Positions 1 through 64,000 of a DNA stretch of 64,000 bases are shown here, one piece after another. The DNA lies in NCBI RefSeq assembly GCF_000092205.1, contig NC_014216.1, positions 62,001-126,000 on the forward strand, read 5' to 3'. Below the pieces are notes generated by a model. It did not search any database and was not told where the DNA came from. It saw only the letters and a list, made by a program, of their open reading frames with translations. A program made the translations under genes and the position numbers. The stretch's first letter is position 1; each line of letters starts with the position of its first letter. The stretch is from Desulfurivibrio alkaliphilus AHT 2. GTDB taxonomy: Bacteria > Desulfobacterota > Desulfobulbia > Desulfobulbales > Desulfurivibrionaceae.

Positions 1-2949
1 GCGCAGCCGTTCCTCCAGTTCCTCTTCCAGTTGCTGTTGCGGGCTGGGGGCTTCGGGATCTTTACGATCCGGCCGATCCAGCGGTACGCCCAGCAGATCT
101 TCCAGCGCTCGCCGGCCCTCCTGTTGCAGCCGATCCTGCAGTCGCCGCAGGTTTTCCTGCAGTTTGGCCTGGGCGGCGCCGTCCAGAGAGGGGCGGAAGG
201 TGGGATTCTCGAAAGTGCCGCTGATCCTGATGGGCACCACCAACCCTTGCAGGGCGTCCAGCTCCGCTCCCTCCTGGCCTTCGGCGGTGGCCACCACGGC
301 GGCGGTGAGCAGATAGTCGATCTCTTCGCTGACCAGGTTGGCCGTTCCTTCGCCGGTTACCCTTAGCAGGGGAGACATCATGCGCAGATCCTGGTTGCTG
401 ACCAGGCCGTTGGTAATCCTGGCGCTGCCGCTAAGGGTGGTAAAGTCGGTGACCGCCTGCTCATCGGCGGCAAAGGTGCGCCGCTCGATCAGGGCCGTGG
501 TCTGCCGCAACAGCCGGCCGAGATTGATCCCTACCACCTCGCCGTCCTGGAAGCTGAGCTCGGCCTTGCCGTTGAGGTTGGCCTTGAATTCGTCAAGCTC
601 GTTACCCCGGGTGGTGAGCTCGTAACTGATATCCGCCCGGCCCCGGATTTTTTCCTGTTCCTGGGTCAAATCGCGCAGCAGCGGCCCAATGCGGACCCCC
701 CGCAAACGGTTGGTGGTTTGCAGCTGCGGCTGTTCACCACGGGCATCGATGTTGATGGTGCTGTCCATCTCGCCCTGGTACAGCGCTGCTTGCAGCGGGG
801 CGACCCGGATCTCGCCGTCCCGGGCCCTGGCTTGCATCATAAAATTGCTGACCCGCAAACCGCTTACTTTCAACTCGCCGACCTTCAACTCACCCTCAAG
901 GAGCAACTCGCGCAGCAGTTCCACCGGCAGCAGGGCGGTGCCCGCGGCGGCGGTTTCCGGGGTTACCGGCTGCTCTTCGCTTTCCGGCGGCAGGTAGCGA
1001 TCAAGGTCGATGGCGTCCACTTCGATCTTGAAGGCCAGGTCCTGCCGGGCAAGATCGTGCACCGTCACTTCACCCCCGATACTGGTGTCGTCCAAGACCA
1101 GGCGCAGGGGTTTAACGGTGAACCGCTCCGGGGTGCCGTCGATTTCAGCCTTGAGTTGCAGGCTGGTCAGGGTTCGTGGGTCGGCGGTGTCCGGCAGTTC
1201 CACCTCCAGGATGGGCAGTAGCTGGCGGGGGTTGAAAGGGGCCAGGGAAAGGGCCAGCTTAAAGTCCGGCTCAGAAAGAAGATTCCGGGCCGCCAGGTCC
1301 ATTTGGGCCTCCAGCCCCAAGATGGCGGCTGAAAGATTGTCGATGCTCAGGCGTTGAAGGTCTGGCTCGGCGGAGAACCCGGTGCTCAGGTTGAAGGAGT
1401 GGCGGCGGGCGGCGGCAATCCGGTCGGCCAGCGCCCAGAGTTCGGCCCCGGGTGGCGGGCCGTCGTCGGTCTGGGCGGTGGGCCCGCCCTGGAAGGCACT
1501 GGCGACCTTGAGCAGCAGCGGCAGGTCGCGACCGGCCAGCCTGGCCTGGCCGTCGAGGGCGGGCAGTTCGGCGTCCAGCTTGCTTACTCGCCCGTTTACG
1601 GTAAGCTCGGTGGCCAGCGCCCGCAGGTGCAGGTGGGGGACGACGATGTCGGCCCCTTCGCTGTTGAAGGTGGCCTCGGCCAGCAGGCCCCGGTCACGCA
1701 GGCCGGCCAGTGCCCTGCTCAGGGCTTGCTGATCGGCCCCGGGCTGCAAACGGGCGGCGATGGCCAGCAGGGCCGGCAAGTCTGACCCTTCGGCCCGGAT
1801 ACCCCCCAGAACCTCGGGCTGGTCGGAATAAATGTTGTCTGCCTCCAGGCGCCCGCGCACCGTGGTGCCCAGCAGCTTGGCTGTAAGCTTGGGCACCATG
1901 ATCCGGCCCTGTTGCGGGTCGACGGTGAACTCGGTGGCCAGGTTGATGCTGCGGTCCTGCACGGCGGTAAGCTGGCGGCCCAGGGGCGAGTCGAAAACCT
2001 CCAGCAGTTCCACCAGGTCGGCGACCTCCACGGTGACTTCGCCCTGGCAGCCGGGAATTCCGGCCTCCAGGTCATGCATGGCCAATTGGGCCTGCACCAG
2101 GGTGCCCAGCCCTTGCAGGCGGAAATCTTCAAGCTTGGCCCGGCTGGTTTCGGTGTCCAGATTGAGCAGGGTGTGCAGGGTCATGGTGGTCTGTTCGCCG
2201 GGTACCGTGGGGCCGCTGAAGGTGGCGGCCGCCTGCAGCGGTTTAATGGCATAGCGACCGGCGTTGAGGTCATAAAGCAGGGTGGCCTGGGCGTTGGCGG
2301 CCACTTCCAGTTCCGGCTGGTTGCTGGCGGCGGTGAACTCCAGTTCCAGTTGCATGGGTTCGCCGAATTGCAGGGCGCCCACCGTCAGGCGCAGGTCGCT
2401 GATATGGGCCTGCTGGCCGCTGGCCTGGTCGTACCAGTTGACGTTGACCCGGTCAATCTGGATGCCGCCCAGGGCCAGGGCGGCAAAGGGCAGCCCGGCG
2501 CCCGGGTCCTTTTTTTTGTGGGGCCTGGCAGCCGGGGCGGGGTCGGGTTCGGCGGCCAGGTCTTCCCAGTTGCCGATGCCCTCCTGGTTGCGCTCCAGGT
2601 TTAACTGCAGGCCGGCAACCTGCAAGGTTTGCAGGTGAACCTCGGAGCGGCGCAGGGGCCAGGTGGTTACCGAGAAATGAAAGCTCTCCAGGTGGAAGAA
2701 GGGTTCCCGGTCAAAGCCCGGCGCATTACCCAGGCTCAGGGGCCCCCCTTTAAGGTAGAGTTCGGGCCACAGGCCCCACTCAAAATCGCCTTCAATGCTG
2801 AGGGTGCGCCCGGTCTGGTCGTAAACCACCTGGGCGATGCGGTCATGGTGGCGGTTGATGTCGATCAGGTGAACCGCCGCCACCAGGCCGACAATTAGCA
2901 GCAGGATGAGCGAGATCAGGGTGATCAGGGTAATTTTAATAATCTTCAT
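1..2949 (-). CDS. AsmA-family protein, C-terminus beyond window
   Basis: The minus-strand frame starting at the ATG at 2947-2949 is open for all 983 codons to the window edge, so this is one very large gene truncated at position 1. The N-terminus (MKIIKITLITLISLILLL) is a single membrane anchor, followed by a long periplasmic region. That region alternates hydrophobic beta-strand-like stretches and ends with an AsmA-type C-terminal segment (NGKAELSFQDGEVVGINLGR near residue 810). AsmA-like proteins are bridge-like envelope proteins linked to outer-membrane biogenesis and phospholipid transport. The last visible residues are rich in Glu and Gln (QQQLEEELEERLR), suggesting a coiled-coil end. 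No closer family assignment is possible without the missing C-terminus. Confidence 0.85.
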   Translation of the reverse strand, partial: MKIIKITLITLISLILLLIVGLVAAVHLIDINRHHDRIAQVVYDQTGRTLSIEGDFEWGLWPELYLKGGPLSLGNAPGFDREPFFHLESFHFSVTTWPLRRSEVHLQTLQVAGLQLNLERNQEGIGNWEDLAAEPDPAPAARPHKKKDPGAGLPFAALALGGIQIDRVNVNWYDQASGQQAHISDLRLTVGALQFGEPMQLELEFTAASNQPELEVAANAQATLLYDLNAGRYAIKPLQAAATFSGPTVPGEQTTMTLHTLLNLDTETSRAKLEDFRLQGLGTLVQAQLAMHDLEAGIPGCQGEVTVEVADLVELLEVFDSPLGRQLTAVQDRSINLATEFTVDPQQGRIMVPKLTAKLLGTTVRGRLEADNIYSDQPEVLGGIRAEGSDLPALLAIAARLQPGADQQALSRALAGLRDRGLLAEATFNSEGADIVVPHLHLRALATELTVNGRVSKLDAELPALDGQARLAGRDLPLLLKVASAFQGGPTAQTDDGPPPGAELWALADRIAAARRHSFNLSTGFSAEPDLQRLSIDNLSAAILGLEAQMDLAARNLLSEPDFKLALSLAPFNPRQLLPILEVELPDTADPRTLTSLQLKAEIDGTPERFTVKPLRLVLDDTSIGGEVTVHDLARQDLAFKIEVDAIDLDRYLPPESEEQPVTPETAAAGTALLPVELLRELLLEGELKVGELKVSGLRVSNFMMQARARDGEIRVAPLQAALYQGEMDSTINIDARGEQPQLQTTNRLRGVRIGPLLRDLTQEQEKIRGRADISYELTTRGNELDEFKANLNGKAELSFQDGEVVGINLGRLLRQTTALIERRTFAADEQAVTDFTTLSGSARITNGLVSNQDLRMMSPLLRVTGEGTANLVSEEIDYLLTAAVVATAEGQEGAELDALQGLVVPIRISGTFENPTFRPSLDGAAQAKLQENLRRLQDRLQQEGRRALEDLLGVPLDRPDRKDPEAPSPQQQLEEELEERLR

Positions 2950-2992
2950 GACTGTGGCTTCCCGGCAAAGTGAGCTGTTGGTTGGGATGAGC

Positions 2993-3143
2993 GTACCCGT
3001 TCTCCAGGGGTACTAAACTGTCGGTCTAACGTGCCGTAAGCGTTCAGCAGTGCCGCAGGTTCGGGCAAGCAGCCAGGCGCAGCGTCCCCCCTGTACGTAA
3101 GCCTGGCTGATCGCCCGAAGATGCGGTGCTGCTGAACGCTTAC
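2993..3143 (+). mobile_element. 151-bp fold-back MITE, copy 1 (IS66-like ends)
   Basis: A complete 151-bp element is flanked by a perfect 8-bp direct repeat, GGATGAGC at 2985-2992 and 3144-3151. The 43-bp left part begins GTACCCGTTCTCC, a diverged version of the GTAAGCGTTCACC seen in copy 31393. The 108-bp core (3036-3143) is a long imperfect palindrome from GTAAGCGTTCAGCAG to CTGCTGAACGCTTAC. It lies between the divergent asmA-like and SprA-related genes. GTAA-type ends with 8-bp duplications are typical of IS66-family elements; that assignment is inference because no transposase is present. Confidence 0.9.
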
Positions 3144-3347
3144 GGATGAGCTTGGCGGCTGCGGATCAATAGCAGCTATAATATCATATTATGTTTGAAT
3201 TGATAAACGCTCAAAATCAATGCGGGGGAGGGGTAAAAAAATAAAAAAATAAATTTAAGTTCTTTGTGGGATTGGCCGATGAGAAGGATACCGACTGCCG
3301 CGCAAATCGCGGTGATTGCGGTTCGAACACCAGAGACCAAGGCTGCC

Positions 3348-4460
3348 ATGAATCTTAATGCCATACTTTCAGGAATCTCTGCCTGGCCGGTGAAACCGGC
3401 CGGTGGCGGGGCCCCGGGGATCAAGCCGTCGGAGGCGGCCCAAGACCGTGGACCGTCCGCCGGCGGAGATATCTTTGAACAGGGGCAGTGGTGGAAAAAT
3501 CGGGCCATGGCCCGGGTTGACGCCGTCTCGGCCGGGGCCTGCAGTTGCGGTAGCTGTACCTCCTGCGGGGTTAGGGCCTATGGCGCCTTTGCTCGCGGCG
3601 GGCCGGGGCCGGTGGCCGGCGCCGCTGTTGCCGGCCAGACGGTCGCTGCCGTCGGTGGCTTGCCGCCGGCCAATGCCGGGGAGGCGGTCAGGGAAAACTC
3701 GTCTGCTCCTGCCGCCGAGGAGTCCAACCGGGTAGCGCCCGGTTACTTCCCTTATCCTTTTGCCGGTGAAGCGGGTGCCGCTGGCCGCAATGAGGGTGGT
3801 CCGCTCAATCCTCTGGCCCCGGCTGCCGGCGGCGAGCGGGCGCAGGCGGTTGAGCCCGCCGTTGAACCCACCGTGCAGCGGGAAGCGGGCCAGGCTTTGG
3901 TGCAGGAACTCAGCCGGGAGGAAAAGCTGGAGGTGGCCCGCCTGCAGCAGCTGGACAGCCAGGTTAAGGCCCATGAAATGGCCCACCTGGCGGTGGCCGG
4001 CCCCTATGCCCGGGGCGGGGCCAGCTTCACCTATACCACCGGCCCCGACGGCAAGAAGTATGCGGTGGGCGGTGAGGTAAGTATCGACACCTCCAGGGAG
4101 CCCAGCCCCGAGGCCACCATTCGTAAAATGCGCATTATCCGGGCCGCCGCCCTGGCCCCCGCCGACCCTTCGCCCCAGGACCGCAAAGTGGCTGCCCAGG
4201 CCGACGCCGCCATGACCGAGGCCCGTCGCGAACTGGAGATGATCCGGCTTGAGCAGCAGAGGGAAGCCGCTCGCCACGAGTTGGATATGCGTTTTATCGG
4301 CGCCGGTGAGGGCGGGTTGGACCCGGCTGCAGATAATGAACCCGAGGCAGCCACTTACACCCCGCCTTTCGGTCCCGCCTCGCCGGTTGCCGCCCGCCGG
4401 GCCGCTGCCGCCCTGGCAGCCTTTGATCAAGCCGCCCCTCAGTTGCAAGTGCGAGCATAA
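3348..4460 (+). CDS. SprA-related family protein, putative metallopeptidase
   Basis: The C-terminal half carries the SprA-related signature: an HEMAH motif at about residues 209-213, then a Gly-rich stretch (YARGGASFTYTTGPDGK), VGGEVSIDTS and a conserved helical tail. HExxH-type histidines suggest zinc binding, but activity is not established for this family. The N-terminal 200 residues are low-complexity Ala/Gly/Pro with a small Cys patch (CSCGSCTSCG). An upstream in-frame start at 3264 is possible. The ATG at 3348 was chosen because MNLNAILS resembles family N-termini and has AAGGC upstream. The start is the least certain part. Confidence 0.75.
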   Translation: MNLNAILSGISAWPVKPAGGGAPGIKPSEAAQDRGPSAGGDIFEQGQWWKNRAMARVDAVSAGACSCGSCTSCGVRAYGAFARGGPGPVAGAAVAGQTVAAVGGLPPANAGEAVRENSSAPAAEESNRVAPGYFPYPFAGEAGAAGRNEGGPLNPLAPAAGGERAQAVEPAVEPTVQREAGQALVQELSREEKLEVARLQQLDSQVKAHEMAHLAVAGPYARGGASFTYTTGPDGKKYAVGGEVSIDTSREPSPEATIRKMRIIRAAALAPADPSPQDRKVAAQADAAMTEARRELEMIRLEQQREAARHELDMRFIGAGEGGLDPAADNEPEAATYTPPFGPASPVAARRAAAALAAFDQAAPQLQVRA

Positions 4461-4633
4461 ATCCCCGTGACCGCTTACTCCTTGGAAGATCGTCACGCAG
4501 GGGGGCCGTGATCAGTTACGTCCCTCCGGTAGTAGCTTGATCACCGGGTGCTCCATCGGCGGTTAAGCTGTTTTTTTGTTCTTGCCTTCCTTTTTTCTGT
4601 TGTTATAGAATGATGGTTCCATAGATGTGGTGC

Positions 4634-4671
4634 CTGGTCGCCCCGAAGGTACGGTGCTGCTGAACGGTTGC
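4634..4671 (+). repeat. right-end remnant of the fold-back element
   Basis: CTGGTCGCCCCGAAGG followed by ACGGTGCTGCTGAACGG matches the right half of the core repeat (CTGATCGCCCGAAGATGCGGTGCTGCTGAACGC) with several changes. No matching left half is visible in 4461-4633, so this is a decayed fragment. The rest of the 4461-4703 gap shows no gene. Confidence 0.6.
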
Positions 4672-4703
4672 TTTATTGTCACACCCATGCAGGAGCCTGG
4701 ATC

Positions 4704-5357
4704 ATGAAGTTGCGTCGTGTCACTTCCCTTACCGCGCTGGTCAGTTTTGTCTTGTTAATGATCACCAGCGTGGTGCTGTACATTGTTCCCACCGGCCGGG
4801 TGGCCCACTGGGCCGACTGGCAACTGCTGTGGCTGAGCAAGTCGCAGTGGGAGGACCTGCACTTAAACCTGGGCATCCTCTTTCTGCTCAGCATTTTTCT
4901 CCATATCTATTACAACTGGCAGCCCATCACCGCCTACCTCAAGGATCGGCTCGGGCGGTTGCGGGTGTTTAACGGCAACTTCTGCCTGGCCCTGCTGATC
5001 AGTCTGGTGGTTGGCGTGGGGACCTACCTGGAGGTGCCGCCTTTTGTCAATATCATCCAGCTGAGCGACACCTTCAAGGAGCGGGCGGAGGAAAAATACG
5101 GGGAGCCACCGTACGGCCATGCCGAGCTTTCCACCCTGGCGGAGTTTGCCTCCCGGTTGCGTTATGATCTGCCCCAGGTCAAGGAGGCGCTGCGGAAAGG
5201 CGGCATGGAGTTTGACGATGAACAGCAGACCGTCCTGGCCATCGCGCAGGCCAACCGGGTCTCTCCCCAGCAGCTTTTCCAGCTGATTAAAGCCGAGGTG
5301 GTCAGCGACCGGGACGGCAGCCCCGGACCGCCTCGCCGGGGTCAAGCGGCCGAGTGA
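4704..5357 (+). CDS. DUF4405-domain membrane protein
   Basis: A 217-residue protein with at least three hydrophobic segments: residues about 8-30 (TALVSFVLLMITSVVLYIV), 52-72 (LNLGILFLLSIFLHIYY) and 92-112 (LALLISLVVGVGTYLEV). Histidines lie near the membrane segments (HWADW, LHLNLG, LHIYY), a layout shared with cytochrome-b-like DUF4405 proteins that may bind heme. The C-terminal 100 residues are soluble. The start at 4704 has AGGAG eight bases upstream; an earlier in-frame start at 4668 lies in repeat-derived sequence and is less likely. Its 3' end overlaps the convergent EamA gene by 56 bp. Heme binding is inference. Confidence 0.7.
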   Translation: MKLRRVTSLTALVSFVLLMITSVVLYIVPTGRVAHWADWQLLWLSKSQWEDLHLNLGILFLLSIFLHIYYNWQPITAYLKDRLGRLRVFNGNFCLALLISLVVGVGTYLEVPPFVNIIQLSDTFKERAEEKYGEPPYGHAELSTLAEFASRLRYDLPQVKEALRKGGMEFDDEQQTVLAIAQANRVSPQQLFQLIKAEVVSDRDGSPGPPRRGQAAE

Positions 5358-6213
5358 TCAGCATCCCCCCGGTCAGAATCGGCAGAATGCCGGCCACCTG
5401 CCAGCCGCCGGGCACTTCCTGCAGGATGAAAAAGGCAAACAGCATGGTAAACAGCGGCGAGAGCGCGGTCATGGCACTGATTTTGGTCACGCTGAGCCGG
5501 TGCAGGGCCTCGATCCAGTAGATTTTGGAGAGCCCCATCAGGAACACCCCATTGAGGGCCACCAGCCACCAGGTGGCCTGCAGGTCGGCAAGGGCGGGCG
5601 GGTTGGCGTAAGCCCAGGCCAGCAGCAGCACCACCGGCAGGCTGGTGACGGTGCGGACAAAGAGCAGGGTGGTGGCATGTACATGCCGCCGGGCCCGCTG
5701 CTGGTAGCGGTTGCCGATGGGCGCCACCATGGCCGCCAGCAGCACCAGCAGATCTCCTTTGTTGAGTCCGGCTTCGCCGGGGAAAAGTACCAGGAAGGCG
5801 CCCAGGCTCATCAGGGCGGCGCCGGCCAGGTGGGGCGGGCTCATCTTTTCGCCCTGCAGCAGATTGAAATAGAGAAAGGCGAAAAAGACCTGCAGAAAGA
5901 GGATCAGGGCGGCATTACCGGCGGTGGTGTGCGCCAGCCCGGTAAAGAGCAGAACAAACAGCAGCATGATGTAAAACGACGACCAGGCCAGATCTTTCCA
6001 GGCCCGCCGGTTGCCAAGCTCCCGCCAGAGGTTGCTCCCCAGCCGCTTGCTCATCAGTAGCCCGAAAAAAACTGCGGCCACCGCCAGGGTCAGTCCCATG
6101 GACCACAGGGGGGCCAGGTAGGGGTAAGTCAGCAGGGTGACGATGGGGAACCAGCCCCAGAGAAACTCCTCGGCCAGCAGGTAAAGCTCGCCCTTGCGCT
6201 GCTCGCTGATCAT
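5302..6213 (-). CDS. EamA/DMT-superfamily transporter
   Basis: A 303-residue, ten-helix integral membrane protein with the two EamA repeats of the drug/metabolite transporter superfamily. The first spans about residues 10-140 and the second 150-290 (LSVTKISAMTALSPLFTMLFAF is typical of the second repeat). Substrate cannot be read from sequence. The start MISEQRKGEL at 6211-6213 was preferred over an upstream in-frame start at 6288, which would run into the neighbouring gene. The gene ends inside the convergent DUF4405 gene. Confidence 0.8.
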   Translation of the reverse strand: MISEQRKGELYLLAEEFLWGWFPIVTLLTYPYLAPLWSMGLTLAVAAVFFGLLMSKRLGSNLWRELGNRRAWKDLAWSSFYIMLLFVLLFTGLAHTTAGNAALILFLQVFFAFLYFNLLQGEKMSPPHLAGAALMSLGAFLVLFPGEAGLNKGDLLVLLAAMVAPIGNRYQQRARRHVHATTLLFVRTVTSLPVVLLLAWAYANPPALADLQATWWLVALNGVFLMGLSKIYWIEALHRLSVTKISAMTALSPLFTMLFAFFILQEVPGGWQVAGILPILTGGMLITRPLDPGEAVRGCRPGR

Positions 6214-6229
6214 TGTCGAGATGGTGGCG

Positions 6230-7036
6230 TTACCGCGCGCTGCGGCGCCCCAGGTAGTCGCGCATTTCCGGCGGTACCCGCACGACATGGCTTGACTGCC
6301 TGATTTTCCCGGGCTCGGTCTCGCCGTTGAGGTTGATCAGATACAGCCTGCCCGGCCCGCCCCCGTAATGATTGGCCAGATCAATGACCCCGCCGGCCAC
6401 CACCAGGCGGCCGCTGTCCACCCGGTCCCGGTAACGTTCCAGGGCCCGGGAGACCTGGTAATCCACATTGCTTTCCACTTGCCGGACCAGCAGTTTTTGC
6501 ATTTCCTCGGCGCTTTTGCCGGTCGTGGCCAGCAGGCGGGCCAGGGGCGGGTGGAGTTGGTTCAACTCCCGGCGAATAGCCGTTCCCAGATGTTCATAGC
6601 CTTCATTAAATTGTGCGATGGCCTGGTTGTCGGTGTTGCCGGTGATCAACAGGATGGTGCCGTGCAAGCTGCGAACCCCGTAGTCGATGGCGGCGGCGGC
6701 CGGCTCCAGCTGGTTGGCCAGGTTGCGCACCGTATAAATTCCACCCGCTTTCCGTTCCCAGACCATCTCCGGGCTAATGCGGGGGTCCGGGTCGGCCAGC
6801 CAGATCAGATGCGGGGCCTGGGTCAGTTGCCGGCCGGGGTCGGTGGCCTTGATGCCCTGCATGAACTGGCGGTTGCTGCCCATGATGTTGCCCAGCACCG
6901 AATGGGGTGGGGTGCCGGCCCGGATTTTGGGCAGCGCTTCCAGGGTGGGCTGGGAGACCGCAGGGGATAAGGTCAGCAGCAGGCCCAGCAAAATCGTTAA
7001 CAATAAGGAGAACGTGAAGAGCGTGGTTCTGGCCAT
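6230..7036 (-). CDS. secreted beta-carbonic-anhydrase-like protein lacking zinc ligands
   Basis: A signal peptide (MARTTLFTFSLLLTILLGLLL..., cleaved near SPAVSQ) precedes a beta-carbonic-anhydrase fold. The family blocks are recognisable: ADPDPRISPE corresponds to the CxDSRVxPE block, VRNLANQLEPAAAAIDYGV to the RNxAN block, and LITGNTDNQAI to the GHxxCGA block. The zinc ligands Cys, His and Cys appear replaced by Asp, Asn and Asn, while the Asp-x-Arg pair is kept. It is therefore probably not a hydratase and may be a binding or structural derivative. It is followed by the EamA gene on the same strand with a 16-bp gap. The alternative start at 7120 would add a non-secretory leader. Confidence 0.75.
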   Translation of the reverse strand: MARTTLFTFSLLLTILLGLLLTLSPAVSQPTLEALPKIRAGTPPHSVLGNIMGSNRQFMQGIKATDPGRQLTQAPHLIWLADPDPRISPEMVWERKAGGIYTVRNLANQLEPAAAAIDYGVRSLHGTILLITGNTDNQAIAQFNEGYEHLGTAIRRELNQLHPPLARLLATTGKSAEEMQKLLVRQVESNVDYQVSRALERYRDRVDSGRLVVAGGVIDLANHYGGGPGRLYLINLNGETEPGKIRQSSHVVRVPPEMRDYLGRRSAR

Positions 7037-7165
7037 GGCGTTTTTCCCGGGTTGTTTTAAGGTTGAGCCGGACTGAGCGACGTTTGCGACAACTCTACGG
7101 CCAAAAAAGGCAATTGTCAAACCCCGGCCAGGCTGAGGCTAGACAAATATAACCCACTCTTTGCC

Positions 7166-7194
7166 TTGACAAGCTTGGTGGGCGTACTTACCGT
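7166..7194 (+). promoter_or_regulatory. candidate promoter of grpE-dnaK
   Basis: TTGACA at 7166-7171 is followed after 17 bp by TACCGT. The -35 is a perfect match and the -10 is weak. No CIRCE inverted repeat (TTAGCACTC-N9-GAGTGCTAA) is visible in 7037-7253, so HrcA control is not supported. Confidence 0.3.
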
Positions 7195-7253
7195 TCCGGC
7201 AGATTTGAAAATTATCGCAACAATAAGAAAAAACAGGCTTCCCGGAGGAACTT

Positions 7254-7880
7254 GTGAGTATGGAAGAAAAGGAAAAGATGGCAAAGCCCGGAGCCGGACC
7301 GGACGGTGCCGAGGAACTCGGGGCGGCGGCTGGGCCTGCAGGAGCCGGCGAATCGGCAGAAGGGGAGTTGCAGAGCGCGGAGCAGGAGCAGGGCGAGGAA
7401 ACCGATGACCTGCTGGTGCAGTTGAGCGAGGCCCGGAGCGAGGCCCACGACCTGGAAGACCGGATGTTGCGACTGGCCGCCGAGTTTGAAAACTACAAAA
7501 AACGGATGCAGCGGGAACGCGAGTCCGCCTTTAAATATGCCGAGGAGGATCTGCTCAAGGAGCTGCTGCCGGCACTGGATAACCTGGAACGGGCCATCGA
7601 GCAGGGGCATAAAACCAACGACGCCTCCGCCTTGCTGGAAGGGGTGGAGATGACCTACCGGGGGCTGCTGGCCGGGCTGGAGAAATTCGGTCTTAAACCG
7701 CTGGAGAGCAGAGGCCAGGCCTTCGACCCCAACTATCATGAGGCCATGGCCATGGAGGCCAGTGACGAGTTTCCGGCCAACACCGTCATCAGCGAGTTTC
7801 AGCGGGGCTATTTGTACAAGGACCGTCTTATCCGGGCCGCCAAGGTGGTGGTTTCCAACGGTCCGGGAAGCTCGGCCTGA
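7254..7880 (+). CDS. grpE: GrpE nucleotide exchange factor
   Basis: A 208-residue GrpE. A long acidic N-terminus and coiled coil (residues about 55-110, including RMLRLAAEFENYKKRMQRERE) precede the beta-domain with the conserved SRGQAFDPNYHEAMAMEAS and FQRGYLYKDRLIRAAKVVVS. GrpE releases ADP from DnaK in the cytoplasmic Hsp70 cycle. The GTG start at 7254 has GGAGG five bases upstream, better placed than for the ATG at 7260. dnaK follows 100 bp downstream; a small CACGG-TTTCG-CCGTG hairpin lies between them. No hrcA or dnaJ is adjacent. Confidence 0.95.
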   Translation: MSMEEKEKMAKPGAGPDGAEELGAAAGPAGAGESAEGELQSAEQEQGEETDDLLVQLSEARSEAHDLEDRMLRLAAEFENYKKRMQRERESAFKYAEEDLLKELLPALDNLERAIEQGHKTNDASALLEGVEMTYRGLLAGLEKFGLKPLESRGQAFDPNYHEAMAMEASDEFPANTVISEFQRGYLYKDRLIRAAKVVVSNGPGSSA

Positions 7881-7980
7881 GTTTAAAGCAAGGCAAGTAA
7901 CAGCGCACGGTTTCGCCGTGAAATAAATTAAATTGGCCGCCAAGGCCTGGATATTTTTACCATCAAGAGGAGATTTGATC

Positions 7981-9900
7981 ATGGGAAAGATCATTGGAAT
8001 TGATTTGGGAACCACAAACTCGTGTGTGGCGATCATGGAGGGCGGTGACCCCAAGGTTATCACCAACGCCGAAGGCAGCCGCACCACCCCGTCGGTGGTG
8101 GCCTTCAATGATGCCGGGGAGCGGCTGGTGGGCCAGGTGGCCAAGCGCCAGGCGGTGACCAACCCCGACCGCACCCTGTATGCCATCAAACGGTTGATTG
8201 GCCGTAAGTTCACCGATGCCGAGGTGAAAAAGAGCGTTGACATAAGCCCTTTCAAGATCGTTGAAGGCAGTGGCGGGGATGCCGCCGTGGAGGTGGACGG
8301 CAAGGTCTACGCCCCGGCGGAGATCGCCGCCATGGTGCTGGGCAAGATGAAGCAGACCGCCGAGGAGTACCTGGGTGAAAAGGTTACCGATGCGGTGATC
8401 ACCGTGCCGGCTTACTTCAACGACTCCCAGCGCCAGGCCACCAAAGACGCCGGCCAGATCGCCGGCCTTAATGTCCAGCGGATCATCAACGAGCCCACCG
8501 CTGCTTCCCTGGCCTACGGGCTGGACAAGAAGAGCGAGGAAAAGATCGCGGTCTTCGACCTGGGCGGCGGCACCTTCGACGTCTCGATCCTGGAGATCGG
8601 CGACGGGGTCTTCGAGGTCAAGTCCACCCACGGGGATACCTTCCTGGGTGGTGAAGACTTCGACCTGCGGATCGTCAACTGGCTGGCCGACGAGTTCAAG
8701 CGCGACCAGGGCATTGATCTGCGGCAGGACAAGATGGCCCTGCAGCGCCTCAAGGAAGAGGCGGAAAAGGCCAAGATGGAACTCTCTTCCACCATGGAGA
8801 CCAATATCAACCTGCCCTTCATCACCGCCGATGCTTCCGGCCCCAAGCATCTCAACATCAAGTTGAGCCGGAGCAAGCTGGAGTCTTTGGTGGCGGACCT
8901 GATTGACCGCACCGAGGGCCCCTGCCGCACCGCCCTGAAAGACGCCGGGGTCAGCGCCTCCGATGTGGATGAAGTAATCCTGGTGGGCGGCATGACCCGG
9001 ATGCCCAAGGTGCAGGAGAAGGTCAAGGAGATCTTCGGCAAAGAGCCCCACAAGGGGGTTAACCCCGACGAGGTGGTGGCCATCGGCGCCGCCGTCCAGG
9101 GTGGCGTACTTAAAGGCGATGTCAAGGACGTGCTGCTGCTGGATGTCACCCCGCTGTCGCTGGGTATTGAAACCTTGGGCGGAGTGATGACCAAGCTGAT
9201 TGAAAAGAACACCACCATCCCCGCCAAGAAGAGCCAGGTGTTCTCGACGGCGGCGGACAACCAGCCGGCGGTTTCCATCCACGTGTTGCAAGGGGAGCGA
9301 GAGATGGCTTCCGACAACAAGACCATCGGCCGTTTTGACTTGGCCGATATTCCGCCGGCCCCCCGCGGGGTGCCCCAGATCGAGGTCACCTTCGACCTGG
9401 ACGCCAACGGTATTCTCCATGTCTCGGCCAAGGATACGGGCACCGGCAAGGAGCAGTCCATCAAGATCCAGGCCTCCAGCGGTCTTTCCGAGGAGGAGAT
9501 AGAGCGGATGAAAAAGGACGCCGAGAGCCATGCCGAGGAGGACCGCAAGCGCAAGGAACTGGTGGAGGTGCGCAATCAGGCCGACTCCCTGATTTACGCC
9601 TCGGAAAAGAGCCTGCGCGATTTGGGCGACAAGGTGGATGCCGACACCAAGGGCAAGGTGGAAGGCGAGATCGCCAACCTCAAGAAGGCCATGGAAGGCG
9701 ACAGCGTGGATGCCATCAAGCAGAGTATTGAAGCCCTGACCCAGGCCTCCCACAAGCTGGCCGAGATGATGTACTCCCAGGCCGGCGCCCAGCAGGGCGG
9801 TCCTGAGGGCGGGGCCGGCGGCGATGATGCCGGCAGCGCCGGCAAGGCCGACGATGACGTGGTGGATGCCGACTACGAAGAGGTTAAAGACGACAAATAA
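7981..9900 (+). CDS. dnaK: Hsp70 chaperone DnaK
   Basis: A 639-residue full-length Hsp70. The N-terminal ATPase domain starts [18 protein letters not shown] and includes the phosphate-binding [12 protein letters not shown] and [11 protein letters not shown] motifs. The substrate domain begins near residue 390 after [19 protein letters not shown], with a helical lid and the acidic EEV-like tail ([11 protein letters not shown]). The start at 7981 has a GAGGAG ribosome site; the longer frame from 7933 is non-coding leader. It works with GrpE encoded just upstream; its J-protein partner is not in the window. Confidence 0.98.
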
Positions 9901-9928
9901 CCCGTAATCGTCCAGCAGCACCTTTGTC

Positions 9929-9971
9929 GGGGGAACGCAGAAAGTTATTGCCTGCGTTCCCCCTTTTTTTT
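9929..9971 (+). terminator. Rho-independent terminator after dnaK
   Basis: GGGGGAACGCAG pairs perfectly with CTGCGTTCCCCC (12 bp, 11-nt loop) and is followed by eight T. This is a textbook intrinsic terminator closing grpE-dnaK. Confidence 0.95.
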
Positions 9972-10039
9972 ATGCTCCGGGCTTTGTCGAATGATTACTG
10001 CCACCACTTAACCGCAACCATTAACAGGACCATTGAAAC

Positions 10040-11005
10040 ATGCGCGTTCTTTCCGGTATCCAGCCTTCGGGGCAGCTGCACATAGGTAACTATTTCGGCA
10101 TGATGCAGCCGATGATCAGTAACATGGCCGAGCATGAGCTTTACGCCTTTATTGTTGATCTGCACGCCCTCACCTCGGTGCACGACGCTCAGCGGCTGGC
10201 CACCGGCACCCTGGAGGCGGCTGTCGATTTCATGGCGCTGGGGTTGGAGCCCGAGCGCTGCATCTTCTGGGTGCAGTCCGATGTGCCGGAGGTGACCGAG
10301 CTGACCTGGGTGCTCTCCACCCTTACCCCCATGGGGCTGCTGGAGCGTTGTCACTCCTATAAAGATAAAATCGCCAAAGGGATCGCTTCCAGCCATGGCC
10401 TCTTTGCCTACCCGGTGCTGATGGCCGCCGATATCCTGCTCTACCAGGCTCAGAGGGTCCCGGTGGGCAAGGATCAGAAGCAGCACCTGGAGGTGGCCCG
10501 CGATATTGCGATTAAATTCAACTCGCTGTTCGGCGACACCTTTGTGCTGCCGGAACCGGTGATCGACGCCGACCTGGCGGTGGTGCCGGGGCTTGATGGC
10601 CAGAAGATGTCCAAATCGTATGGCAATACCATTCCCATCTTTACCGGGGAAAAAGAGTTGAAAAAACGGGTGATGGCCATCGTTACCGACTCCACCCCGG
10701 TGGATGAACCCAAAGACCCGGACCGTTGCAACCTCTACAATATTTTTAAGCTTTTTGCCCCTGCCGATCGCTTAAAAGAGGTGCGGGACCTTTACCTGAA
10801 CGGCGGTGCCATGTATGGTAAGATCAAGCTGGAATTGCTGGAGCTGCTGTGGGAGTATTTTCGCCCCGCCCGGCAACGCCGGGAACAGTTGCTGGCCGAC
10901 CCCGGCCAGGTGCGGGACATCCTCCGCCAGGGGGCGGAAAAGGCCCGGGCCAAGGCGGCTCCGACCCTGGAGGAGGTTCGCCGTCGGGTAGGTTTACGCT
11001 ATTAG
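10040..11005 (+). CDS. trpS: tryptophanyl-tRNA synthetase
   Basis: A 321-residue class I aminoacyl-tRNA synthetase. The HIGH-type motif appears as LHIGNYFG near residue 15 and the KMSKS loop as GQKMSKSYGN near residue 193. The intervening sequence (AYPVLMAADILLYQAQRVPVGKDQKQHLEV) is typical of bacterial TrpS. It charges tRNA-Trp in the cytoplasm. It sits alone between the dnaK terminator and a LapA-domain gene. Confidence 0.97.
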   Translation: MRVLSGIQPSGQLHIGNYFGMMQPMISNMAEHELYAFIVDLHALTSVHDAQRLATGTLEAAVDFMALGLEPERCIFWVQSDVPEVTELTWVLSTLTPMGLLERCHSYKDKIAKGIASSHGLFAYPVLMAADILLYQAQRVPVGKDQKQHLEVARDIAIKFNSLFGDTFVLPEPVIDADLAVVPGLDGQKMSKSYGNTIPIFTGEKELKKRVMAIVTDSTPVDEPKDPDRCNLYNIFKLFAPADRLKEVRDLYLNGGAMYGKIKLELLELLWEYFRPARQRREQLLADPGQVRDILRQGAEKARAKAAPTLEEVRRRVGLRY

Positions 11006-11094
11006 CAAGGGCGGGCAAGCGCTGGTAAAGGCCCGGGCCCCAAGTTCCAGGACCACAGCTTTGCTGACTCAACTTGGCGTCAGAGGAGCCTGAG

Positions 11095-11355
11095 ATGAAG
11101 ACGATTAACAGGGTTAAGCTGAAACTGTTGCTGGCACTGGTTTTGACTGTGCTGGCGATTGTGGTCATCCTTCAAAATGTTGAACCGGTGACGGTGCAAC
11201 TCCTTTTTGTCAAGGTCAGCATGCCCCGGGCTGCGCTACTGGCCATTACTCTCCTGGTCGGGGTTTTTATCGGAATTCTGATTTCGCTGGGCATCACCGG
11301 CGGCCGCCGGGGTGCTGGCAGCAAGCTGCTGGATTTTGACACCAACGACCATTAG
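11095..11355 (+). CDS. LapA-domain (DUF1049) small membrane protein
   Basis: An 86-residue protein with two hydrophobic helices (LKLLLALVLTVLAIVVILQN and ALLAITLLVGVFIGILISLG) around the QNVEPVTVQLLF motif typical of LapA-domain proteins. These are small inner-membrane proteins linked to LPS/envelope assembly. ATG 11095 has a GAGGAG site seven bases upstream. The TAG stop at 11353-11355 lies within the 9-bp target duplicated by the IS256-family insertion, so the coding sequence is intact but is now separated from its terminator at 12825. Confidence 0.8.
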   Translation: MKTINRVKLKLLLALVLTVLAIVVILQNVEPVTVQLLFVKVSMPRAALLAITLLVGVFIGILISLGITGGRRGAGSKLLDFDTNDH

Positions 11356-11357
11356 CT

Positions 11358-12743
11358 GGGTTATAGTCAAATCTGGTGTATGGGATAACTGAGGAAAATG
11401 GCGTATCATCCAGGTTGATTGATCACCACGACGATCACAGCCAACACAGGAGGATACGCCATGACCAAGTCTACCCCAACCGCTCTTTCACAACAAGGAA
11501 ACAATGTCGCCGACCCGCTTACCGACCTTTTGCGCGATGGTGCCAGGATGCTGATTGCCCAGGCCGTAGAAGCTGAATTACAGGCCTTCATGGCCCAATA
11601 CTCCAGCCGCTTGGAAGATGGCCGCAGGACAGTGGTCCGAAACGGCTATCTTCCCGGTCGCACGATCCAGACCGGAATCGGCGATGTCGAGGTCAAAGTT
11701 CCCAAGGTGCGAGATCGTAGCGGCCAAGGCCTCAAGTTCAACAGCAGTTTGTTGCCGCCTTATCTGAAGCGGGCGCGCAGTGTCGATGAGTTGCTGCCCT
11801 GGCTTTACCTGCGAGGAATTTCCACCGGCGATTACCAGGAGGCCCTGGCCGCACTCCTCGGGGAACAGGCCAAGGGGTTGTCGGCCAACACCATCTCCCG
11901 CTTGAAAGCCAAATGGCTGGCCGAGCACACCAAATGGCGGCAACGTGACCTGAACGGAAAACGCTACGTTTACTGGTGGGTGGATGGCATCTACAGCAAC
12001 GTCCGCATGGATGACAAGCTTTGCCTGCTGGTGATCATTGGAGTTACCGACCAGGGGCACAAGGAACTGATAGCGGTGGAGGATGGCTACCGGGAGTCAA
12101 GCGACAGCTGGTATGAACTTCTCGCCGGGCTGCGGGCTCGGGGCCTGACCACAGGCCCCGAGTTGGCGGTTGGCGATGGTTCCTTGGGGTTCTGGAACGC
12201 CTTGGGCAGGGTCTATCCGAAGACCCGCCACCAACGCTGCTGGGTTCACAAAACGGCCAACGTGCTGAACAAGATGCCCAAAAAGCTTCAGCTCAAGGCC
12301 AAGGCTGATTTGCATGATATCTGGATGGCTGAGACCAAGGAAGATGCCAGCCAGGCTTTTGATCGTATGCTGGCCCGTTTCGAAGACAAATACCCCAAGG
12401 CCATGGAGTGCCTGGCCAAGGACCGGGACGAGTTGCTGGCTTTTTACGATTTTTCCAGCCGAACACTGGGTGCATATCAGGACCACCAACCCCATCGAGT
12501 CGGCCTTTGCCACTGTGCGCCTGCGCAGCAAGAGATCACGGAACTGCGGTTCCAGGGACACCACCCTGACCATGGTCTTTAAGCTGCTGCAAAGCGCTGA
12601 AAAAAGATGGAAAAAGATCAAGGGATTTCGCCGGCTGGCTGAGGTCGTCACCGGCATACAATTCAAAAACGGAATCAAGGTGTCAGATCAACCTATGCGG
12701 ATGGCCGCCTGAGGACTCCGTACACCAGATTTGACAATAACTC
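11358..12743 (+). mobile_element. IS256-family insertion sequence
   Basis: The element is about 1386 bp. Its imperfect terminal inverted repeats are GGGTTATAGTCAAATCTGG on the left and GAGTTATTGTCAAATCTGG as the complement of the right end, both continuing TGTA. It is flanked by a 9-bp direct repeat CCATTAGCT (11349-11357 and 12744-12752), agreeing with the 8-9 bp duplications of IS256 elements. It carries one transposase gene that is now frameshifted. The exact end could shift by a base because of sequence ambiguity at the junction. Confidence 0.92.
11461..12712 (+). pseudogene. IS256-family transposase, frameshifted
   Basis: ATG 11461 has AGGAGG seven bases upstream. The N-terminal part (MTKSTPTALSQQGNN... 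VYWWVDGIYSNVR ... LAVGDGSLGFWNAL) is a typical IS256 mutator-type transposase. It includes the two catalytic Asp regions (WVDG and VGDG). After DELLAFYDF the frame is lost at a T5 run (12450-12454). Homology continues in the next frame as PAEHWVHIRTTNPIESAFATVRLR, to MRMAA and the stop at 12710. Removing one T restores the protein. The catalytic Glu region (NPIES) lies after the break, so this copy should be inactive unless rescued by frameshifting or unless the extra T is a sequencing error. Confidence 0.9.
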
Positions 12744-12824
12744 CCATTAGCTGTCTGCTGGAAAATCTTTCTGGCCACTGCCGCCCCACCGGTTTTCGGT
12801 AAAATTTTCCTACCCTCCCACAGT

Positions 12825-12852
12825 GAGGCCGGCAAAAGTGGGCCTCTTTTTC
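12825..12852 (+). terminator. intrinsic terminator, original end of the lapA unit
   Basis: GAGGCC (12825-12830) pairs with GGCCTC (12841-12846) across a 10-nt loop and is followed by TTTTT. Before the IS256 insertion it lay about 70 bp after the LapA-domain gene. Confidence 0.65.
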
Positions 12853-13033
12853 CTGGCCCGGTTTTTGGGCTCTGGTTGCCGTCTCTCTTTGTCAGCAGTT
12901 TAACCGGCTGTAATGGTGGGTTTAGCCGGCCACCTGCCGTTGGTTGAGGTTTTTTGTGGTTCCACCCTGTTTTGGCACGAAAATAGCATCTCCAGCTGGA
13001 CAACGGTAGAACCAATGCCACGGGGAGAATGTT

Positions 13034-14104
13034 ATGAATGCTGCCGTCGTCGCTGCCCACCAAAACCTTAAAGCGCCCTTGCCTGGTCAGGAAGCTTCGA
13101 TTTATGGCAATCAGGTTGACAGTCTGCTGGTGCAGCTTGATCATTATCGTCGCCAGACGCTCTGGTTGGCCCTGGTCAACAAGCTGCAGGGCCGGCTGGC
13201 CGGCGCCACCGATTTGCCCGGGATGCTGGAGGCCTTTTCCCTTTGGCTGATGCCCCATGTGGAGCACGAGTTGGTGGGGTTTCGCAATTTTGACGGCAGC
13301 CGGAAACATGTTTTGTGCTCATCGCACGGCCCCTTGCGCCGCCGGATGCTGGAAATGGCCGACAAATTTCTGGTATCCCCGACATCTGAAACCGCCTCCC
13401 CCTGCTGCTGGCAGGATGACTTTTACGGCTGCCGCTGGACCATTGAGCTGGCCAGTGACAGTGGTGTGCTGCTGTTGATGCGGCGGGCGGCGACCATTGA
13501 TCAGGAAGGAATTGATCTGTTGGCCGGGATCGTCGGTATTCTGGCGGAACCGCTGCAGCGGGGGCTGGATTATGGCGACCTGTTCGACCAGGCCCGGCGG
13601 GACTTTCTCACCGGGCTGGCCAATCGTCGGGTTTTTGACGAACGAATCGGGCCCTTGCTGGAAAGTGCCCGCCGTTATCAGCAGCCCCTGACCCTGCTCA
13701 GCATGGATCTGGATCGCTTTAAACTGCTTAACGACAGTTGCGGCCATGCCGAAGGGGATCGCGCCCTTTGCCGGGTGGCCGAAACCCTGGCCGGTATGGT
13801 TCGCACCTGTGACCTGCTGGTCAGGATGGGAGGCGATGAGTTTCTGTTGGTCTTGCCCGGTAGCGATGCGAAGGCCGCCAAAATTATGGCGCAACGGATC
13901 CGCTCGGCGGTGAGCGCCTTAAGCTTTGGCGAAGACCGGCGTAAGATGGGCATCAGCGTCGGCATAGTCCAGTGGGCCGCCGGGTTGTCGCTGGACGATT
14001 GGCTGCAGCGGGCCGACGAGGCGCTATACCGCGCCAAAGGGCTGGGCTGCTGCTGCCTGGAACCTTTAAGCAAGCAAGAACAGGATAGCCGCAATTCGAG
14101 CTGA
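13034..14104 (+). CDS. diguanylate cyclase (GGDEF) with GAF-like N-terminus
   Basis: A 356-residue soluble protein. The C-terminal GGDEF domain starts near residue 185 (QARRDFLTGLANRRVFDER). It has an intact GGDEF signature at residues 266-270 and an inhibitory I-site RTCD at 257-260, so it is predicted to make cyclic-di-GMP and be product-inhibited. The N-terminal 180 residues look like a divergent GAF-type sensory domain without transmembrane segments. GGGGAG lies six bases before the ATG. It is monocistronic, with its own promoter region between the lapA terminator and the gene. Confidence 0.9.
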   Translation: MNAAVVAAHQNLKAPLPGQEASIYGNQVDSLLVQLDHYRRQTLWLALVNKLQGRLAGATDLPGMLEAFSLWLMPHVEHELVGFRNFDGSRKHVLCSSHGPLRRRMLEMADKFLVSPTSETASPCCWQDDFYGCRWTIELASDSGVLLLMRRAATIDQEGIDLLAGIVGILAEPLQRGLDYGDLFDQARRDFLTGLANRRVFDERIGPLLESARRYQQPLTLLSMDLDRFKLLNDSCGHAEGDRALCRVAETLAGMVRTCDLLVRMGGDEFLLVLPGSDAKAAKIMAQRIRSAVSALSFGEDRRKMGISVGIVQWAAGLSLDDWLQRADEALYRAKGLGCCCLEPLSKQEQDSRNSS

Positions 14105-14228
14105 AACGCGGTCCTGATCCCTCCTCAACTCAACCCCCGCCCCAACTCCTTTCTCCCCGGGCACACCGGTTTCCCCCGCGGAAGCCGTTGTGCCTCCTGC
14201 CTTTTTTGGGCAACCTGGTGCCCGGTGC

Positions 14229-14257
14229 TTGACAGTCGCGCCGGCCGTTCTTACTGT
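14229..14257 (+). promoter_or_regulatory. candidate clpB promoter
   Basis: TTGACA at 14229-14234, then a 17-bp spacer, then TACTGT at 14252-14257. It lies 143 bp before the clpB start. The rest of the 14105-14399 gap shows no gene or clear heat-shock sigma-32 site. Confidence 0.4.
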
Positions 14258-14399
14258 AAATTTGCGTGTCACAAAGTTGACGCTACGCTGTGCGCCGGCC
14301 GTACCCGGTGCAGGCTCACCTGGCTGGCCTGACGTGCAAGCGTGGGTTGCCAGATGAGAGGCCAAGCTTATTTTTACTCTTAGCCGGGAGAAGCAAGAT

Positions 14400-17024
<2,625 letters not shown>

Positions 17025-17081
17025 CCCAGGTAGATGCTGGCTGACTTGCGGCGGTAAGGATCGTCGATGGCCATCAGGCCC

Positions 17082-17116
17082 AAAAAAAAACCGCTCCCGG
17101 TTGGGGGCGGTTTTTT
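17082..17116 (+). terminator. bidirectional terminator between clpB and the lipoprotein gene
   Basis: CCGCTCCC pairs with GGGGGCGG (one G.T) around a GGTT loop. Nine A precede it and six T follow, so it can act on both strands for the convergent genes. Confidence 0.9.
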
Positions 17117-17167
17117 GGTGGTCCTGAGGGATAAAGTAAAAACAAGCAGTTATAAGGATTGCCGGGT

Positions 17168-17830
17168 CTATTCGGCAGCCGGCAGATCGTCGGGCAGCTG
17201 GCCAAAACCTTCTTCCACCATGGGCAGCTCGTCGCCGCTATCAGGCCGGTAATCATCGGACACCCGGACCACATAGCGGCCCATCATGTCTTCCATGTAT
17301 TTGTCGAAGGCCTCGCGTTGCTTCTCCAGTAACAGCAGTCGCCGGATACTGTTGCGAACGCTGGTGAAGGGCTGGGTTTCACCGCTCAAGGGGTTGGTGA
17401 ACTCGGTATCCTTGTTGGCCTCGTAGTAATCCTGCACTTCCCGGTCACTGACCGTCACGCTGGCCTGAATTTTTTCCTCCAGAAACATTTCTACCAGAGC
17501 CAGTCTGGCAAGGTACTCCACCCGTTTCCGGTATGCTTCACTCTGATCCAGGCCGGCGCGTACCGCCTCCTGGCGGAACATCTCCCGCTTGATCATCTCA
17601 TCGAACAGGCGATCCTGGCCGTCGGGGGTCTCGTACATCAGCCGCCGGCTTTCCGGCATGCCCTGCAGTTCCTGCTCAACGTCCGAAGGGGTAATGTAGC
17701 TCTCTCCCACCTGGACGATATAGCCTTCTTCGGGAGCCGGGCCGGCTTCGGTGCCGATCATTTCCTGCTTTTCCTGGCCGCAGGCGGCGGCCAGGAAGAG
17801 AACCAACAAAACTGTGATAAAGCTTTTCAT
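17168..17830 (-). CDS. lipoprotein with SurA-like N-terminal domain
   Basis: A 220-residue exported lipoprotein with lipobox LAAACGQ (Cys about 17). The mature part resembles the N-terminal helical domain of SurA/PrsA-type chaperones: VGESYITPSDVEQEL, DRLFDEMIKREMFRQEAVRAGL and VSDREVQDYYEANKD. No parvulin PPIase domain follows. It is likely a periplasmic chaperone. It lies downstream of the octaheme nitrite reductase on the same strand, separated by a hairpin terminator, so a role in cytochrome folding is only a guess. Confidence 0.7.
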   Translation of the reverse strand: MKSFITVLLVLFLAAACGQEKQEMIGTEAGPAPEEGYIVQVGESYITPSDVEQELQGMPESRRLMYETPDGQDRLFDEMIKREMFRQEAVRAGLDQSEAYRKRVEYLARLALVEMFLEEKIQASVTVSDREVQDYYEANKDTEFTNPLSGETQPFTSVRNSIRRLLLLEKQREAFDKYMEDMMGRYVVRVSDDYRPDSGDELPMVEEGFGQLPDDLPAAE

Positions 17831-17932
17831 AATAAAACCGTTCCTTGTCTGCCTGTTGCGTGCTTGAGACTTTTTAGTGGCTGTAAATGATCACTCTCCA
17901 GCCGCGAAATACGGCAGGGTAGTTGCAAGATA

Positions 17933-17969
17933 GACAAAGGGCGGGATCAACCTCGTCCCGCCCTTTGTC
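17933..17969 (-). terminator. hairpin terminator after the nitrite reductase
   Basis: GACAAAGGGCGGGA pairs perfectly with TCCCGCCCTTTGTC (14 bp, 9-nt loop) 34 bp after the reductase stop. On the minus strand the following tract (TATCTTGC) is only moderately T-rich. Confidence 0.75.
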
Positions 17970-18003
17970 CTTTTACTGCTGCCTGCCTGTTAAAGCAAGT
18001 GTT

Positions 18004-19677
18004 TTAGCGGAGCTTGGCAATTGCTTTGCGCCGCTCCTCGATGGCCTTCTCCAGCAGGGCGATACCTTGCTGGGACTGGGTCATGGAGTAGGCCAGAGAT
18101 TCCCGGGCCTGCTCAGGGTTGTGGAAGCCGTCGGAGTTCTCGGCTACCCACCATTCCCAGTGAGTGTTGGCCTCGGTGTGATGCTTGCGAACCTCGGCCA
18201 GCACGCTTTCGGGCACACCAAGATCTTTGGCGCGAACAAAGGTGTCGATCAGCTCGGCCAGCCAGAACTCGGCCTTGTTGATCTTGCCGCGGACATAGTT
18301 CTTGATGGCGTGAATGGTGTAGTCGGCCCGCTCCGGAGTCCAGTCGTCATGACATACCAGGCAGGTGTTCTCGTAGCCGTGGTACTTGGGGCTGGTCTGG
18401 AAGTGGGAGGTGTACTTAACGCCGGCCTTGGAAACCATCTTCGGCATATGGCAGTCTTTACACTCAACGCCGGCCTGCTCCATCTTGGAGCCCCAGAATA
18501 CTTCCATTTCCGGATGCTGGATCTTCATCTGATCCGCCCCGGTTACCGCGTTGCGGAAGTCGATGAACTTGAAGTCCTCATACATCCGACGGTTGAAGTC
18601 GAAAACGTTGGACCACTGCATCAGGTTGGTGCGTTGGTCAGCCATGGTCACCCGCTCACCGGTAGCGGCGTCGATACCGGGGTTGCAGTTGTACTCAACG
18701 TGGCACTGGGCGCACATCATATTGGAGTCCGGCTCGCTGAGCAGACCGATGGCCCGGAAGCCGTCACGGAACTCAACTTTTTCCACGGTGATCCGCTTGC
18801 TTTTTTCCTTGTCGTAGGGGTAGGTGCCTTCGCCACGATCAACAATGGCCTGAATCTGGGCATCCCGGGTGATCCGCGGCTCGGTGGAGTGCGGGTCGTG
18901 GCAGGTGAAGCAGTTCAGGGCGTGGTTCAAGCTGCGGGCGAAATCAACCACGTTGGAGGTCCGGTCCCACTTGGCCTTGGGATGGGGGTCGCCCATGTAG
19001 GCCCAGTTGAGGATGTTGTCCTGGGATTTGCAGAACATACATACCGGGTTGGCGGCGGTGGCCACCTGGCCCCGGAAAGCCTTCTGGTTGTTGGTTTCCG
19101 GCTCTACATCGTAGAGGATGTTCCAGGCGCCGGCCTGGGCGGCGGCACCGTCACCGATCAGCTCCCAACTCTTGAGCTGGAAACGGCCGCCGTAAGCGCG
19201 ATCCACCAGCAGATGGTCAACCAGCATGAAGACGTGGCTGCGAGGTTCGGCGTGCTCTTTGGTGAAACCATGGGGCCGCATCAGGGTGTCGTAACGGGAG
19301 GTCCGGCCGGTGGGGGTAGCCTTTTCCTCTTTGGGCGGACGGTCCCAGTTTACCTGCAGCATGGAGTTGAACTGCTCGGCATGGCACTGGCCACAGGTGC
19401 GCTGGTCAACGGAGGTGACCGGCTTGACGTTGAAGTTGCGAACGTGGGCCTCGGTCTCGGTGTGGCAGTGGCCGCAGTTGATGCTGGCGTGGCTGCCGCG
19501 GACGTGGAAAGCCTTGATGTCACTGCCCGGGCCGGTGTTGTCGTGGCAGTTGTAGCAGGTGTTAACATCCACCGGCTTTGCCGCCGCCTGGGCGCCGCTG
19601 GCGCCGAACAGGCTCAGGCCGCCTACCAAGGCAAAAGCAACCGCCGCGCCCAAAAGGGACTTAGGGTTTTTAATCAT
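18004..19677 (-). CDS. octaheme nitrite reductase (ONR, TvNiR-like)
   Basis: A 557-residue periplasmic multiheme cytochrome with a signal peptide (residues 1-32). Eight heme sites are visible: CxxCH at 41, 68, 95, 256, 322, 406 and 439, and CMFCK at 213. The Lys-ligated fourth heme is the catalytic heme of NrfA and of Thioalkalivibrio ONR. Other expected active-site residues are present: Arg 146 (EPRSH), Tyr 329 in CHVEYNC and His 388 in QHPEME. Tyr 329-x-Cys 331 matches the Tyr-Cys pair that is cross-linked in TvNiR and absent from pentaheme NrfA. It should reduce nitrite to ammonium with six electrons. AGGAGG precedes the ATG. No NrfH-like quinol partner is adjacent, so the electron donor is unknown. 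Confidence 0.93.
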   Translation of the reverse strand: MIKNPKSLLGAAVAFALVGGLSLFGASGAQAAAKPVDVNTCYNCHDNTGPGSDIKAFHVRGSHASINCGHCHTETEAHVRNFNVKPVTSVDQRTCGQCHAEQFNSMLQVNWDRPPKEEKATPTGRTSRYDTLMRPHGFTKEHAEPRSHVFMLVDHLLVDRAYGGRFQLKSWELIGDGAAAQAGAWNILYDVEPETNNQKAFRGQVATAANPVCMFCKSQDNILNWAYMGDPHPKAKWDRTSNVVDFARSLNHALNCFTCHDPHSTEPRITRDAQIQAIVDRGEGTYPYDKEKSKRITVEKVEFRDGFRAIGLLSEPDSNMMCAQCHVEYNCNPGIDAATGERVTMADQRTNLMQWSNVFDFNRRMYEDFKFIDFRNAVTGADQMKIQHPEMEVFWGSKMEQAGVECKDCHMPKMVSKAGVKYTSHFQTSPKYHGYENTCLVCHDDWTPERADYTIHAIKNYVRGKINKAEFWLAELIDTFVRAKDLGVPESVLAEVRKHHTEANTHWEWWVAENSDGFHNPEQARESLAYSMTQSQQGIALLEKAIEERRKAIAKLR

Positions 19678-20147
19678 TTTCTCCTCCTGCTCCTTCGATT
19701 TGGTTCATATTGAGTAATCATACAATCTGAAATCTACGGTCGCCTCCTGTGGCTCATCACCTCCTTGCGAACAAACGACGTTAAGGTTAATTTTACCCTC
19801 ATCCAAAAGAATAGCTGTTCTATGGTAGCCATTCCCATTTTGGGTTATTTTAACGTCTTTGGTGTAAAGATGTGGTTAACCTCCAGTAAATTATTTATAG
19901 GAAGCTCTTGTTTTTTCTTTGATAACTCAAGGGTTAAACGGGGCAGGAAATTGTGAGCGACGGCTCATAAAATTGACTCTTAATTTGGGTGTATCACCGT
20001 AAATATCCATGTGTCAAGGCAGATATAATGTTGCCAAAACTTTACGGCATGCAACAATGTGGCAGCGATTGGTGGAGTGTTTCCTGATCATTGCAGGGGG
20101 TGACAAAGACAGGCTTTGATAAACAGGCCCGATGAAAGAGGTGTTGG
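19678..20147. promoter_or_regulatory. AT-rich control region of the nitrite reductase and dus
   Basis: This 470-bp divergent gap is clearly poorer in GC than its surroundings. It holds a 20-bp imperfect palindrome TTGTGAGC-N4-GCTCATAA at 19951-19970, resembling CRP/FNR-superfamily operators although the half-site spacing differs from CRP. Two related sites, TTGAGTAATCAT (19710-19721) and TTGATAACTCAA (19919-19930, whose complement is TTGAGTTATCAA), may be a second operator pair. A TATAAT at about 20025 faces dus. No convincing gene is present. Confidence 0.45.
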
Positions 20148-21155
20148 ATGAAAGAAAATAATGGCCGGGTGCTTGAGTATGGTGGTTTGCGGATCAGCCC
20201 GCCTTTACTTTTGGCGCCCATGGCGGGGCTTACCCATTCTGCCCTGCGACGCCTGGTGCAGGAGCAGGGCGGGGTGGGGCTGTTGAGTACGGAAATGCTG
20301 GCGGCCAAACGTTTACCCCATGAAAACCCGACCCTATCGCCTTATCTGGTGCGTCATCCCAGTGAGCAGCCGCTCTCTTTTCAACTTCTGCTGACCAGTC
20401 CGGCAGAGGTGGCGGCGGCAGTGGCCAGTGCAGAAGAGTTGGGCGCCGCAGCCATCGACCTCAACCTGGGCTGCCCGGCGCCGGATATTCGGCGGCAGGG
20501 GGGCGGCAGTCGGCTGATGGAGGAGCCGCAAATGGTTCGCCGGTTGGTTCAGGAAACCCGGCGGCGGACGGCTTTGCCCTTGAGCGCTAAAATTCGTCTG
20601 GGGGAAGAGTTGAATGCCGAGCGGTTGAGGGCCTTTTGTCTGCTGCTGGAGGATGCCGGTGTCGACCTGCTCACAGTCCATGCCCGTCTGCGTGGTGAAC
20701 CGTACGGGCGCAAGCCCCGCTGGGAATGGGTGGGCAAGGTAAAGCACTGGCTGCGGATTCCCGTGGTGGCCAACGGCGGCATCTTTTCCGCCGCCGATGC
20801 CGCCGCCTGCCTGGCGGCCAGCGGCGCCGACGGCTTGATGATCGGTCGGGCCGCCGCCGCCACGCCCTGGCTTTTCCGCCAACTGGCCGAGGGATGGGCG
20901 ACGGACTTTGCCCCGGGGCACGACGAGTTGTCCACCGCCCCGAGCCAGGAGCAAAAGGCCGCCATTTACCGGCGCTTCTGCGAGTTGCTAAAGGAGAGTT
21001 TTACCCCGGAGCGCCGGTTGGGCCGGCTGAAAGAGTTTACCCATTATTACGCCCGCAATTACCAGTTTGGCCACCATCTGGCGGCGGCGGTGCAGAGCAG
21101 CCCGGACCTGGATACCGCCCGGCGGCGGGCCGAGCACTTTTTGGCGACGGCTTAA
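20148..21155 (+). CDS. dus: tRNA-dihydrouridine synthase
   Basis: A 335-residue flavin TIM-barrel enzyme that reduces uridine to dihydrouridine in tRNA D-loops. The FMN-binding N-terminus (LLLAPMAGLTHSALRRLVQEQG), the catalytic Cys in DLNLGCPAPDIRRQGGGS and the phosphate-binding VVANGGIFSAADAAACLAASGADGLMIGRAA are all present. The DusB-like subgroup is most likely. GAGGTG precedes the ATG by five bases. It is convergent with the CDF transporter gene, 19 bp apart. Confidence 0.93.
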   Translation: MKENNGRVLEYGGLRISPPLLLAPMAGLTHSALRRLVQEQGGVGLLSTEMLAAKRLPHENPTLSPYLVRHPSEQPLSFQLLLTSPAEVAAAVASAEELGAAAIDLNLGCPAPDIRRQGGGSRLMEEPQMVRRLVQETRRRTALPLSAKIRLGEELNAERLRAFCLLLEDAGVDLLTVHARLRGEPYGRKPRWEWVGKVKHWLRIPVVANGGIFSAADAAACLAASGADGLMIGRAAAATPWLFRQLAEGWATDFAPGHDELSTAPSQEQKAAIYRRFCELLKESFTPERRLGRLKEFTHYYARNYQFGHHLAAAVQSSPDLDTARRRAEHFLATA

Positions 21156-21174
21156 AAATGGGTAGGGGCGCTTT

Positions 21175-22083
21175 TCAGCGGGTGTGGCTGTTGTTCAGCG
21201 GTGAGTGCCGTTTAATGGGATCCTGGTGGACGGTGATGTCCGCCCCGGGAATGTTTTGCTTCAGCGTTTCGGCAATTTCCTGGCCGATGGCGTGGGCCTC
21301 CCGCAGAGAAAGTTCGGCGCTGAGATCAAGGTGAAACTGGATAAACTTGGTCTGGCCGGCTTGGCGGGTGCGCAGGTCATGCATCCCCAGCACCCGCTGG
21401 TCGTTGAGGACGATGGTTCTGATCTGCCCTTTGATCTCCGGGGAGAGTTCCTGGTCCATCAGGTGTCGCAACGACTCCCGGATAATCAGGGCGGCGGAGT
21501 AGAGGATGTAGCAGGCAATGCCCAGGGCCAGCAGGGGGTCGGCCCAGAGCAACCCCTGGCGGACCAGGAAAAGGGCCGCAATGGTAACCAGGATGGTTAA
21601 AATATCGGTCACGTAATGCAGGGAGTCGGCACGGATGGCCACCGAGCCGGTGCGCTTGATGACATGGCGCTGAAAGCCCACCAGGGCCATGGTCAGCAGC
21701 AGGGAAAAGAGCATCACCGCCAGGCCGGAATCGATATTTTCCAAGGGGCGGGGCTCCAGCAGCCGATTGCCGGCATAGATCAGCAGGAAGACGGCGCTGC
21801 CGGCAATAAAAGAGGCCTGGGCCATCCCGGCCAGGGATTCCGCCTTGCCGTGGCCGAACCGGTGTTCGTGGTCGGCGCCTTTTAAGGCATAGCGGATGGC
21901 CATGAAGTTTATCCCCGAGGCCGCCAGATCCATCATGGAGTCCACCAGAGAGGCCAGCAGGCTGGTGGAGCCGGTAAGGCTCCAGGCCACGAACTTGACC
22001 CCGATCAGAATGGTGGCCACGCTCACCGAAGCCAGCGCCGCCAGCCGTAACAGGCGGGCGTTGGTGGCCTGCTGCCCGGTCAT
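21175..22083 (-). CDS. cation diffusion facilitator (FieF-like) metal exporter
   Basis: A 302-residue CDF protein with six membrane helices. The metal-site motifs DSMMD (second helix) and HYVTD (fifth helix) match the HD-DD site of FieF/YiiP. DHEHRFGHGKAESL is the family's cytoplasmic loop motif, and a C-terminal ferredoxin-like domain follows (residues about 205-295). It exports Zn2+ or Fe2+ in exchange for protons. The start is fixed by a 4-bp ATGA overlap with the upstream radical SAM gene and an AAGGAG site; the longer frame to 22290 is a shadow. A zinc-uptake-type operon lies 2 kb upstream. Confidence 0.9.
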   Translation of the reverse strand: MTGQQATNARLLRLAALASVSVATILIGVKFVAWSLTGSTSLLASLVDSMMDLAASGINFMAIRYALKGADHEHRFGHGKAESLAGMAQASFIAGSAVFLLIYAGNRLLEPRPLENIDSGLAVMLFSLLLTMALVGFQRHVIKRTGSVAIRADSLHYVTDILTILVTIAALFLVRQGLLWADPLLALGIACYILYSAALIIRESLRHLMDQELSPEIKGQIRTIVLNDQRVLGMHDLRTRQAGQTKFIQFHLDLSAELSLREAHAIGQEIAETLKQNIPGADITVHQDPIKRHSPLNNSHTR

Positions 22084-23402
22084 GACCTTGCTCCTTTGCG
22101 CTGCCGCTGGCGGTGGCCGGCCGGGGGCGGGTTGAAGTAACCAAAACCCAGCTTGGGGAAACGGCGGCCCAGGGCCGCCCGCCAGGCCATGATGCCCATG
22201 GCTTCCCCGGTGGGGGCAAACTCCAGCTCGGTCAGGTACCAGTCCGGGTCCATGTTGAGGTTGCGCAACTGGATGAAATCCGGCCGGCACTCCTCAATCA
22301 ATCGGCACAGGGCGTTGTATTCCGCCGGGTCATCGCTGAAGCCCGGCAGCACAAAGTAATTGAGGGAAACAAATTTTCCCCCGGCCTTCAGGTGCCGGAT
22401 GGATTCCCGGACCCGGTCCAGGTTGAAGTCCAGCGGCCGGTAGTAACGCTTATGGTAATGATCCTGGGCGCTGTTGAGGCTGACCCGGATGGCGTCCAGG
22501 CCGGCGTCGACCAGTTTGGCCAGGGCCTCGGGGCGGCCGGCGTTGGTGTTGCAGTTGATCCGCCCTTTGGCCGTCCGCTTGCGCGTCAGCTTGATGGCGG
22601 CGGCGATGGTGTCGTCCTGCAGCAGGGGTTCGCCCTCGCAGCCCTGGCCGAAGCTGGCCACGTGAGCGGTCTTTGCCAGGTGTTCCCCGGCGATTTCAGC
22701 GATTTCGGCGGGCGTGGGCACAAACTTGATGCGATCCTGGGTTGCCGGGCAGCAGCCGGAAGGTTGCAGCGAGATACAGCCCAGGCAGCGGGCGTTGCAC
22801 ACCGGTGAGGTGGGCAGAGGGGCCTCGAAGCTGTCCATGAAGTAGTTGACCGCCGCCGGGCAGCCGTAGGTCAGGCAGCATTTGCCCAGATGCTGCACCA
22901 GGCGGTTGTTACTCATGGCCGCCAGACGCCGGTTGGTGCGTTTTTTTATCGCCTCCGGCCGGTGGCGCCCGAAGTCCTGGCGCCGGTCGTGGTCGCTGCG
23001 CCAGGCGCAGACCCAGAAACGGCCCCGGTACCAGCCCACGGCGGTATAGGCAAACAGCGGCAGGGTAACGGCCTCCTCCGACTCCCGCTGGTAAGCGGCC
23101 CCGAGGATGGCGGTATGGGCCGGAGCGATGAAGGCGGCCACCGCCTGGGCCGGAGCGCCCGGTTCAGCGGGATCATCTTCCAGCAGCAGCGCTTCCCCGC
23201 TGTCCGGATCAATACCAACCGGCCGGCGCTGGGGCAAAACAAAAAGCTCACTGCCCGGCGGCAGCGGGATCAGCGCCTGTAACGAGGGAGGTTGAAAATC
23301 CAGGCCGCTGCGACCGGCCATCAGCAGATCGGGCAGGTCTTTGATCTCGCCCCGGGCGTTGGCGTAAACCAGGCTGGGAGTGTGGTCGGGGTGCTGGGGC
23401 AT
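22080..23402 (-). CDS. radical SAM protein of unknown function
   Basis: A 440-residue protein. A CxxxCxxC cluster motif (CNARCLGC) lies near residue 205, within a Cys-rich stretch that also has GKCCLTYGC and GCCPATQ. The radical SAM barrel continues with SFGQGCEGEPLLQ and INCNTNAGRPEALAKLVDAGLDAIRVSLNSA. The 165-residue N-terminal domain contains no motif I recognise. Substrate is unknown. Translational coupling to the CDF exporter (ATGA overlap) suggests co-expression, not necessarily a shared function. Confidence 0.85.
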   Translation of the reverse strand: MPQHPDHTPSLVYANARGEIKDLPDLLMAGRSGLDFQPPSLQALIPLPPGSELFVLPQRRPVGIDPDSGEALLLEDDPAEPGAPAQAVAAFIAPAHTAILGAAYQRESEEAVTLPLFAYTAVGWYRGRFWVCAWRSDHDRRQDFGRHRPEAIKKRTNRRLAAMSNNRLVQHLGKCCLTYGCPAAVNYFMDSFEAPLPTSPVCNARCLGCISLQPSGCCPATQDRIKFVPTPAEIAEIAGEHLAKTAHVASFGQGCEGEPLLQDDTIAAAIKLTRKRTAKGRINCNTNAGRPEALAKLVDAGLDAIRVSLNSAQDHYHKRYYRPLDFNLDRVRESIRHLKAGGKFVSLNYFVLPGFSDDPAEYNALCRLIEECRPDFIQLRNLNMDPDWYLTELEFAPTGEAMGIMAWRAALGRRFPKLGFGYFNPPPAGHRQRQRKGARS

Positions 23403-23437
23403 GTTTGCTTATAATCTCGAAACTGTTCGCTTACGGG

Positions 23438-24187
23438 TTACTCTAAAACGATTGCGCCGCCATCTGTGTATGGTTCAACTTTATCGACGATCATGGTGTA
23501 ACCGGCCTCTCCCAGTTCGGCGCTGAAGCCGGCGGTATGCATGGTGCCCTGGACCCAGACGGTGTCGAACAGTTCCAGCTCGAACAGTTCACCGGGGCGG
23601 GCCGCCTTGATGTACACGATCTGGTTGGCCGGCGGTGGCGGTACATGGATGCAAGCCCCGAAGTAGGGTACCAGCAGAAATTCCGAGACCTTTCCCGGTT
23701 CGGCGTCCAGGGGCACGGCAAAACCGGGCAGCCTGACCTTGCGGCCGTCCAGCTCTTCAACCACCGGGGCGGCGGCCCAGATCTCCTGCAACTTGTCCAG
23801 CAGTTCGATGGCCAGGTCGTCGTCGTCATCCAGTTGGTCGATATCGTAATCCTGGAAAAAAAGATCGGGTTGCCAGTCGGGAGGAATCATGTCTTCCCAG
23901 TCCAGGATCAGTAGTTTCTCTTTGTCTGCCGCTGCGCGCAGCGGCGGCCTGACTCCGGGCTCCGGTTCCGGCGGGGTCGCTGCCGATTCTGCCGGGCTTT
24001 CCGTGCGGGCCTGGCGTTTTCCCTCATTGGCGAACTGGTGGGGCGGCGAGACCACCGCAGGGGCGACCGTAGCCGGCTCAACGTCCGTTGCGCGCGGCCT
24101 CTGGCTCTGGCCGTACGGGTAGAAGAGCAGGGCGGCCAGCCCGGCGGTCAGCAAAAAGGCAAAAAATATACTCAAGGTCCAGCGCAT
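23438..24187 (-). CDS. DUF3299 periplasmic protein, zinc-operon associated
   Basis: A 249-residue protein with an N-terminal membrane anchor or signal (MRWTLSIFFAFLLTAGLAALLFYPYG), a Pro/Ala-rich linker, then a DUF3299 domain (about 130-249). The domain is marked by LDGRKVRLPGFAVPLD, FLLVPYFGACIHVPPPPANQIVYI and VWVQGTMHT. DUF3299 proteins often sit beside ZrgA-like zinc uptake genes, as here. It follows the ABC permease gene across an 183-bp gap holding a fold-back repeat. Confidence 0.8.
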   Translation of the reverse strand: MRWTLSIFFAFLLTAGLAALLFYPYGQSQRPRATDVEPATVAPAVVSPPHQFANEGKRQARTESPAESAATPPEPEPGVRPPLRAAADKEKLLILDWEDMIPPDWQPDLFFQDYDIDQLDDDDDLAIELLDKLQEIWAAAPVVEELDGRKVRLPGFAVPLDAEPGKVSEFLLVPYFGACIHVPPPPANQIVYIKAARPGELFELELFDTVWVQGTMHTAGFSAELGEAGYTMIVDKVEPYTDGGAIVLE

Positions 24188-24267
24188 TTTTATAAAACCT
24201 TGTCTTTAAATAAGGTTAATCGTAACTGATCACGGGGCTTAGGAGGTAAACGTTTACAATTAATCAA

Positions 24268-24374
24268 GTAAGTTGGCAGCAGTGCCGCTGGTTGCGGCAA
24301 GCGGACCGGCGCCGCGTACATCAGTACGCAAGTCGGTCTGATCGCCGCAAGATGCGGTGCTGCTGTCAACTTAC
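24268..24374 (+). repeat. fold-back element, core-only copy (107 bp)
   Basis: Arms GTAAGTTGGCAGCAG and CTGCTGTCAACTTAC pair with a single G.T. The inner stem is TTGCGGC/GCCGCAA and the tip GCGTAC/GTACGC. The final TTAC contains the TAA stop of the ABC permease gene (24371-24373). Ten bases to the left lies a perfect 12-bp palindrome, GTAAACGTTTAC (24246-24257). No target duplication is visible. Confidence 0.9.
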
Positions 24375-25630
24375 AGGCGCATGTTGATGCCGTTGACCAC
24401 CGCCTGGCGGTAGGCGCGAAAGGCCGGGATCAGACCGCTTAACAGGCCGGCCAGCAAAACAATGGCCAAATAAATCAGCTCGGTGGAGCGCAGGCCGCTC
24501 AGCCCGATGAAGAGCCCGAAACGGGCCTCGATCAGCGGGCCGGCGCCCAGGAGCAAAGCGTAAAGCAGGGCCGTGCCCAGGATGGCTCCCAGCAGGGCCA
24601 GCAGCAGCGCCTCACCGCAGATCAGCAGCAGAATATAACGGGGTCCGGCTCCCACCGCCCGTAAAATCGCCATCTCCCGCCGGCGGGCCTCCAGGTTGCT
24701 GAGTTGGGCGCTGAGCATGCCCAGCAGCCCCACCCCCACCACGAACCATGATACCAGCAGCAGGGCCTGTTCCGCCATGCCCAGCAGATCCCAGAGCTGG
24801 TGCAGGGCCACCCCGGGCAGGATGGCACTCAGGGCCTCGCGGGGGTAGTCGTTGACGTAGCGCTGGAGCTGGAAGCTGGCAGCCCGGGAATCCAGCCCCA
24901 CCAGGAAGGCGGTGATCTGGCGGGGTGTCAAGTCCCGCTCCCTGGCCTCTTCCGGCGAGACCTGGCGCCCCGGCAGCGGCACCCCGACCTGCCAGCCCAG
25001 ATGAATGGCCTCAAAGCCCTCCAAAGGAATATGGATGGTGCGGTCCACCGCGGTGCGGGTGGGGGCCAGGATCCCCACCACCGTAAAGGGCATGTTGTCG
25101 TGGCGGACAAAGGCGACATCGTCGGCCCCGTGGGCGACGATGATCTCCCGGCCCAGCTCGTAACCAAGCTCCCGGGCCACCTCGTAACCCAGCACCGCGT
25201 CAAAGAGATCGGCAAATTTTTGCCCCTGGCCGAACTCCAGCGGCCGGCCGTCGGCGTAGCGGTAATATTGAAAATAATCCTGGTTGGTGGCCAGCACCGG
25301 GTAGCCCCGGTGGGAATCCCCCAGGGAGAGGGGAACCGTCCACTGTACCCGGGGATGGTCGGCGATCTGCCGGTAGCTGCGCCAGGAGATGTTGTTGGTG
25401 GCCTCTCCCATGCGGAACACCGAGTAGAGCAAAAGCTGTACCGGGCTACTGCGGGCGCCGACGATCAGATCGGTACCGCTGATGGTGGCGGCAAAGCCGC
25501 TGCGGGCCTCGTAACGCAACCGCTCCACCCCCAGCAGCAGGGCCACCGCCAGGGCGATGGCCAGGATGGTCAGTCCCACGGTGTAGCGGCGGTTGAGCAG
25601 ACTTTTCCAGGCCAGGATCAGGGTTGCCAT
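24371..25630 (-). CDS. FtsX-family ABC transporter permease (zinc operon)
   Basis: A 419-residue permease of the MacB/LolC type. The N-terminal helix (RYTVGLTILAIALAVALLLGVERL) is followed by a large periplasmic domain (about 45-280) and three C-terminal helices (LLLVSWFVVGVGLLGMLSAQL, ILLLICGEALLLALLGAILGTALLYAL, LIYLAIVLLAGLLSGLIPAF). The cytoplasmic EARRREMAILRAVGA motif couples to the ATPase encoded just upstream (13-bp overlap). With the His-rich ZrgA-like protein it probably acts in zinc acquisition. Its stop codon comes from the adjoining repeat. Confidence 0.87.
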   Translation of the reverse strand: MATLILAWKSLLNRRYTVGLTILAIALAVALLLGVERLRYEARSGFAATISGTDLIVGARSSPVQLLLYSVFRMGEATNNISWRSYRQIADHPRVQWTVPLSLGDSHRGYPVLATNQDYFQYYRYADGRPLEFGQGQKFADLFDAVLGYEVARELGYELGREIIVAHGADDVAFVRHDNMPFTVVGILAPTRTAVDRTIHIPLEGFEAIHLGWQVGVPLPGRQVSPEEARERDLTPRQITAFLVGLDSRAASFQLQRYVNDYPREALSAILPGVALHQLWDLLGMAEQALLLVSWFVVGVGLLGMLSAQLSNLEARRREMAILRAVGAGPRYILLLICGEALLLALLGAILGTALLYALLLGAGPLIEARFGLFIGLSGLRSTELIYLAIVLLAGLLSGLIPAFRAYRQAVVNGINMRL

Positions 25631-26364
25631 GCCGCCTCCCCCGCAACATCCGGTTGGGCCCGGTTGATTGCCGCCAGTTGGATGCTGCGGTCAAAAAGAT
25701 GCTCCAGGCTGTGATCATGGCTGACCATCACCAGGGTCGCCCCCTGCCGGGCGCATTCGGCAAACAGCAGTTTGACAAATGATTCCCGTCGGTCCATGTC
25801 CAGCGACGAGGTCGGCTCGTCGGCGATTACCAGTTCCGGGCCGCCGATTAAGGCCCGGGCCGCCGCCACCCTCTGTTGCTGGCCGACGCTGAGTTGGGCT
25901 ACCGGCTGGCGCAGCAACCGGGGGTCGGCCAGGTCCAGGTGCGCAAGCAGCCGCAGGGCCTCGGCGCGCAGGGCTGATGGCCGGCCGCCGGCATTTTCCC
26001 GCCGGCGGCGGGAAAAACGGCAGGGCAGGAGGACGTTTTCCAGCAGGGAGAGGTAAGGCAGCAAGTTGAAAAGCTGGAAGATGTAGCCCAGGTGGTCGGC
26101 CCGAAAATGGTCCCGTCGGCTGCCGCTTAAAGCGGCCAGATCCTGGCCCAGCACCTTCACCCGGCCGGTTTCGGCCACCCCGACCCCGGTGAGCAGGCTC
26201 AGCAGGGTGGTTTTGCCGCTGCCGCTGGGGCCGGCGATAAAGACCTTTTCCCCCCGGTCAACCCGTAAGGCGGGCAGGTCGAGAACCAAAGGGCCGCCGC
26301 GGTGCCAGCGGAAGCGCAGATCACGGCAGTCGATGGCTGGCGTATTGGTGGTGGCGTTGGGCAT
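25618..26364 (-). CDS. ABC transporter ATPase (zinc operon)
   Basis: A 248-residue ABC ATPase of the LolD/MacB class. It has Walker A GPSGSGKTT near residue 46, signature LSVGQQQRVAAARAL near 158, Walker B LVIADEPTSSLD and the H-loop VSHD. It pairs with the FtsX-type permease whose start it overlaps. The signature is LSVGQ rather than LSGGQ, a change seen in some members. It is 30 bp downstream of the ZrgA-like gene, so the three form an operon. Confidence 0.92.
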   Translation of the reverse strand: MPNATTNTPAIDCRDLRFRWHRGGPLVLDLPALRVDRGEKVFIAGPSGSGKTTLLSLLTGVGVAETGRVKVLGQDLAALSGSRRDHFRADHLGYIFQLFNLLPYLSLLENVLLPCRFSRRRRENAGGRPSALRAEALRLLAHLDLADPRLLRQPVAQLSVGQQQRVAAARALIGGPELVIADEPTSSLDMDRRESFVKLLFAECARQGATLVMVSHDHSLEHLFDRSIQLAAINRAQPDVAGEAAWQP

Positions 26365-26394
26365 GGGGTGATTTTTAGCGCCGGTGTCTGGGGG

Positions 26395-27150
26395 TTACAG
26401 ATTCAGGCGGGAGTTCTGCGGCCGCAAATCAGCTCCCACTTGACCGGCTGGGGTCACGGCCTGCACCCGGATCCTCTCGGTGCCGGGAAAATACTCAAAG
26501 AGCCGGAAGTCGATCCGGTTGAGGAGTTCTGGCCGCTCACAATGAAACTCCCACAGCCCGGTGAATTCTGCATGGTCATGATTATGTTTGTGCTCATGCC
26601 CGTGTTGGTGGTCGTGCCCGTGGGGATCGCCATGCCCGTGGCGCTCTTCATGTTCATGGCTATCCCCATGCCCATGTCCATGTTGATGATCGAGATCAAA
26701 ATCCGAACCGATCTCGGCTCGCACCAGCCGGCAACGGGCGGCCGGGGGCAGGGCGAAAAGTTTTTCGCCCTGGGCCAGCAGGTCTTTGGCCTCGCGGATG
26801 GCCTGGCGCTGTTCGTGGGTTCGGGGCTGGTGCTCAAAGCCCACCAGGTTGAAGCCGGGGCTGACCATGTCGATGATCAGCAGAGAATCTTCCGCAATCA
26901 GGTTGATTTCCGCCAGTCCGTGGACATGTGCCCCCAGCCCGCTGCCATGGTCATGATCGTGGCCATGGTCGTGGCCGTGGCTGTCATGGTCATGGGTATG
27001 GTGGCTATGGCCGGGGGGCTTTTCATGGTGGCCCTGGGCGTCGTTATGGGCGACCACCGGCTGGGCCTGGAGCAGCAGCAGGCCGACCGCCAACCCCAGC
27101 ATTTGCCGCAGAAAAAGTTTTTTTCCTTTCCGTTTGTTGGCAACAAGCAT
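26395..27150 (-). CDS. His-rich ZrgA-like (DUF2796) zinc-binding protein
   Basis: A 251-residue exported protein. The signal peptide (MLVANKRKGKKLFLRQMLGLAVGLLLLQAQPVVA) is followed by two histidine-rich tracts. The first, near residues 40-70, is built of HSHHTHDHDSHGHDHGHD-type repeats. The second, near 165-200, has HGHGDSHEHEE- and HGHDHQHGHEH-type repeats. Between them is the DUF2796 core (LGAHVHGLAEINLI, GFNLVGFEHQPRT). ZrgA of Vibrio is a periplasmic zinc uptake component of this family. The ATG at 27150 follows an AAAGG site; the longer frame to 27288 has no ribosome site. Confidence 0.85.
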   Translation of the reverse strand: MLVANKRKGKKLFLRQMLGLAVGLLLLQAQPVVAHNDAQGHHEKPPGHSHHTHDHDSHGHDHGHDHDHGSGLGAHVHGLAEINLIAEDSLLIIDMVSPGFNLVGFEHQPRTHEQRQAIREAKDLLAQGEKLFALPPAARCRLVRAEIGSDFDLDHQHGHGHGDSHEHEERHGHGDPHGHDHQHGHEHKHNHDHAEFTGLWEFHCERPELLNRIDFRLFEYFPGTERIRVQAVTPAGQVGADLRPQNSRLNL

Positions 27151-27284
27151 GTTGGTATTACCTTTTGGAATCAAAACATACCCCGTAACTTGCAGGCTGT
27201 ATAAAAACAAGGCAATCAAGCACGGGGCGCGGGGGTGATATTGTTGTGGAACAGACCGTAATGGCTTTGAAAATGCCTCTTGGC

Positions 27285-27692
27285 TCAAAAAGGCACATCG
27301 TCGCCGATGGGCGGTTCAGGCGGTGGCGGTTCATCCATAAACTGGTTGCCGGAATCTCCCCCGGCCCCGCGGGGTGAGAGCATTTTCATTTCCCGGGCGA
27401 CGATTTCCGTGGTGTAGCGGTCGTTGCCGTCCTTGTCCTGCCATTTGCGGGTCTGGATCCGGCCTTCAATGTACACCCGGGAACCCTTGGACAGGTACTC
27501 GCCGCAGATCTCGGCCAGTCGCTTGAAGGTTACGATCCGGTGCCATTCGGTCAGTTCCTCTTTGCTGCCGTCTTGTTTTTTCCACACTTCGGTGGTGGCG
27601 ATACGGAAGGTGGTAACGGCGTCGCCGCTCTGCGAGTAGCGCACCTCCGGATCGGCGCCCAGGTTGCCGATAAGAATGACTTTATTGATCAT
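27285..27692 (-). CDS. ssb: single-stranded DNA-binding protein
   Basis: A 135-residue SSB. The OB fold ([35 protein letters not shown] through [13 protein letters not shown]) is followed by a short Gly/Pro linker and the acidic tip PPIGDDVPF, which recruits partner proteins. The start at 27692 has an AGGTG site; the extension to 27788 lacks family sequence. It lies 134 bp before the zinc operon on the same strand; no shared regulatory site is obvious. Confidence 0.96.
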
Positions 27693-27924
27693 GGAACACC
27701 TCACTGGCTGGCTGAAGGAATGTTGTGGCAAACGACCGGCAGCACCGCCGGGAGCGGCGAAGGGCAAGGCTTGCGCACAAAAGTGCACATTAACCTTTCT
27801 GCTCGCTGCGGTGTTACAAAACGTTTGCAGACCGTTGGATCAACAGGTTACAAAACTTGTTGCACGGTTACCAAAAAAAAAGTCCGGCCATTCTAGAAAT
27901 TACCGCCGGGCTTGTCAACTTCTA

Positions 27925-29106
27925 TCAAGTTGATGCTGCAATTTCAACGGCGGCCCGGGCGGCGGTGTCTAGCATGGCCGGCAGGCCGCCTTTTTCCTCC
28001 GGGGTGTGGCCGAACACCTGGCGCCAGATTTGATCGTTTTCCATGCAGAAATAGATGCAGGTGTGGGGGGCGGCCCGGCGGTTCAACTCGTCGATGAGCA
28101 GTTGGTACATCCGGGTGCGCCGGGGGCGGAAATAGCGGAATTTGCCGTCCAGCCCAGGCACAAACTCCTCGTGGATAAAGGTGGCACCGGGGAAGCGGCT
28201 GCCGATTACCCCTTTGAGGGCGGGCAGGAAACGAAAGGCCCCCAGGCTGATCCAGGCAATACTGGTTGCCGGCACCGCTTGATACAGGCGACGGATGGTT
28301 TCCCGGTAGCCCTCTTCCCAGCCGGGGTGATCAATGATGGGGTCGAAATGAAAGGCCAGGGGGTAGCCCAGGTCGGCGCAGTGGGCGGCGGCGGTGAGCC
28401 GGGTGTCGAGATCGGCGGTGTGCAGCTCCAGCCGGTGCATAACCTCGGCGCTGTTCAGTGACCAGGCCATCACGGTACGGCCGTTGTGGCCGGACGCCGG
28501 CAGGTGGTCCAGCACCACCGCCTTGGATTTCAACTCCAGCACGGCATTGCTTTTGGTCGCCATGTATCGGATCAGCCGGGCGCTCAGGCCGGTAAGGCGG
28601 TCCAAGGCCATGCTGTCGGTGAACTCGCCGGTGCCGATGCGGTAAAATGAGCGCTCCGGCTCTGCCCCAGCCTGCCGGGCGGTGGCCTGGTCCAGGGTTT
28701 CATCAAGCTCCCGGAACAGGTCATCGATATTAACGTAGAAGCTCAACCAGGGGTTGTTGAGATAGGCCTGGAGGATGCAGTAGGCGCAATCCATGGGGCA
28801 GCCCGCCCCTATGTTGAGCACCTGGTAATCGCAGCAGCGGTAATTGCGGGTGGCGGGGCAGGGCTTTAAAAATCGGCCCCGGTTGCGGCCCAGGTGCAGG
28901 ATGCGTTTACCATGGGTAAGGCTCTGAGGGTAAGGGGTAAGGTCCGGCGCCGGCTCGGCGCCGTCGGGAATGACGGTAAGCGGCAGATCACCAGCCCGGG
29001 CGAGAATTTCCCGGGTAAGCGGCAGATCAAGGCAGGATTCCTCAACCCGCAGCGAGGTGAGCCGCCGGCTGGGGTCGTCAGCCGGCAACTCGTCGAAGGT
29101 GTTCAC
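27925..29106 (-). CDS. SPL-family radical SAM protein
   Basis: A 393-residue protein resembling spore photoproduct lyase. The cluster motif CPMDCAYC (Cys 103, 107, 110) lies in the family context NIGAGCPMDCAYCILQAYLNNP. Later conserved blocks are IGTGEFTDSMALD and FHFDPIIDHPGWEEGY. I see no Cys between residue 110 and about 240, where Bacillus SplB has its essential Cys 141, so photoproduct repair is doubtful. The organism also shows no sign of sporulation. The GTG start overlaps the trxB stop by four bases (GTGA). Confidence 0.8.
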   Translation of the reverse strand: MNTFDELPADDPSRRLTSLRVEESCLDLPLTREILARAGDLPLTVIPDGAEPAPDLTPYPQSLTHGKRILHLGRNRGRFLKPCPATRNYRCCDYQVLNIGAGCPMDCAYCILQAYLNNPWLSFYVNIDDLFRELDETLDQATARQAGAEPERSFYRIGTGEFTDSMALDRLTGLSARLIRYMATKSNAVLELKSKAVVLDHLPASGHNGRTVMAWSLNSAEVMHRLELHTADLDTRLTAAAHCADLGYPLAFHFDPIIDHPGWEEGYRETIRRLYQAVPATSIAWISLGAFRFLPALKGVIGSRFPGATFIHEEFVPGLDGKFRYFRPRRTRMYQLLIDELNRRAAPHTCIYFCMENDQIWRQVFGHTPEEKGGLPAMLDTAARAAVEIAAST

Positions 29107-30101
29107 TTATTTTCGCCCTTGCGGTTTTCCACGTGGCGGGCGGCGGCCTGGGCGGCTATGCAACCGTCGGCGGCGGCGGTGATGATCTGTTTGACGTATT
29201 TCTCCCGCAGGTCGCCCACCACAAAGATTCCGGGCAGGTTGGTTTCACACTTGTCGTCGGTGATCACGTAGCCGTCGGCGTTCATTTTGGTGCCGGCGGG
29301 CACCAGCTTGTTGTCCGGCACAAAACCGATGAAGACAAAAACCCCGTCGCAGGCCAGTTCGCTGCGGTCGCCGTTTTGGGTATCTTCCAGGGCCACTCCG
29401 GTCACCCCCTGCCCGTCGGCCATGATGGCGGTAACCACGGCGTTTAAGTGGAGCCTGATATTATCTTCCTTTTGCACCCTTTTTTGCAGGATCATGCTGC
29501 CCCGGAAGGCCTCGCGGCGGTGGACCAGGTGTACCTGGCCGGCGATTTTGGCCAGGTAGAGGGATTCCTCCAGGGCGGTATCGCCCCCGCCAACCACCAC
29601 CACGGTTTTGTTGCGGAAGAAAAAGCCGTCGCAGACCGCGCAGTAGGAGACCCCTTTGCCGTAATTTTCGTCCTCGCCCGGCACCTCAAGCTTGCGGGGA
29701 CTGCCGCCGGCGGCGATGATCAGGGCATAAGCGGCCAGGGAACGGCCGTCTGCCAGGTGAACCAGGTGATAACCCAGGCAGGGTTCTATCTGCCGTACTT
29801 CCTGCTGTTGGATTTCCAGCCCGTAGGAGCTTACGTGGTCGGCCATGGCGGTGGCCAGTTCGGCCCCACCGATGGATTCGGTGCCGGGCCAGTTTTCCAC
29901 CATGTCGGTGTTGTTCATCTGGCCGCCGGGCACCCCTTTTTCAAGGAGCACGGTGTCCAGTGCCGCCCGCTGGGCGTAGATGCCGGCGGTCAGCCCGCCG
30001 GGGCCGCCGCCGATGATAATCAGGTCATGGAGGTGAAAATCACCGCTGTTTGGATAACTTGACGGCTTGGGGCAGCTCATGTTCGTTTTTTCGATACCCA
30101 T
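29103..30101 (-). CDS. trxB: thioredoxin reductase
   Basis: A 332-residue FAD/NADPH enzyme. It has the FAD motif LIIIGGGPGGLTAGIYAQRA near the N-terminus, the redox-active disulfide SYCAVCDG in the middle, the NADPH motif VVVVGGGDTALEESLYLA and the C-terminal FAD motif GIFVVGDLREK. It reduces thioredoxin in the cytoplasm. The start is uncertain: ATG 30101 (MGIEKTNMS) or GTG 30110. It forms a two-gene unit with the SPL-like radical SAM gene. Confidence 0.93.
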   Translation of the reverse strand: MGIEKTNMSCPKPSSYPNSGDFHLHDLIIIGGGPGGLTAGIYAQRAALDTVLLEKGVPGGQMNNTDMVENWPGTESIGGAELATAMADHVSSYGLEIQQQEVRQIEPCLGYHLVHLADGRSLAAYALIIAAGGSPRKLEVPGEDENYGKGVSYCAVCDGFFFRNKTVVVVGGGDTALEESLYLAKIAGQVHLVHRREAFRGSMILQKRVQKEDNIRLHLNAVVTAIMADGQGVTGVALEDTQNGDRSELACDGVFVFIGFVPDNKLVPAGTKMNADGYVITDDKCETNLPGIFVVGDLREKYVKQIITAAADGCIAAQAAARHVENRKGENK

Positions 30102-30135
30102 GGTTTGCACGATAAGTTTTAGTGGTTCAAAGTTC

Positions 30136-31245
30136 CTACAACCAACCCTTGCGTTTGAAATAATAAAGCATCCCGCCGGCCACCGCGAGCATTAAAGCCA
30201 GCACCAGGGGGTAGCCGAACGTCCAGCCCAGCTCGGGCATGTTCCAGGGGCTGGCCTCGGGGTCGAAATTCATGCCGTAGACCCCGGCGATGAAGGTCAG
30301 GGGAATAAAGATGGTGGCAAACATGGTCAACACCTTGATGGCCTCGTTCATGCGGTTGCTCAGGCTGCCAAGGTAGATGTCCAGCAAACCGGCGGTGATG
30401 TCCCGGTAGGTTTCCACCGTGTCGATCACCTGGATGGTGTGGTCGTACAGGTCTTTCAGGTAAATATTGATGGCCGGGTCAATCAGTTCGGTTTCATCGT
30501 GGCGCAGCAGGCTGTTTAATATCTCGCGCATGGGCCAGACCGATTTGCGCAGCAGGATCATCTCCCGCTTGAGACGGTGGATTTTTTCCGCATTTTCCCG
30601 GCGGGGGGCGCTGAGCACCTCCTCTTCCAGGGTTTCGATCTCCTCTCCCAGATTTTCCAGGGTTTGAAAGTAGCTGTCCACCACTGCGTCCAGTAGAGCG
30701 TAGGCCAGGTAATCAGGCCCCATGGTGCGGATTTTGCCCTTGCCGCTGTTAATGCGGTGGCGGACCCCGGCGAAAATCGGGGTGGGGCTTTCCTGGAAGG
30801 TGAGCAGAAAGTTTTTTCCTAAAATTATGCTGATCTGGTCTGAAGCCAAGGCGCCGCGCGCCTGGTCGTAGGTCTGGGTCCTGGCCACCAGAAATAGGTA
30901 GTCGTCGAAAATATCCAGTTTTGGTCGCTGGGTGGTGTTGCAGATGTCTTCCACGGTCAGGGGGTGCAGTTTAAAGCAGGCGGAAACCTTTTCGATGATG
31001 TCCACATGGTGCAAGCCGTCGACGTTGATCCAGCTTACTCCCTCCCGGTCATGGTAAAACCGGCACTGTTCGGCCTTTTCCGTGGTCTCTTCCCGGCAGC
31101 CGTGCCGGTCGTAGTGCAACACCGTAATGTTGACCCGCTCGGTCTTGCGTTCGCCGACATGGATCGGTGTGCCTGGCGGCAGCCCGGCCTTGAGGGGGGC
31201 ATTGCCCAGTACCCGGGCAATGATCCCGGAGTTGTAAGCACTCAT
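30136..31245 (-). CDS. corA: CorA-type magnesium/cobalt channel
   Basis: A 369-residue CorA. A cytoplasmic N-terminal domain (1-300) contains GVSWINVDGLHHVDIIEKVSACFKLHPLTVEDI. Two C-terminal membrane helices follow, with the signature YGMNF after the first (IKVLTMFATIFIPLTFIAGVYGMNF). It admits Mg2+ (also Co2+ or Ni2+) across the inner membrane as a pentamer. It is divergent from the sodium channel gene; a 151-bp MITE sits in the shared 329-bp promoter gap. Confidence 0.95.
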   Translation of the reverse strand: MSAYNSGIIARVLGNAPLKAGLPPGTPIHVGERKTERVNITVLHYDRHGCREETTEKAEQCRFYHDREGVSWINVDGLHHVDIIEKVSACFKLHPLTVEDICNTTQRPKLDIFDDYLFLVARTQTYDQARGALASDQISIILGKNFLLTFQESPTPIFAGVRHRINSGKGKIRTMGPDYLAYALLDAVVDSYFQTLENLGEEIETLEEEVLSAPRRENAEKIHRLKREMILLRKSVWPMREILNSLLRHDETELIDPAINIYLKDLYDHTIQVIDTVETYRDITAGLLDIYLGSLSNRMNEAIKVLTMFATIFIPLTFIAGVYGMNFDPEASPWNMPELGWTFGYPLVLALMLAVAGGMLYYFKRKGWL

Positions 31246-31392
31246 GGGGCACCCTGTGGCCGGATGTCGGAGGCTTGCCTGATACCTGGCAGTTCAAATT
31301 TGTCGCGGACCATGGCTGACTGATACCATCATTTATCTGCTGCAAGCAAGCCCAAATTGTCGTAGAGTCTGCGCTGGCATTAAAGCGATAGC

Positions 31393-31543
31393 GTAAGCGT
31401 TCACCAGGGGTACTAGCATACCGGTATAACGGGCCGTAAGCGTTCAGCAGTGCCGCAGGTTCGGGCAAGCAGCCAGGCGCAGCGTACCCCCTGTACGTAA
31501 GCCTGGCTGATCGCCCGAAGATGCGGTGCGGCTGAACGCTTAC
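31393..31543 (+). mobile_element. 151-bp fold-back MITE, copy 2 (IS66-like ends)
   Basis: The 43-bp left part starts GTAAGCGTTCACCAGGGGT, includes the palindrome ATACCGGTAT, and is followed by the 108-bp core from 31436. The right end TGAACGCTTAC is the exact inverse of the left GTAAGCGTTCA. The flanks GCGATAGC (left) and GCGGTAGT (right) differ by two transitions, consistent with an aged 8-bp target duplication. It lies in the corA/sodium-channel promoter gap; the right end is 31 bp from the channel start. Confidence 0.88.
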
Positions 31544-31574
31544 GCGGTAGTGGAGATGACAAAGGAGTGGTGCA

Positions 31575-32411
31575 ATGACCTCGAGTATTGATGCTGGTTG
31601 GCGGCAACAGCTTTATCAGTGGATCGAACAGCGGTGGGTGCAGCAGGCGGTGATCGGGGTGATTATCGCCAACGCGGCGATTCTTGGCTTGGAGACCGTG
31701 CCCCGGGTCAACGAGCCTTACGGCGATCTGCTCTATACCCTGGACCGGTTGTGTCTGACCATCTTTGTGGTGGAACTCACCGTGGCCATGATCGCCATGG
31801 GGCCGGCCCGGTTTTTCCGCGATCCCTGGCGGGTGTTTGACTTTGTCGTGGTGGGCATCGCCCTGGTTCCGGCCACCGGCGCCTTTTCGGTGCTGCGCAG
31901 TCTGCGGGTGCTGCGGGTGTTGCGGCTGGTGTCGGCCTCGCCCCGGATGCGCAAGGTGGTTGCCGCCCTGCTGCAGGCCATTCCCGGTTTAAGCTCGATT
32001 GCGACCTTGCTGCTGCTGATCTTTTACGTGGCGGCGGTGATGAGCACCAAGCTGTTCGGCGAGCACTTCCCGGAGTGGTTCGGCTCCATCGGCGCCTCCA
32101 TGTATACCCTGTTCCAGGTGATGACCCTGGAAAGCTGGTCCATGGGTATTGTCCGCCCGATACTCGCCGAGTTTCCCTATGCCTGGCTCTTTTTCGTGCC
32201 CTTTATCATGGTGGCCACCTTCACCATCCTCAACCTCTTCATCGCCGTCATCGTCGAGGCCATGCAAAGCCAGGCCCAGGCCGCCCAAGCCGAACAGATG
32301 CACGAAATTGAAGCCCTGGCCGAGGAAAAGGAATCGGCCCTGCATCGGGACATCGACAAATTGCGAGATGAGATCAGGGAGCTTAAGGCGATCCTGGCCC
32401 AGCAGCGCTGA
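31575..32411 (+). CDS. prokaryotic voltage-gated sodium channel (BacNav)
   Basis: A 278-residue six-helix channel subunit. S4 (about 105-120) carries Arg at 108, 111, 114 and 117, every third position. S2/S3 acidic partners are Glu 67 and Asp 89. The pore selectivity filter is TLESWSM (184-190), the same filter as NavAb, and S6 has the conserved Asn 220. The C-terminal helix (232-278) is a coiled coil (EIEALAEEKESALHRDIDKLRDEIREL), as in other BacNav tetramers. Such channels are known from haloalkaliphiles such as Bacillus, where they support Na+ re-entry for motility and pH homeostasis. The start at 31575 follows an AAAGGAG site. Confidence 0.93.
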   Translation: MTSSIDAGWRQQLYQWIEQRWVQQAVIGVIIANAAILGLETVPRVNEPYGDLLYTLDRLCLTIFVVELTVAMIAMGPARFFRDPWRVFDFVVVGIALVPATGAFSVLRSLRVLRVLRLVSASPRMRKVVAALLQAIPGLSSIATLLLLIFYVAAVMSTKLFGEHFPEWFGSIGASMYTLFQVMTLESWSMGIVRPILAEFPYAWLFFVPFIMVATFTILNLFIAVIVEAMQSQAQAAQAEQMHEIEALAEEKESALHRDIDKLRDEIRELKAILAQQR

Positions 32412-32436
32412 CGCGGCCTGCCGCGTTCCGGCTATC

Positions 32437-32587
32437 GTAATCGTTCACCAGGGGTACTAACCTGCCGGTTTAACGGGCTGTAATCGTTCAGCAGTGCCGC
32501 AGGTTCGGGCAAGCAGCCAGGCGCAGCGTACCCCCTGTACGTAAGCCTGGCTGATCGCCCGAAGATGCGGTGCTGCTGAGCGATTAC
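32437..32587 (+). mobile_element. 151-bp fold-back MITE, copy 3 (IS66-like ends)
   Basis: It is flanked by a perfect 8-bp direct repeat CGGCTATC (32429-32436 and 32588-32595). The right repeat includes the CTA that is the htpX TAG stop. The left terminus, the internal arm and the right arm all carry GTAATCG/CGATTAC in place of the GTAAGCG/CGCTTAC of copy 2. The inner hairpin is almost identical to copy 2. It lies between the convergent channel and htpX genes. Confidence 0.93.
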
Positions 32588-32590
32588 CGG

Positions 32591-33472
32591 CTATCTCCTC
32601 TTCAGGGCTTCGATCCTTTCTTCAAGCGGCGGATGAGTCATGAAGAGGCGTTTGAGGCCCTGGCCTATGCCGCCGGAAATGCCGAATGCGGCCATCTGGT
32701 CGGGCAGGTGGGGCTGGTCCACGTTGCGCTTAAGTTTTTCCAGGGCCGCCACCATTTTATCGCGACTGGCCAGCCGAGCGCCGCCGGCATCGGCCCGGAA
32801 CTCACGCTGGCGGCTGAACCAGAAGACAATGGTGCTGGCCAGGATACCGAAAACCACCTGGGCGACGATGGCGGTGATGTAAAAGCCCGGGCCATGGCCC
32901 TGTTCGGTCTTGAAAACCACCCGGTCCACCAGGTGGCCCACCACCCGCGAGGCGACGATGACGAAGGTGTTGACCACCCCCTGGATCAGGGCCAGGGTAA
33001 TCATGTCGCCGTTGGCCACGTGGCTGACCTCGTGGGCCAGAACCGCTTCCGCCTCATCCCGGTTCATGGCCCGCAGCAGCCCGGTGCTCACCGCCACCAG
33101 GGCTTTGTCGCGGCGGGCGCCGGTGGCAAAGGCGTTGACATCCGGGGCGTCGTAAATGGCTACCTCCGGCATGCCGATACCGGCCACCCGGGCCTGGTTT
33201 TTCACCGTCTCCACCAGCCAGGCCTCGGCCTCGTTGCGCGGGGTGGTGATTACCTGCGCCCCGGTGAGGCGTTTGGCGGTCCACTTGGAGATGGCCAGCG
33301 AGATAAAGGAACCGCCAAAGCCGAAGACGGCGGCAAAGATGATCAGGTTGCGCATATCCAGCCCGGTCCCGGTTTCATCCAGGATCCGGCCTACCCCCAG
33401 CAGGCTCAGGACAATACTGAGCACCAGGACAATGGCCAGGTTGGTGGCGATAAAGAGTGCAATCCTTTTCAT
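32591..33472 (-). CDS. htpX: HtpX-type membrane metalloprotease
   Basis: A 293-residue M48 protease. Two N-terminal helices ([23 protein letters not shown] and [21 protein letters not shown]) are followed by the zinc motif HEVSH (in [14 protein letters not shown]), two further hydrophobic segments, and the downstream [10 protein letters not shown] motif carrying the third ligand. It degrades damaged inner-membrane proteins. AGGAAG precedes the ATG. It is the last gene of the ABC exporter operon (17-bp gap), and its stop lies in a MITE target duplication. Confidence 0.95.
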
Positions 33473-33488
33473 GCTGCTTCCTCCAAGA

Positions 33489-34145
33489 CTACTGTTCGAT
33501 TATACCGTCTTTGATAGTGATGGTGCGGCCGGCCCGTTCGGCCAGCTCCGGGTTATGGGTGATCATGATCACCGTCAGCCCATTCTGATGCAGTTTGTGC
33601 AAAATATCAAAAATTTTCTCACTGTTGGCCGAATCCAGGTTGCCGGTGGGTTCGTCGGCCAGGATCACTTCCGGATCGTTGACCAGGGCGCGGGCGATGG
33701 CGGTGCGCTGCATTTCGCCGCCGGAAAGCTGGGCCGGCACATGGTGCAGCCGCTCCCCCAGGCCCACCGCTCGGGCCAGCTCCTCGATCCGCCCCGGCGC
33801 CGGCTTGCTCTTGCTGAACATCAAGGGCAGGGCGATGTTATCGAGCACGCTCAGGCCCGGTATCAGATAGAACTGCTGAAATATAAAACCGATTTTGTTG
33901 CGGCGCAAGGTCACCAGCTCCGATTCCCGCATCTTATCCACCCGCAGGCCGTCAAAGTGCATTTCGCCGCTGCTGGGCAGATCCAGGCAGCCCAGAATGT
34001 GCAGCAGGGTGGTTTTGCCGGCCCCGGAAGGTCCGATGACCGAGACAAATTCCCCGGCCTGAATTTCCAGGTCAATTCCCCGCAGCGCCCGCACTTCCTC
34101 GGCCCCACGGCGATATTTCTTTTCCACGTTTTTCAGTTTGATCAT
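33489..34145 (-). CDS. LolD/MacB-type ABC transporter ATPase
   Basis: A 218-residue ATPase with Walker [10 protein letters not shown] near residue 40, signature [15 protein letters not shown] near 140, Walker [13 protein letters not shown] and H-loop ITHN. The [15 protein letters not shown] stretch is characteristic of the LolD/MacB/FtsE subgroup. It pairs with the FtsX-type permease 24 bp upstream. The module is likely for lipoprotein or envelope substrate extrusion; substrate is unknown. Confidence 0.93.
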
Positions 34146-34169
34146 CTTTTGGGCTTCCTTAAAGCTGGG

Positions 34170-35336
34170 CTAGCTCTTAATGGCTTCAATGGGGTTGATG
34201 CGGGAGGCCTTCCAGGCCGGATAGAGCCCGGCGACCAGGCCCACCACCAGGGCAAAACCCACGCAGGCCAGGGCCAGGGTCGGGTCGAAACTCAGCATGT
34301 CGCCGCCGGGCACGTAGGGCATGATCCGGCGCACGTAATTTTCAATCAGTTGCGCCCCCACGGTGGCAATGGCGATCCCCGCCGCGCCGCCGACAATGGT
34401 GAGAATGGTGGTTTCCTTGAGGATAATCTGGAACACGTTCCAGCGGGAGGCCCCGATGGCCCGCATCATGCCGATTTCCTGGGAACGCTCGAACACCGCC
34501 ATGAGGATCGAGTTCATCACCCCCACCGCCCCGATCACCAGCGCCACCAGGGCAATGGCCAGGCTCAGCGACTTGGCCGAGGCGGCCACGTTGGCCACCG
34601 AGTTCATCACCTGGCTCATGGTGACAATCTGGATGCCGGGCATCTCCTCTTCCAGTTGGTTAATGATACTGCCCATCCGCTCGGGAGCGCTCACCTTGAC
34701 CCCGATGGCGGTGGCGCCGTCGGGGTTGTCCATCAGCCGTTGGGCGGTGCCGATGTCGAGATAGACAAAAGCGTCGTCCTGGCTGTTGGTCCGCTCGAGG
34801 ATGCCGGTGACGATGAAGGTTTCATCCACGGCGGGATAACGGAATTCATCCCCCAGGCGCAGCCCGGCATGTTCGGCCACATCGTAGCCCAGCAGCAGTT
34901 CGTTGGGGGCGGTGGGAATTTCGCCGCTGATCCGCCAGTCGGGCTTGATCTCCCGCAGTACTTCCATTTCCACCCCGTAGATCAGATCAATGCGGTGCCG
35001 GTCCGGGTTGGGCAACTGGGCCACCAGGATCGGGGTGGCCAGCTCCACCCCGTCGATTTTGCGGACATCATCAATGACCCCGGCATCGAGATACTTGGGC
35101 ACCACCGCGCCGTGCAGCACCAGGGCCGCCACCTCATGGGCGCAGCCCACCGGCACCACCATGAAGTGCAGCCCGGTGGCCTGCAGCTCCCGGGCCAGGC
35201 CCTGGTCAAAGCCGCGGTTGAAGGAAAAAACCGAAAAGAGCACCCCCACGGCGGCGGCAATCCCCAGCATGGTCAAAAAGCTGCGGGTGCGATGTCGCAG
35301 CAGGTTCTGGACCGAAAGTTTCAGCATGCCGCTCAT
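34170..35336 (-). CDS. MacB/LolC-type ABC permease
   Basis: A 388-residue permease. The first helix is near residues 18-38 (SFLTMLGIAAAVGVLFSVFSF), then a MacB-type periplasmic domain (about 45-260), then three helices (SLAIALVALVIGAVGVMNSILMAVF, ILTIVGGAAGIAIATVGAQLI, LALACVGFALVVGLVAGLYPAW). The SQEIGMMRAIGAS coupling motif contacts the ATPase. The start overlaps the lipoprotein gene stop by four bases (ATGA), so the lipoprotein, permease, ATPase and htpX form one operon. Confidence 0.92.
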   Translation of the reverse strand: MSGMLKLSVQNLLRHRTRSFLTMLGIAAAVGVLFSVFSFNRGFDQGLARELQATGLHFMVVPVGCAHEVAALVLHGAVVPKYLDAGVIDDVRKIDGVELATPILVAQLPNPDRHRIDLIYGVEMEVLREIKPDWRISGEIPTAPNELLLGYDVAEHAGLRLGDEFRYPAVDETFIVTGILERTNSQDDAFVYLDIGTAQRLMDNPDGATAIGVKVSAPERMGSIINQLEEEMPGIQIVTMSQVMNSVANVAASAKSLSLAIALVALVIGAVGVMNSILMAVFERSQEIGMMRAIGASRWNVFQIILKETTILTIVGGAAGIAIATVGAQLIENYVRRIMPYVPGGDMLSFDPTLALACVGFALVVGLVAGLYPAWKASRINPIEAIKS

Positions 35337-35722
35337 ATGGTTTCCACCCCTTGGGCAATCAACAGCAGGTTGTTCTGGAAAGTGGTCACGGTGCCGGTGG
35401 CCATTACCCGGCGGCCGGGCATGGGCGGCAACTCGAAGTTGTTGGTGGAAAGATCGATATAGATCTGGGCGGTTTCATCCCGGAGGACAAACCAGCAGCC
35501 GTTGGACTCGCACTGGGTGTAAACCGTTCCCTGCACGGTGACTTTCTGGTTCAGCAACTGTGGCTGCAGAAAGATATCCTGTACCGCCACCCGGGGGGCG
35601 CTGGGGTCGACCCCTTCACCGTAGGTTTCCTTGCCGCAGCCGCTCAGCAGCAGGCCCATAAACAGCAGGGCCAGAAGCATCGGGACCCAGGGCCGCCTGG
35701 TCGTTTTGTTGACTCTTTTCAT
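35333..35722 (-). CDS. small lipoprotein with OB-fold-like domain
   Basis: A 129-residue protein with a lipobox at LLLSGC (Cys about 28). The mature part, VAVQDIFLQPQLLNQKVTVQGTVYTQCESNGCWFVLRDETAQIYIDL, has the five-strand pattern of OB-fold nucleic-acid or metal-binding-like domains. It also has two Cys (QCESNGC). The start MKRVNKTT at 35722 has GGAGAA upstream and gives a proper signal peptide; the frame extends to 35746. It probably works with the ABC exporter encoded immediately after it. Confidence 0.75.
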   Translation of the reverse strand: MKRVNKTTRRPWVPMLLALLFMGLLLSGCGKETYGEGVDPSAPRVAVQDIFLQPQLLNQKVTVQGTVYTQCESNGCWFVLRDETAQIYIDLSTNNFELPPMPGRRVMATGTVTTFQNNLLLIAQGVETI

Positions 35723-35879
35723 GTGCTGGTTCTCCATATTTTCCATATTAGTTACCCGGTTGTGAGCCGGCTGCTAAAAAAGCTGTTGGGGGACTTGAGA
35801 TACCTAGTGGAAGACAGAATGTAAACAGAATTGTTCCTTAAAAAAAGGTTGTACATTGTGGTAAGCCGGAAAAACGGCT

Positions 35880-36470
35880 TTATGCTTTAAGATCTTCAAA
35901 ATCGCGGCGAATTTCTGCCAGTCTGCGGCGGTAGCCTTCTGCGTCGCCATATTCCACAAATTTGTGATAACGGCCATGGATGGCTGCCGTGCGGCGGGCA
36001 TGTTTGATGGGGCACCAGTACTGTTCGGTGCGGGCGGCGATCTCGCGGGTGTAGGCGATCAGGCCGTTGACGTAGCCGCAGTAAGCACAGTTGAGCTTTT
36101 CAATGATGTTGAGATAGCGCAAAGCGTGGCGGTCGATGACAATGTAATCCCGCCGCCGCACCTTGGGGATGCCGTAAATGGGAAAGCAGACGGCGTGGTA
36201 AATAGTGATGAAAATATCGAGCAGCACCGCCGGCAGCAGGCAGGCCCAGATTACCGGTGCAGTGATGATCACCAGCAACCTTGATTCATACAGGAACCGC
36301 CGGACCGATTGCATCAACTGCCGGTGGCGCCGCTTGGCTTCGCTGGAGAAGATCACCTTGCGGTTTTTGATCTGGTAGGCGAATTCCTTTTCCTTGCGCT
36401 GAATTTCTTCGGTAAGTTCCTGCTCAAGAGCTTTGATTCTCTCCAGCAGTTCCTGGATATGATTTTTCAT
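35880..36470 (-). CDS. conserved hypothetical membrane protein with Cys cluster
   Basis: A 196-residue protein of unrecognised family. It has an N-terminal coiled coil (MKNHIQELLERIKALEQELTEEIQRKEKEF) and a basic stretch, then a hydrophobic hairpin (LLVIITAPVIWACLLPAVLLDIFITIYHAVCF). The soluble C-terminus holds LNCAYCGYVN and YWCPIKHARR. The three Cys with nearby His could bind a metal. AAAAGG seven bases before the ATG fixes the start. No neighbouring gene explains it; it is transcribed away from the GNAT gene. Confidence 0.7.
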   Translation of the reverse strand: MKNHIQELLERIKALEQELTEEIQRKEKEFAYQIKNRKVIFSSEAKRRHRQLMQSVRRFLYESRLLVIITAPVIWACLLPAVLLDIFITIYHAVCFPIYGIPKVRRRDYIVIDRHALRYLNIIEKLNCAYCGYVNGLIAYTREIAARTEQYWCPIKHARRTAAIHGRYHKFVEYGDAEGYRRRLAEIRRDFEDLKA

Positions 36471-36620
36471 CAAGCGACCTTTTTTAGGCATTAAACCTTG
36501 CAGCTAAAAAGCTGGTGGCATGCGTATCCCTCAAACCGAAGGACGAGGGGTAACCTTGACAACGGGCGAAACCTAAGTGATGGCCGGGCAAGTTGCAAGT
36601 TTTACGTTGACTACCCCCCC

Positions 36621-36649
36621 TTGACAAGGGTTGGGGTAACCTTTACCCT
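36621..36649 (+). promoter_or_regulatory. candidate promoter/operator before the GNAT gene
   Basis: TTGACA (36621-36626), 17 bp, then TACCCT. The -35 lies within a 13-bp palindrome CCCTTG-A-CAAGGG (36618-36630). GGGGTAACCTT occurs twice, at 36547-36557 and 36633-36643. The segment may be a regulator-bound promoter; no known riboswitch class fits. Confidence 0.3.
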
Positions 36650-36729
36650 GTCCGGTTTTTACCGCCGTTTGGGTGGCAGCATAAAGTCAAAGGAAACATT
36701 AAAAAGTACAACAAACAGGGAGTTGAGTC

Positions 36730-37236
36730 GTGAAGCAGGAGGGCGTGGAGTTGCGGCGCGAGGTTTACCGGCAGGATGTGGAAAAAATGGCCGACTGGAT
36801 GGCTGACCGGGAGGTCACCGAATACCTCAATGAAGATCAGAACATCGACGGTGAGTTGAAAAACCTGCTATCCAGCTCACAACTGCCTATTTATTCGCCT
36901 CACTTTAATCGTAACGGCAGTTTTTTTCTGGTCACCTTGCCATCCCGGGGCCCCATTGGTTTTGTTCGGCTGGTACCCAAAAGAGAGCAGGCGGAGGTGG
37001 TGGTGGTGATTGGTGAACGGCGCTGCTGGAGCCAGGGTTACGGGCGTCAGGCCATCTTTCAGGCGGCTCGGTACGCCTTTTTTGAATGGCGCAAGGAGCG
37101 GGTGGTGGCCACCATTCACCGGGAAAATCAGCGCTCGAAAAAGGTGTTTAAGAAGGCGGGGTTCCGTAAAGCGGAAAGGCTGGCCACCGAAACCCGCTAC
37201 ACCTTGCCGGTGGAAAAATTCCACAGCGTCAAATAA
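36730..37236 (+). CDS. GNAT-family N-acetyltransferase
   Basis: A 168-residue protein with the GNAT fold of the RimJ/RimL/SpeG type. The N-terminal KQEGVELRREVYRQDVEKMADWMADREVTEYLNEDQN is followed by the acetyl-CoA loop in ERRCWSQGYGRQAIFQAARYAFFEW and the C-terminal HRENQRSKKVFKKAGFRKAERL. The acceptor is unknown. The start is a GTG at 36730 with GGGAG upstream. Confidence 0.85.
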   Translation: MKQEGVELRREVYRQDVEKMADWMADREVTEYLNEDQNIDGELKNLLSSSQLPIYSPHFNRNGSFFLVTLPSRGPIGFVRLVPKREQAEVVVVIGERRCWSQGYGRQAIFQAARYAFFEWRKERVVATIHRENQRSKKVFKKAGFRKAERLATETRYTLPVEKFHSVK

Positions 37237-37387
37237 AATTGATGTTACCGGGGTTGCGGCTTTTTTGCTTGACTTTGCCGGTGCGTAAACCGATACTACC
37301 CGGGTGGTCGTTGTTTTGCCGTCAGATGGCGGTGGCCCAAGCGGCAGACATTTTTTTTTAAGCTAACCCAAAGCCAGCGAGAGAGAC

Positions 37388-37693
37388 GTGTCCAATCCCA
37401 ATCTGATCACCTGTATCGTCCAGCGTGGAGATGCCGATAAGGTCGTGGCCGCAGCCATTAAGGCCGGGGCCGAAGGTGCCACCATCTATTATGGCCGCGG
37501 AACCGGGATACGCCAGCAGCTTGGTTTGGCCGGTCGCTTCATTCGGCCGGAAAAAGAGATTATCTTGATTGTGACCCGGATCGAGGAAACCGATGCGGTG
37601 TTCAATGCGGTGGTCAAGGCCGCCAAGTTGGAAGAAAAGGGGCGGGGATTCGCTTTTTTGCATAAACTCGATCGCGCCGTGGGCTTTTTATAA
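37388..37693 (+). CDS. PII-like signalling protein
   Basis: A 101-residue ferredoxin-like protein of the PII superfamily: ITCIVQRGDADKVVAAAIKAGAEGATIYYGRGTG, then a T-loop-like segment, then EIILIVTRIEETDAVFNAVVKAAKLEEKGRGFAFL. It lacks the canonical GlnB uridylylation Tyr motif, so it is a PII-like protein rather than a nitrogen regulator. Such proteins usually control a neighbouring transporter, and a membrane protein gene follows 45 bp downstream. The start is a GTG at 37388. Confidence 0.8.
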   Translation: MSNPNLITCIVQRGDADKVVAAAIKAGAEGATIYYGRGTGIRQQLGLAGRFIRPEKEIILIVTRIEETDAVFNAVVKAAKLEEKGRGFAFLHKLDRAVGFL

Positions 37694-37738
37694 AAAACAC
37701 CAAGGCCCTGCCGCATCACCGGCGGAGTTGAAGCGCGG

Positions 37739-38215
37739 ATGCTGAAAATTCTTTCTTTTTTTACACTGATCTGGGTAGCCGCCCGGTTTGTCTACGGGTT
37801 GGACTTTGCCCCGCTGCTGGAATTGCTGGAGCAGTTCATCGTGGCGCATAACTACCCGCTGCAGGCTGCCGGGGTGCTGGTGGCCCTTTGCCTGCCCGGC
37901 ATTACGCGCACCTTCGAGGGGTTGGGGCTTTATTCCCTGATGTATTCCCTGGCCAGGCTCTTCTTCTTTTTGAGTACCATTCTGGTCTGCCTGGTGTCGT
38001 TGGCGGCGGTTTTGTTCTGGTTCGATCTCGGGGTTAATCTCTGGGCCATGCTGGGCCTGATCGCCGCTTTACCCATCCTGATCGCCGGCAGTGCCGCTTT
38101 CAGCCTGCACATCGCCGATTTCAACTATCCGGTTAAGGCCTCCCTGGTGCCGCTGCTGATGCTTGCCGGACTTTCCGCTTTTGTTGTTTTCCTGGCAGCC
38201 TACTACGGCATTTGA
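37739..38215 (+). CDS. four-helix membrane protein beside the PII-like gene
   Basis: A 158-residue, very hydrophobic protein with about four membrane segments (residues 1-22, 41-62, 72-100, 101-155). I do not recognise the family. Its tight spacing to the PII-like gene suggests an operon and possible regulation by that protein. The large P-type ATPase operon converges on it 42 bp downstream. Confidence 0.65.
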   Translation: MLKILSFFTLIWVAARFVYGLDFAPLLELLEQFIVAHNYPLQAAGVLVALCLPGITRTFEGLGLYSLMYSLARLFFFLSTILVCLVSLAAVLFWFDLGVNLWAMLGLIAALPILIAGSAAFSLHIADFNYPVKASLVPLLMLAGLSAFVVFLAAYYGI

Positions 38216-38257
38216 AAGCGCTGAGCGGGGTCTTTGGTTTAATCATTTTTCAGCCCA

Positions 38258-40963
38258 TCAAAGTCTCGTCTGCCGGCTTTTGAACAGGGCCTTTTCCACC
38301 TCCACCAGCACGAAGAGCAGGAGACCAAAGGCCAGGATGCGGCCCCAGTCTTCAAGCCCGATGGGGGCGGTACCGAAGAGGAACTGGGCCGGCGGGGCGT
38401 AGGTGAAAAGTCCCTGCAGGACGATCAGAACCCCAATGGCGATCAGCACCGGCCGGCTGCCCAGCAACCCCTCGCGGTTGCATACCGGCTCCAGAATGTA
38501 ACGGCTGTTGAACAGGTAAAAAAGCTGGCCCATCACCAGGGTGTTGATGGCCACGGTGCGGGCGACCTCCACCGCCACCTCCTGCCGCTCCATCCACAGA
38601 AAATGGCCGAAAGTGCCGGCCACCAGCAAAGCGGAGACAAAAACCACCCGCCAGATCAAAAAGCCGGTGATAATCGGGGTTTCCGGCGGGCGCGGGGGGC
38701 GTTTCATAACGCCGGGCTCGGTGGGCTCGAAGGCCAGGGCCAGGGCCAGGGTGACGGCGGTGACCATGTTCACCCACAGCACCTGCACCGGGGTCAGCGG
38801 CAGGGTCAGGCCCAGCATAATGGCGGCGACAATGGTGAAGGCCTGGCCGCCGTTGGTGGGCAGCAGGAAGAGAATCGCCTTGCGCAGGTTGTCGTAGACC
38901 GTGCGCCCTTCTTCCACGGCATGGGCGATGGAGGCGAAGTTGTCGTCGGCCAGCACCATTTCCGCCACCTCCTTGGTGGCCTCGGTCCCCTTGATGCCCA
39001 TGGCGATGCCCACGTCGGCGCGTTTCAGGGCCGGGGCGTCATTGACCCCGTCGCCGGTCATGGCCACCACCTGCCGGTTGGCCTGGATGGCCCGCACCAG
39101 GCGCAGCTTGTGCTCCGGGGTGGCCCGGGCGAAAACATCCACCTCGCGCACCATTTGCACCATTTCCTCATCGGAGGTCTGCTCCAGTTGCTGGCCGGTG
39201 ACCACCCCTCCCGCGGTCTGGATATTCAGCTCTTCGGCGATGGCTTTGGCGGTCACGCCGTGGTCGCCGGTGATCATCTTCACGTCGATCCCCGCCTCCC
39301 GGCACTGCTGGACCGCTTCAATGGCCTCGTCCCGGGGCGGGTCGATGATGCCGCACAGCGCCAGCATGGTCAGGCCGCCGTCTTCAATGTCGGAAAACTC
39401 CAGGGCGTTATGGTCCGTCTCGACCTCCTTGGTGGCCACGGCCAGCAAGCGCTGCCCCCTGGCGGCGATGGTCTCCATCTGCTGCTGCCAGCGGTCCTGG
39501 TCGATCTCCCGGTCGCCGTCGCTGGTGCGCTCCTGGGCGCAGACCGCCAGCACCCGCTCGGGGGCGCCTTTAAGATAAAGAAATCGGTGCTGGTTTTCAT
39601 GGTGATGGTGCAGGGTGGCCATGAATTTGTAGGAGGACTCAAAGGGAATCACGTCATCCCGGGGAAAGAATTCATTGAGCTGCTTCTGGTTAAGCCCGGC
39701 CTTGAGGGCGGCGGTGACCAGGGAACCTTCGGTGGGGTCGCCCTCCAGTTTCCATTGCCCCTCCTGCTGTTGCAGCTCCGCGTCGTTGCACAGCAGGATG
39801 CCGCGCAGGGCCTCGGCCAGCACCGGTTGCTCATCGGGGTTGATGTCCTGGCCGTCCAGAGCAAAGCCGCCGTGGGGCTCGTAGCCCACGCCGCCGATCT
39901 CGAAGGTTTGGTCGGCGGTGACCATGCTTTTCACGGTCATCTCGTTGCGGGTCAGGGTGCCGGTTTTGTCCGAGCAGATGGTGGTCACCGAGCCCAGGGT
40001 TTCCACCGCCGGCAGGCGGCGAATGATGGCGTTGCGCGCCGCCATGCGCTGCACCCCGATGGCCAGGGTGATGGTCATGATGGCCGGCAGACCTTCGGGG
40101 ATGGCCGCCACGGCCAGGCTGACCGCGGCCAGGAAAGTCTCCATCAAATCATAGTCGCGCAGCCAGTAGCCGAAGGCGAAAGTAAAGCCGGCCAAGGCGA
40201 TAATGACCACCGACAACCAGCGCCCGAAGATCGCGATGTCGCGCAGCAGCGGCGTGGTCAGGGTTTCCACCTCGCCCAGCATGGTGGAAATTCGCCCGAT
40301 CTGGGTGTCGGCCCCGGTGGTCACCACCACGCCCCGCCCCTGGCCGAAGGCCACCAGGGTGCCGTAGAAGGCCATGCCGGTCCGGTCGCCCAGATCGGCC
40401 GCTTCCTCCACCGGCTCGGTTTTTTTATCAACGGCCACCGATTCGCCGGTGAGCACCGCTTCGTCAATTCGCATGTTATGGGTGCGCAGCAGGCGCAGAT
40501 CGGCGGGCACCCGGTCTCCGGCCTGCAGGTAAACAATGTCGCCGGGGACCAACTCTTCGGCGGGCACGGTGCGCCGCTGCCCGTCGCGCAGGGCCATGGC
40601 CTTGGGCGAGAGCATGTTGCGGATGGCGTCCAGGGCCTGTTCCGCCTTGCCTTCCTGGATGAAGCCGATGACGGCGTTGATCAGCACCACCCCCAGGATC
40701 ACCCCGGTGTCCACCCAGTGCTGCAAAAAGGCGGTGCCCGCGGCCGCGGCGATGAGGATATAGATCAGTACATTGTGGAACTGGAGCAGGAAACGCTTGA
40801 GCGGCCCGGTCCGCTCCGGTTGGGGCAGGCGGTTGGGGCCGAAGCGTTCCAGCCGCTGCCGGGCCTCGTCGGCGCCGAGGCCACGGTCGGAGACTTCCAG
40901 GCTGGTCAGTACTTGCTGCGTGTCCTGGCTGTGCCAGGGCGTGTCGGGGGGTGAGGGGTTCAT
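38258..40963 (-). CDS. P2-type cation-transporting ATPase (second of tandem pair)
   Basis: A 901-residue P-type ATPase with all catalytic motifs: LTGES (171-175), phosphorylated Asp 332 in SDKTGTLT, ITGD and MTGDGVNDAPALKRADVG. Helix M4 has PEGLP (289-293) like Ca2+/Na+ pumps. In M5 the ligand motif is TNGGQ, and in M6 it is NMVTAV. The acidic Ca2+ ligands of SERCA (Glu 771, Asp 800) are therefore Gln and Ala, so Ca2+ specificity is unlikely. A role in Na+ or other cation export is plausible in a haloalkaliphile but unproven. The gene starts inside the end of its paralogue (4-bp overlap). Confidence 0.92.
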   Translation of the reverse strand: MNPSPPDTPWHSQDTQQVLTSLEVSDRGLGADEARQRLERFGPNRLPQPERTGPLKRFLLQFHNVLIYILIAAAAGTAFLQHWVDTGVILGVVLINAVIGFIQEGKAEQALDAIRNMLSPKAMALRDGQRRTVPAEELVPGDIVYLQAGDRVPADLRLLRTHNMRIDEAVLTGESVAVDKKTEPVEEAADLGDRTGMAFYGTLVAFGQGRGVVVTTGADTQIGRISTMLGEVETLTTPLLRDIAIFGRWLSVVIIALAGFTFAFGYWLRDYDLMETFLAAVSLAVAAIPEGLPAIMTITLAIGVQRMAARNAIIRRLPAVETLGSVTTICSDKTGTLTRNEMTVKSMVTADQTFEIGGVGYEPHGGFALDGQDINPDEQPVLAEALRGILLCNDAELQQQEGQWKLEGDPTEGSLVTAALKAGLNQKQLNEFFPRDDVIPFESSYKFMATLHHHHENQHRFLYLKGAPERVLAVCAQERTSDGDREIDQDRWQQQMETIAARGQRLLAVATKEVETDHNALEFSDIEDGGLTMLALCGIIDPPRDEAIEAVQQCREAGIDVKMITGDHGVTAKAIAEELNIQTAGGVVTGQQLEQTSDEEMVQMVREVDVFARATPEHKLRLVRAIQANRQVVAMTGDGVNDAPALKRADVGIAMGIKGTEATKEVAEMVLADDNFASIAHAVEEGRTVYDNLRKAILFLLPTNGGQAFTIVAAIMLGLTLPLTPVQVLWVNMVTAVTLALALAFEPTEPGVMKRPPRPPETPIITGFLIWRVVFVSALLVAGTFGHFLWMERQEVAVEVARTVAINTLVMGQLFYLFNSRYILEPVCNREGLLGSRPVLIAIGVLIVLQGLFTYAPPAQFLFGTAPIGLEDWGRILAFGLLLFVLVEVEKALFKSRQTRL

Positions 40964-43686
40964 GGGAGCAATCTCTTGATCATGATTTTTTCAGCTTCAA
41001 CGATTATAAACACCAGCAGGCCGAAAAGTAAAATCCGCCACCAGTGCTCCGCGGGGATGGCGGTGGTGCCGAACAGGGCGTTCATAAAGGGGGCGAAGGT
41101 AAAGGTCAACTGCAGGATAATCAATATCCCGATGGCGGTCCACATGGCCCGGGAGCGGAAGACCTCCAGGCCGATCAGCACCGGCTGGTGAATCAGGCGC
41201 AGGTTCAGCAGGTAAAAGGCCTGGCCGGCCACCAGGGTGTTGATGGCCACGGTGCGGGCCAGCTCCAGGGAGGCCCCGGCCACCTCTTCCATCCAGACAA
41301 AGTGCCAGAAGGTGCCGGCCCACAGCAGCAGCGCCACAAAAGGAATGCGCCAGAGCATAAAGCCGGAAATCAGCGGTGCGTCGGGGGAGCGGGGCGGGCG
41401 CTTCATCACCCCCGGCTCGGCGGGCTCGAAGGCCAGCGCCATGGCCAGGGTCACCGAGGTCACCATGTTGACCCACAGCACCTGGACCGGGGTCAGCGGC
41501 AGGGTGTAACCCATGATAATGGCCATGATGATGGTCAGCGACTGGCCGGCGTTGGTGGGCAGGGTGTGCAGGATGGCCTTGCGGATATTATCGTAAACCG
41601 TGCGCCCTTCCTCCACCGCGTGGGCGATGGAGGCGAAATTGTCGTCGGCCAGCACCATCTCGGCGGCCTCCTTGGCCGCCTCGGTCCCTTTCCGGCCCAT
41701 GGCGACCCCCACATCGGCCCGTTTGAGGGCCGGGGCGTCGTTGACTCCGTCGCCGGTCATGGCCACGATGCGCCCCTCTTTTTGCAGCGCTTCCACCAGG
41801 CGCAGTTTGTGTTCCGGGGTGGTGCGGGCAAAAACCCCGGCCCGCCGGGCGGCCTCCCGCAGGGCCGCCTCATCCATCCCTTCCAACTCATGGCCGGCGA
41901 TGGCGGTGATGCCGTTGCCCATGCCCAGTTGCTCGCCGATGGCCCGCGCGGTGACCAGATGGTCGCCGGTGATCATCTTCACCGCTATTCCCGCCTCGCG
42001 GCACTGGCTGACGGCATAGACCGCCTCTTCCCGGGGCGGGTCGATGATCCCCAGCAGCGCCAACAGGGTGAAACCGCCGGTTTCCACTTCCCGGTAGGTC
42101 AGTTCGCGCCGGTCCGGCTCGATCTCGCGGGTGGCCACCGCCAGCAGCCGTTCTCCCCGGGCGGCGGTTTCTTCCATGTATTGCTGCCAGGCGGCGGGGT
42201 CGAGGGGGGTATGGCCACCGTCAGCGGTGCGCTGGTGACGGCACAGTTCCAGCACCCGCTCCGGCGCCCCTTTGAGCAGCACCCGGCCATGTCCTTGATG
42301 ATCATGGTGCAAAGAGGCCATGAATTTATGATCCGAGTCAAACGGAATCACGTCGGTGCGCGGCAGGTGCTCCTGCTCGGTGTGGGTGACCAGCCCCGCC
42401 TTGCAGGCTGCAGTGATCAGTGCGCCCTCGGTGGGGTCACCCTCCATGACCCAGGCGCCCTCACGTTCATGGAGCACCGCATCGTTGCACAAAAGCCCGG
42501 CCCGCAAGCTCTCTATAAGCACCGGGTGGTCGTCCGGCTCCACGTCCTTGCCGGCCAGCAGGAAACCGCCGCGGGGGTCATAGCCCACCCCGGTGACTTC
42601 AAAACGCTGCCCGGCGGTGATCACGGTCCGGACGGTCATCTCGTTGCGGGTCAGGGTGCCGGTTTTGTCCGAGCAGATGGTGGAAACCGAGCCCAGGGTC
42701 TCCACCGCCGGCAGGCGGCGGATAATGGCGTTGCGTTTGGCCATTTTCTGTACCCCGATGGCCAGGGCAATGGTCATGATGGCGGGCAGGCCTTCGGGGA
42801 TGGTGGAGACGGCCAGGCTGACCGCTGCCAGAAACATTTCATCCAGCGGATAACTTTGCACCCAGTAGCCGAAGGCGAAGGTGGCGGCGGAGATGGTAAT
42901 GATCACCAGCGCCAGCCAGCGGCCGAACTGCTCCATCTGGCGCACCAGCGGGGTTTGCAGGCTGTGCACCTCGCCAAGCATCCGGGAGATCTGGCCGATC
43001 TCGGTGTGAGCGCCGGTGGCCACCACCACCCCCACTCCCCGCCCGAAGGCCACCAGGGTGCCGGAGAAGGCCATGCAGGAGCGATCGCCCAAAGCGGCGT
43101 CCGTTGCCACCGGTTCCACCGCCTTGTCCACCGGTACCGATTCCCCGGTGAGGGCCGCCTCTTCGATCCGCAGGTTCTTCACCTCCAGCAGGCGCAGATC
43201 GGCGGGTACCCGGTCACCCGCCTGCAGGTGCACAATATCGCCGGGCACCAGCTCGCCGGCCGGCACCTCCCGGCGCTGGCCATGGCGGACCACCACGGCC
43301 ATGGGCGAGAGCATGTCGCGGATGGCATCCAGGGCCTTTTCCGCCTTGCCTTCCTGAACAAAACCGATGAGGGTGTTGATTAGCACCACCGCCAGGATTA
43401 CCCCGGTGTCGACCCAGTGTCCCAGCAGAGCGGTGCCCAGGGCCGCCAGCAGCAGAATGTAAATCAGGACGTTGTGGAAATGGCGCAGGAAACGGTGCAC
43501 CATCCCGGTCTTTTCCGGCGGCGCCAGGCTGTTGGGGCCGTAGCGGGCAAGACGCCGGGCGGCCTCGTCGGCGCTCAATCCCTGGCGCTCGGTGCGCCAG
43601 CGGGTAAGGGCTTCCTCCCCGGAGCGGGCGTGCCAGTCGCGGGCGGAGATGCGGTTGTGGGAGTTGCTATCTGTTGCAGTGTTCAT
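40960..43686 (-). CDS. P2-type cation-transporting ATPase (first of tandem pair)
   Basis: A 908-residue paralogue of the next gene, with the same architecture: TGES, catalytic Asp about 340 in SDKTGTLTRNEM, PEGLP in M4, MTGDGVNDAPALKRADVGVAMG, TNAGQ in M5 and NMVTSV in M6. As in its partner, the acidic M5/M6 ligands of Ca2+ pumps are missing. The two genes are clearly an old tandem duplication and are translationally coupled. The ATG at 43686 is chosen; an in-frame TTG two codons earlier is the alternative. Confidence 0.92.
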   Translation of the reverse strand: MNTATDSNSHNRISARDWHARSGEEALTRWRTERQGLSADEAARRLARYGPNSLAPPEKTGMVHRFLRHFHNVLIYILLLAALGTALLGHWVDTGVILAVVLINTLIGFVQEGKAEKALDAIRDMLSPMAVVVRHGQRREVPAGELVPGDIVHLQAGDRVPADLRLLEVKNLRIEEAALTGESVPVDKAVEPVATDAALGDRSCMAFSGTLVAFGRGVGVVVATGAHTEIGQISRMLGEVHSLQTPLVRQMEQFGRWLALVIITISAATFAFGYWVQSYPLDEMFLAAVSLAVSTIPEGLPAIMTIALAIGVQKMAKRNAIIRRLPAVETLGSVSTICSDKTGTLTRNEMTVRTVITAGQRFEVTGVGYDPRGGFLLAGKDVEPDDHPVLIESLRAGLLCNDAVLHEREGAWVMEGDPTEGALITAACKAGLVTHTEQEHLPRTDVIPFDSDHKFMASLHHDHQGHGRVLLKGAPERVLELCRHQRTADGGHTPLDPAAWQQYMEETAARGERLLAVATREIEPDRRELTYREVETGGFTLLALLGIIDPPREEAVYAVSQCREAGIAVKMITGDHLVTARAIGEQLGMGNGITAIAGHELEGMDEAALREAARRAGVFARTTPEHKLRLVEALQKEGRIVAMTGDGVNDAPALKRADVGVAMGRKGTEAAKEAAEMVLADDNFASIAHAVEEGRTVYDNIRKAILHTLPTNAGQSLTIIMAIIMGYTLPLTPVQVLWVNMVTSVTLAMALAFEPAEPGVMKRPPRSPDAPLISGFMLWRIPFVALLLWAGTFWHFVWMEEVAGASLELARTVAINTLVAGQAFYLLNLRLIHQPVLIGLEVFRSRAMWTAIGILIILQLTFTFAPFMNALFGTTAIPAEHWWRILLFGLLVFIIVEAEKIMIKRLLP

Positions 43687-43787
43687 CGCCAATACCGGCT
43701 CTTGCGTAAGCCATCATAGGGCCTCCCTCCTTACGGTGCCTGGCCCGGCTTGACAGCCCCCGGGGATGGCTTCCCCTGCGTTCTGTC

Positions 43788-44027
43788 TCAAGTAATGGGC
43801 CAGGGCTCATTGATCCGGCTTTCGCTCTGGTAACAAAAATGGTTCCAACTGAATTGTCGTCCGGAAACCGGACAGCGCAGGGTGACCTTTTGTTCATCGA
43901 TGGCCGCAACTTCCCAGTCACCCCGCCGGGGTCCGGCGGTGATGCGGATCTTCTGTCCGGGGGTAAAGGGATAGGGGGTAAAAAAAATAACCTGGTGGCC
44001 TGGCATAAGCGGTTTGACCTCCTGCAT
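43788..44027 (-). CDS. small conserved hypothetical protein, SH3-like barrel
   Basis: A protein of about 79 residues: MQEVKPLMPGHQVIFFTPYPFTPGQKIRITAGPRRGDWEVAAIDEQKVTLRCPVSGRQFSWNHFCYQSE. The alternating strand pattern around GQKIRITAGPRRGDWEV resembles KOW/SH3-like barrels. Function is unknown. It follows the Smr gene on the same strand with a 25-bp gap. The start is uncertain (ATG 44027 or a TTG at 44045). Confidence 0.55.
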   Translation of the reverse strand: MQEVKPLMPGHQVIFFTPYPFTPGQKIRITAGPRRGDWEVAAIDEQKVTLRCPVSGRQFSWNHFCYQSESRINEPWPIT

Positions 44028-44052
44028 TTTAAATGACAACCCCAAAAGGGTT

Positions 44053-44496
44053 TCAGGGTAGATAGACGATCAGGGCGCCACCCCGCCCCTGGCGCTTTTT
44101 CTCCCAGCGGAAGGCGGCTATTTTTTGTTCTGCCTGCAGGGTTGCCAGGGCGGCCTCGGTCACCGGCGGCAGCACCGGCTCCCCTTGGGAGTGCAGGCCT
44201 TTACCGGTGATGATGCGCAGAGTGGCCAGGCGCAATTCCCGGCAATGGGTTATGAAGCGTTTGACGGCCTTTTCCGCTTCCGGGGCGGTCAGGCCGTGCA
44301 GATCCAGTTCTTCCTGGGGGGGCGGGTACCGCCGCAGTTTTTGCTCCAGTGTGGGCTTTGGGGGGAGCTTTTCGCTTTTGGCCACGTTTTCCAGGTCGTC
44401 AAGGTATTGGTCGACCAGCGAGCCAAAACCCTTTTTCGAGGTGGCAGATTGAGAGAAGATGTTGGGGTTTGCAAGGTCGTTTTTGCGGTTGCTCAT
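44053..44496 (-). CDS. Smr-domain protein
   Basis: A 147-residue protein. The C-terminal Smr domain has the two hallmark motifs ELDLHGLT (about 78-85) and ITGKGLHS (about 114-121), ending GALIVYLP. Smr domains are nickases or nucleic-acid binders; the stand-alone form acts in mRNA or ribosome quality control in some bacteria. The N-terminal 70 residues are charged and probably disordered. The start at 44496 is chosen over a TTG at 44526; no strong ribosome site is visible for either. Confidence 0.85.
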   Translation of the reverse strand: MSNRKNDLANPNIFSQSATSKKGFGSLVDQYLDDLENVAKSEKLPPKPTLEQKLRRYPPPQEELDLHGLTAPEAEKAVKRFITHCRELRLATLRIITGKGLHSQGEPVLPPVTEAALATLQAEQKIAAFRWEKKRQGRGGALIVYLP

Positions 44497-44701
44497 AAGG
44501 CTGATGAGTGCTGCCGGTCGCGGCAACTATGTCATGTTATTTTGTTATAATTGCGACCTTGTAAAAAAAAGTCCGAACAAATAATCACAAGGTGGAAAGA
44601 GCATCATTTTTTTATGGTTCGGGGCGTTAGTTCCTGCTATTATGACGTCGCTTGGCTATTCCAGTCAACAGGAGAATTATTAAATTTGTGTGGGGGCTTG
44701 T

Positions 44702-45604
44702 ATGGGAAGGAAGCTGCATTTCATAGTTACCAGTGAATATGGCAGAACCCGCTCCTTTTCCATTAAAAAACGGCGTATTATGGCCTTGGGAACGGTGTTT
44801 GTCGCTTTGCTGGTGATCAGCGCCGTGGGCTGGCAGGCGGCGGTGGAAAATATTACCTTGCGGGCGAAAAGTGCGGCCGTTAAGTATGAGTTGGCGGCGG
44901 TTAAAGAAAAACATCGCCAGATGCTGGCTCGAGCGGCGGCCAAGGAAGAACAGCAGCGGCAGACGCTCGACACCGCCATGGAGGAGTTGCGGAAACGCAG
45001 TGAAGCCATTGAATCGATCTTGAGCGCTGTAGATATCGATATCGAGATCGGTGAAGGTGAGAGCAACACCGGTGGCCCTTTTATCGGCCTTGATGACGGC
45101 ACCTACGATGATTTGACCTTCAAGGTCGATCACTACCTGAACTTTCTGGAGTCCATGCCCCTGGGTACCCCGGTCCCCGGCACTCTTACCTCTCCGTTTG
45201 GCCGCCGCACCGATCCTTTCACCAGGCAGCCGGCCATGCATGACGGGCTTGATATCCACAACCGGGTCGGGACTAAAATCAAAGCGCCCGCCGCCGGGGT
45301 AGTTACCACCAGTAATTACAACAGGTTTAATGGCAACTATCTGGTTATTGATCACGGCAACGGTTTTGCAACCCGCTACCTGCATTTGCAGCGCAGTTTG
45401 GTGAAGGCGGGAGAAAGGGTGGAGCGCGGCCAGAAAATAGCCCGGCTGGGAAATACCGGTCGCAGTACCGGGCCGCATCTGCATTACACGATCCTGTACA
45501 ATGGGGAAGCCATTGATCCTTACCGGTTTGTCCGGGTGGCCTCAGTGCTGGATGGTTCCGTTTCCGCCAGCGGCGGTTCGGTTCGCGGTCAGGAAGTACG
45601 TTAA
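44702..45604 (+). CDS. membrane-anchored M23 peptidase, bactofilin partner
   Basis: A 300-residue protein. A short cytoplasmic tail and one membrane helix (IMALGTVFVALLVISAVGWQA, about 27-47) precede a coiled coil (about 58-110). The LytM/M23 domain (160-280) has the zinc residues in MHDGLDIHN and GPHLHYTI. It cleaves peptidoglycan cross-links. The bactofilin gene follows 9 bp downstream. Paired M23-bactofilin genes (Csd1-CcmA, LmdC-BacA) shape cells elsewhere, with the peptidase tail binding the filament. A GTG at 44690 is an alternative start. Confidence 0.92.
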   Translation: MGRKLHFIVTSEYGRTRSFSIKKRRIMALGTVFVALLVISAVGWQAAVENITLRAKSAAVKYELAAVKEKHRQMLARAAAKEEQQRQTLDTAMEELRKRSEAIESILSAVDIDIEIGEGESNTGGPFIGLDDGTYDDLTFKVDHYLNFLESMPLGTPVPGTLTSPFGRRTDPFTRQPAMHDGLDIHNRVGTKIKAPAAGVVTTSNYNRFNGNYLVIDHGNGFATRYLHLQRSLVKAGERVERGQKIARLGNTGRSTGPHLHYTILYNGEAIDPYRFVRVASVLDGSVSASGGSVRGQEVR

Positions 45605-45613
45605 GGGGGAGTC

Positions 45614-46159
45614 ATGGTTTTCTGGCGCAAGAAGAAGGATGATTTGGAAGCCGGGGCGGTCACCAGTATCCTGGGGCAGGAGTTGCAAATGGAGGGCGAT
45701 GTCTCCTTCAAGGGCAAGCTCCGGCTGGATGGCAGGGTTAAGGGCAATGTGCAGGGTGATTACCTGATTCTGGGTGAAAACGGGGTGGTTAACGGCGATG
45801 TGCAGGTTAATACCTTTGTCTGTTCCGGCCGGGTGGATGGTAATGTTAATGCCAAGAAGTTTCAGATTTCCAATCGGGGGGTGATCAACGGCAAGGTCGA
45901 GGCTTCCGATTTGGCTGTTGAGTCCGGCGCCGCCCTGAACGGCGAAGTTAAGTCCCGCAGCAAGGAATTGCGACTGGTGCCCGGCACCTCCATTCCCAAG
46001 GAGGAGTGGGATGCCCAGGTTAAAGGTGCGGCTTCCGGGGCCTCGGGAGCCAAAAAGGCCGCTGCCGCCGTGGCGGCTGCGGGGAAATCCGGCCAGCAGG
46101 AGTCCAGCTCCGCCCCGGACAAGCCCGGTAAGCAGGAGGCCGCTGCCGTGGCCGGGTAA
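45614..46159 (+). CDS. bactofilin
   Basis: A 181-residue polymer-forming protein. The bactofilin core (about 15-120) is a right-handed beta-helix with turn repeats: GDVSFKGKLRLDGRVKGNV, GENGVVNGDVQVNTFVCSGRVDGNV, NRGVINGKVEASDL. A short N-terminal tail (MVFWRKKKDD) may touch the membrane. The C-terminus is Ala/Lys-rich and disordered. It likely positions the M23 peptidase encoded just upstream. Confidence 0.95.
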   Translation: MVFWRKKKDDLEAGAVTSILGQELQMEGDVSFKGKLRLDGRVKGNVQGDYLILGENGVVNGDVQVNTFVCSGRVDGNVNAKKFQISNRGVINGKVEASDLAVESGAALNGEVKSRSKELRLVPGTSIPKEEWDAQVKGAASGASGAKKAAAAVAAAGKSGQQESSSAPDKPGKQEAAAVAG

Positions 46160-46254
46160 GTAAACACGAAGCACCGCCGGTTATTGAGTTTTTTTATATC
46201 GTTAAAGTTTGGTTCTCCGACAGCTATTGGCAGCTATATTTGGTCCGGTTTCTT

Positions 46255-46278
46255 CCCGATGCCGGGCCTTTTTTTTTA
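46255..46278 (+). terminator. terminator after bactofilin
   Basis: A short CCCG-ATGC-CGGG stem followed by CC and nine T. The stem is short but the T tract is strong, and it lies 95 bp after the bactofilin stop. Confidence 0.6.
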
Positions 46279-46315
46279 TCTTTTAATCTTCCCCCGGCCG
46301 ATTATCGGTGACCGA

Positions 46316-46338
46316 GTAAGCGCCCATGGGGCGCTTAC
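46316..46338. repeat. minimal GTAA...TTAC palindrome after the helicase gene
   Basis: Perfect 10-bp arms GTAAGCGCCC and GGGCGCTTAC surround ATG, four bases after the helicase stop. The arm ends match the termini of the fold-back elements. It may be a deletion remnant of that family or simply a terminator hairpin. Confidence 0.7.
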
Positions 46339-46342
46339 CTTG

Positions 46343-47752
46343 TTATTGTAAGGCCAGGGCCCGGGAGTTGGCCGAAGACTGTAATACCCCCACCTGATCG
46401 ACATAATCGTAAACCGTGGGCTGTTTGCCGGCGGCCGGGCGGAGAATGCGGCCTACCACCTGGAGCAGGCGACCGGTAAACTTGATGGGGGTGGTGAGGA
46501 AGAGCGAGCGCAGGCCCGGGCAGTCAAACCCTTCGCCGATCAGTTGGACGGTGGAAATCAGCACCCGGACCCGGCCTTCCTGGATGGCCGCCACCAGCTC
46601 GCTACGTTGCTCCGCCGGGGTGGCCCCGGTCAGTATTTGGCAGTCAACCCCGCGCTGCTCCAGCAAACGGGCCAGTTCCTGGCAGTGCCGGACCCGGTCG
46701 CTGACCACCAGGATGGTGCCCGTTTCCGTCGCGCCGTTGCCACCGACCGTGGCCCGGGCTTCCCGGGCGATGTCTTCGGCGATCAACTGATTGCGCTTTT
46801 GGTCGGCGGTCAAGGCCTTCATCAGTGCCTGGTAGTTGCCGCGATATAGGTAGCGAAAGGCGGTGGGGCGCTGGATCAGCCGGGCTTTGAGCACCGCCCC
46901 GCTGCGCTGCAAATCGCCGGTGTCAATGCGGTGTACCCGGTCACCCAGGTAGAAGTTGATCAGCGGTGTAAGGCCGTCGCGGCGGTAAGCAGTGGCCGAC
47001 AGGCCCAGCATGTAACGGCAGTCAAAGGCGGTGACCACCTCGGTAAACAGTGATGAGGGCACCCGGTGGCATTCGTCGACGCAGAGTTGCCCGAAAAGCG
47101 GCGGCAACTCCCGGGCCATTCGGCGGGCGGAGTTGACGATGGCCACGGTAACGGGCTCGAGCCGGCGGTGCCCGTCGCCCAGCAGGCCGGCTTCAAGTCC
47201 CAAAAATTCGCCGATCCTCTCGGACCACTGATAGAGCAGCTCTTTGGTGTGAACCAGCACAATGGTGGGCTGTTGACGGGCGGCGATCACCGCGCAGGCC
47301 ACCACCGTTTTGCCGGAACCGGTGCCGGCCTCCAGCACCCCGAAGTCCCGGCCTAAAATGGCCTCCCGGGCCTGGTGCTGGTAAGGGCGCAACTCCCCCT
47401 GGAAAGCGAACTCCTGCGGGGCGATTTCCCGGCGGCGGTCAATGATTTCCGGGGTCTGTCCCATTTCCTGCCGGCACAGCAGCACCGCCTGCCTGGCCCA
47501 GCCGCGGGGAAAGATGAGTGCTTCGCCGCTTTCCTGATAAAAATATAGCTTGGGTGGCAGGTTTTTGCCGACCCAACGGCTGTACTTGCGGGCATCGCGG
47601 TACTTGGGGTTATCCAGGGTCAAGCGCTGCTTGATCAGCGCGCGCAGTCCGGCGTTGCCCCCGCTGAGCCGGGCCTGGTGGTCCACAGTCAGAATCGGTG
47701 GGATTTGCTGAGATGGTGCCGGTGGCTTATTGCTCATCATGCCGCTAACCAT
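46343..47752 (-). CDS. SF2 DEAD/DEAH-box helicase (XPB/UvrB-like ATPase)
   Basis: A 469-residue superfamily 2 helicase. Motif I is GAGTGSGKTV, motif II DECHRVP, motif III GLSATAYRRDG, and the C-terminal lobe carries QLIGEGFDCPGLRSLFL and the arginine motif QVVGRILRP. The N-terminal 110 residues contain a small DNA-binding-like domain. This architecture matches stand-alone helicases related to type III restriction and XPB proteins; no nuclease or methylase is adjacent, so its role is likely repair or unknown. The start could be a few codons downstream (MMSNKPPAP). Confidence 0.87.
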   Translation of the reverse strand: MVSGMMSNKPPAPSQQIPPILTVDHQARLSGGNAGLRALIKQRLTLDNPKYRDARKYSRWVGKNLPPKLYFYQESGEALIFPRGWARQAVLLCRQEMGQTPEIIDRRREIAPQEFAFQGELRPYQHQAREAILGRDFGVLEAGTGSGKTVVACAVIAARQQPTIVLVHTKELLYQWSERIGEFLGLEAGLLGDGHRRLEPVTVAIVNSARRMARELPPLFGQLCVDECHRVPSSLFTEVVTAFDCRYMLGLSATAYRRDGLTPLINFYLGDRVHRIDTGDLQRSGAVLKARLIQRPTAFRYLYRGNYQALMKALTADQKRNQLIAEDIAREARATVGGNGATETGTILVVSDRVRHCQELARLLEQRGVDCQILTGATPAEQRSELVAAIQEGRVRVLISTVQLIGEGFDCPGLRSLFLTTPIKFTGRLLQVVGRILRPAAGKQPTVYDYVDQVGVLQSSANSRALALQ

Positions 47753-47891
47753 GCAGCAATATTTGTTTTATTTCAAGAGATTAGTGCGGCCGCTGCTACT
47801 GGTTGCCAAAAAGGGGTGATTAGGGTTAGAATGCCCGTTTTGTGTTTTGAGGGAAAAGTTATCATAAAGTATTTGCCAAGGGAATAGAGAT

Positions 47892-49580
47892 ATGAGCAAC
47901 CATGAACCGGACAAGATCATCTACTCGATGATCAAGGTAAGCAAGTTTTACGACAAACAGCCAATTCTCAAGGATATCAGCCTCTCTTATTTTTATGGGG
48001 CCAAAATCGGGGTCATCGGCATGAACGGCTCCGGTAAATCCTCGCTGCTGCGCATTCTGGCCGGCGAGGATAAGGAGTTCAACGGTGAGACCCATATCTC
48101 GCCGGGGTATACGGTGGGTTATCTGGCGCAGGAGCCGCAACTGGACGGCAATCTAACCGTGCGCCAGGTGGTGGAGCAGGGGGTTCAGGAAACGGTGGAC
48201 CTGGTCAACGAGTTCAACGAGATCAATATGAAGTTCGCCGAACCCATGGATGACGACGCCATGGACAAACTGATCGCCCGCCAGGCCGCGGTACAGGAGA
48301 AGCTCGATGCCCTCAATGCCTGGGATCTTGACTCTCGCCTGGAGATGGCCATGGACGCCCTGCGCTGCCCGCCCGGCGATACCACCATCAACGTGCTTTC
48401 CGGCGGGGAAAAACGCCGGGTTGCATTGTGCCGCCTGCTCTTGCAGCAGCCGGACATCCTGCTGCTGGACGAGCCCACCAACCATCTCGATGCCGAAACG
48501 GTGGCCTGGCTGGAGCATCACCTGCAGCGTTACGCCGGTACCATCATCGCGGTGACCCATGACCGCTATTTTCTGGACAATGTCGCCGGCTGGATTTTGG
48601 AGCTGGACCGGGGCCATGGTATTCCCTGGAAGGGCAACTACTCCTCCTGGCTGGAGCAGAAGCAAAAACGCCTGGCCCAGGAGGAAAAACAGGAAAGCGA
48701 CCGCCGGAAGACCCTGGCCCGCGAGTTGGAGTGGATCAGGATGACCCCCAAAGGTCGCCACGCCAAGGCCAAGGCCCGGATCAACGCCTACGAACAACTG
48801 CTGGGCCAGGAGGGGGAAAAACGGGGCCGGGAGTTGGAAATCTACATCCCCCCCGGCCCCCGCCTGGGGAAAACGGTAATCGAGGCCGAGGGGCTGAGCA
48901 AATCATTCGGCGAGCGACTGCTTTTTGACAACCTCTCCTTTTCCCTGCCCCCCGGCGGCATTGTCGGGGTGATCGGCCCCAACGGGGCCGGCAAGACCAC
49001 CCTTTTCAAGCTGATCAACGGCCAGGAGACCCCCGATGCCGGCACCATCAAGGTGGGGGAGTCGGTGCAGCTGGCCAGTGTCGACCAGCACCGCGATGCC
49101 CTGAACCCCGAGGATACCATCTGGCAGGCCATTTCCGAGGGCCAGGAGACCATCACCCTGGGCAACCGCGAGGTCAACTCCCGGGCTTACGTGGCCAGGT
49201 TCAATTTCTCCGGCAGTGAGCAGCAACGCAAGGTGGGGATGATGTCCGGCGGCCAGCGCAACCGGGTCCACCTGGCCCGGATGCTTAAAAGTGGGGCCAA
49301 CGTCATCCTGCTGGACGAGCCCACCAACGATCTCGACGTCAACACCCTGCGGGCCCTCGAAGAGGCCCTGGAGAACTTTGCCGGTTGCGCGGTGGTGATC
49401 AGCCATGACCGCTGGTTTCTTGATCGGATCGCTACCCACATGCTGGCCTTCGAAGGTGATTCCCAGGTGGTCTGGTTCGATGGCAATTACTCGGAGTATG
49501 AAGAAGATCGCCGGCGGCGCTTGGGGGCCGATGCCGACCAGCCCCATCGCATCAAGTATCGCCATTTAACCCGGGCCTGA
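47892..49580 (+). CDS. ettA: energy-dependent translational throttle protein EttA
   Basis: A 562-residue ABC-F protein. Two ATPase domains have Walker A GMNGSGKSS near residue 43 and GPNGAGKTT near 363. The ABC signatures are LSGGEKRRVALC and MSGGQRNRVHLA. The inserted arm (MDDDAMDKLIARQAAVQEKLDALNAWDLDSRLEMAMDALR) and the interdomain P-site tRNA-interaction linker are typical of EttA. There are no membrane segments. It gates the first peptide bond on the ribosome according to the ATP/ADP ratio. The kinase gene follows after four bases. Confidence 0.96.
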   Translation: MSNHEPDKIIYSMIKVSKFYDKQPILKDISLSYFYGAKIGVIGMNGSGKSSLLRILAGEDKEFNGETHISPGYTVGYLAQEPQLDGNLTVRQVVEQGVQETVDLVNEFNEINMKFAEPMDDDAMDKLIARQAAVQEKLDALNAWDLDSRLEMAMDALRCPPGDTTINVLSGGEKRRVALCRLLLQQPDILLLDEPTNHLDAETVAWLEHHLQRYAGTIIAVTHDRYFLDNVAGWILELDRGHGIPWKGNYSSWLEQKQKRLAQEEKQESDRRKTLARELEWIRMTPKGRHAKAKARINAYEQLLGQEGEKRGRELEIYIPPGPRLGKTVIEAEGLSKSFGERLLFDNLSFSLPPGGIVGVIGPNGAGKTTLFKLINGQETPDAGTIKVGESVQLASVDQHRDALNPEDTIWQAISEGQETITLGNREVNSRAYVARFNFSGSEQQRKVGMMSGGQRNRVHLARMLKSGANVILLDEPTNDLDVNTLRALEEALENFAGCAVVISHDRWFLDRIATHMLAFEGDSQVVWFDGNYSEYEEDRRRRLGADADQPHRIKYRHLTRA

Positions 49581-49584
49581 ACGG

Positions 49585-51570
49585 ATGGCCCTGGCCGAAA
49601 AGTTTAAAATGGCCTGGCGCGCCCTGCTGGGCCGTAGTCCCGTTGCCTTCGATGCCGAAGAGCGGTTGCGGGACAGTGAAGGGCGCCTCTCTGCGATTTT
49701 GCAGAGCATCGGAGCCGGGGTTATCGCCACCGACCAGCAGGGGCGGGTGGCCTTTCTCAACCCGGTGGCCGAAAGGTTGACCGGCTGGGATCTGGTGGAC
49801 GCCCTGAACCGGCCGGTGATGGAGGTGCTGAATCTGGTCGACGAGGCCAGCGGGCGGCCGCTTACAGCTCCCCTGCAGCGGGTGCAGGAAGATGGTGAGA
49901 TCATCGACTGCAGCGGTGAGCTGGTGCTGCGTTCCCGCCAGGGAAAGAACTACCCGGTCTCCTGCACGGTGGCGCCCATTGCCAGTTTCTCCGGGATCAT
50001 CGGCTGTGTCTTTGTCTTTCGCGATACCATTCGCGAAAGGGAGATTCAGCGCAACCTGCTTAGTGCCAAGGAGGAAGCCGAGCGGGCCTCCCAGGCCAAG
50101 AGTGAATTTCTGGCCAGCATGAGCCACGAAATTCGGACTCCCCTGACCACTATTCTGGGCATGGCCGATCTGCTGGACAAAACCCCGCTGGGCGCCGAGC
50201 AGCGACAGTATGTGTGGGCCTCCCGGGCCGCCGGTGAAAACCTGCTGGATCTGATCAACGGTATTCTCGATCTCTCTAAAATCGAGGCCGGCAAGCTGGA
50301 AATTGAGGTGATGGAGTTCGATCTCGATCACCTGCTGCGTCAGACCTGCGAAATTATGGCCCTGCGGGCGCATCAGAAAGGGCTGGAATTTACCTGCCGC
50401 CTCTCCTGGCAAGGTTCCTGCCTGGTGCTTGGCGATGCCACTCGGATAAGGCAGATCCTGGTCAACCTGATTGGTAACGCCATCAAGTTCACCGAGCGGG
50501 GCAAAGTGACGGTGGAGGCGGTGCGTTGGCCGGCCGAGGAGTCGGCGGAGAATACCTGGTTCGGTTTTGTGGTTAGTGATACCGGGATCGGTATCCCGCC
50601 GGACAAGCAGGAGATGGTGTTTGAAGATTTTGCCCAGGTGGACTCTTCCACCAGCCGCCGCTATGGCGGAACCGGTCTGGGGCTGGCCATTTCCCGCAAG
50701 CTGGTGCAGATGATGGGCGGCACTATCCGGCTGGCCAGCCGGGAAGGGGAGGGCAGCCGTTTCACGGTGGAAATACCCCTGCCCTGGCGTGGCGCAATTC
50801 TTGGTGCGTCAGGCAAAACCAGCCAGGAAGGAGCCCTGCCGGCCGCCGGTCTGCCGACGGCCGGCGCGGCTACGCGGCGGCTGCTGCTGGCCGAGGATGC
50901 CCCGGAGAATCGCCTGCTGTTCAAGGCTTACCTTAAAGGTACTCCCTACCTGCTGGACCTCGCCGTTAATGGCGAGGAGGCGGTGGTAAAATTTAAGCAA
51001 GGCCACTATGACCTGGTCCTGTTGGATATCCAGATGCCCGGCATGGACGGCTACGCCGCCGCTCGGGCCATGCGGGCCTGGGAGGCCGAACAGGGGCGGG
51101 AAGCTATTCCCATTGTGGCTTTAACGGCTCACGCCTTCCGGGATGATATCCGCAAAAGCCGGGAGGCCGGTTGTGACGGTCATATGGTCAAACCCATCAA
51201 GATGGATGATTTTCTCAGAACGATCCGCACCTACATCGGTGCTGCCGAAACGGCCACCGGGGACCAGCCCGAGATTGGCCAGCTTGATGATTTGCTGGCC
51301 GACTTGGTGCCGGGCTATCTGGCCCGGGTGAGAAATGACCTGACCCAGATGCGCAAGGCCCTGTCCCGCCGGGACTACTCTAAAGTGTGCCATCTGGCCC
51401 ACACCATCAAGGGCACCGGGGGCGGTTACGGTTTCAACCGCCTCAGTGAACTGGGGGCGGCGATGGAAGAGGCGGCCGGTGGGGAAGATGGCGAAAAAAT
51501 AAACTTTTATCTAGAGGAATTAAACCTTTACCTTGACAAGGTGGAGGTGCTTCATGGTATAAAGGAATAA
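49585..51570 (+). CDS. soluble hybrid histidine kinase PAS-HisKA-HATPase-REC-Hpt
   Basis: 661 residues, no membrane segments. A PAS domain (about 25-150) is followed by a HisKA domain with His 181 in SMSHEIRTPLTT. The HATPase has DTGIGIPPDK and GGTGLGLAIS, a receiver follows with Asp 481 in LVLLDIQMPGMDG, and an Hpt domain has His 606 in HLAHTIKGTG. It is therefore a complete internal phosphorelay. The REC-GGDEF gene directly downstream is the natural output. The soluble PAS suggests an internal signal such as redox or a ligand; no cofactor residue can be named. Confidence 0.94.
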   Translation: MALAEKFKMAWRALLGRSPVAFDAEERLRDSEGRLSAILQSIGAGVIATDQQGRVAFLNPVAERLTGWDLVDALNRPVMEVLNLVDEASGRPLTAPLQRVQEDGEIIDCSGELVLRSRQGKNYPVSCTVAPIASFSGIIGCVFVFRDTIREREIQRNLLSAKEEAERASQAKSEFLASMSHEIRTPLTTILGMADLLDKTPLGAEQRQYVWASRAAGENLLDLINGILDLSKIEAGKLEIEVMEFDLDHLLRQTCEIMALRAHQKGLEFTCRLSWQGSCLVLGDATRIRQILVNLIGNAIKFTERGKVTVEAVRWPAEESAENTWFGFVVSDTGIGIPPDKQEMVFEDFAQVDSSTSRRYGGTGLGLAISRKLVQMMGGTIRLASREGEGSRFTVEIPLPWRGAILGASGKTSQEGALPAAGLPTAGAATRRLLLAEDAPENRLLFKAYLKGTPYLLDLAVNGEEAVVKFKQGHYDLVLLDIQMPGMDGYAAARAMRAWEAEQGREAIPIVALTAHAFRDDIRKSREAGCDGHMVKPIKMDDFLRTIRTYIGAAETATGDQPEIGQLDDLLADLVPGYLARVRNDLTQMRKALSRRDYSKVCHLAHTIKGTGGGYGFNRLSELGAAMEEAAGGEDGEKINFYLEELNLYLDKVEVLHGIKE

Positions 51571-51626
51571 TTCTTAATAGTATCAGTTTAAATTGATAAA
51601 TGTTGGGCTGCGGATCAGGTATTGGC

Positions 51627-52640
51627 ATGGGCACCAATTCTATCTTAATTGTTGATGATGCACTGGAGAGTCGCCTGATTCTGCGCCGGATGCTGGGTGC
51701 CAACGGCTATGACAAGATCCATGAAGCCGACGGGGCTGCGGCCACATTTACCTTTTTTGGCCTGGATGCCGAAGGGGTGGGAGTTCCCCGGGACAACCTG
51801 GATCTTGATCTTATTCTGCTGGATATCGTCATGCCCGACATTGACGGGATCGAGCTTTGTCGCCGTTTAAAGTCCCACGAGCAGTTGCGGGATATCCCGG
51901 TGATCATGGTGACGGCGGACAATACCGACGACAGCCTGCGCACCGTTTTCGATCTGGGGGTGGCGGATTATATCCAGAAACCGGTCAAGCAGGTGGAGTT
52001 GTGCGCCCGGGTGAAAGCGGCCCTGCGGCTCAAGCGGGAGATGGATCGCCGCCGGGATTTGACCAATGCCCTGGAAGAGGCCAATCGCCGCCTGCAGCGG
52101 ATGGCCCTGGTGGACGGCCTGACCGGTATTGCCAATCGTCGCAACTTCGATGACTTCCTGGATCGGGAATGGCGCCGCTGCCAGCGGGATGGTCAGCCCA
52201 TTGCCATTTGTCTTTTTGATATCGACTATTTCAAATTGTACAATGATTCATTCGGTCATCTGCAGGGTGACGAAGTCCTCAAGCAGGTGGCCACCGCCCT
52301 GCAGCAGGTGGCCAGCCGGCCGGGCGATCTGGTGGCCCGTTTCGGCGGCGAGGAGTTTGTCTTTGTGCTTTCCGGCTCCGACCAGGAAGGCGCGCAACTG
52401 GTGGTGCAGCGGGCCATCGAGAAGATTCGGGAGCTGGCCGTTCTCCACCCCCAGTCGCCGGTTAACGAGCACCTCACCGTTTCCTGCGGGATTTCCGCGG
52501 TTCGGCCCCATCCCGGCCTCTATCCCAATCTGCTGCTGGACTGCGCCGATAAGGCCCTGTACGAAGCCAAGCAGATTCGCAACAACCAGGTGGTAACCCT
52601 GCTGCCCCCGGGACCGGAGGATCAGGCTCCCCGCAAGTGA
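51627..52640 (+). CDS. response regulator with diguanylate cyclase output (REC-GGDEF)
   Basis: A 337-residue PleD/WspR-like regulator. The receiver domain (1-140) has phosphoacceptor Asp 66 in LILLDIVMPD. A coiled-coil linker (about 145-170) leads to the GGDEF domain (172-330) with active-site GGEEF at 240-244 and the inhibitory I-site RPGD just before it. It should synthesise cyclic-di-GMP when phosphorylated, probably by the upstream hybrid kinase. The ATG at 51627 was chosen because the receiver starts at TNSILIVDD; the frame extends to 51600. Confidence 0.93.
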   Translation: MGTNSILIVDDALESRLILRRMLGANGYDKIHEADGAAATFTFFGLDAEGVGVPRDNLDLDLILLDIVMPDIDGIELCRRLKSHEQLRDIPVIMVTADNTDDSLRTVFDLGVADYIQKPVKQVELCARVKAALRLKREMDRRRDLTNALEEANRRLQRMALVDGLTGIANRRNFDDFLDREWRRCQRDGQPIAICLFDIDYFKLYNDSFGHLQGDEVLKQVATALQQVASRPGDLVARFGGEEFVFVLSGSDQEGAQLVVQRAIEKIRELAVLHPQSPVNEHLTVSCGISAVRPHPGLYPNLLLDCADKALYEAKQIRNNQVVTLLPPGPEDQAPRK

Positions 52641-52759
52641 ATTGATGCAAAGTTCGGCCAATGGGTTATATTGCCGGTCATGAAGATCACCTTGTCGGCC
52701 CTTGCCATCGCCCCCGTCCCCGTTTCTGCTCCCGGTGCCTTGCCGGTTGTTGCTTGACC

Positions 52760-53572
52760 ATGTCGCCGATCATCGATTTTCATACCCACGCCTTTCCCGA
52801 CCAGGTGGCGGTACGGGCCATCCCGGCCCTGGAGGCGGAGGTGGCAGGGGAGGTGAAGGCCTGTCATGACGGTCGGCTCTCATCCCTGCTGGCCAAGATG
52901 GACGAGGCCGGGATCGCGCAAAGCGTACTCTGCTCCATTGCCACCCGCCCGGCCCAGTTCGTCCCCATCCTGGAATGGTCGCAAAGTATCGCCTCGGAGC
53001 GGATCATCCCCTTTCCCTCCGTCCATCCCGCCGATCCCGAGGCGGTGAACCGGATTTCCCAAATCCGGGCGGCGGGTTTTGCCGGGATCAAGATGCACCC
53101 CTACTACCAGCAGTTCACCCTTGATGAAGAGCGGATGTGGCCTATTTATGAACGGATCGCCGCCGAGGGGTTGATCCTGGTGATGCATACCGGCTTTGAT
53201 ATCGCCTTTCCCCGCGACCCCATCGCCAGCCCGGCGCGGATTATCCGGGTGGTGGAACGCTGCCCGGAGTTGAAATTCATCGCCACCCACCTGGGGGCCT
53301 GGGAACAGTGGGAGGAGGTGGAGGCAAGCCTGGCCGGCCGGCCCATCTACATGGATCTCTCCTACGTGCTGCACCTCTTGCCCGCCGCCGACGCTCGCCG
53401 CATCATCCTGGCCCACCCCGCCGACTACCTCCTGTTTGGCACCGACTCCCCCTGGGCCGATCAGAAAAAGGTCATTAAAGAGCTCAAGAACTTGGGCCTG
53501 CCGGCGGCGCTGGAAGAAAAAATTTTCTGGCAAAACGCCGCCCGCCTGCTCCCCGCCACGCTGCTCAAGTAG
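52760..53572 (+). CDS. amidohydrolase (TatD/Amidohydro_2-like)
   Basis: A 270-residue TIM-barrel metal-dependent hydrolase. IDFHTHAFPD gives the HxH motif. KMHPYYQQF, MHTGFDIAF and ATHLGAWEQW supply barrel His residues, and FGTDSPWADQ the catalytic Asp. It belongs to the Amidohydro_2 (PF04909) group, whose members act as hydrolases or decarboxylases; substrate is unknown. The start MSPIIDFHTH at 52760 is set by the family motif. It overlaps the convergent YggU gene by 8 bp. Confidence 0.88.
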   Translation: MSPIIDFHTHAFPDQVAVRAIPALEAEVAGEVKACHDGRLSSLLAKMDEAGIAQSVLCSIATRPAQFVPILEWSQSIASERIIPFPSVHPADPEAVNRISQIRAAGFAGIKMHPYYQQFTLDEERMWPIYERIAAEGLILVMHTGFDIAFPRDPIASPARIIRVVERCPELKFIATHLGAWEQWEEVEASLAGRPIYMDLSYVLHLLPAADARRIILAHPADYLLFGTDSPWADQKKVIKELKNLGLPAALEEKIFWQNAARLLPATLLK

Positions 53573-53795
53573 TCTCCACCCTAACCAACTTGGTGCGCCC
53601 CGACGAGCCGGCCTTGATCTCGACGTCCGCCTTGCGGCAACGGAAATGGTCGGCCACCAGGGCGATAAGCTCCCGGTTGGCCCGGCCCTCCACCGGGGGC
53701 GACTTCAACCTGGCCAGCCAGCTGCCGTCGGCCTCTTGAGTCAGCGATGAGCTTTGCGACCTGGGTTTCACTTTAATTTGAAGAATCATGGTCAT
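53565..53795 (-). CDS. YggU/DUF167-family protein
   Basis: A 76-residue small alpha/beta protein with the DUF167 pattern: QIKVKPRSQSSSLTQEADGSWLARLKSPPVEGRANRELIALVADHFRC then VEIKAGSSGRTKLVRV. Function is unknown. It starts at the ATG at 53795 or 53789; the longer frame to 53879 runs into a fold-back repeat, which begins 21 bp upstream of the start. Confidence 0.85.
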   Translation of the reverse strand: MTMILQIKVKPRSQSSSLTQEADGSWLARLKSPPVEGRANRELIALVADHFRCRKADVEIKAGSSGRTKLVRVETT

Positions 53796-53815
53796 TAACT
53801 TTACCCGGCAGCCTG

Positions 53816-53922
53816 GTAATTGTGCAGCAGTGCCGCAGATTCGGGCAAGCAGCCGGGCGCCGCGTACCCCGGTACGCAAGCCCGTCTGCTTGCCCGAAGA
53901 TGTGGTGCTGCTGCACGATTAC
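53816..53922 (+). repeat. fold-back element, core-only copy (107 bp)
   Basis: Arms GTAATTGTGCAGCAG and CTGCTGCACGATTAC pair with one T.G. The middle stem TTCGGGCAAGCAG/CTGCTTGCCCGAA is perfect, and the tip is GCGTACC/GGTACGC. The final TTAC supplies the TAA stop of the MFS gene (53919-53921). No target duplication is visible. Confidence 0.92.
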
Positions 53923-55121
53923 ACCGGTTTCAGGCGCAGGGCCAGCAGTAGCCCCAGGATGGTGCAGAGCCCGGCCATCAGGAAGCTGCCGCCGAAGCTG
54001 CCGGTTTTTTCCGCCATGATCCCGGCCATGGCCGGGCCGGCGATCTGGCCGATGGCAAAGATGAAGGTGACCAGGCCGAAGATGCGGGCCGCTTGCTGCG
54101 GCCCGGCGTAATCGCCCACCATGGCGGCGATGATGGAGGGAATGGACCAGGCCACCAGGCCGAATAGACAGACTGAAAGCAATAGCAGGGCCGGCGGCGG
54201 GCCGGCGGCCACCAGCAGGTAAGCGGTGGTCTGGATGGCAAAGACCAGGGCCAGGGTCTTTTTGCGGCCGATGCGGTCGGACATGGTGCCGAACACCGGC
54301 CCGGAAAGCAGGCTCAGCACCCCCACCACGGCCCAGAAATAACCGGCGGTGGTGGGGGCGAAACCGTGCTCGTTAATCAGGGTGGTGACGATGAAGGTGG
54401 TGTAAATTACGTAAGTATAGCCAAACAGGAAGTAGATGGCGCCCAGGTGGGCGATGATTTTAGGGGTGATCCGGTTGCTCTCGTCGCCTGGCCTGGGCAG
54501 GCCGTCGGCCCCGGTCTGTTCGCCGTAGGGGCGCAACCCTTTCTCCTGCGGGGAATTACGCATGATCGCCAGGCAAAGCAGGGCGATGGCCAGAACGAGC
54601 AACCCCAGCACCTGCCAGCTCAGCCGCCAGCCCAACTCAGGGCCCGCCAGCCGGTTGATCTGGGGGATCAGCCAGCCGGAAAGTAAAATGGCAAAGCCGC
54701 TGCCGATCACCACGAAGCCGGTGGCCCGGCCACGCTGGCGGCGGTGGAACCAGTGCGAGATCAGCCCCATGACCGGCACGTTGGCCGCCCCGCTGCCCAT
54801 GCCGCAGAGCATGTAAAGCAGCAGAATGATGGCCAGCGAGTTGCTGAAGCCGATCAGGATCATGGTCAGCCCGATCAGGGTCAGGGCCAGGGTGATCAGC
54901 AGGCGATAGCCCAGCCGGTCGGCCAGGGCACCGCAGAAGAGCACGGCGGCCAGGTAGCCCACGAAGTTCATGGTGCCCACCAGCCCCATCTGGCTGTAGC
55001 TCAAGTCCAGGCCCTGGCCCATGCCGGGCAGGATCATCCCCAGGGCAAAGCGGGCCAGGCCCAGGCAGGCAAACACGCAAAAGGTGCCCGCCAGGACGAT
55101 ATACCAGCCATAATGGATCAA
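53919..55121 (-). CDS. major facilitator superfamily transporter
   Basis: A 400-residue, twelve-helix MFS protein. The loop 2-3 motif ADRLGYRL and the loop 8-9 motif MSDRIGRKK are recognisable, and the N-terminus resembles oxalate/formate- and YbfB-type transporters (YGWYIVLAGTFCVFACLGLARFALGMILP). Substrate is unknown. Its stop is provided by the adjacent repeat. The aminotransferase gene ends 6 bp before its start, suggesting co-transcription and perhaps an amino-acid or organic-acid substrate. Confidence 0.88.
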   Translation of the reverse strand: MIHYGWYIVLAGTFCVFACLGLARFALGMILPGMGQGLDLSYSQMGLVGTMNFVGYLAAVLFCGALADRLGYRLLITLALTLIGLTMILIGFSNSLAIILLLYMLCGMGSGAANVPVMGLISHWFHRRQRGRATGFVVIGSGFAILLSGWLIPQINRLAGPELGWRLSWQVLGLLVLAIALLCLAIMRNSPQEKGLRPYGEQTGADGLPRPGDESNRITPKIIAHLGAIYFLFGYTYVIYTTFIVTTLINEHGFAPTTAGYFWAVVGVLSLLSGPVFGTMSDRIGRKKTLALVFAIQTTAYLLVAAGPPPALLLLSVCLFGLVAWSIPSIIAAMVGDYAGPQQAARIFGLVTFIFAIGQIAGPAMAGIMAEKTGSFGGSFLMAGLCTILGLLLALRLKPV

Positions 55122-55127
55122 TTACTT

Positions 55128-56303
55128 CTACTTTTGCTGGGCGGCAGCCAGGGCGGCGGCGAAACCAGCGGCGGCGCGGCTGATCACCTCATCTTCCACA
55201 CAGAAAGCCAGGCGGAAGTAGCCCGGCATCCCGAAGCCCCGCCCCGGGACGGCCAGAATCTTCTCTTCGGCCAGCAGCCCCACGAACTCGGCATCATCGG
55301 CCAGGGGTGACTTGGGAAAGAGGTAAAAGGCGCCTTTGGGCGGCACGAACTGGTAGCCGGCCTCCCGCAGTACCTTGCAAAACAGCTCCCGCCGCCGGGT
55401 GTAAATTTCGGTGTCCACCGTTACCCCCTGCAGTTCGGCCACCACCCGCTGCATCAGGGCCGGGGCATTGACAAAGCCCAAAATACGGTTGGCCAGGGTC
55501 ATGGCCCCCATCAGCGGCCCCTTATCGGCAATTTCCGGGTGCACGGCGATGTAGCCGATGCGCTCGCCGGGCAGGGAGAGATCCTTGGAGTAAGAGGAAA
55601 CCACCAGGCTGTGGCGATAAGCCTGGAAGATGCTGGGCACCTCATGGTCGTCGAAGACGATCTTGCGGTAGGGTTCGTCGGCGATCAGGTAAATGGGCTG
55701 CCCGGCTTCCTCCAGGACGGTGGCCAGTCGGGCCAGCTCGTCGGCGCTGTAAATCTGGCCGGTGGGGTTGTTGGGGCTGTTGATGATGATGGCCTTGGTT
55801 TTCGGACCGATGGCCGCTTCGATGGCGGCGATATCCAGGCTGAAGTCCTCCCGGGTGTTGACCACCTTGGCGGTGCCGCCGTGGTTGTCGACGTAGAAGT
55901 TGTACTCCACGAAGAAAGGCGCCAGGATGATCACCTCATCGCCCGGGTCCAGCAGGGCCTTCAAAATAACATTGAGGCCACCGGCGGCCCCCACGGTCAT
56001 CAGGATTTCCTCCTCGCCCAGGGTCATGCCCTGTTCGTTGCCGATTTGTGCGGCCAGGGCGGCCCGCACGAAAGGATAACCGCCGTTGGGCATGTAGCTG
56101 TGACGACCGGGCCCGGCTTCGGCCGCCACTTTTTGCAGGGTGGTGGCAAATTGCGCCGGGGGAGGCAGATCCGGGTTGCCCAGGCTGAAATCAAAGACGT
56201 TGTCGGCGCCGTGGATGCTCTTGAGTTTGGCGCCTTCCTCGAACATCTTGCGAATCCAGGAAGAACGCTCGGCAAAGGCGATCATTTTCTGCGAAATAGC
56301 CAT
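55128..56303 (-). CDS. PLP-dependent class I/II aminotransferase
   Basis: A 391-residue fold-type I enzyme. The PLP Lys lies in SSYSKDLSLPGERIGY, the cofactor-binding Asn in NSPNNPTG, the Asp-containing strand in YLIADEPYRKIVFD, and the substrate Arg in FRLAFCVEDE. It transfers amino groups between amino acids and 2-oxoacids; an AspC-like or branched/aromatic substrate range is most likely. The context with paaK and the liv transporter suggests amino-acid catabolism, but specificity cannot be read. Confidence 0.92.
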   Translation of the reverse strand: MAISQKMIAFAERSSWIRKMFEEGAKLKSIHGADNVFDFSLGNPDLPPPAQFATTLQKVAAEAGPGRHSYMPNGGYPFVRAALAAQIGNEQGMTLGEEEILMTVGAAGGLNVILKALLDPGDEVIILAPFFVEYNFYVDNHGGTAKVVNTREDFSLDIAAIEAAIGPKTKAIIINSPNNPTGQIYSADELARLATVLEEAGQPIYLIADEPYRKIVFDDHEVPSIFQAYRHSLVVSSYSKDLSLPGERIGYIAVHPEIADKGPLMGAMTLANRILGFVNAPALMQRVVAELQGVTVDTEIYTRRRELFCKVLREAGYQFVPPKGAFYLFPKSPLADDAEFVGLLAEEKILAVPGRGFGMPGYFRLAFCVEDEVISRAAAGFAAALAAAQQK

Positions 56304-56356
56304 GTGGGTAATCCTCTATTGAGTTAGCGGTTGAATATAAACCCTGGTACAAGCTT

Positions 56357-56492
56357 GTAACCGTCGGGCAGTGCCCCGGATTGCGGCAAGCAGCCCGGCG
56401 CCGCGTACACCAGTACGCAAGCGGGGCTGATCGCCCGAAGATGCGGTGCTGCTGAACGCTTACCGCAAGGCGGGGTGCTGCCCGACGGTTAC
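56357..56492 (+). repeat. fold-back element, mosaic core copy (136 bp)
   Basis: Outer arms GTAACCGTCGGGCAG and CTGCCCGACGGTTAC are perfectly complementary. Inside, a second right arm ending CTGCTGAACGCTTAC (to 56463) matches other copies but not this copy's left arm. The copy is 29 bp longer than the 107-bp core, consistent with insertion of that foreign segment. The final TTAC supplies the paaK TAA stop (56489-56491). Confidence 0.9.
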
Positions 56493-57787
56493 AGTTGGCG
56501 TTTGTCGATGATTCTCTGGGCCTTGCCCTCGGAGCGTTCCAGGCTCTTTTCTTCCACCAGGCGCACGTTTACCCCGATACCCAGTTCCGAGGCCAGCCGG
56601 TTTTTGATGGTGTCGATGACCTCCCGCTGCTTGCGCATCTCATCGAAAAAGATGGCCTCGGTCACCTCCACCAGCACGGTGATCTTGTCCACCCGGCCTT
56701 CCCGCTCCACCACGATCTGGTAGTGGGGCTTGGTACCCTCGACTTCAAAGAGCACGTTTTCAATCTGCGAGGGGTAGACATTGACCCCCTTGACAATCAG
56801 CATGTCGTCGGTGCGGCCGGTGATCCGTTCCATGCGGCGCAGGGTGCGGCCGCAGGGGCAGGGCTCTTCGATGAGCCGGGTCAAATCGCGGGTGCGGTAG
56901 CGGATCAGGGGAAAGGCTTCCTTGGTGAGGGTGGTGATCACCAGCTCCCCGATCTCGCCCGGGGCCACCGGCTCCAGGGTGTCGGGGTTGATGATCTCGA
57001 CCAGGAAGTGGTCTTCGTTGATGTGCAGGCCGCTACGCTCCTGACATTCGCCGGCCACCCCCGGACCCATGATCTCGGACAGGCCGTAGTTGTCGGTGGC
57101 GATGATGTTGAGCTTGCTTTCAATCTCCCGGCGCATGGCCTCGCTCCAGGGTTCGGCCCCGAACATCCCGTATTTGAGCGAGAAGGCGTTGAGCGGCAGC
57201 CCCAGCTCCTCGATGGTGTCGGCCAGCAGCAGGGCGTAGCTGGGGGTGCAGATCAGGGCGGTGGTGCGGAAATCCTGCATGATCCGGAGCTGCCGCCGGG
57301 TGTTGCCGCTGGAGATGGGAATTACCGAAGCACCCACCAGTTCGGCCCCGTAGTGCAGGCCGAAACCGCCGGTGAAAAGCCCGTAGCCGAAGGCGATCTG
57401 GACCACGTCGTCCTTACCCACCCCGGCGGCGGTGAGCACCCGGGCGGTGAGACTGGACCAGGTTTTGATGTCGTTGCCGGTATAACCCACCACCGTGGCC
57501 TGGCCGGTGGTGCCGGAAGATGAATGCACCCGGACCACGTCGCGCAAAGGTACGGCGAACAGCCCGTAGGGGTAATTATCCCGCAGGTCCTGCTTGACGG
57601 TAAAAGGCAGGGAGCGCAGTTCATCCAGGGAGCGGAAACCGTCGGGGTCGATTTTCAGTTCCTTGAACTTTTGGCGGTAGAACGGCACATGGGTGGCCAC
57701 CCGAAACAGGGTGGCCTGCAGCCGCTCAAGCTGCAATTGCTCCAGTTCATCCCGCTTCATGCACTCCTTGGCTTCATTCCAGTACAT
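56489..57787 (-). CDS. paaK: phenylacetate-CoA ligase
   Basis: A 432-residue adenylate-forming ligase converting arylacetates to their CoA thioesters with ATP. Core motifs are [14 protein letters not shown] (AMP loop), [25 protein letters not shown] and [30 protein letters not shown] six bases before the ATG at 57787 fixes the start; an open extension to 58060 runs through a non-coding palindrome. A second paralogue lies at the right window edge. In anaerobes such ligases follow oxidative decarboxylation of aromatic amino-acid 2-oxoacids. Confidence 0.95.
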
Positions 57788-57841
57788 GCCTTGTCCTCGC
57801 ATAATGACTTGTTTCTTCGGTATCCAAGCGGTGCCCGTATG

Positions 57842-57975
57842 GGGGTTGGTCGCCTGCCGGGTGGTGCTCATTCTCGGCGGGCATCCTGCCCGCCTCCGAG
57901 GCGGCCGGGGCCTCCGGGCGTCCATGCCCTCCCGGCCCCGGCCGAACCCGCACCACCCGGCAGGCGACCAACCCC
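57842..57975. repeat. 134-bp three-way-junction palindrome upstream of paaK
   Basis: A perfect 25-bp inverted repeat (57842-57866 and 57951-57975, starting GGGGTTGGTCGCCTGCC) encloses two further hairpins. The first is GGCGGGCA-TCC-TGCCCGCC (57876-57894). The second has 11-bp arms CGGCCGGGGCC/GGCCCCGGCCG (57902-57912 and 57934-57944) with an inner GGGCGT/ATGCCC stem. It is unrelated in sequence to the fold-back elements and occurs once here. No direct repeats flank it. Confidence 0.9.
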
Positions 57976-58026
57976 GGAACCCACGACAGGAAATTGCCCT
58001 GGTTATACACTTCATGCGGGGCAGTC

Positions 58027-58136
58027 GTAAAACGTTCGGCAGTGCCGTAGATTCGAGCAAGCAGCACCGGCGATTATAGCAGCGCTATATTGCCGGTGCT
58101 GATCGCTCGAAGATGCGGTGCTGCCGGGCGTTTTAC
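58027..58136 (+). repeat. fold-back element, core-only copy (110 bp)
   Basis: Arms GTAAAACGTTCGGCAG and CTGCCGGGCGTTTTAC pair with two T.G wobbles. The inner stem is TTCGAGC/GCTCGAA, then GCAGCACCGGC/GCCGGTGCTG, with a diverged AT-rich tip. The final TTAC supplies the livF stop (58133-58135). Outside the element the inverted repeat continues for nine bases, GGGGCAGTC/GACTGCCCC, and the right arm of this is livF coding sequence. Confidence 0.92.
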
Positions 58137-58858
58137 GACTGCCCCAGGTCGCGGCCCAGATAAGCTCTCTGCACGTCGCGGTTGGCCAGCAGGGCCTCGG
58201 CCGGGCCTTCCAGGATAATCTTGCCGGTTTCCAGCACATACCCGCGGTCGGCGATTTTCAGGGCCGCCTTGGCGTTCTGTTCGATGAGCAGCACCGTGTT
58301 GCCGTTTTCCCGCATCCTGGTAATGATCTCAAAAATATTTTTAACAATCAAGGGGGCCAGGCCGGTGGAGGGTTCATCGAGCATGATCAGTGAGGGTTGA
58401 GCCATTAAAGCCCGGCCCATGGCCAGCATTTGCTGCTCACCCCCTGAGAGGGTGCCGGCCAGCTGTTCCCGGCGCTCTTGTAACACCGGGAAGAGCTGAT
58501 AAATGTTGTCCAATTCCTGCATAAAGGCCCGGTTGCCCTTTTTGTGCTGGATGTAGCCGCCCATCACCAGATTTTCCTGGACCGTCATGGTGACAAACAC
58601 CTGGCGGCCTTCCGGCACTAAAGAGCAGCCCATGGCCACAATCTTTTCCGGTTTTTCACGGCTGATCTCACGATCCTGGAGCAGAATTTCGCCGGCGCTG
58701 GCCCGTACCAGGCCGGTAATGGTGGAAAGCAGGGTGGTCTTGCCGGCACCGTTGGCGCCGATCAGGGTGACGATTTCGCCCGGGTTGACATGCAGCGAGA
58801 TTCTTTTCAGTACCCGCAGTTTACCGTAGCCGGCTTCCAGGTTGCGGACCTTAAGCAT
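58133..58858 (-). CDS. livF: branched-chain amino acid ABC transporter ATPase LivF
   Basis: A 241-residue ABC ATPase: Walker A GANGAGKTT (about 35), signature LSGGEQQMLAMGRALM, Walker B LIMLDEPSTGLAP and H-loop LIEQN, a LivF hallmark. It drives import through LivHM together with LivG, whose gene it overlaps by 8 bp. It ends LGQS with a TAA contributed by the fold-back repeat. Confidence 0.95.
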   Translation of the reverse strand: MLKVRNLEAGYGKLRVLKRISLHVNPGEIVTLIGANGAGKTTLLSTITGLVRASAGEILLQDREISREKPEKIVAMGCSLVPEGRQVFVTMTVQENLVMGGYIQHKKGNRAFMQELDNIYQLFPVLQERREQLAGTLSGGEQQMLAMGRALMAQPSLIMLDEPSTGLAPLIVKNIFEIITRMRENGNTVLLIEQNAKAALKIADRGYVLETGKIILEGPAEALLANRDVQRAYLGRDLGQS

Positions 58859-59621
58859 CGTCGTCGGCCTCCCCCAGGTAAATCTTGATCACTTCCTGGT
58901 CCTGCTGAATGGCCGCCGGTTCATCTTCGGCGATCTTGCGGCCAAAGGAGAGCACCACGATTTCATGGGATATCTCCATCACCAGCGACATGTCATGTTC
59001 CACCAGCAGTACGGTAATCCCCTGCTGGTTGATCTTGCTGATCAGTCGGCCCACCTCGGCGGTTTCATAGATATTGAGCCCGGCGGCGGGCTCGTCCAGC
59101 AGCAGCAGTTTGGGCTCAAGGGCCAGGGCCCGGGCCATTTCCACCGTCCGCTGCTGGCCGAAAGAAAGGCTGGTGGCCTCGGTGTCGGCCAGGTGGCCGA
59201 CCTCCAGCATCTCCAGCAGGCTCATGCAGTAATCGCGGATCTCGCGCTCTTCCTTTCTGGTGCCGGGCAGGTTCAGCATGCCGGCGATGAAACCGGCGGA
59301 GCTGCGGACATGGCGGCCGATCATCACGTTTTCCAGCGCCGTCATGCCGTGGTAGAGCTTGATGTTCTGGTAGGTGCGACTAATCCCCTGTTCTGCGATC
59401 TGGTAGGGCTTGCTGCCGGTAATGGTCTTACCCTCGAAGCTGACCTGGCCGGAGGTAACCGGCAGGGAACCGGCGATCAGGTTGAAGAGGGTGGTCTTGC
59501 CGGCGCCGTTGGGGCCGATCACCGCCTTGATAATCCCCGGCTCCACCGCGAAACTCACCTCGCTGACCGCGTGCAGGCCGCCGAAGCGTTTACAGAGGTT
59601 GTCTATTTCAAGCAGTGCCAT
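58851..59621 (-). CDS. livG: branched-chain amino acid ABC transporter ATPase LivG
   Basis: A 256-residue ABC ATPase of the LivG type: Walker A GPNGAGKTT, the GISRTYQNIKLYHGMTALENVMIG segment, signature SLSFGQQRTVEMARAL, Walker B LLLLDEPAAGLN and VEHDMSLVM. The signature reads LSFGQ, as is common in LivG. It overlaps livM by 14 bp and livF by 8 bp, showing a tight operon. Confidence 0.95.
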   Translation of the reverse strand: MALLEIDNLCKRFGGLHAVSEVSFAVEPGIIKAVIGPNGAGKTTLFNLIAGSLPVTSGQVSFEGKTITGSKPYQIAEQGISRTYQNIKLYHGMTALENVMIGRHVRSSAGFIAGMLNLPGTRKEEREIRDYCMSLLEMLEVGHLADTEATSLSFGQQRTVEMARALALEPKLLLLDEPAAGLNIYETAEVGRLISKINQQGITVLLVEHDMSLVMEISHEIVVLSFGRKIAEDEPAAIQQDQEVIKIYLGEADDDA

Positions 59622-60714
59622 CTTCTTCTTTCCGGCCTGGCTTGCTCAGTCGGCCCTTGAGGGACGCCGGCAGCAGGAGATCCTTAAGTTGATTAAACAG
59701 GCTGAGTCGCAGCAGACCCTGGGGGGCAAAAAGCATGATGGTGATCAGGATCAGCCCGAACACCGCTTCGTCGTAGGTGCCGAACATGCCCCGCAGCGAC
59801 ATGAAGTTCAGGCCCACCCCCATGGTCAGCGCTCCCCACAGGTTGGCCATGCCGCCCACCGCGACAATGGCCACGTAACGTACCGACTGCATTACCCCGG
59901 CCTCGCTGGGGCCGATGCCGGAGCTGTAATGGGTCATGAAGACTCCGGCCAGGGCGGCCAGAACGGCGCTGAGGATAAAGGTGCGCAGTTTGTAGCTGGC
60001 GGTGTTGATCCCCATGGCGTTGGCCGCTTCCTCCGAGCCATGGATGGCCCGCAGCCCCCGGCCCACCCGGGAGTTAATCAGGTTGAGCAGCAGGAACATG
60101 GTGATGGCCACCAGTACCCAGGCGATATAGTAGTTGCTGACCCGGCTGCCGAAATCGCCGCTGATGCTCAGCCCGGCCAGCAGGGGAAAGGCCGGGACCT
60201 CGAAGATCCCGTCGGCCTCCCCGAAGATCGGGCTGGCCAGTGCCACCCGGTAAATGATGATGCCGAAACCCAGGGTGGCCATGGCCAGGTAGTGGCCCTT
60301 GAGCTTGAGCACCGGCACCCCGATGAGGTAGGCGATAATCATGGTGGCGGCCAGGGCCAGGGCGGCGGCGGCCCAGGGGTGAAAGTGGATGATCTCGCCC
60401 CCGAAGTAGTCCGCCCGGCTCATCAGCAACCCCAGCCGGTCGCTGACCACCAGCAGCGGGTGGTCCAGGTGCAAACTGAAATCGCGGGTGGTAAGCACCG
60501 CCGAGGTGTAACCGCCGATGGCAAAGAAACCGGCATGACCCAGGGAAATCTGCCCGGCGTAACCCAGCAGCAGACACAGGCCGATGATCAGCAGCGAGTA
60601 ATAGCCGGTCATGGTGAGCTGGGTCAGGTAAAACTGGGTGTCCGTCCACAGGGTAAGCTGTTGGATCAGGACCACGGTGGCCAGCAGCAGGCTGATGGGT
60701 AACAGATGCTTCAT
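59608..60714 (-). CDS. livM: branched-chain amino acid ABC transporter permease LivM
   Basis: A 368-residue permease with about ten helices. The family motif GYAGQISLGHAGFFAIGGYTSA lies near residue 52 and the conserved loop GRGLRAIHGSEEAANAMGIN near 220 (EAA-like coupling to the ATPases). It forms the channel with LivH, encoded 5 bp upstream. Confidence 0.95.
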   Translation of the reverse strand: MKHLLPISLLLATVVLIQQLTLWTDTQFYLTQLTMTGYYSLLIIGLCLLLGYAGQISLGHAGFFAIGGYTSAVLTTRDFSLHLDHPLLVVSDRLGLLMSRADYFGGEIIHFHPWAAAALALAATMIIAYLIGVPVLKLKGHYLAMATLGFGIIIYRVALASPIFGEADGIFEVPAFPLLAGLSISGDFGSRVSNYYIAWVLVAITMFLLLNLINSRVGRGLRAIHGSEEAANAMGINTASYKLRTFILSAVLAALAGVFMTHYSSGIGPSEAGVMQSVRYVAIVAVGGMANLWGALTMGVGLNFMSLRGMFGTYDEAVFGLILITIMLFAPQGLLRLSLFNQLKDLLLPASLKGRLSKPGRKEEDGTA

Positions 60715-60718
60715 GGCC

Positions 60719-61609
60719 TTAAAACTCCTTTAACCCGGCCGCGTCCTTGCGCCCGAACAGCCCGTGGGGCCGGATAAAGATGATCAGAAGCAGGATGGTG
60801 ATGGCAATAACGTCCTGGTACGCCAGCGGCACCACGGTGACGCTGAAGGCCTCCAGCAGCCCCAGCAGCAAACCGGCGGCCACCGCCGCCATACTGTTGC
60901 CCAGCCCCCCCAGGATGGCCACGGTAAAGCCCTTGATGGCCAGGCCGGTGCCGATGTCGTACTCGGTGTAAGTGACCGGGCTCATCACCGCCCCGGCCAG
61001 GGCGCCGATGCCGGCCGAGAGCATGAAGGAGAAAGTGACCATGTTCTTGGCACTGATCCCGCACAGGGTGGCGGCGGTGCGGTTGGCGGCGCAGGCCCGC
61101 ATCATCTGGCCGTGCATGGTATAGCGGAAAAAGAGGCTCAGGGCGATCACGATGATGGTGCAGACCCCGATGATCCACAGCACTTGGGGCGAGATCCGGG
61201 CTCCCAGAATCTGGATGGTGGTGATTTCGTCGCCCAGGAAATAGGGCAGCGCCCGCACGCTCTCGCCCCAGATATGGAGTGCGATTTCCCGGATCAGGAT
61301 CGACACCCCGATGGTGATGATGATCATCCTGATTACCGAGGGGCTTTTCAACCAGCGGATAAAGGAGACCTCCACCAGGGCGCCCACCATCATGGTAATC
61401 AGCACCGCCCCGGCAATGGCCAGGGGCAGAGGGAAAAAGGCGTTCAGCGAAATGGAGATCATCCCGCCCAGCATCACGAACTCACCCTGGGCGAAATTGA
61501 TAATCCCGGTGGTGTTGTAGATGATATTGAAGCCGATGGCCACGATGGCATAGATGATGCCATAGGTGATGCCGGCAAAGAAGTATTGAATAAAGAGTTC
61601 GACGGTCAT
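60719..61609 (-). CDS. livH: branched-chain amino acid ABC transporter permease LivH
   Basis: A 296-residue, eight-helix permease. The N-terminal YGIIYAIVAIGFNIIYNTTGIINFAQGEFVMLGG is the LivH signature. The MMRACAANRTAATLCGIS loop is the coupling motif, followed by GGLGNSMAAVAAGLLLGLLEAF. A hairpin terminator sits between livK and livH, so livHMGF may be expressed at a lower level than livK. Confidence 0.95.
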   Translation of the reverse strand: MTVELFIQYFFAGITYGIIYAIVAIGFNIIYNTTGIINFAQGEFVMLGGMISISLNAFFPLPLAIAGAVLITMMVGALVEVSFIRWLKSPSVIRMIIITIGVSILIREIALHIWGESVRALPYFLGDEITTIQILGARISPQVLWIIGVCTIIVIALSLFFRYTMHGQMMRACAANRTAATLCGISAKNMVTFSFMLSAGIGALAGAVMSPVTYTEYDIGTGLAIKGFTVAILGGLGNSMAAVAAGLLLGLLEAFSVTVVPLAYQDVIAITILLLIIFIRPHGLFGRKDAAGLKEF

Positions 61610-61683
61610 GTTTGGTGGTTGGTACCCTGGTGGCCGGTGGCGATGAAAATAGCGGCGGCGAATAGTGCCGGGGCAGGCACAAA

Positions 61684-61725
61684 GCCGCCGCTGCCGGAGG
61701 GAATCAAGACTTCCGGCAGCGGCGC
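61684..61725 (-). terminator. attenuator-like hairpin between livK and livH
   Basis: GCCGCCGCTGCCGGA pairs with TCCGGCAGCGGCGC (14 bp). On the minus strand it is followed by TTTGTG, a weak T tract. It could allow partial read-through from livK into livHMGF. Confidence 0.7.
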
Positions 61726-61743
61726 TTTTGCTATCCGGTTGAT

Positions 61744-62889
61744 TTATTGTTCGAGTTTAACGAACTGGCCGTCTTTTACCGTCAGCATGGAAAAGGCGTC
61801 GATATCCAGGCCGTTGTGGTCGGTGGCCGAAAAGTTGAAAATCCCGCCGGTACCGACAAAACCCTGCATGTTTTCAATGGCGTCGCGGACCGCCTCGCGG
61901 TCGGTGCCGGCCTCTTCGATGGCCCGCACCAGGATATGAAAGGCGTCGTAGGCGTGGCCGCCGAAGGTGGAAACCGGCTCGTTGAAGCGGGCTTCGTAAT
62001 TTTCCTGGTAGGTGACCAGCACCTCTTTTTGCGGGTGATCTGCAGGCAAGACGTCGGCCACCAGCAGGCGCCCGGCGGGGAAGATAATCCCTTCGGCGGC
62101 GCGGCCGGCAGCCTCGACGTAGCGGATATTGCCAAAACCGTGGCTCTGGAAGAGGGGAACCTCCCAGCCGGCCTGGCGCATGTTGCGGGCCAGGATGGCC
62201 TGGGCCGGCACGATGGACCAGTTGACCACCGCTTCCACTTCGCGGTTGGACATCAGCCGGGTGACCAGGGCCGAAAGATCGGTGGCGCGGCTGTCATAAA
62301 CCTCGTTTTCCAGAATTTCAATGCCGTAATCCGGGGCGATCTGGGCGATCTGATTGCGGCCGGCCTGGCCGAAGCCGGTGTTACCGCTGACCACCGCGAT
62401 CTTGCTGATGCCCATGTCGTTCATGGTCTTGAAGATCTGCATGGCGGCAAAGCGATCGTTCTGGGGGGTTTTGAAAACATAACGGGCCAGCGGGTTGACG
62501 ATGGCCTCGGCGGCGGCCAGCGAGATCAGGATGGTGCGGCCGCCCTCGGCGATCTGCTTGATGCGCATGGTCTCGCCGCTGGTGGAGGGGCCGATGATGG
62601 CAAAGACCCGCTGCTCCTCAATGAGCTGGCGGGTAAAAGACATCGCCCGCTCGGGGCTGCCGGCGGAGTCGCGAATGATCAGCTCAACCTTCTTGCCGTT
62701 GATGCCGCCCTGTTCGTTGAGCTCCTCGGCCAGCATCTCCAGGGTCCGGGCCTCGGGGGCGCCCAGAAAGGAGGCGCCGCCGGTAACCGCCAGGATGGCG
62801 CCGATCTTGATGGTTTCGGCCACCGCCGCAACCGCACTGAAGCCCAGCATGGCCAGGGCGATGATGGTGGTCAGCAGCAATTTTTTCAT
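61744..62889 (-). CDS. livK: branched-chain amino acid-binding protein LivK/LivJ-like
   Basis: A 381-residue periplasmic binding protein of type I fold. It has a signal peptide (MKKLLLTTIIALAMLGFSAVAAVAE), then IKIGAILAVTGGASFLGAPEARTLEMLAEELNEQGGINGKKVELIIRDSAGSPERA. GPSTSGETM and GGHAYDAFHILVRAIEEAG are further family motifs. It delivers amino acids (possibly aromatic, given the paaK genes) to LivHM. GGAGGG precedes the ATG. Confidence 0.94.
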   Translation of the reverse strand: MKKLLLTTIIALAMLGFSAVAAVAETIKIGAILAVTGGASFLGAPEARTLEMLAEELNEQGGINGKKVELIIRDSAGSPERAMSFTRQLIEEQRVFAIIGPSTSGETMRIKQIAEGGRTILISLAAAEAIVNPLARYVFKTPQNDRFAAMQIFKTMNDMGISKIAVVSGNTGFGQAGRNQIAQIAPDYGIEILENEVYDSRATDLSALVTRLMSNREVEAVVNWSIVPAQAILARNMRQAGWEVPLFQSHGFGNIRYVEAAGRAAEGIIFPAGRLLVADVLPADHPQKEVLVTYQENYEARFNEPVSTFGGHAYDAFHILVRAIEEAGTDREAVRDAIENMQGFVGTGGIFNFSATDHNGLDIDAFSMLTVKDGQFVKLEQ

Positions 62890-62922
62890 AACTTTCCCTC
62901 CGTTGTTTAATGTTGAAGCGCT

Positions 62923-63354
62923 CTAAAGCTTGTGAACCTCTTCGTCGGACAGCAGTTTGCAACCGTTCTCCTGCAGTACCCGGCAGGCCTTGTCCGGGTC
63001 GTCGAAGCGGAACAGCAGCAGCCCGGTTTCCCCGCTGTGCTGGGTGAAGGCGTACATGTATTCGACGTTGAGCTGGGCCTGCTGCACCACTTTCAAAATC
63101 GAGTCCAGGCTGCCCGGCTGATCGGGTACCGCCACCGCCACTACCTCGGTGATGCCGACGGTAAAGTTATCTTCTTTCAGCGCTTTAGCCGCCTGGTCGG
63201 TATCGCTGACCACCAGCCGCAGGATGCCGAAATCGGCGGTGTCGGCCAGCGACAGGGCCCGGATGTTGATGCCGTGCTTGGCCAGGGTGGCGGTGATATC
63301 GGCCAGCCGGCCGGACTTGTTCTCCAAAAAGATGGTGATCTGGCGAATTTTCAT
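62923..63354 (-). CDS. tandem ACT-domain protein
   Basis: 143 residues with two ACT domains: residues 3-70 (QITIFLENKSGRLADITATLAKHGINIRALSLADTADFGILRLVV) and 71-143 (VVAVAVPDQPGSLDSILKVVQQAQLNVEYMYAFT). There is no catalytic domain, so it is an amino-acid-sensing protein. The same protein is commonly found between paaK and liv genes in anaerobes. GAGGA precedes the ATG. It lies 17 bp after paaK, suggesting a paaK-ACT-liv operon. Confidence 0.92.
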   Translation of the reverse strand: MKIRQITIFLENKSGRLADITATLAKHGINIRALSLADTADFGILRLVVSDTDQAAKALKEDNFTVGITEVVAVAVPDQPGSLDSILKVVQQAQLNVEYMYAFTQHSGETGLLLFRFDDPDKACRVLQENGCKLLSDEEVHKL

Positions 63355-63371
63355 TCCACAGTCCTCCCGGC

Positions 63372-64000
63372 TTAAATTTTTCTTTGATCAATCACCCTTT
63401 GCGCCTTGCCTTCGCTGCGCTGGATGCTTTTGGGTTCCACCAGGCTGACCTTGCAACTGATCCCCAGCAGGTCCTTGATGTTGCCCTGCAGCTTCTTCTG
63501 CAGGTTTTCCAGTTCCTTGACCCGGTCGGAGAAGATCGCCTCGCTGACCTCCACCTGCACCTCGATGTTATCCAGCGAACCCTGGCGGGTAACGATGATC
63601 TGGTAGTGGGGCTCCACCCCTTCGATGGCCATGATAACCTCTTCGATCTGCGAGGGGAAGACGTTGACCCCGCGAATGATCATCATGTCGTCGGTACGGC
63701 CGGTGACCTTGGGCATGCGGTGGAAGCTGCGGCCGCAGGTGCAGACATCGGGGATCAGTCGGGAGATATCCTTGGTGCGATAACGGATCACCGGGAAGGC
63801 TTCCTTGGTCAGGGTGGTAAAGACCAGTTCCCCTTCCTCGCCCACCGGCAGCGGCTCGAAGGTGTCACGATGGACGATTTCCGGCAGGAAATGATCTTCC
63901 ATGATGTGCAGCCCCCGCTGCTCTTCCCGGCATTCGGCGGCCACTCCCGGGCCGATGATCTCCGACAGGCCGTAAATGTCGATGGCCTTGATCTTCAGCC
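63372..64000 (-). CDS. paaK: phenylacetate-CoA ligase, N-terminus beyond window
   Basis: The last 209 residues of a second ligase: [84 protein letters not shown] and the C-terminal [12 protein letters not shown]. It is clearly paralogous to the gene at 56489-57787 but diverged. It is the first visible gene of the paaK-ACT-livKHMGF run. The presence of two ligases suggests different arylacetate substrates. Confidence 0.93.

Follow-up and report, generated by a model that had tools for sequence, protein, structure and literature searches.

Organisation of the ONR locus

The window analysed in this study, a 64-kb stretch of DNA from Desulfurivibrio alkaliphilus AHT2, carries at complement(18004..19677) a gene for an octaheme nitrite reductase (ONR) of the type found in Thioalkalivibrio nitratireducens (TvNiR). 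The product has 557 aa, an N-terminal signal peptide and eight heme motifs starting at residues 41, 68, 95, 213, 256, 322, 406 and 439; seven are CxxCH and one is CxxCK, in the order 3-1-4, and it is the only open reading frame in the window with more than one CxxCH. The motif CMFCK, which attaches the catalytic heme 4 and contributes lysine 217 (TvNiR Lys188), lies at 19027..19041 on the minus strand. The segment CAQCHVEYNC sets the tyrosine as residue 329 and the cysteine as 331, and the codons Tyr329-Asn330-Cys331 (TvNiR Tyr303/Cys305 in the alignment) lie at 18685..18693, also on the minus strand; both sets of coordinates were calculated from the residue numbers and the gene start at 19677.

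The 470-bp region upstream of the gene (19678..20147, minus strand) is the presumed promoter and regulatory region. It contains a good ribosome-binding site, GGAGGAG, and blocks conserved in Desulfurivibrio dismutans AMeS2, and a promoter scan of it returned nothing above shuffles. Just past the ONR stop codon lies a stem-loop with a 15-bp stem (17933..17969, minus strand, z -4.73), a probable transcription end with a poor T-run on the minus strand; on the strength of this structure, the ONR gene is probably a single-gene transcription unit. Downstream follows a gene for a SurA-N-like secreted protein of 220 aa with a lipoprotein-type signal (17168..17830, minus strand), and this gene follows ONR in each of the three Desulfurivibrio genomes in which the locus was recovered. 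A wider link between the two genes found no support, as among the loci searched outside Desulfurivibrio it recurred once, about 4 kb away (L078). No tRNA or Rfam matches were found in the window. A transposase gene resembling the IS256/mutator type (11419-12712), split over two frames, lies between lapA-like and GGDEF genes; it is missing from the syntenic AMeS2 locus and is therefore probably an insertion, now frameshifted. The Desulfobulbales-like background suggested by a preliminary description of the window is supported.

In betaproteobacterial and Thioalkalivibrio loci, ONR adjoins cytochrome c maturation genes, namely CcmF, a CcmH-type gene and an ABC ATPase that is probably CcmA. Among the betaproteobacterial loci (L024-L093) a CcmF cluster recurred beside ONR in 33 loci, together with the CcmH-type and ABC ATPase genes. 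By analogy with NrfEFG for NrfA, these genes may specifically serve the CxxCK heme. Some family relatives have a tetraheme cytochrome gene next to ONR; the one in L007 belongs to the NapC/NirT family and that in L010 is c3-like. Neither cytochrome c maturation genes nor an adjoining tetraheme cytochrome were found in the 64-kb window.

Active site, fold and family membership

The closest PDB sequence matches were to the enzyme of Thioalkalivibrio paradoxus, TvPaR (E=1.6e-192), and to TaNiR of Trichlorobacter ammonificans (8rv0, 6e-137), the best NrfA giving 7e-23. Given the TvPaR match and the single multi-CxxCH reading frame, a chance origin is excluded. One mark of family membership is more than 40% identity to TvNiR over the whole chain; 281 of 506 aligned residues were identical to TvNiR, and identity to TvNiR and TvPaR was 55-56%. 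TvNiR residues Arg131, Lys188, Glu302, Tyr303, Cys305, Lys358, Gln360 and His361 align, unchanged, with Arg160, Lys217, Glu328, Tyr329, Cys331, Lys385, Gln387 and His388, so that the active-site Tyr, Arg and Cys are all present, as is a histidine located between the sixth and seventh heme sites. The glutamate at the TvNiR Glu302 position serves as a calcium ligand.

The ONR family has been defined by seven CxxCH motifs, one CxxCK and the Tyr, Arg and Cys (PMC5433712; motif order also PMC10716430). A Tyr-Cys bond has been reported in TvNiR (PMC6209398), and by analogy a covalent bond probably joins Tyr329 and Cys331; likewise, TvNiR is a stable homohexamer (PMC5433712), and the Desulfurivibrio ONR probably forms one too. 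The preliminary description had read the Tyr-x-Cys pair as a link to the Thioalkalivibrio enzyme, a reading that did not hold: the pair occurred in 87/87 ONR rows and 0/6 NrfA rows, where the segment reads CHVEYYF. Judged from this alignment, it is therefore a mark of the whole family, with no special Thioalkalivibrio link.

A predicted monomer model (mean pLDDT 80.9), built from the window and locus sequences only, superimposed on TvNiR with Z 49.3 and an rmsd of 1.8 over 508 residues, placing the protein within the ONR fold as far as a predicted model allows; Z was 45.4 to TaNiR and 28.9 to the best NrfA. The motifs (seven CxxCH, one CxxCK and CHVEYNC), the identity, the predicted fold and the trees described below thus agree with the TvNiR-type octaheme enzyme named in the preliminary description. 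Lysine content was 5.7%, compared with 4.1-4.3% in Thioalkalivibrio and 8-11% in the remaining rows compared; low lysine fits the haloalkaliphile adaptation described in PMC5433712.

Distribution and phylogeny

ONR was supposed at the outset to be rare outside sulfur-oxidising gammaproteobacteria. This was contradicted both by a published survey, which lists it for 14 phyla of bacteria and one of archaea (PMC10716430), and by our scans, in which ONR was found at E<=1e-80 in 17/243 genomes of the class, several of them from the window's own family, and 80 ONR loci were returned from Nitrospirota, beta- and gammaproteobacteria, Thermodesulfobacteriota, Chloroflexota and others. One metagenome-assembled genome, Thioalkalivibrio sp. 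LCM1.Bin42, carried two distinct ONR genes, each on its own contig (L044, L052); they may be paralogues or may come from a bin of mixed strains.

In the tree, all ONR rows were separated from NrfA with an SH-aLRT of 100, and the window ONR fell inside the ONR clade; placement outside it, named beforehand as a refuting outcome, did not occur. The window ONR and its AMeS2 ortholog formed a pair (support 100), nested in a clade with TvNiR and the betaproteobacterial and Nitrospirota ONRs (SH-aLRT 99; second tree 96/99), and the ONRs of other family members fell outside this TvNiR-containing clade. Grouping the Desulfurivibrio ONR with those of its own family was rejected (log-likelihood lower by 385, AU p=2.6e-37). 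Desulfurivibrio probably acquired a TvNiR-clade ONR horizontally, as far as sequence comparison can tell; differential retention of old ONR copies would explain the tree as well, and the AU test fits both. The possession of a TvNiR-clade ONR, unlike those of the family relatives, is a mildly new feature of Desulfurivibrio.

In one small genome of the same genus (G007, 1.7 Mb), an ONR remnant was found at L017:1507-2004, corresponding to query residues 367-533 with one internal stop and adjoining a SurA-like gene that is itself frameshifted. In G007 the gene for the 11-heme NapC-like cytochrome described below is also interrupted and no match to NapA was found; taken together, this looks like the loss of the whole nitrate-ammonification pathway, and joint loss of the cytochrome and ONR fits one pathway.

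Physiology and proposed function

D. alkaliphilus, a soda-lake bacterium related to the cable bacteria, grows by oxidising sulfide and reducing nitrate or nitrite to ammonium (Thorup et al. 2017, PMC5516251). Transcriptomics showed its nrfA to be highly expressed and upregulated with nitrate, nrfH and nrfB being absent (PMC5516251). Because the window ONR was the sole protein in the genome to pass the PF02335 cut-off in a profile search, this nrfA is most likely the window ONR. In PMC12142623 the enzyme is called an octaheme ammonifying nitrite reductase in D. alkaliphilus and D. dismutans alike, and the D. dismutans ortholog RS04220 is recorded as upregulated in a DNRA proteome; with PMC5516251, both species are published DNRA bacteria. 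As the enzyme of both has been named and its nitrate induction published, the Desulfurivibrio ONR is already known and is an ordinary member of a known family; the independent evidence from sequence, structure model and trees confirms the published octaheme, rather than pentaheme, assignment.

The gene is thus almost certainly that of the periplasmic octaheme ammonifying nitrite reductase of D. alkaliphilus AHT2, with which the organism most likely turns nitrite into ammonium. Such a role, and its coupling to sulfur compounds, had been put forward in the preliminary description; the first accords with the DNRA growth of the organism (PMC5516251) and nitrate induction in both species, and the second has been published for D. 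alkaliphilus (PMC5516251). The expression proposed there as a check is likewise on record, for nrfA in D. alkaliphilus and for the congeneric ortholog (PMC5516251, PMC12142623). Against this assignment, a second octaheme candidate of D. dismutans mentioned in PMC12142623, RS02855, might reduce nitrite too. The literature consulted describes neither a purified enzyme from D. alkaliphilus nor a knockout.

In the mechanism we propose, the Sec-type signal would export the protein to the periplasm, where eight c-type hemes would be loaded onto it. A periplasmic nitrate reductase (Nap) encoded elsewhere would supply nitrite, which would bind at the lysine-ligated heme 4 near Arg160, Tyr329 and His388; six electrons, reaching the enzyme by a non-NrfH route, would arrive via the other hemes and reduce nitrite to ammonium with no intermediates released. 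The ONR would thereby let both species grow by ammonifying nitrate, the donor being sulfide or H2 in D. alkaliphilus and formate in D. dismutans.

Alternative readings and electron supply

Two other readings of the protein were weighed. According to one, it would be a pentaheme NrfA or an NrfH-NrfA fusion, with the first three hemes appended to NrfA as an electron donor: its C-terminal two thirds are covered by PF02335 and the NrfA models, the NrfH model weakly matches residues 13-86, and a review describes octaheme nitrite reductases as the fusion of a pentaheme with a triheme system (PMC12285233). However, the scores fall far under the NCBIfam cut-offs (94.6 of 595 bits for NrfA and 22.3 of 134.2 for NrfH; another curated NrfA model gave 71.6 of 692.5), the eight heme sites follow the ONR order with the Tyr-x-Cys pair missing from NrfA rows, and ONR and NrfA form separate clades; this reading is extremely improbable, and as a classification of the protein it is refuted by the sequence comparisons. 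The other accepts an ONR and gives it a different main job in place of respiratory ammonification: either it would serve sulfur chemistry, by reducing sulfite or oxidising sulfide to sulfur, or it would rid the cell of toxic nitrite, NO or hydroxylamine. TvNiR does reduce sulfite, hydroxylamine and peroxide (PMC5433712), Thorup et al. suggested elemental sulfur as a possible product of the highly expressed nrfA homolog, and its expression was high during sulfur disproportionation without nitrate (PMC5516251). We nevertheless consider such a main job quite unlikely: nitrate raises expression further in both species (PMC5516251; PMC12142623), the ONR is the sole Nrf/ONR-family enzyme in the genome of a DNRA-growing organism, and the related G007, with no NapA hit, retains a mere broken remnant of the gene.

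With ammonification by an ONR as the preferred reading, its electron supply has to be considered. The absence of an NrfH-like donor nearby, remarked on in the preliminary description, extends further: no NrfH-like gene, nor any second multiheme gene, was found within the 64-kb window, and genome-wide the highest NrfH score was 36.7 bits against a cut-off of 134.2, so the NrfH partner gene of an NrfHA complex was found neither at the ONR locus nor in the genome. In another genome of the genus (G159:C49:2915-4282), an NrfH-like gene scoring 41.7 bits, under the cut-off, lies beside an NrfA-like match with 33% identity to the window ONR; to judge from this locus, both solutions, NrfHA and ONR, seem to occur within the genus.

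A dedicated partner encoded elsewhere could feed the ONR, and the genome offers one concrete candidate for doing so without NrfH. The sole protein passing the NapC/NirT cut-off genome-wide is a membrane-anchored cytochrome of 387 aa with 11 CxxCH motifs and a NapC/NirT N-terminus, encoded outside the window (G000:C1:489444-490607; L103, L106) in a run with genes for rhodaneses and for what we take, from their sequences, to be Fe-S and NrfD/PsrC-like (polysulfide-reductase-like) proteins. It is nearly restricted to Desulfurivibrio, occurring in 4/5 genomes of the genus and 1/22 other family genomes, and in G007 its gene is interrupted where ONR is a remnant and NapA was not found. On the other side, G007 is small and may have lost many other genes, G200 (79% complete) has the cytochrome and no ONR hit, and the sulfur-type operon of the cytochrome fits a polysulfide role too. 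As the donor of ONR the cytochrome is therefore speculative, a lead only, and on balance unlikely to be the partner. Slightly more doubtful still is the fuller scenario in which Desulfurivibrio took up a TvNiR-clade ONR horizontally, without the maturation or cytochrome genes that accompany it in other lineages, and wired it to this genus-restricted cytochrome of a polysulfide/rhodanese operon; if true, electrons would pass directly between the sulfur machinery and nitrite, independently of NrfH.

Comparison with known systems

TvNiR and TvPaR (PDB 2ot4, 3sxq) resemble the Desulfurivibrio ONR in heme number and order, the compared active-site residues, the Tyr-x-Cys pair, fold, clade and the low-lysine composition of haloalkaliphiles. 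In contrast to them, the Desulfurivibrio protein carries an insert of six residues behind the heme 1 motif besides its sequence divergence, and the window ONR has no neighbouring cytochrome maturation genes or cytochromes.

RS04220 of D. dismutans AMeS2 is the ortholog of the window ONR and the closest in the scan (81% identity), and the two share their gene neighbourhood from ssb to trpS; the loci differ in the transposase gene, absent in AMeS2, and at the Glu328 position. There the AMeS2 protein (L019:8001-9647) reads CHVTYNC, with Thr for TvNiR Glu302, the sole such change among the 87 ONR rows, and its calcium binding may differ owing to this change, which goes unmentioned in the passages of PMC12142623 consulted.

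TaNiR also belongs to the ONR family and shares the fold, with 44% identity in the structural alignment, and it ammonifies in vivo, as cited in PMC12142623; it differs in being paired with Nap genes in Trichlorobacter (PMC11972089). The pentaheme cytochrome c nitrite reductase NrfA shares with ONR a homologous catalytic core, the CxxCK heme and the reaction, but has five hemes and CHVEYYF in place of CHVEYNC, forms a separate clade, and is usually partnered by NrfH or NrfB.
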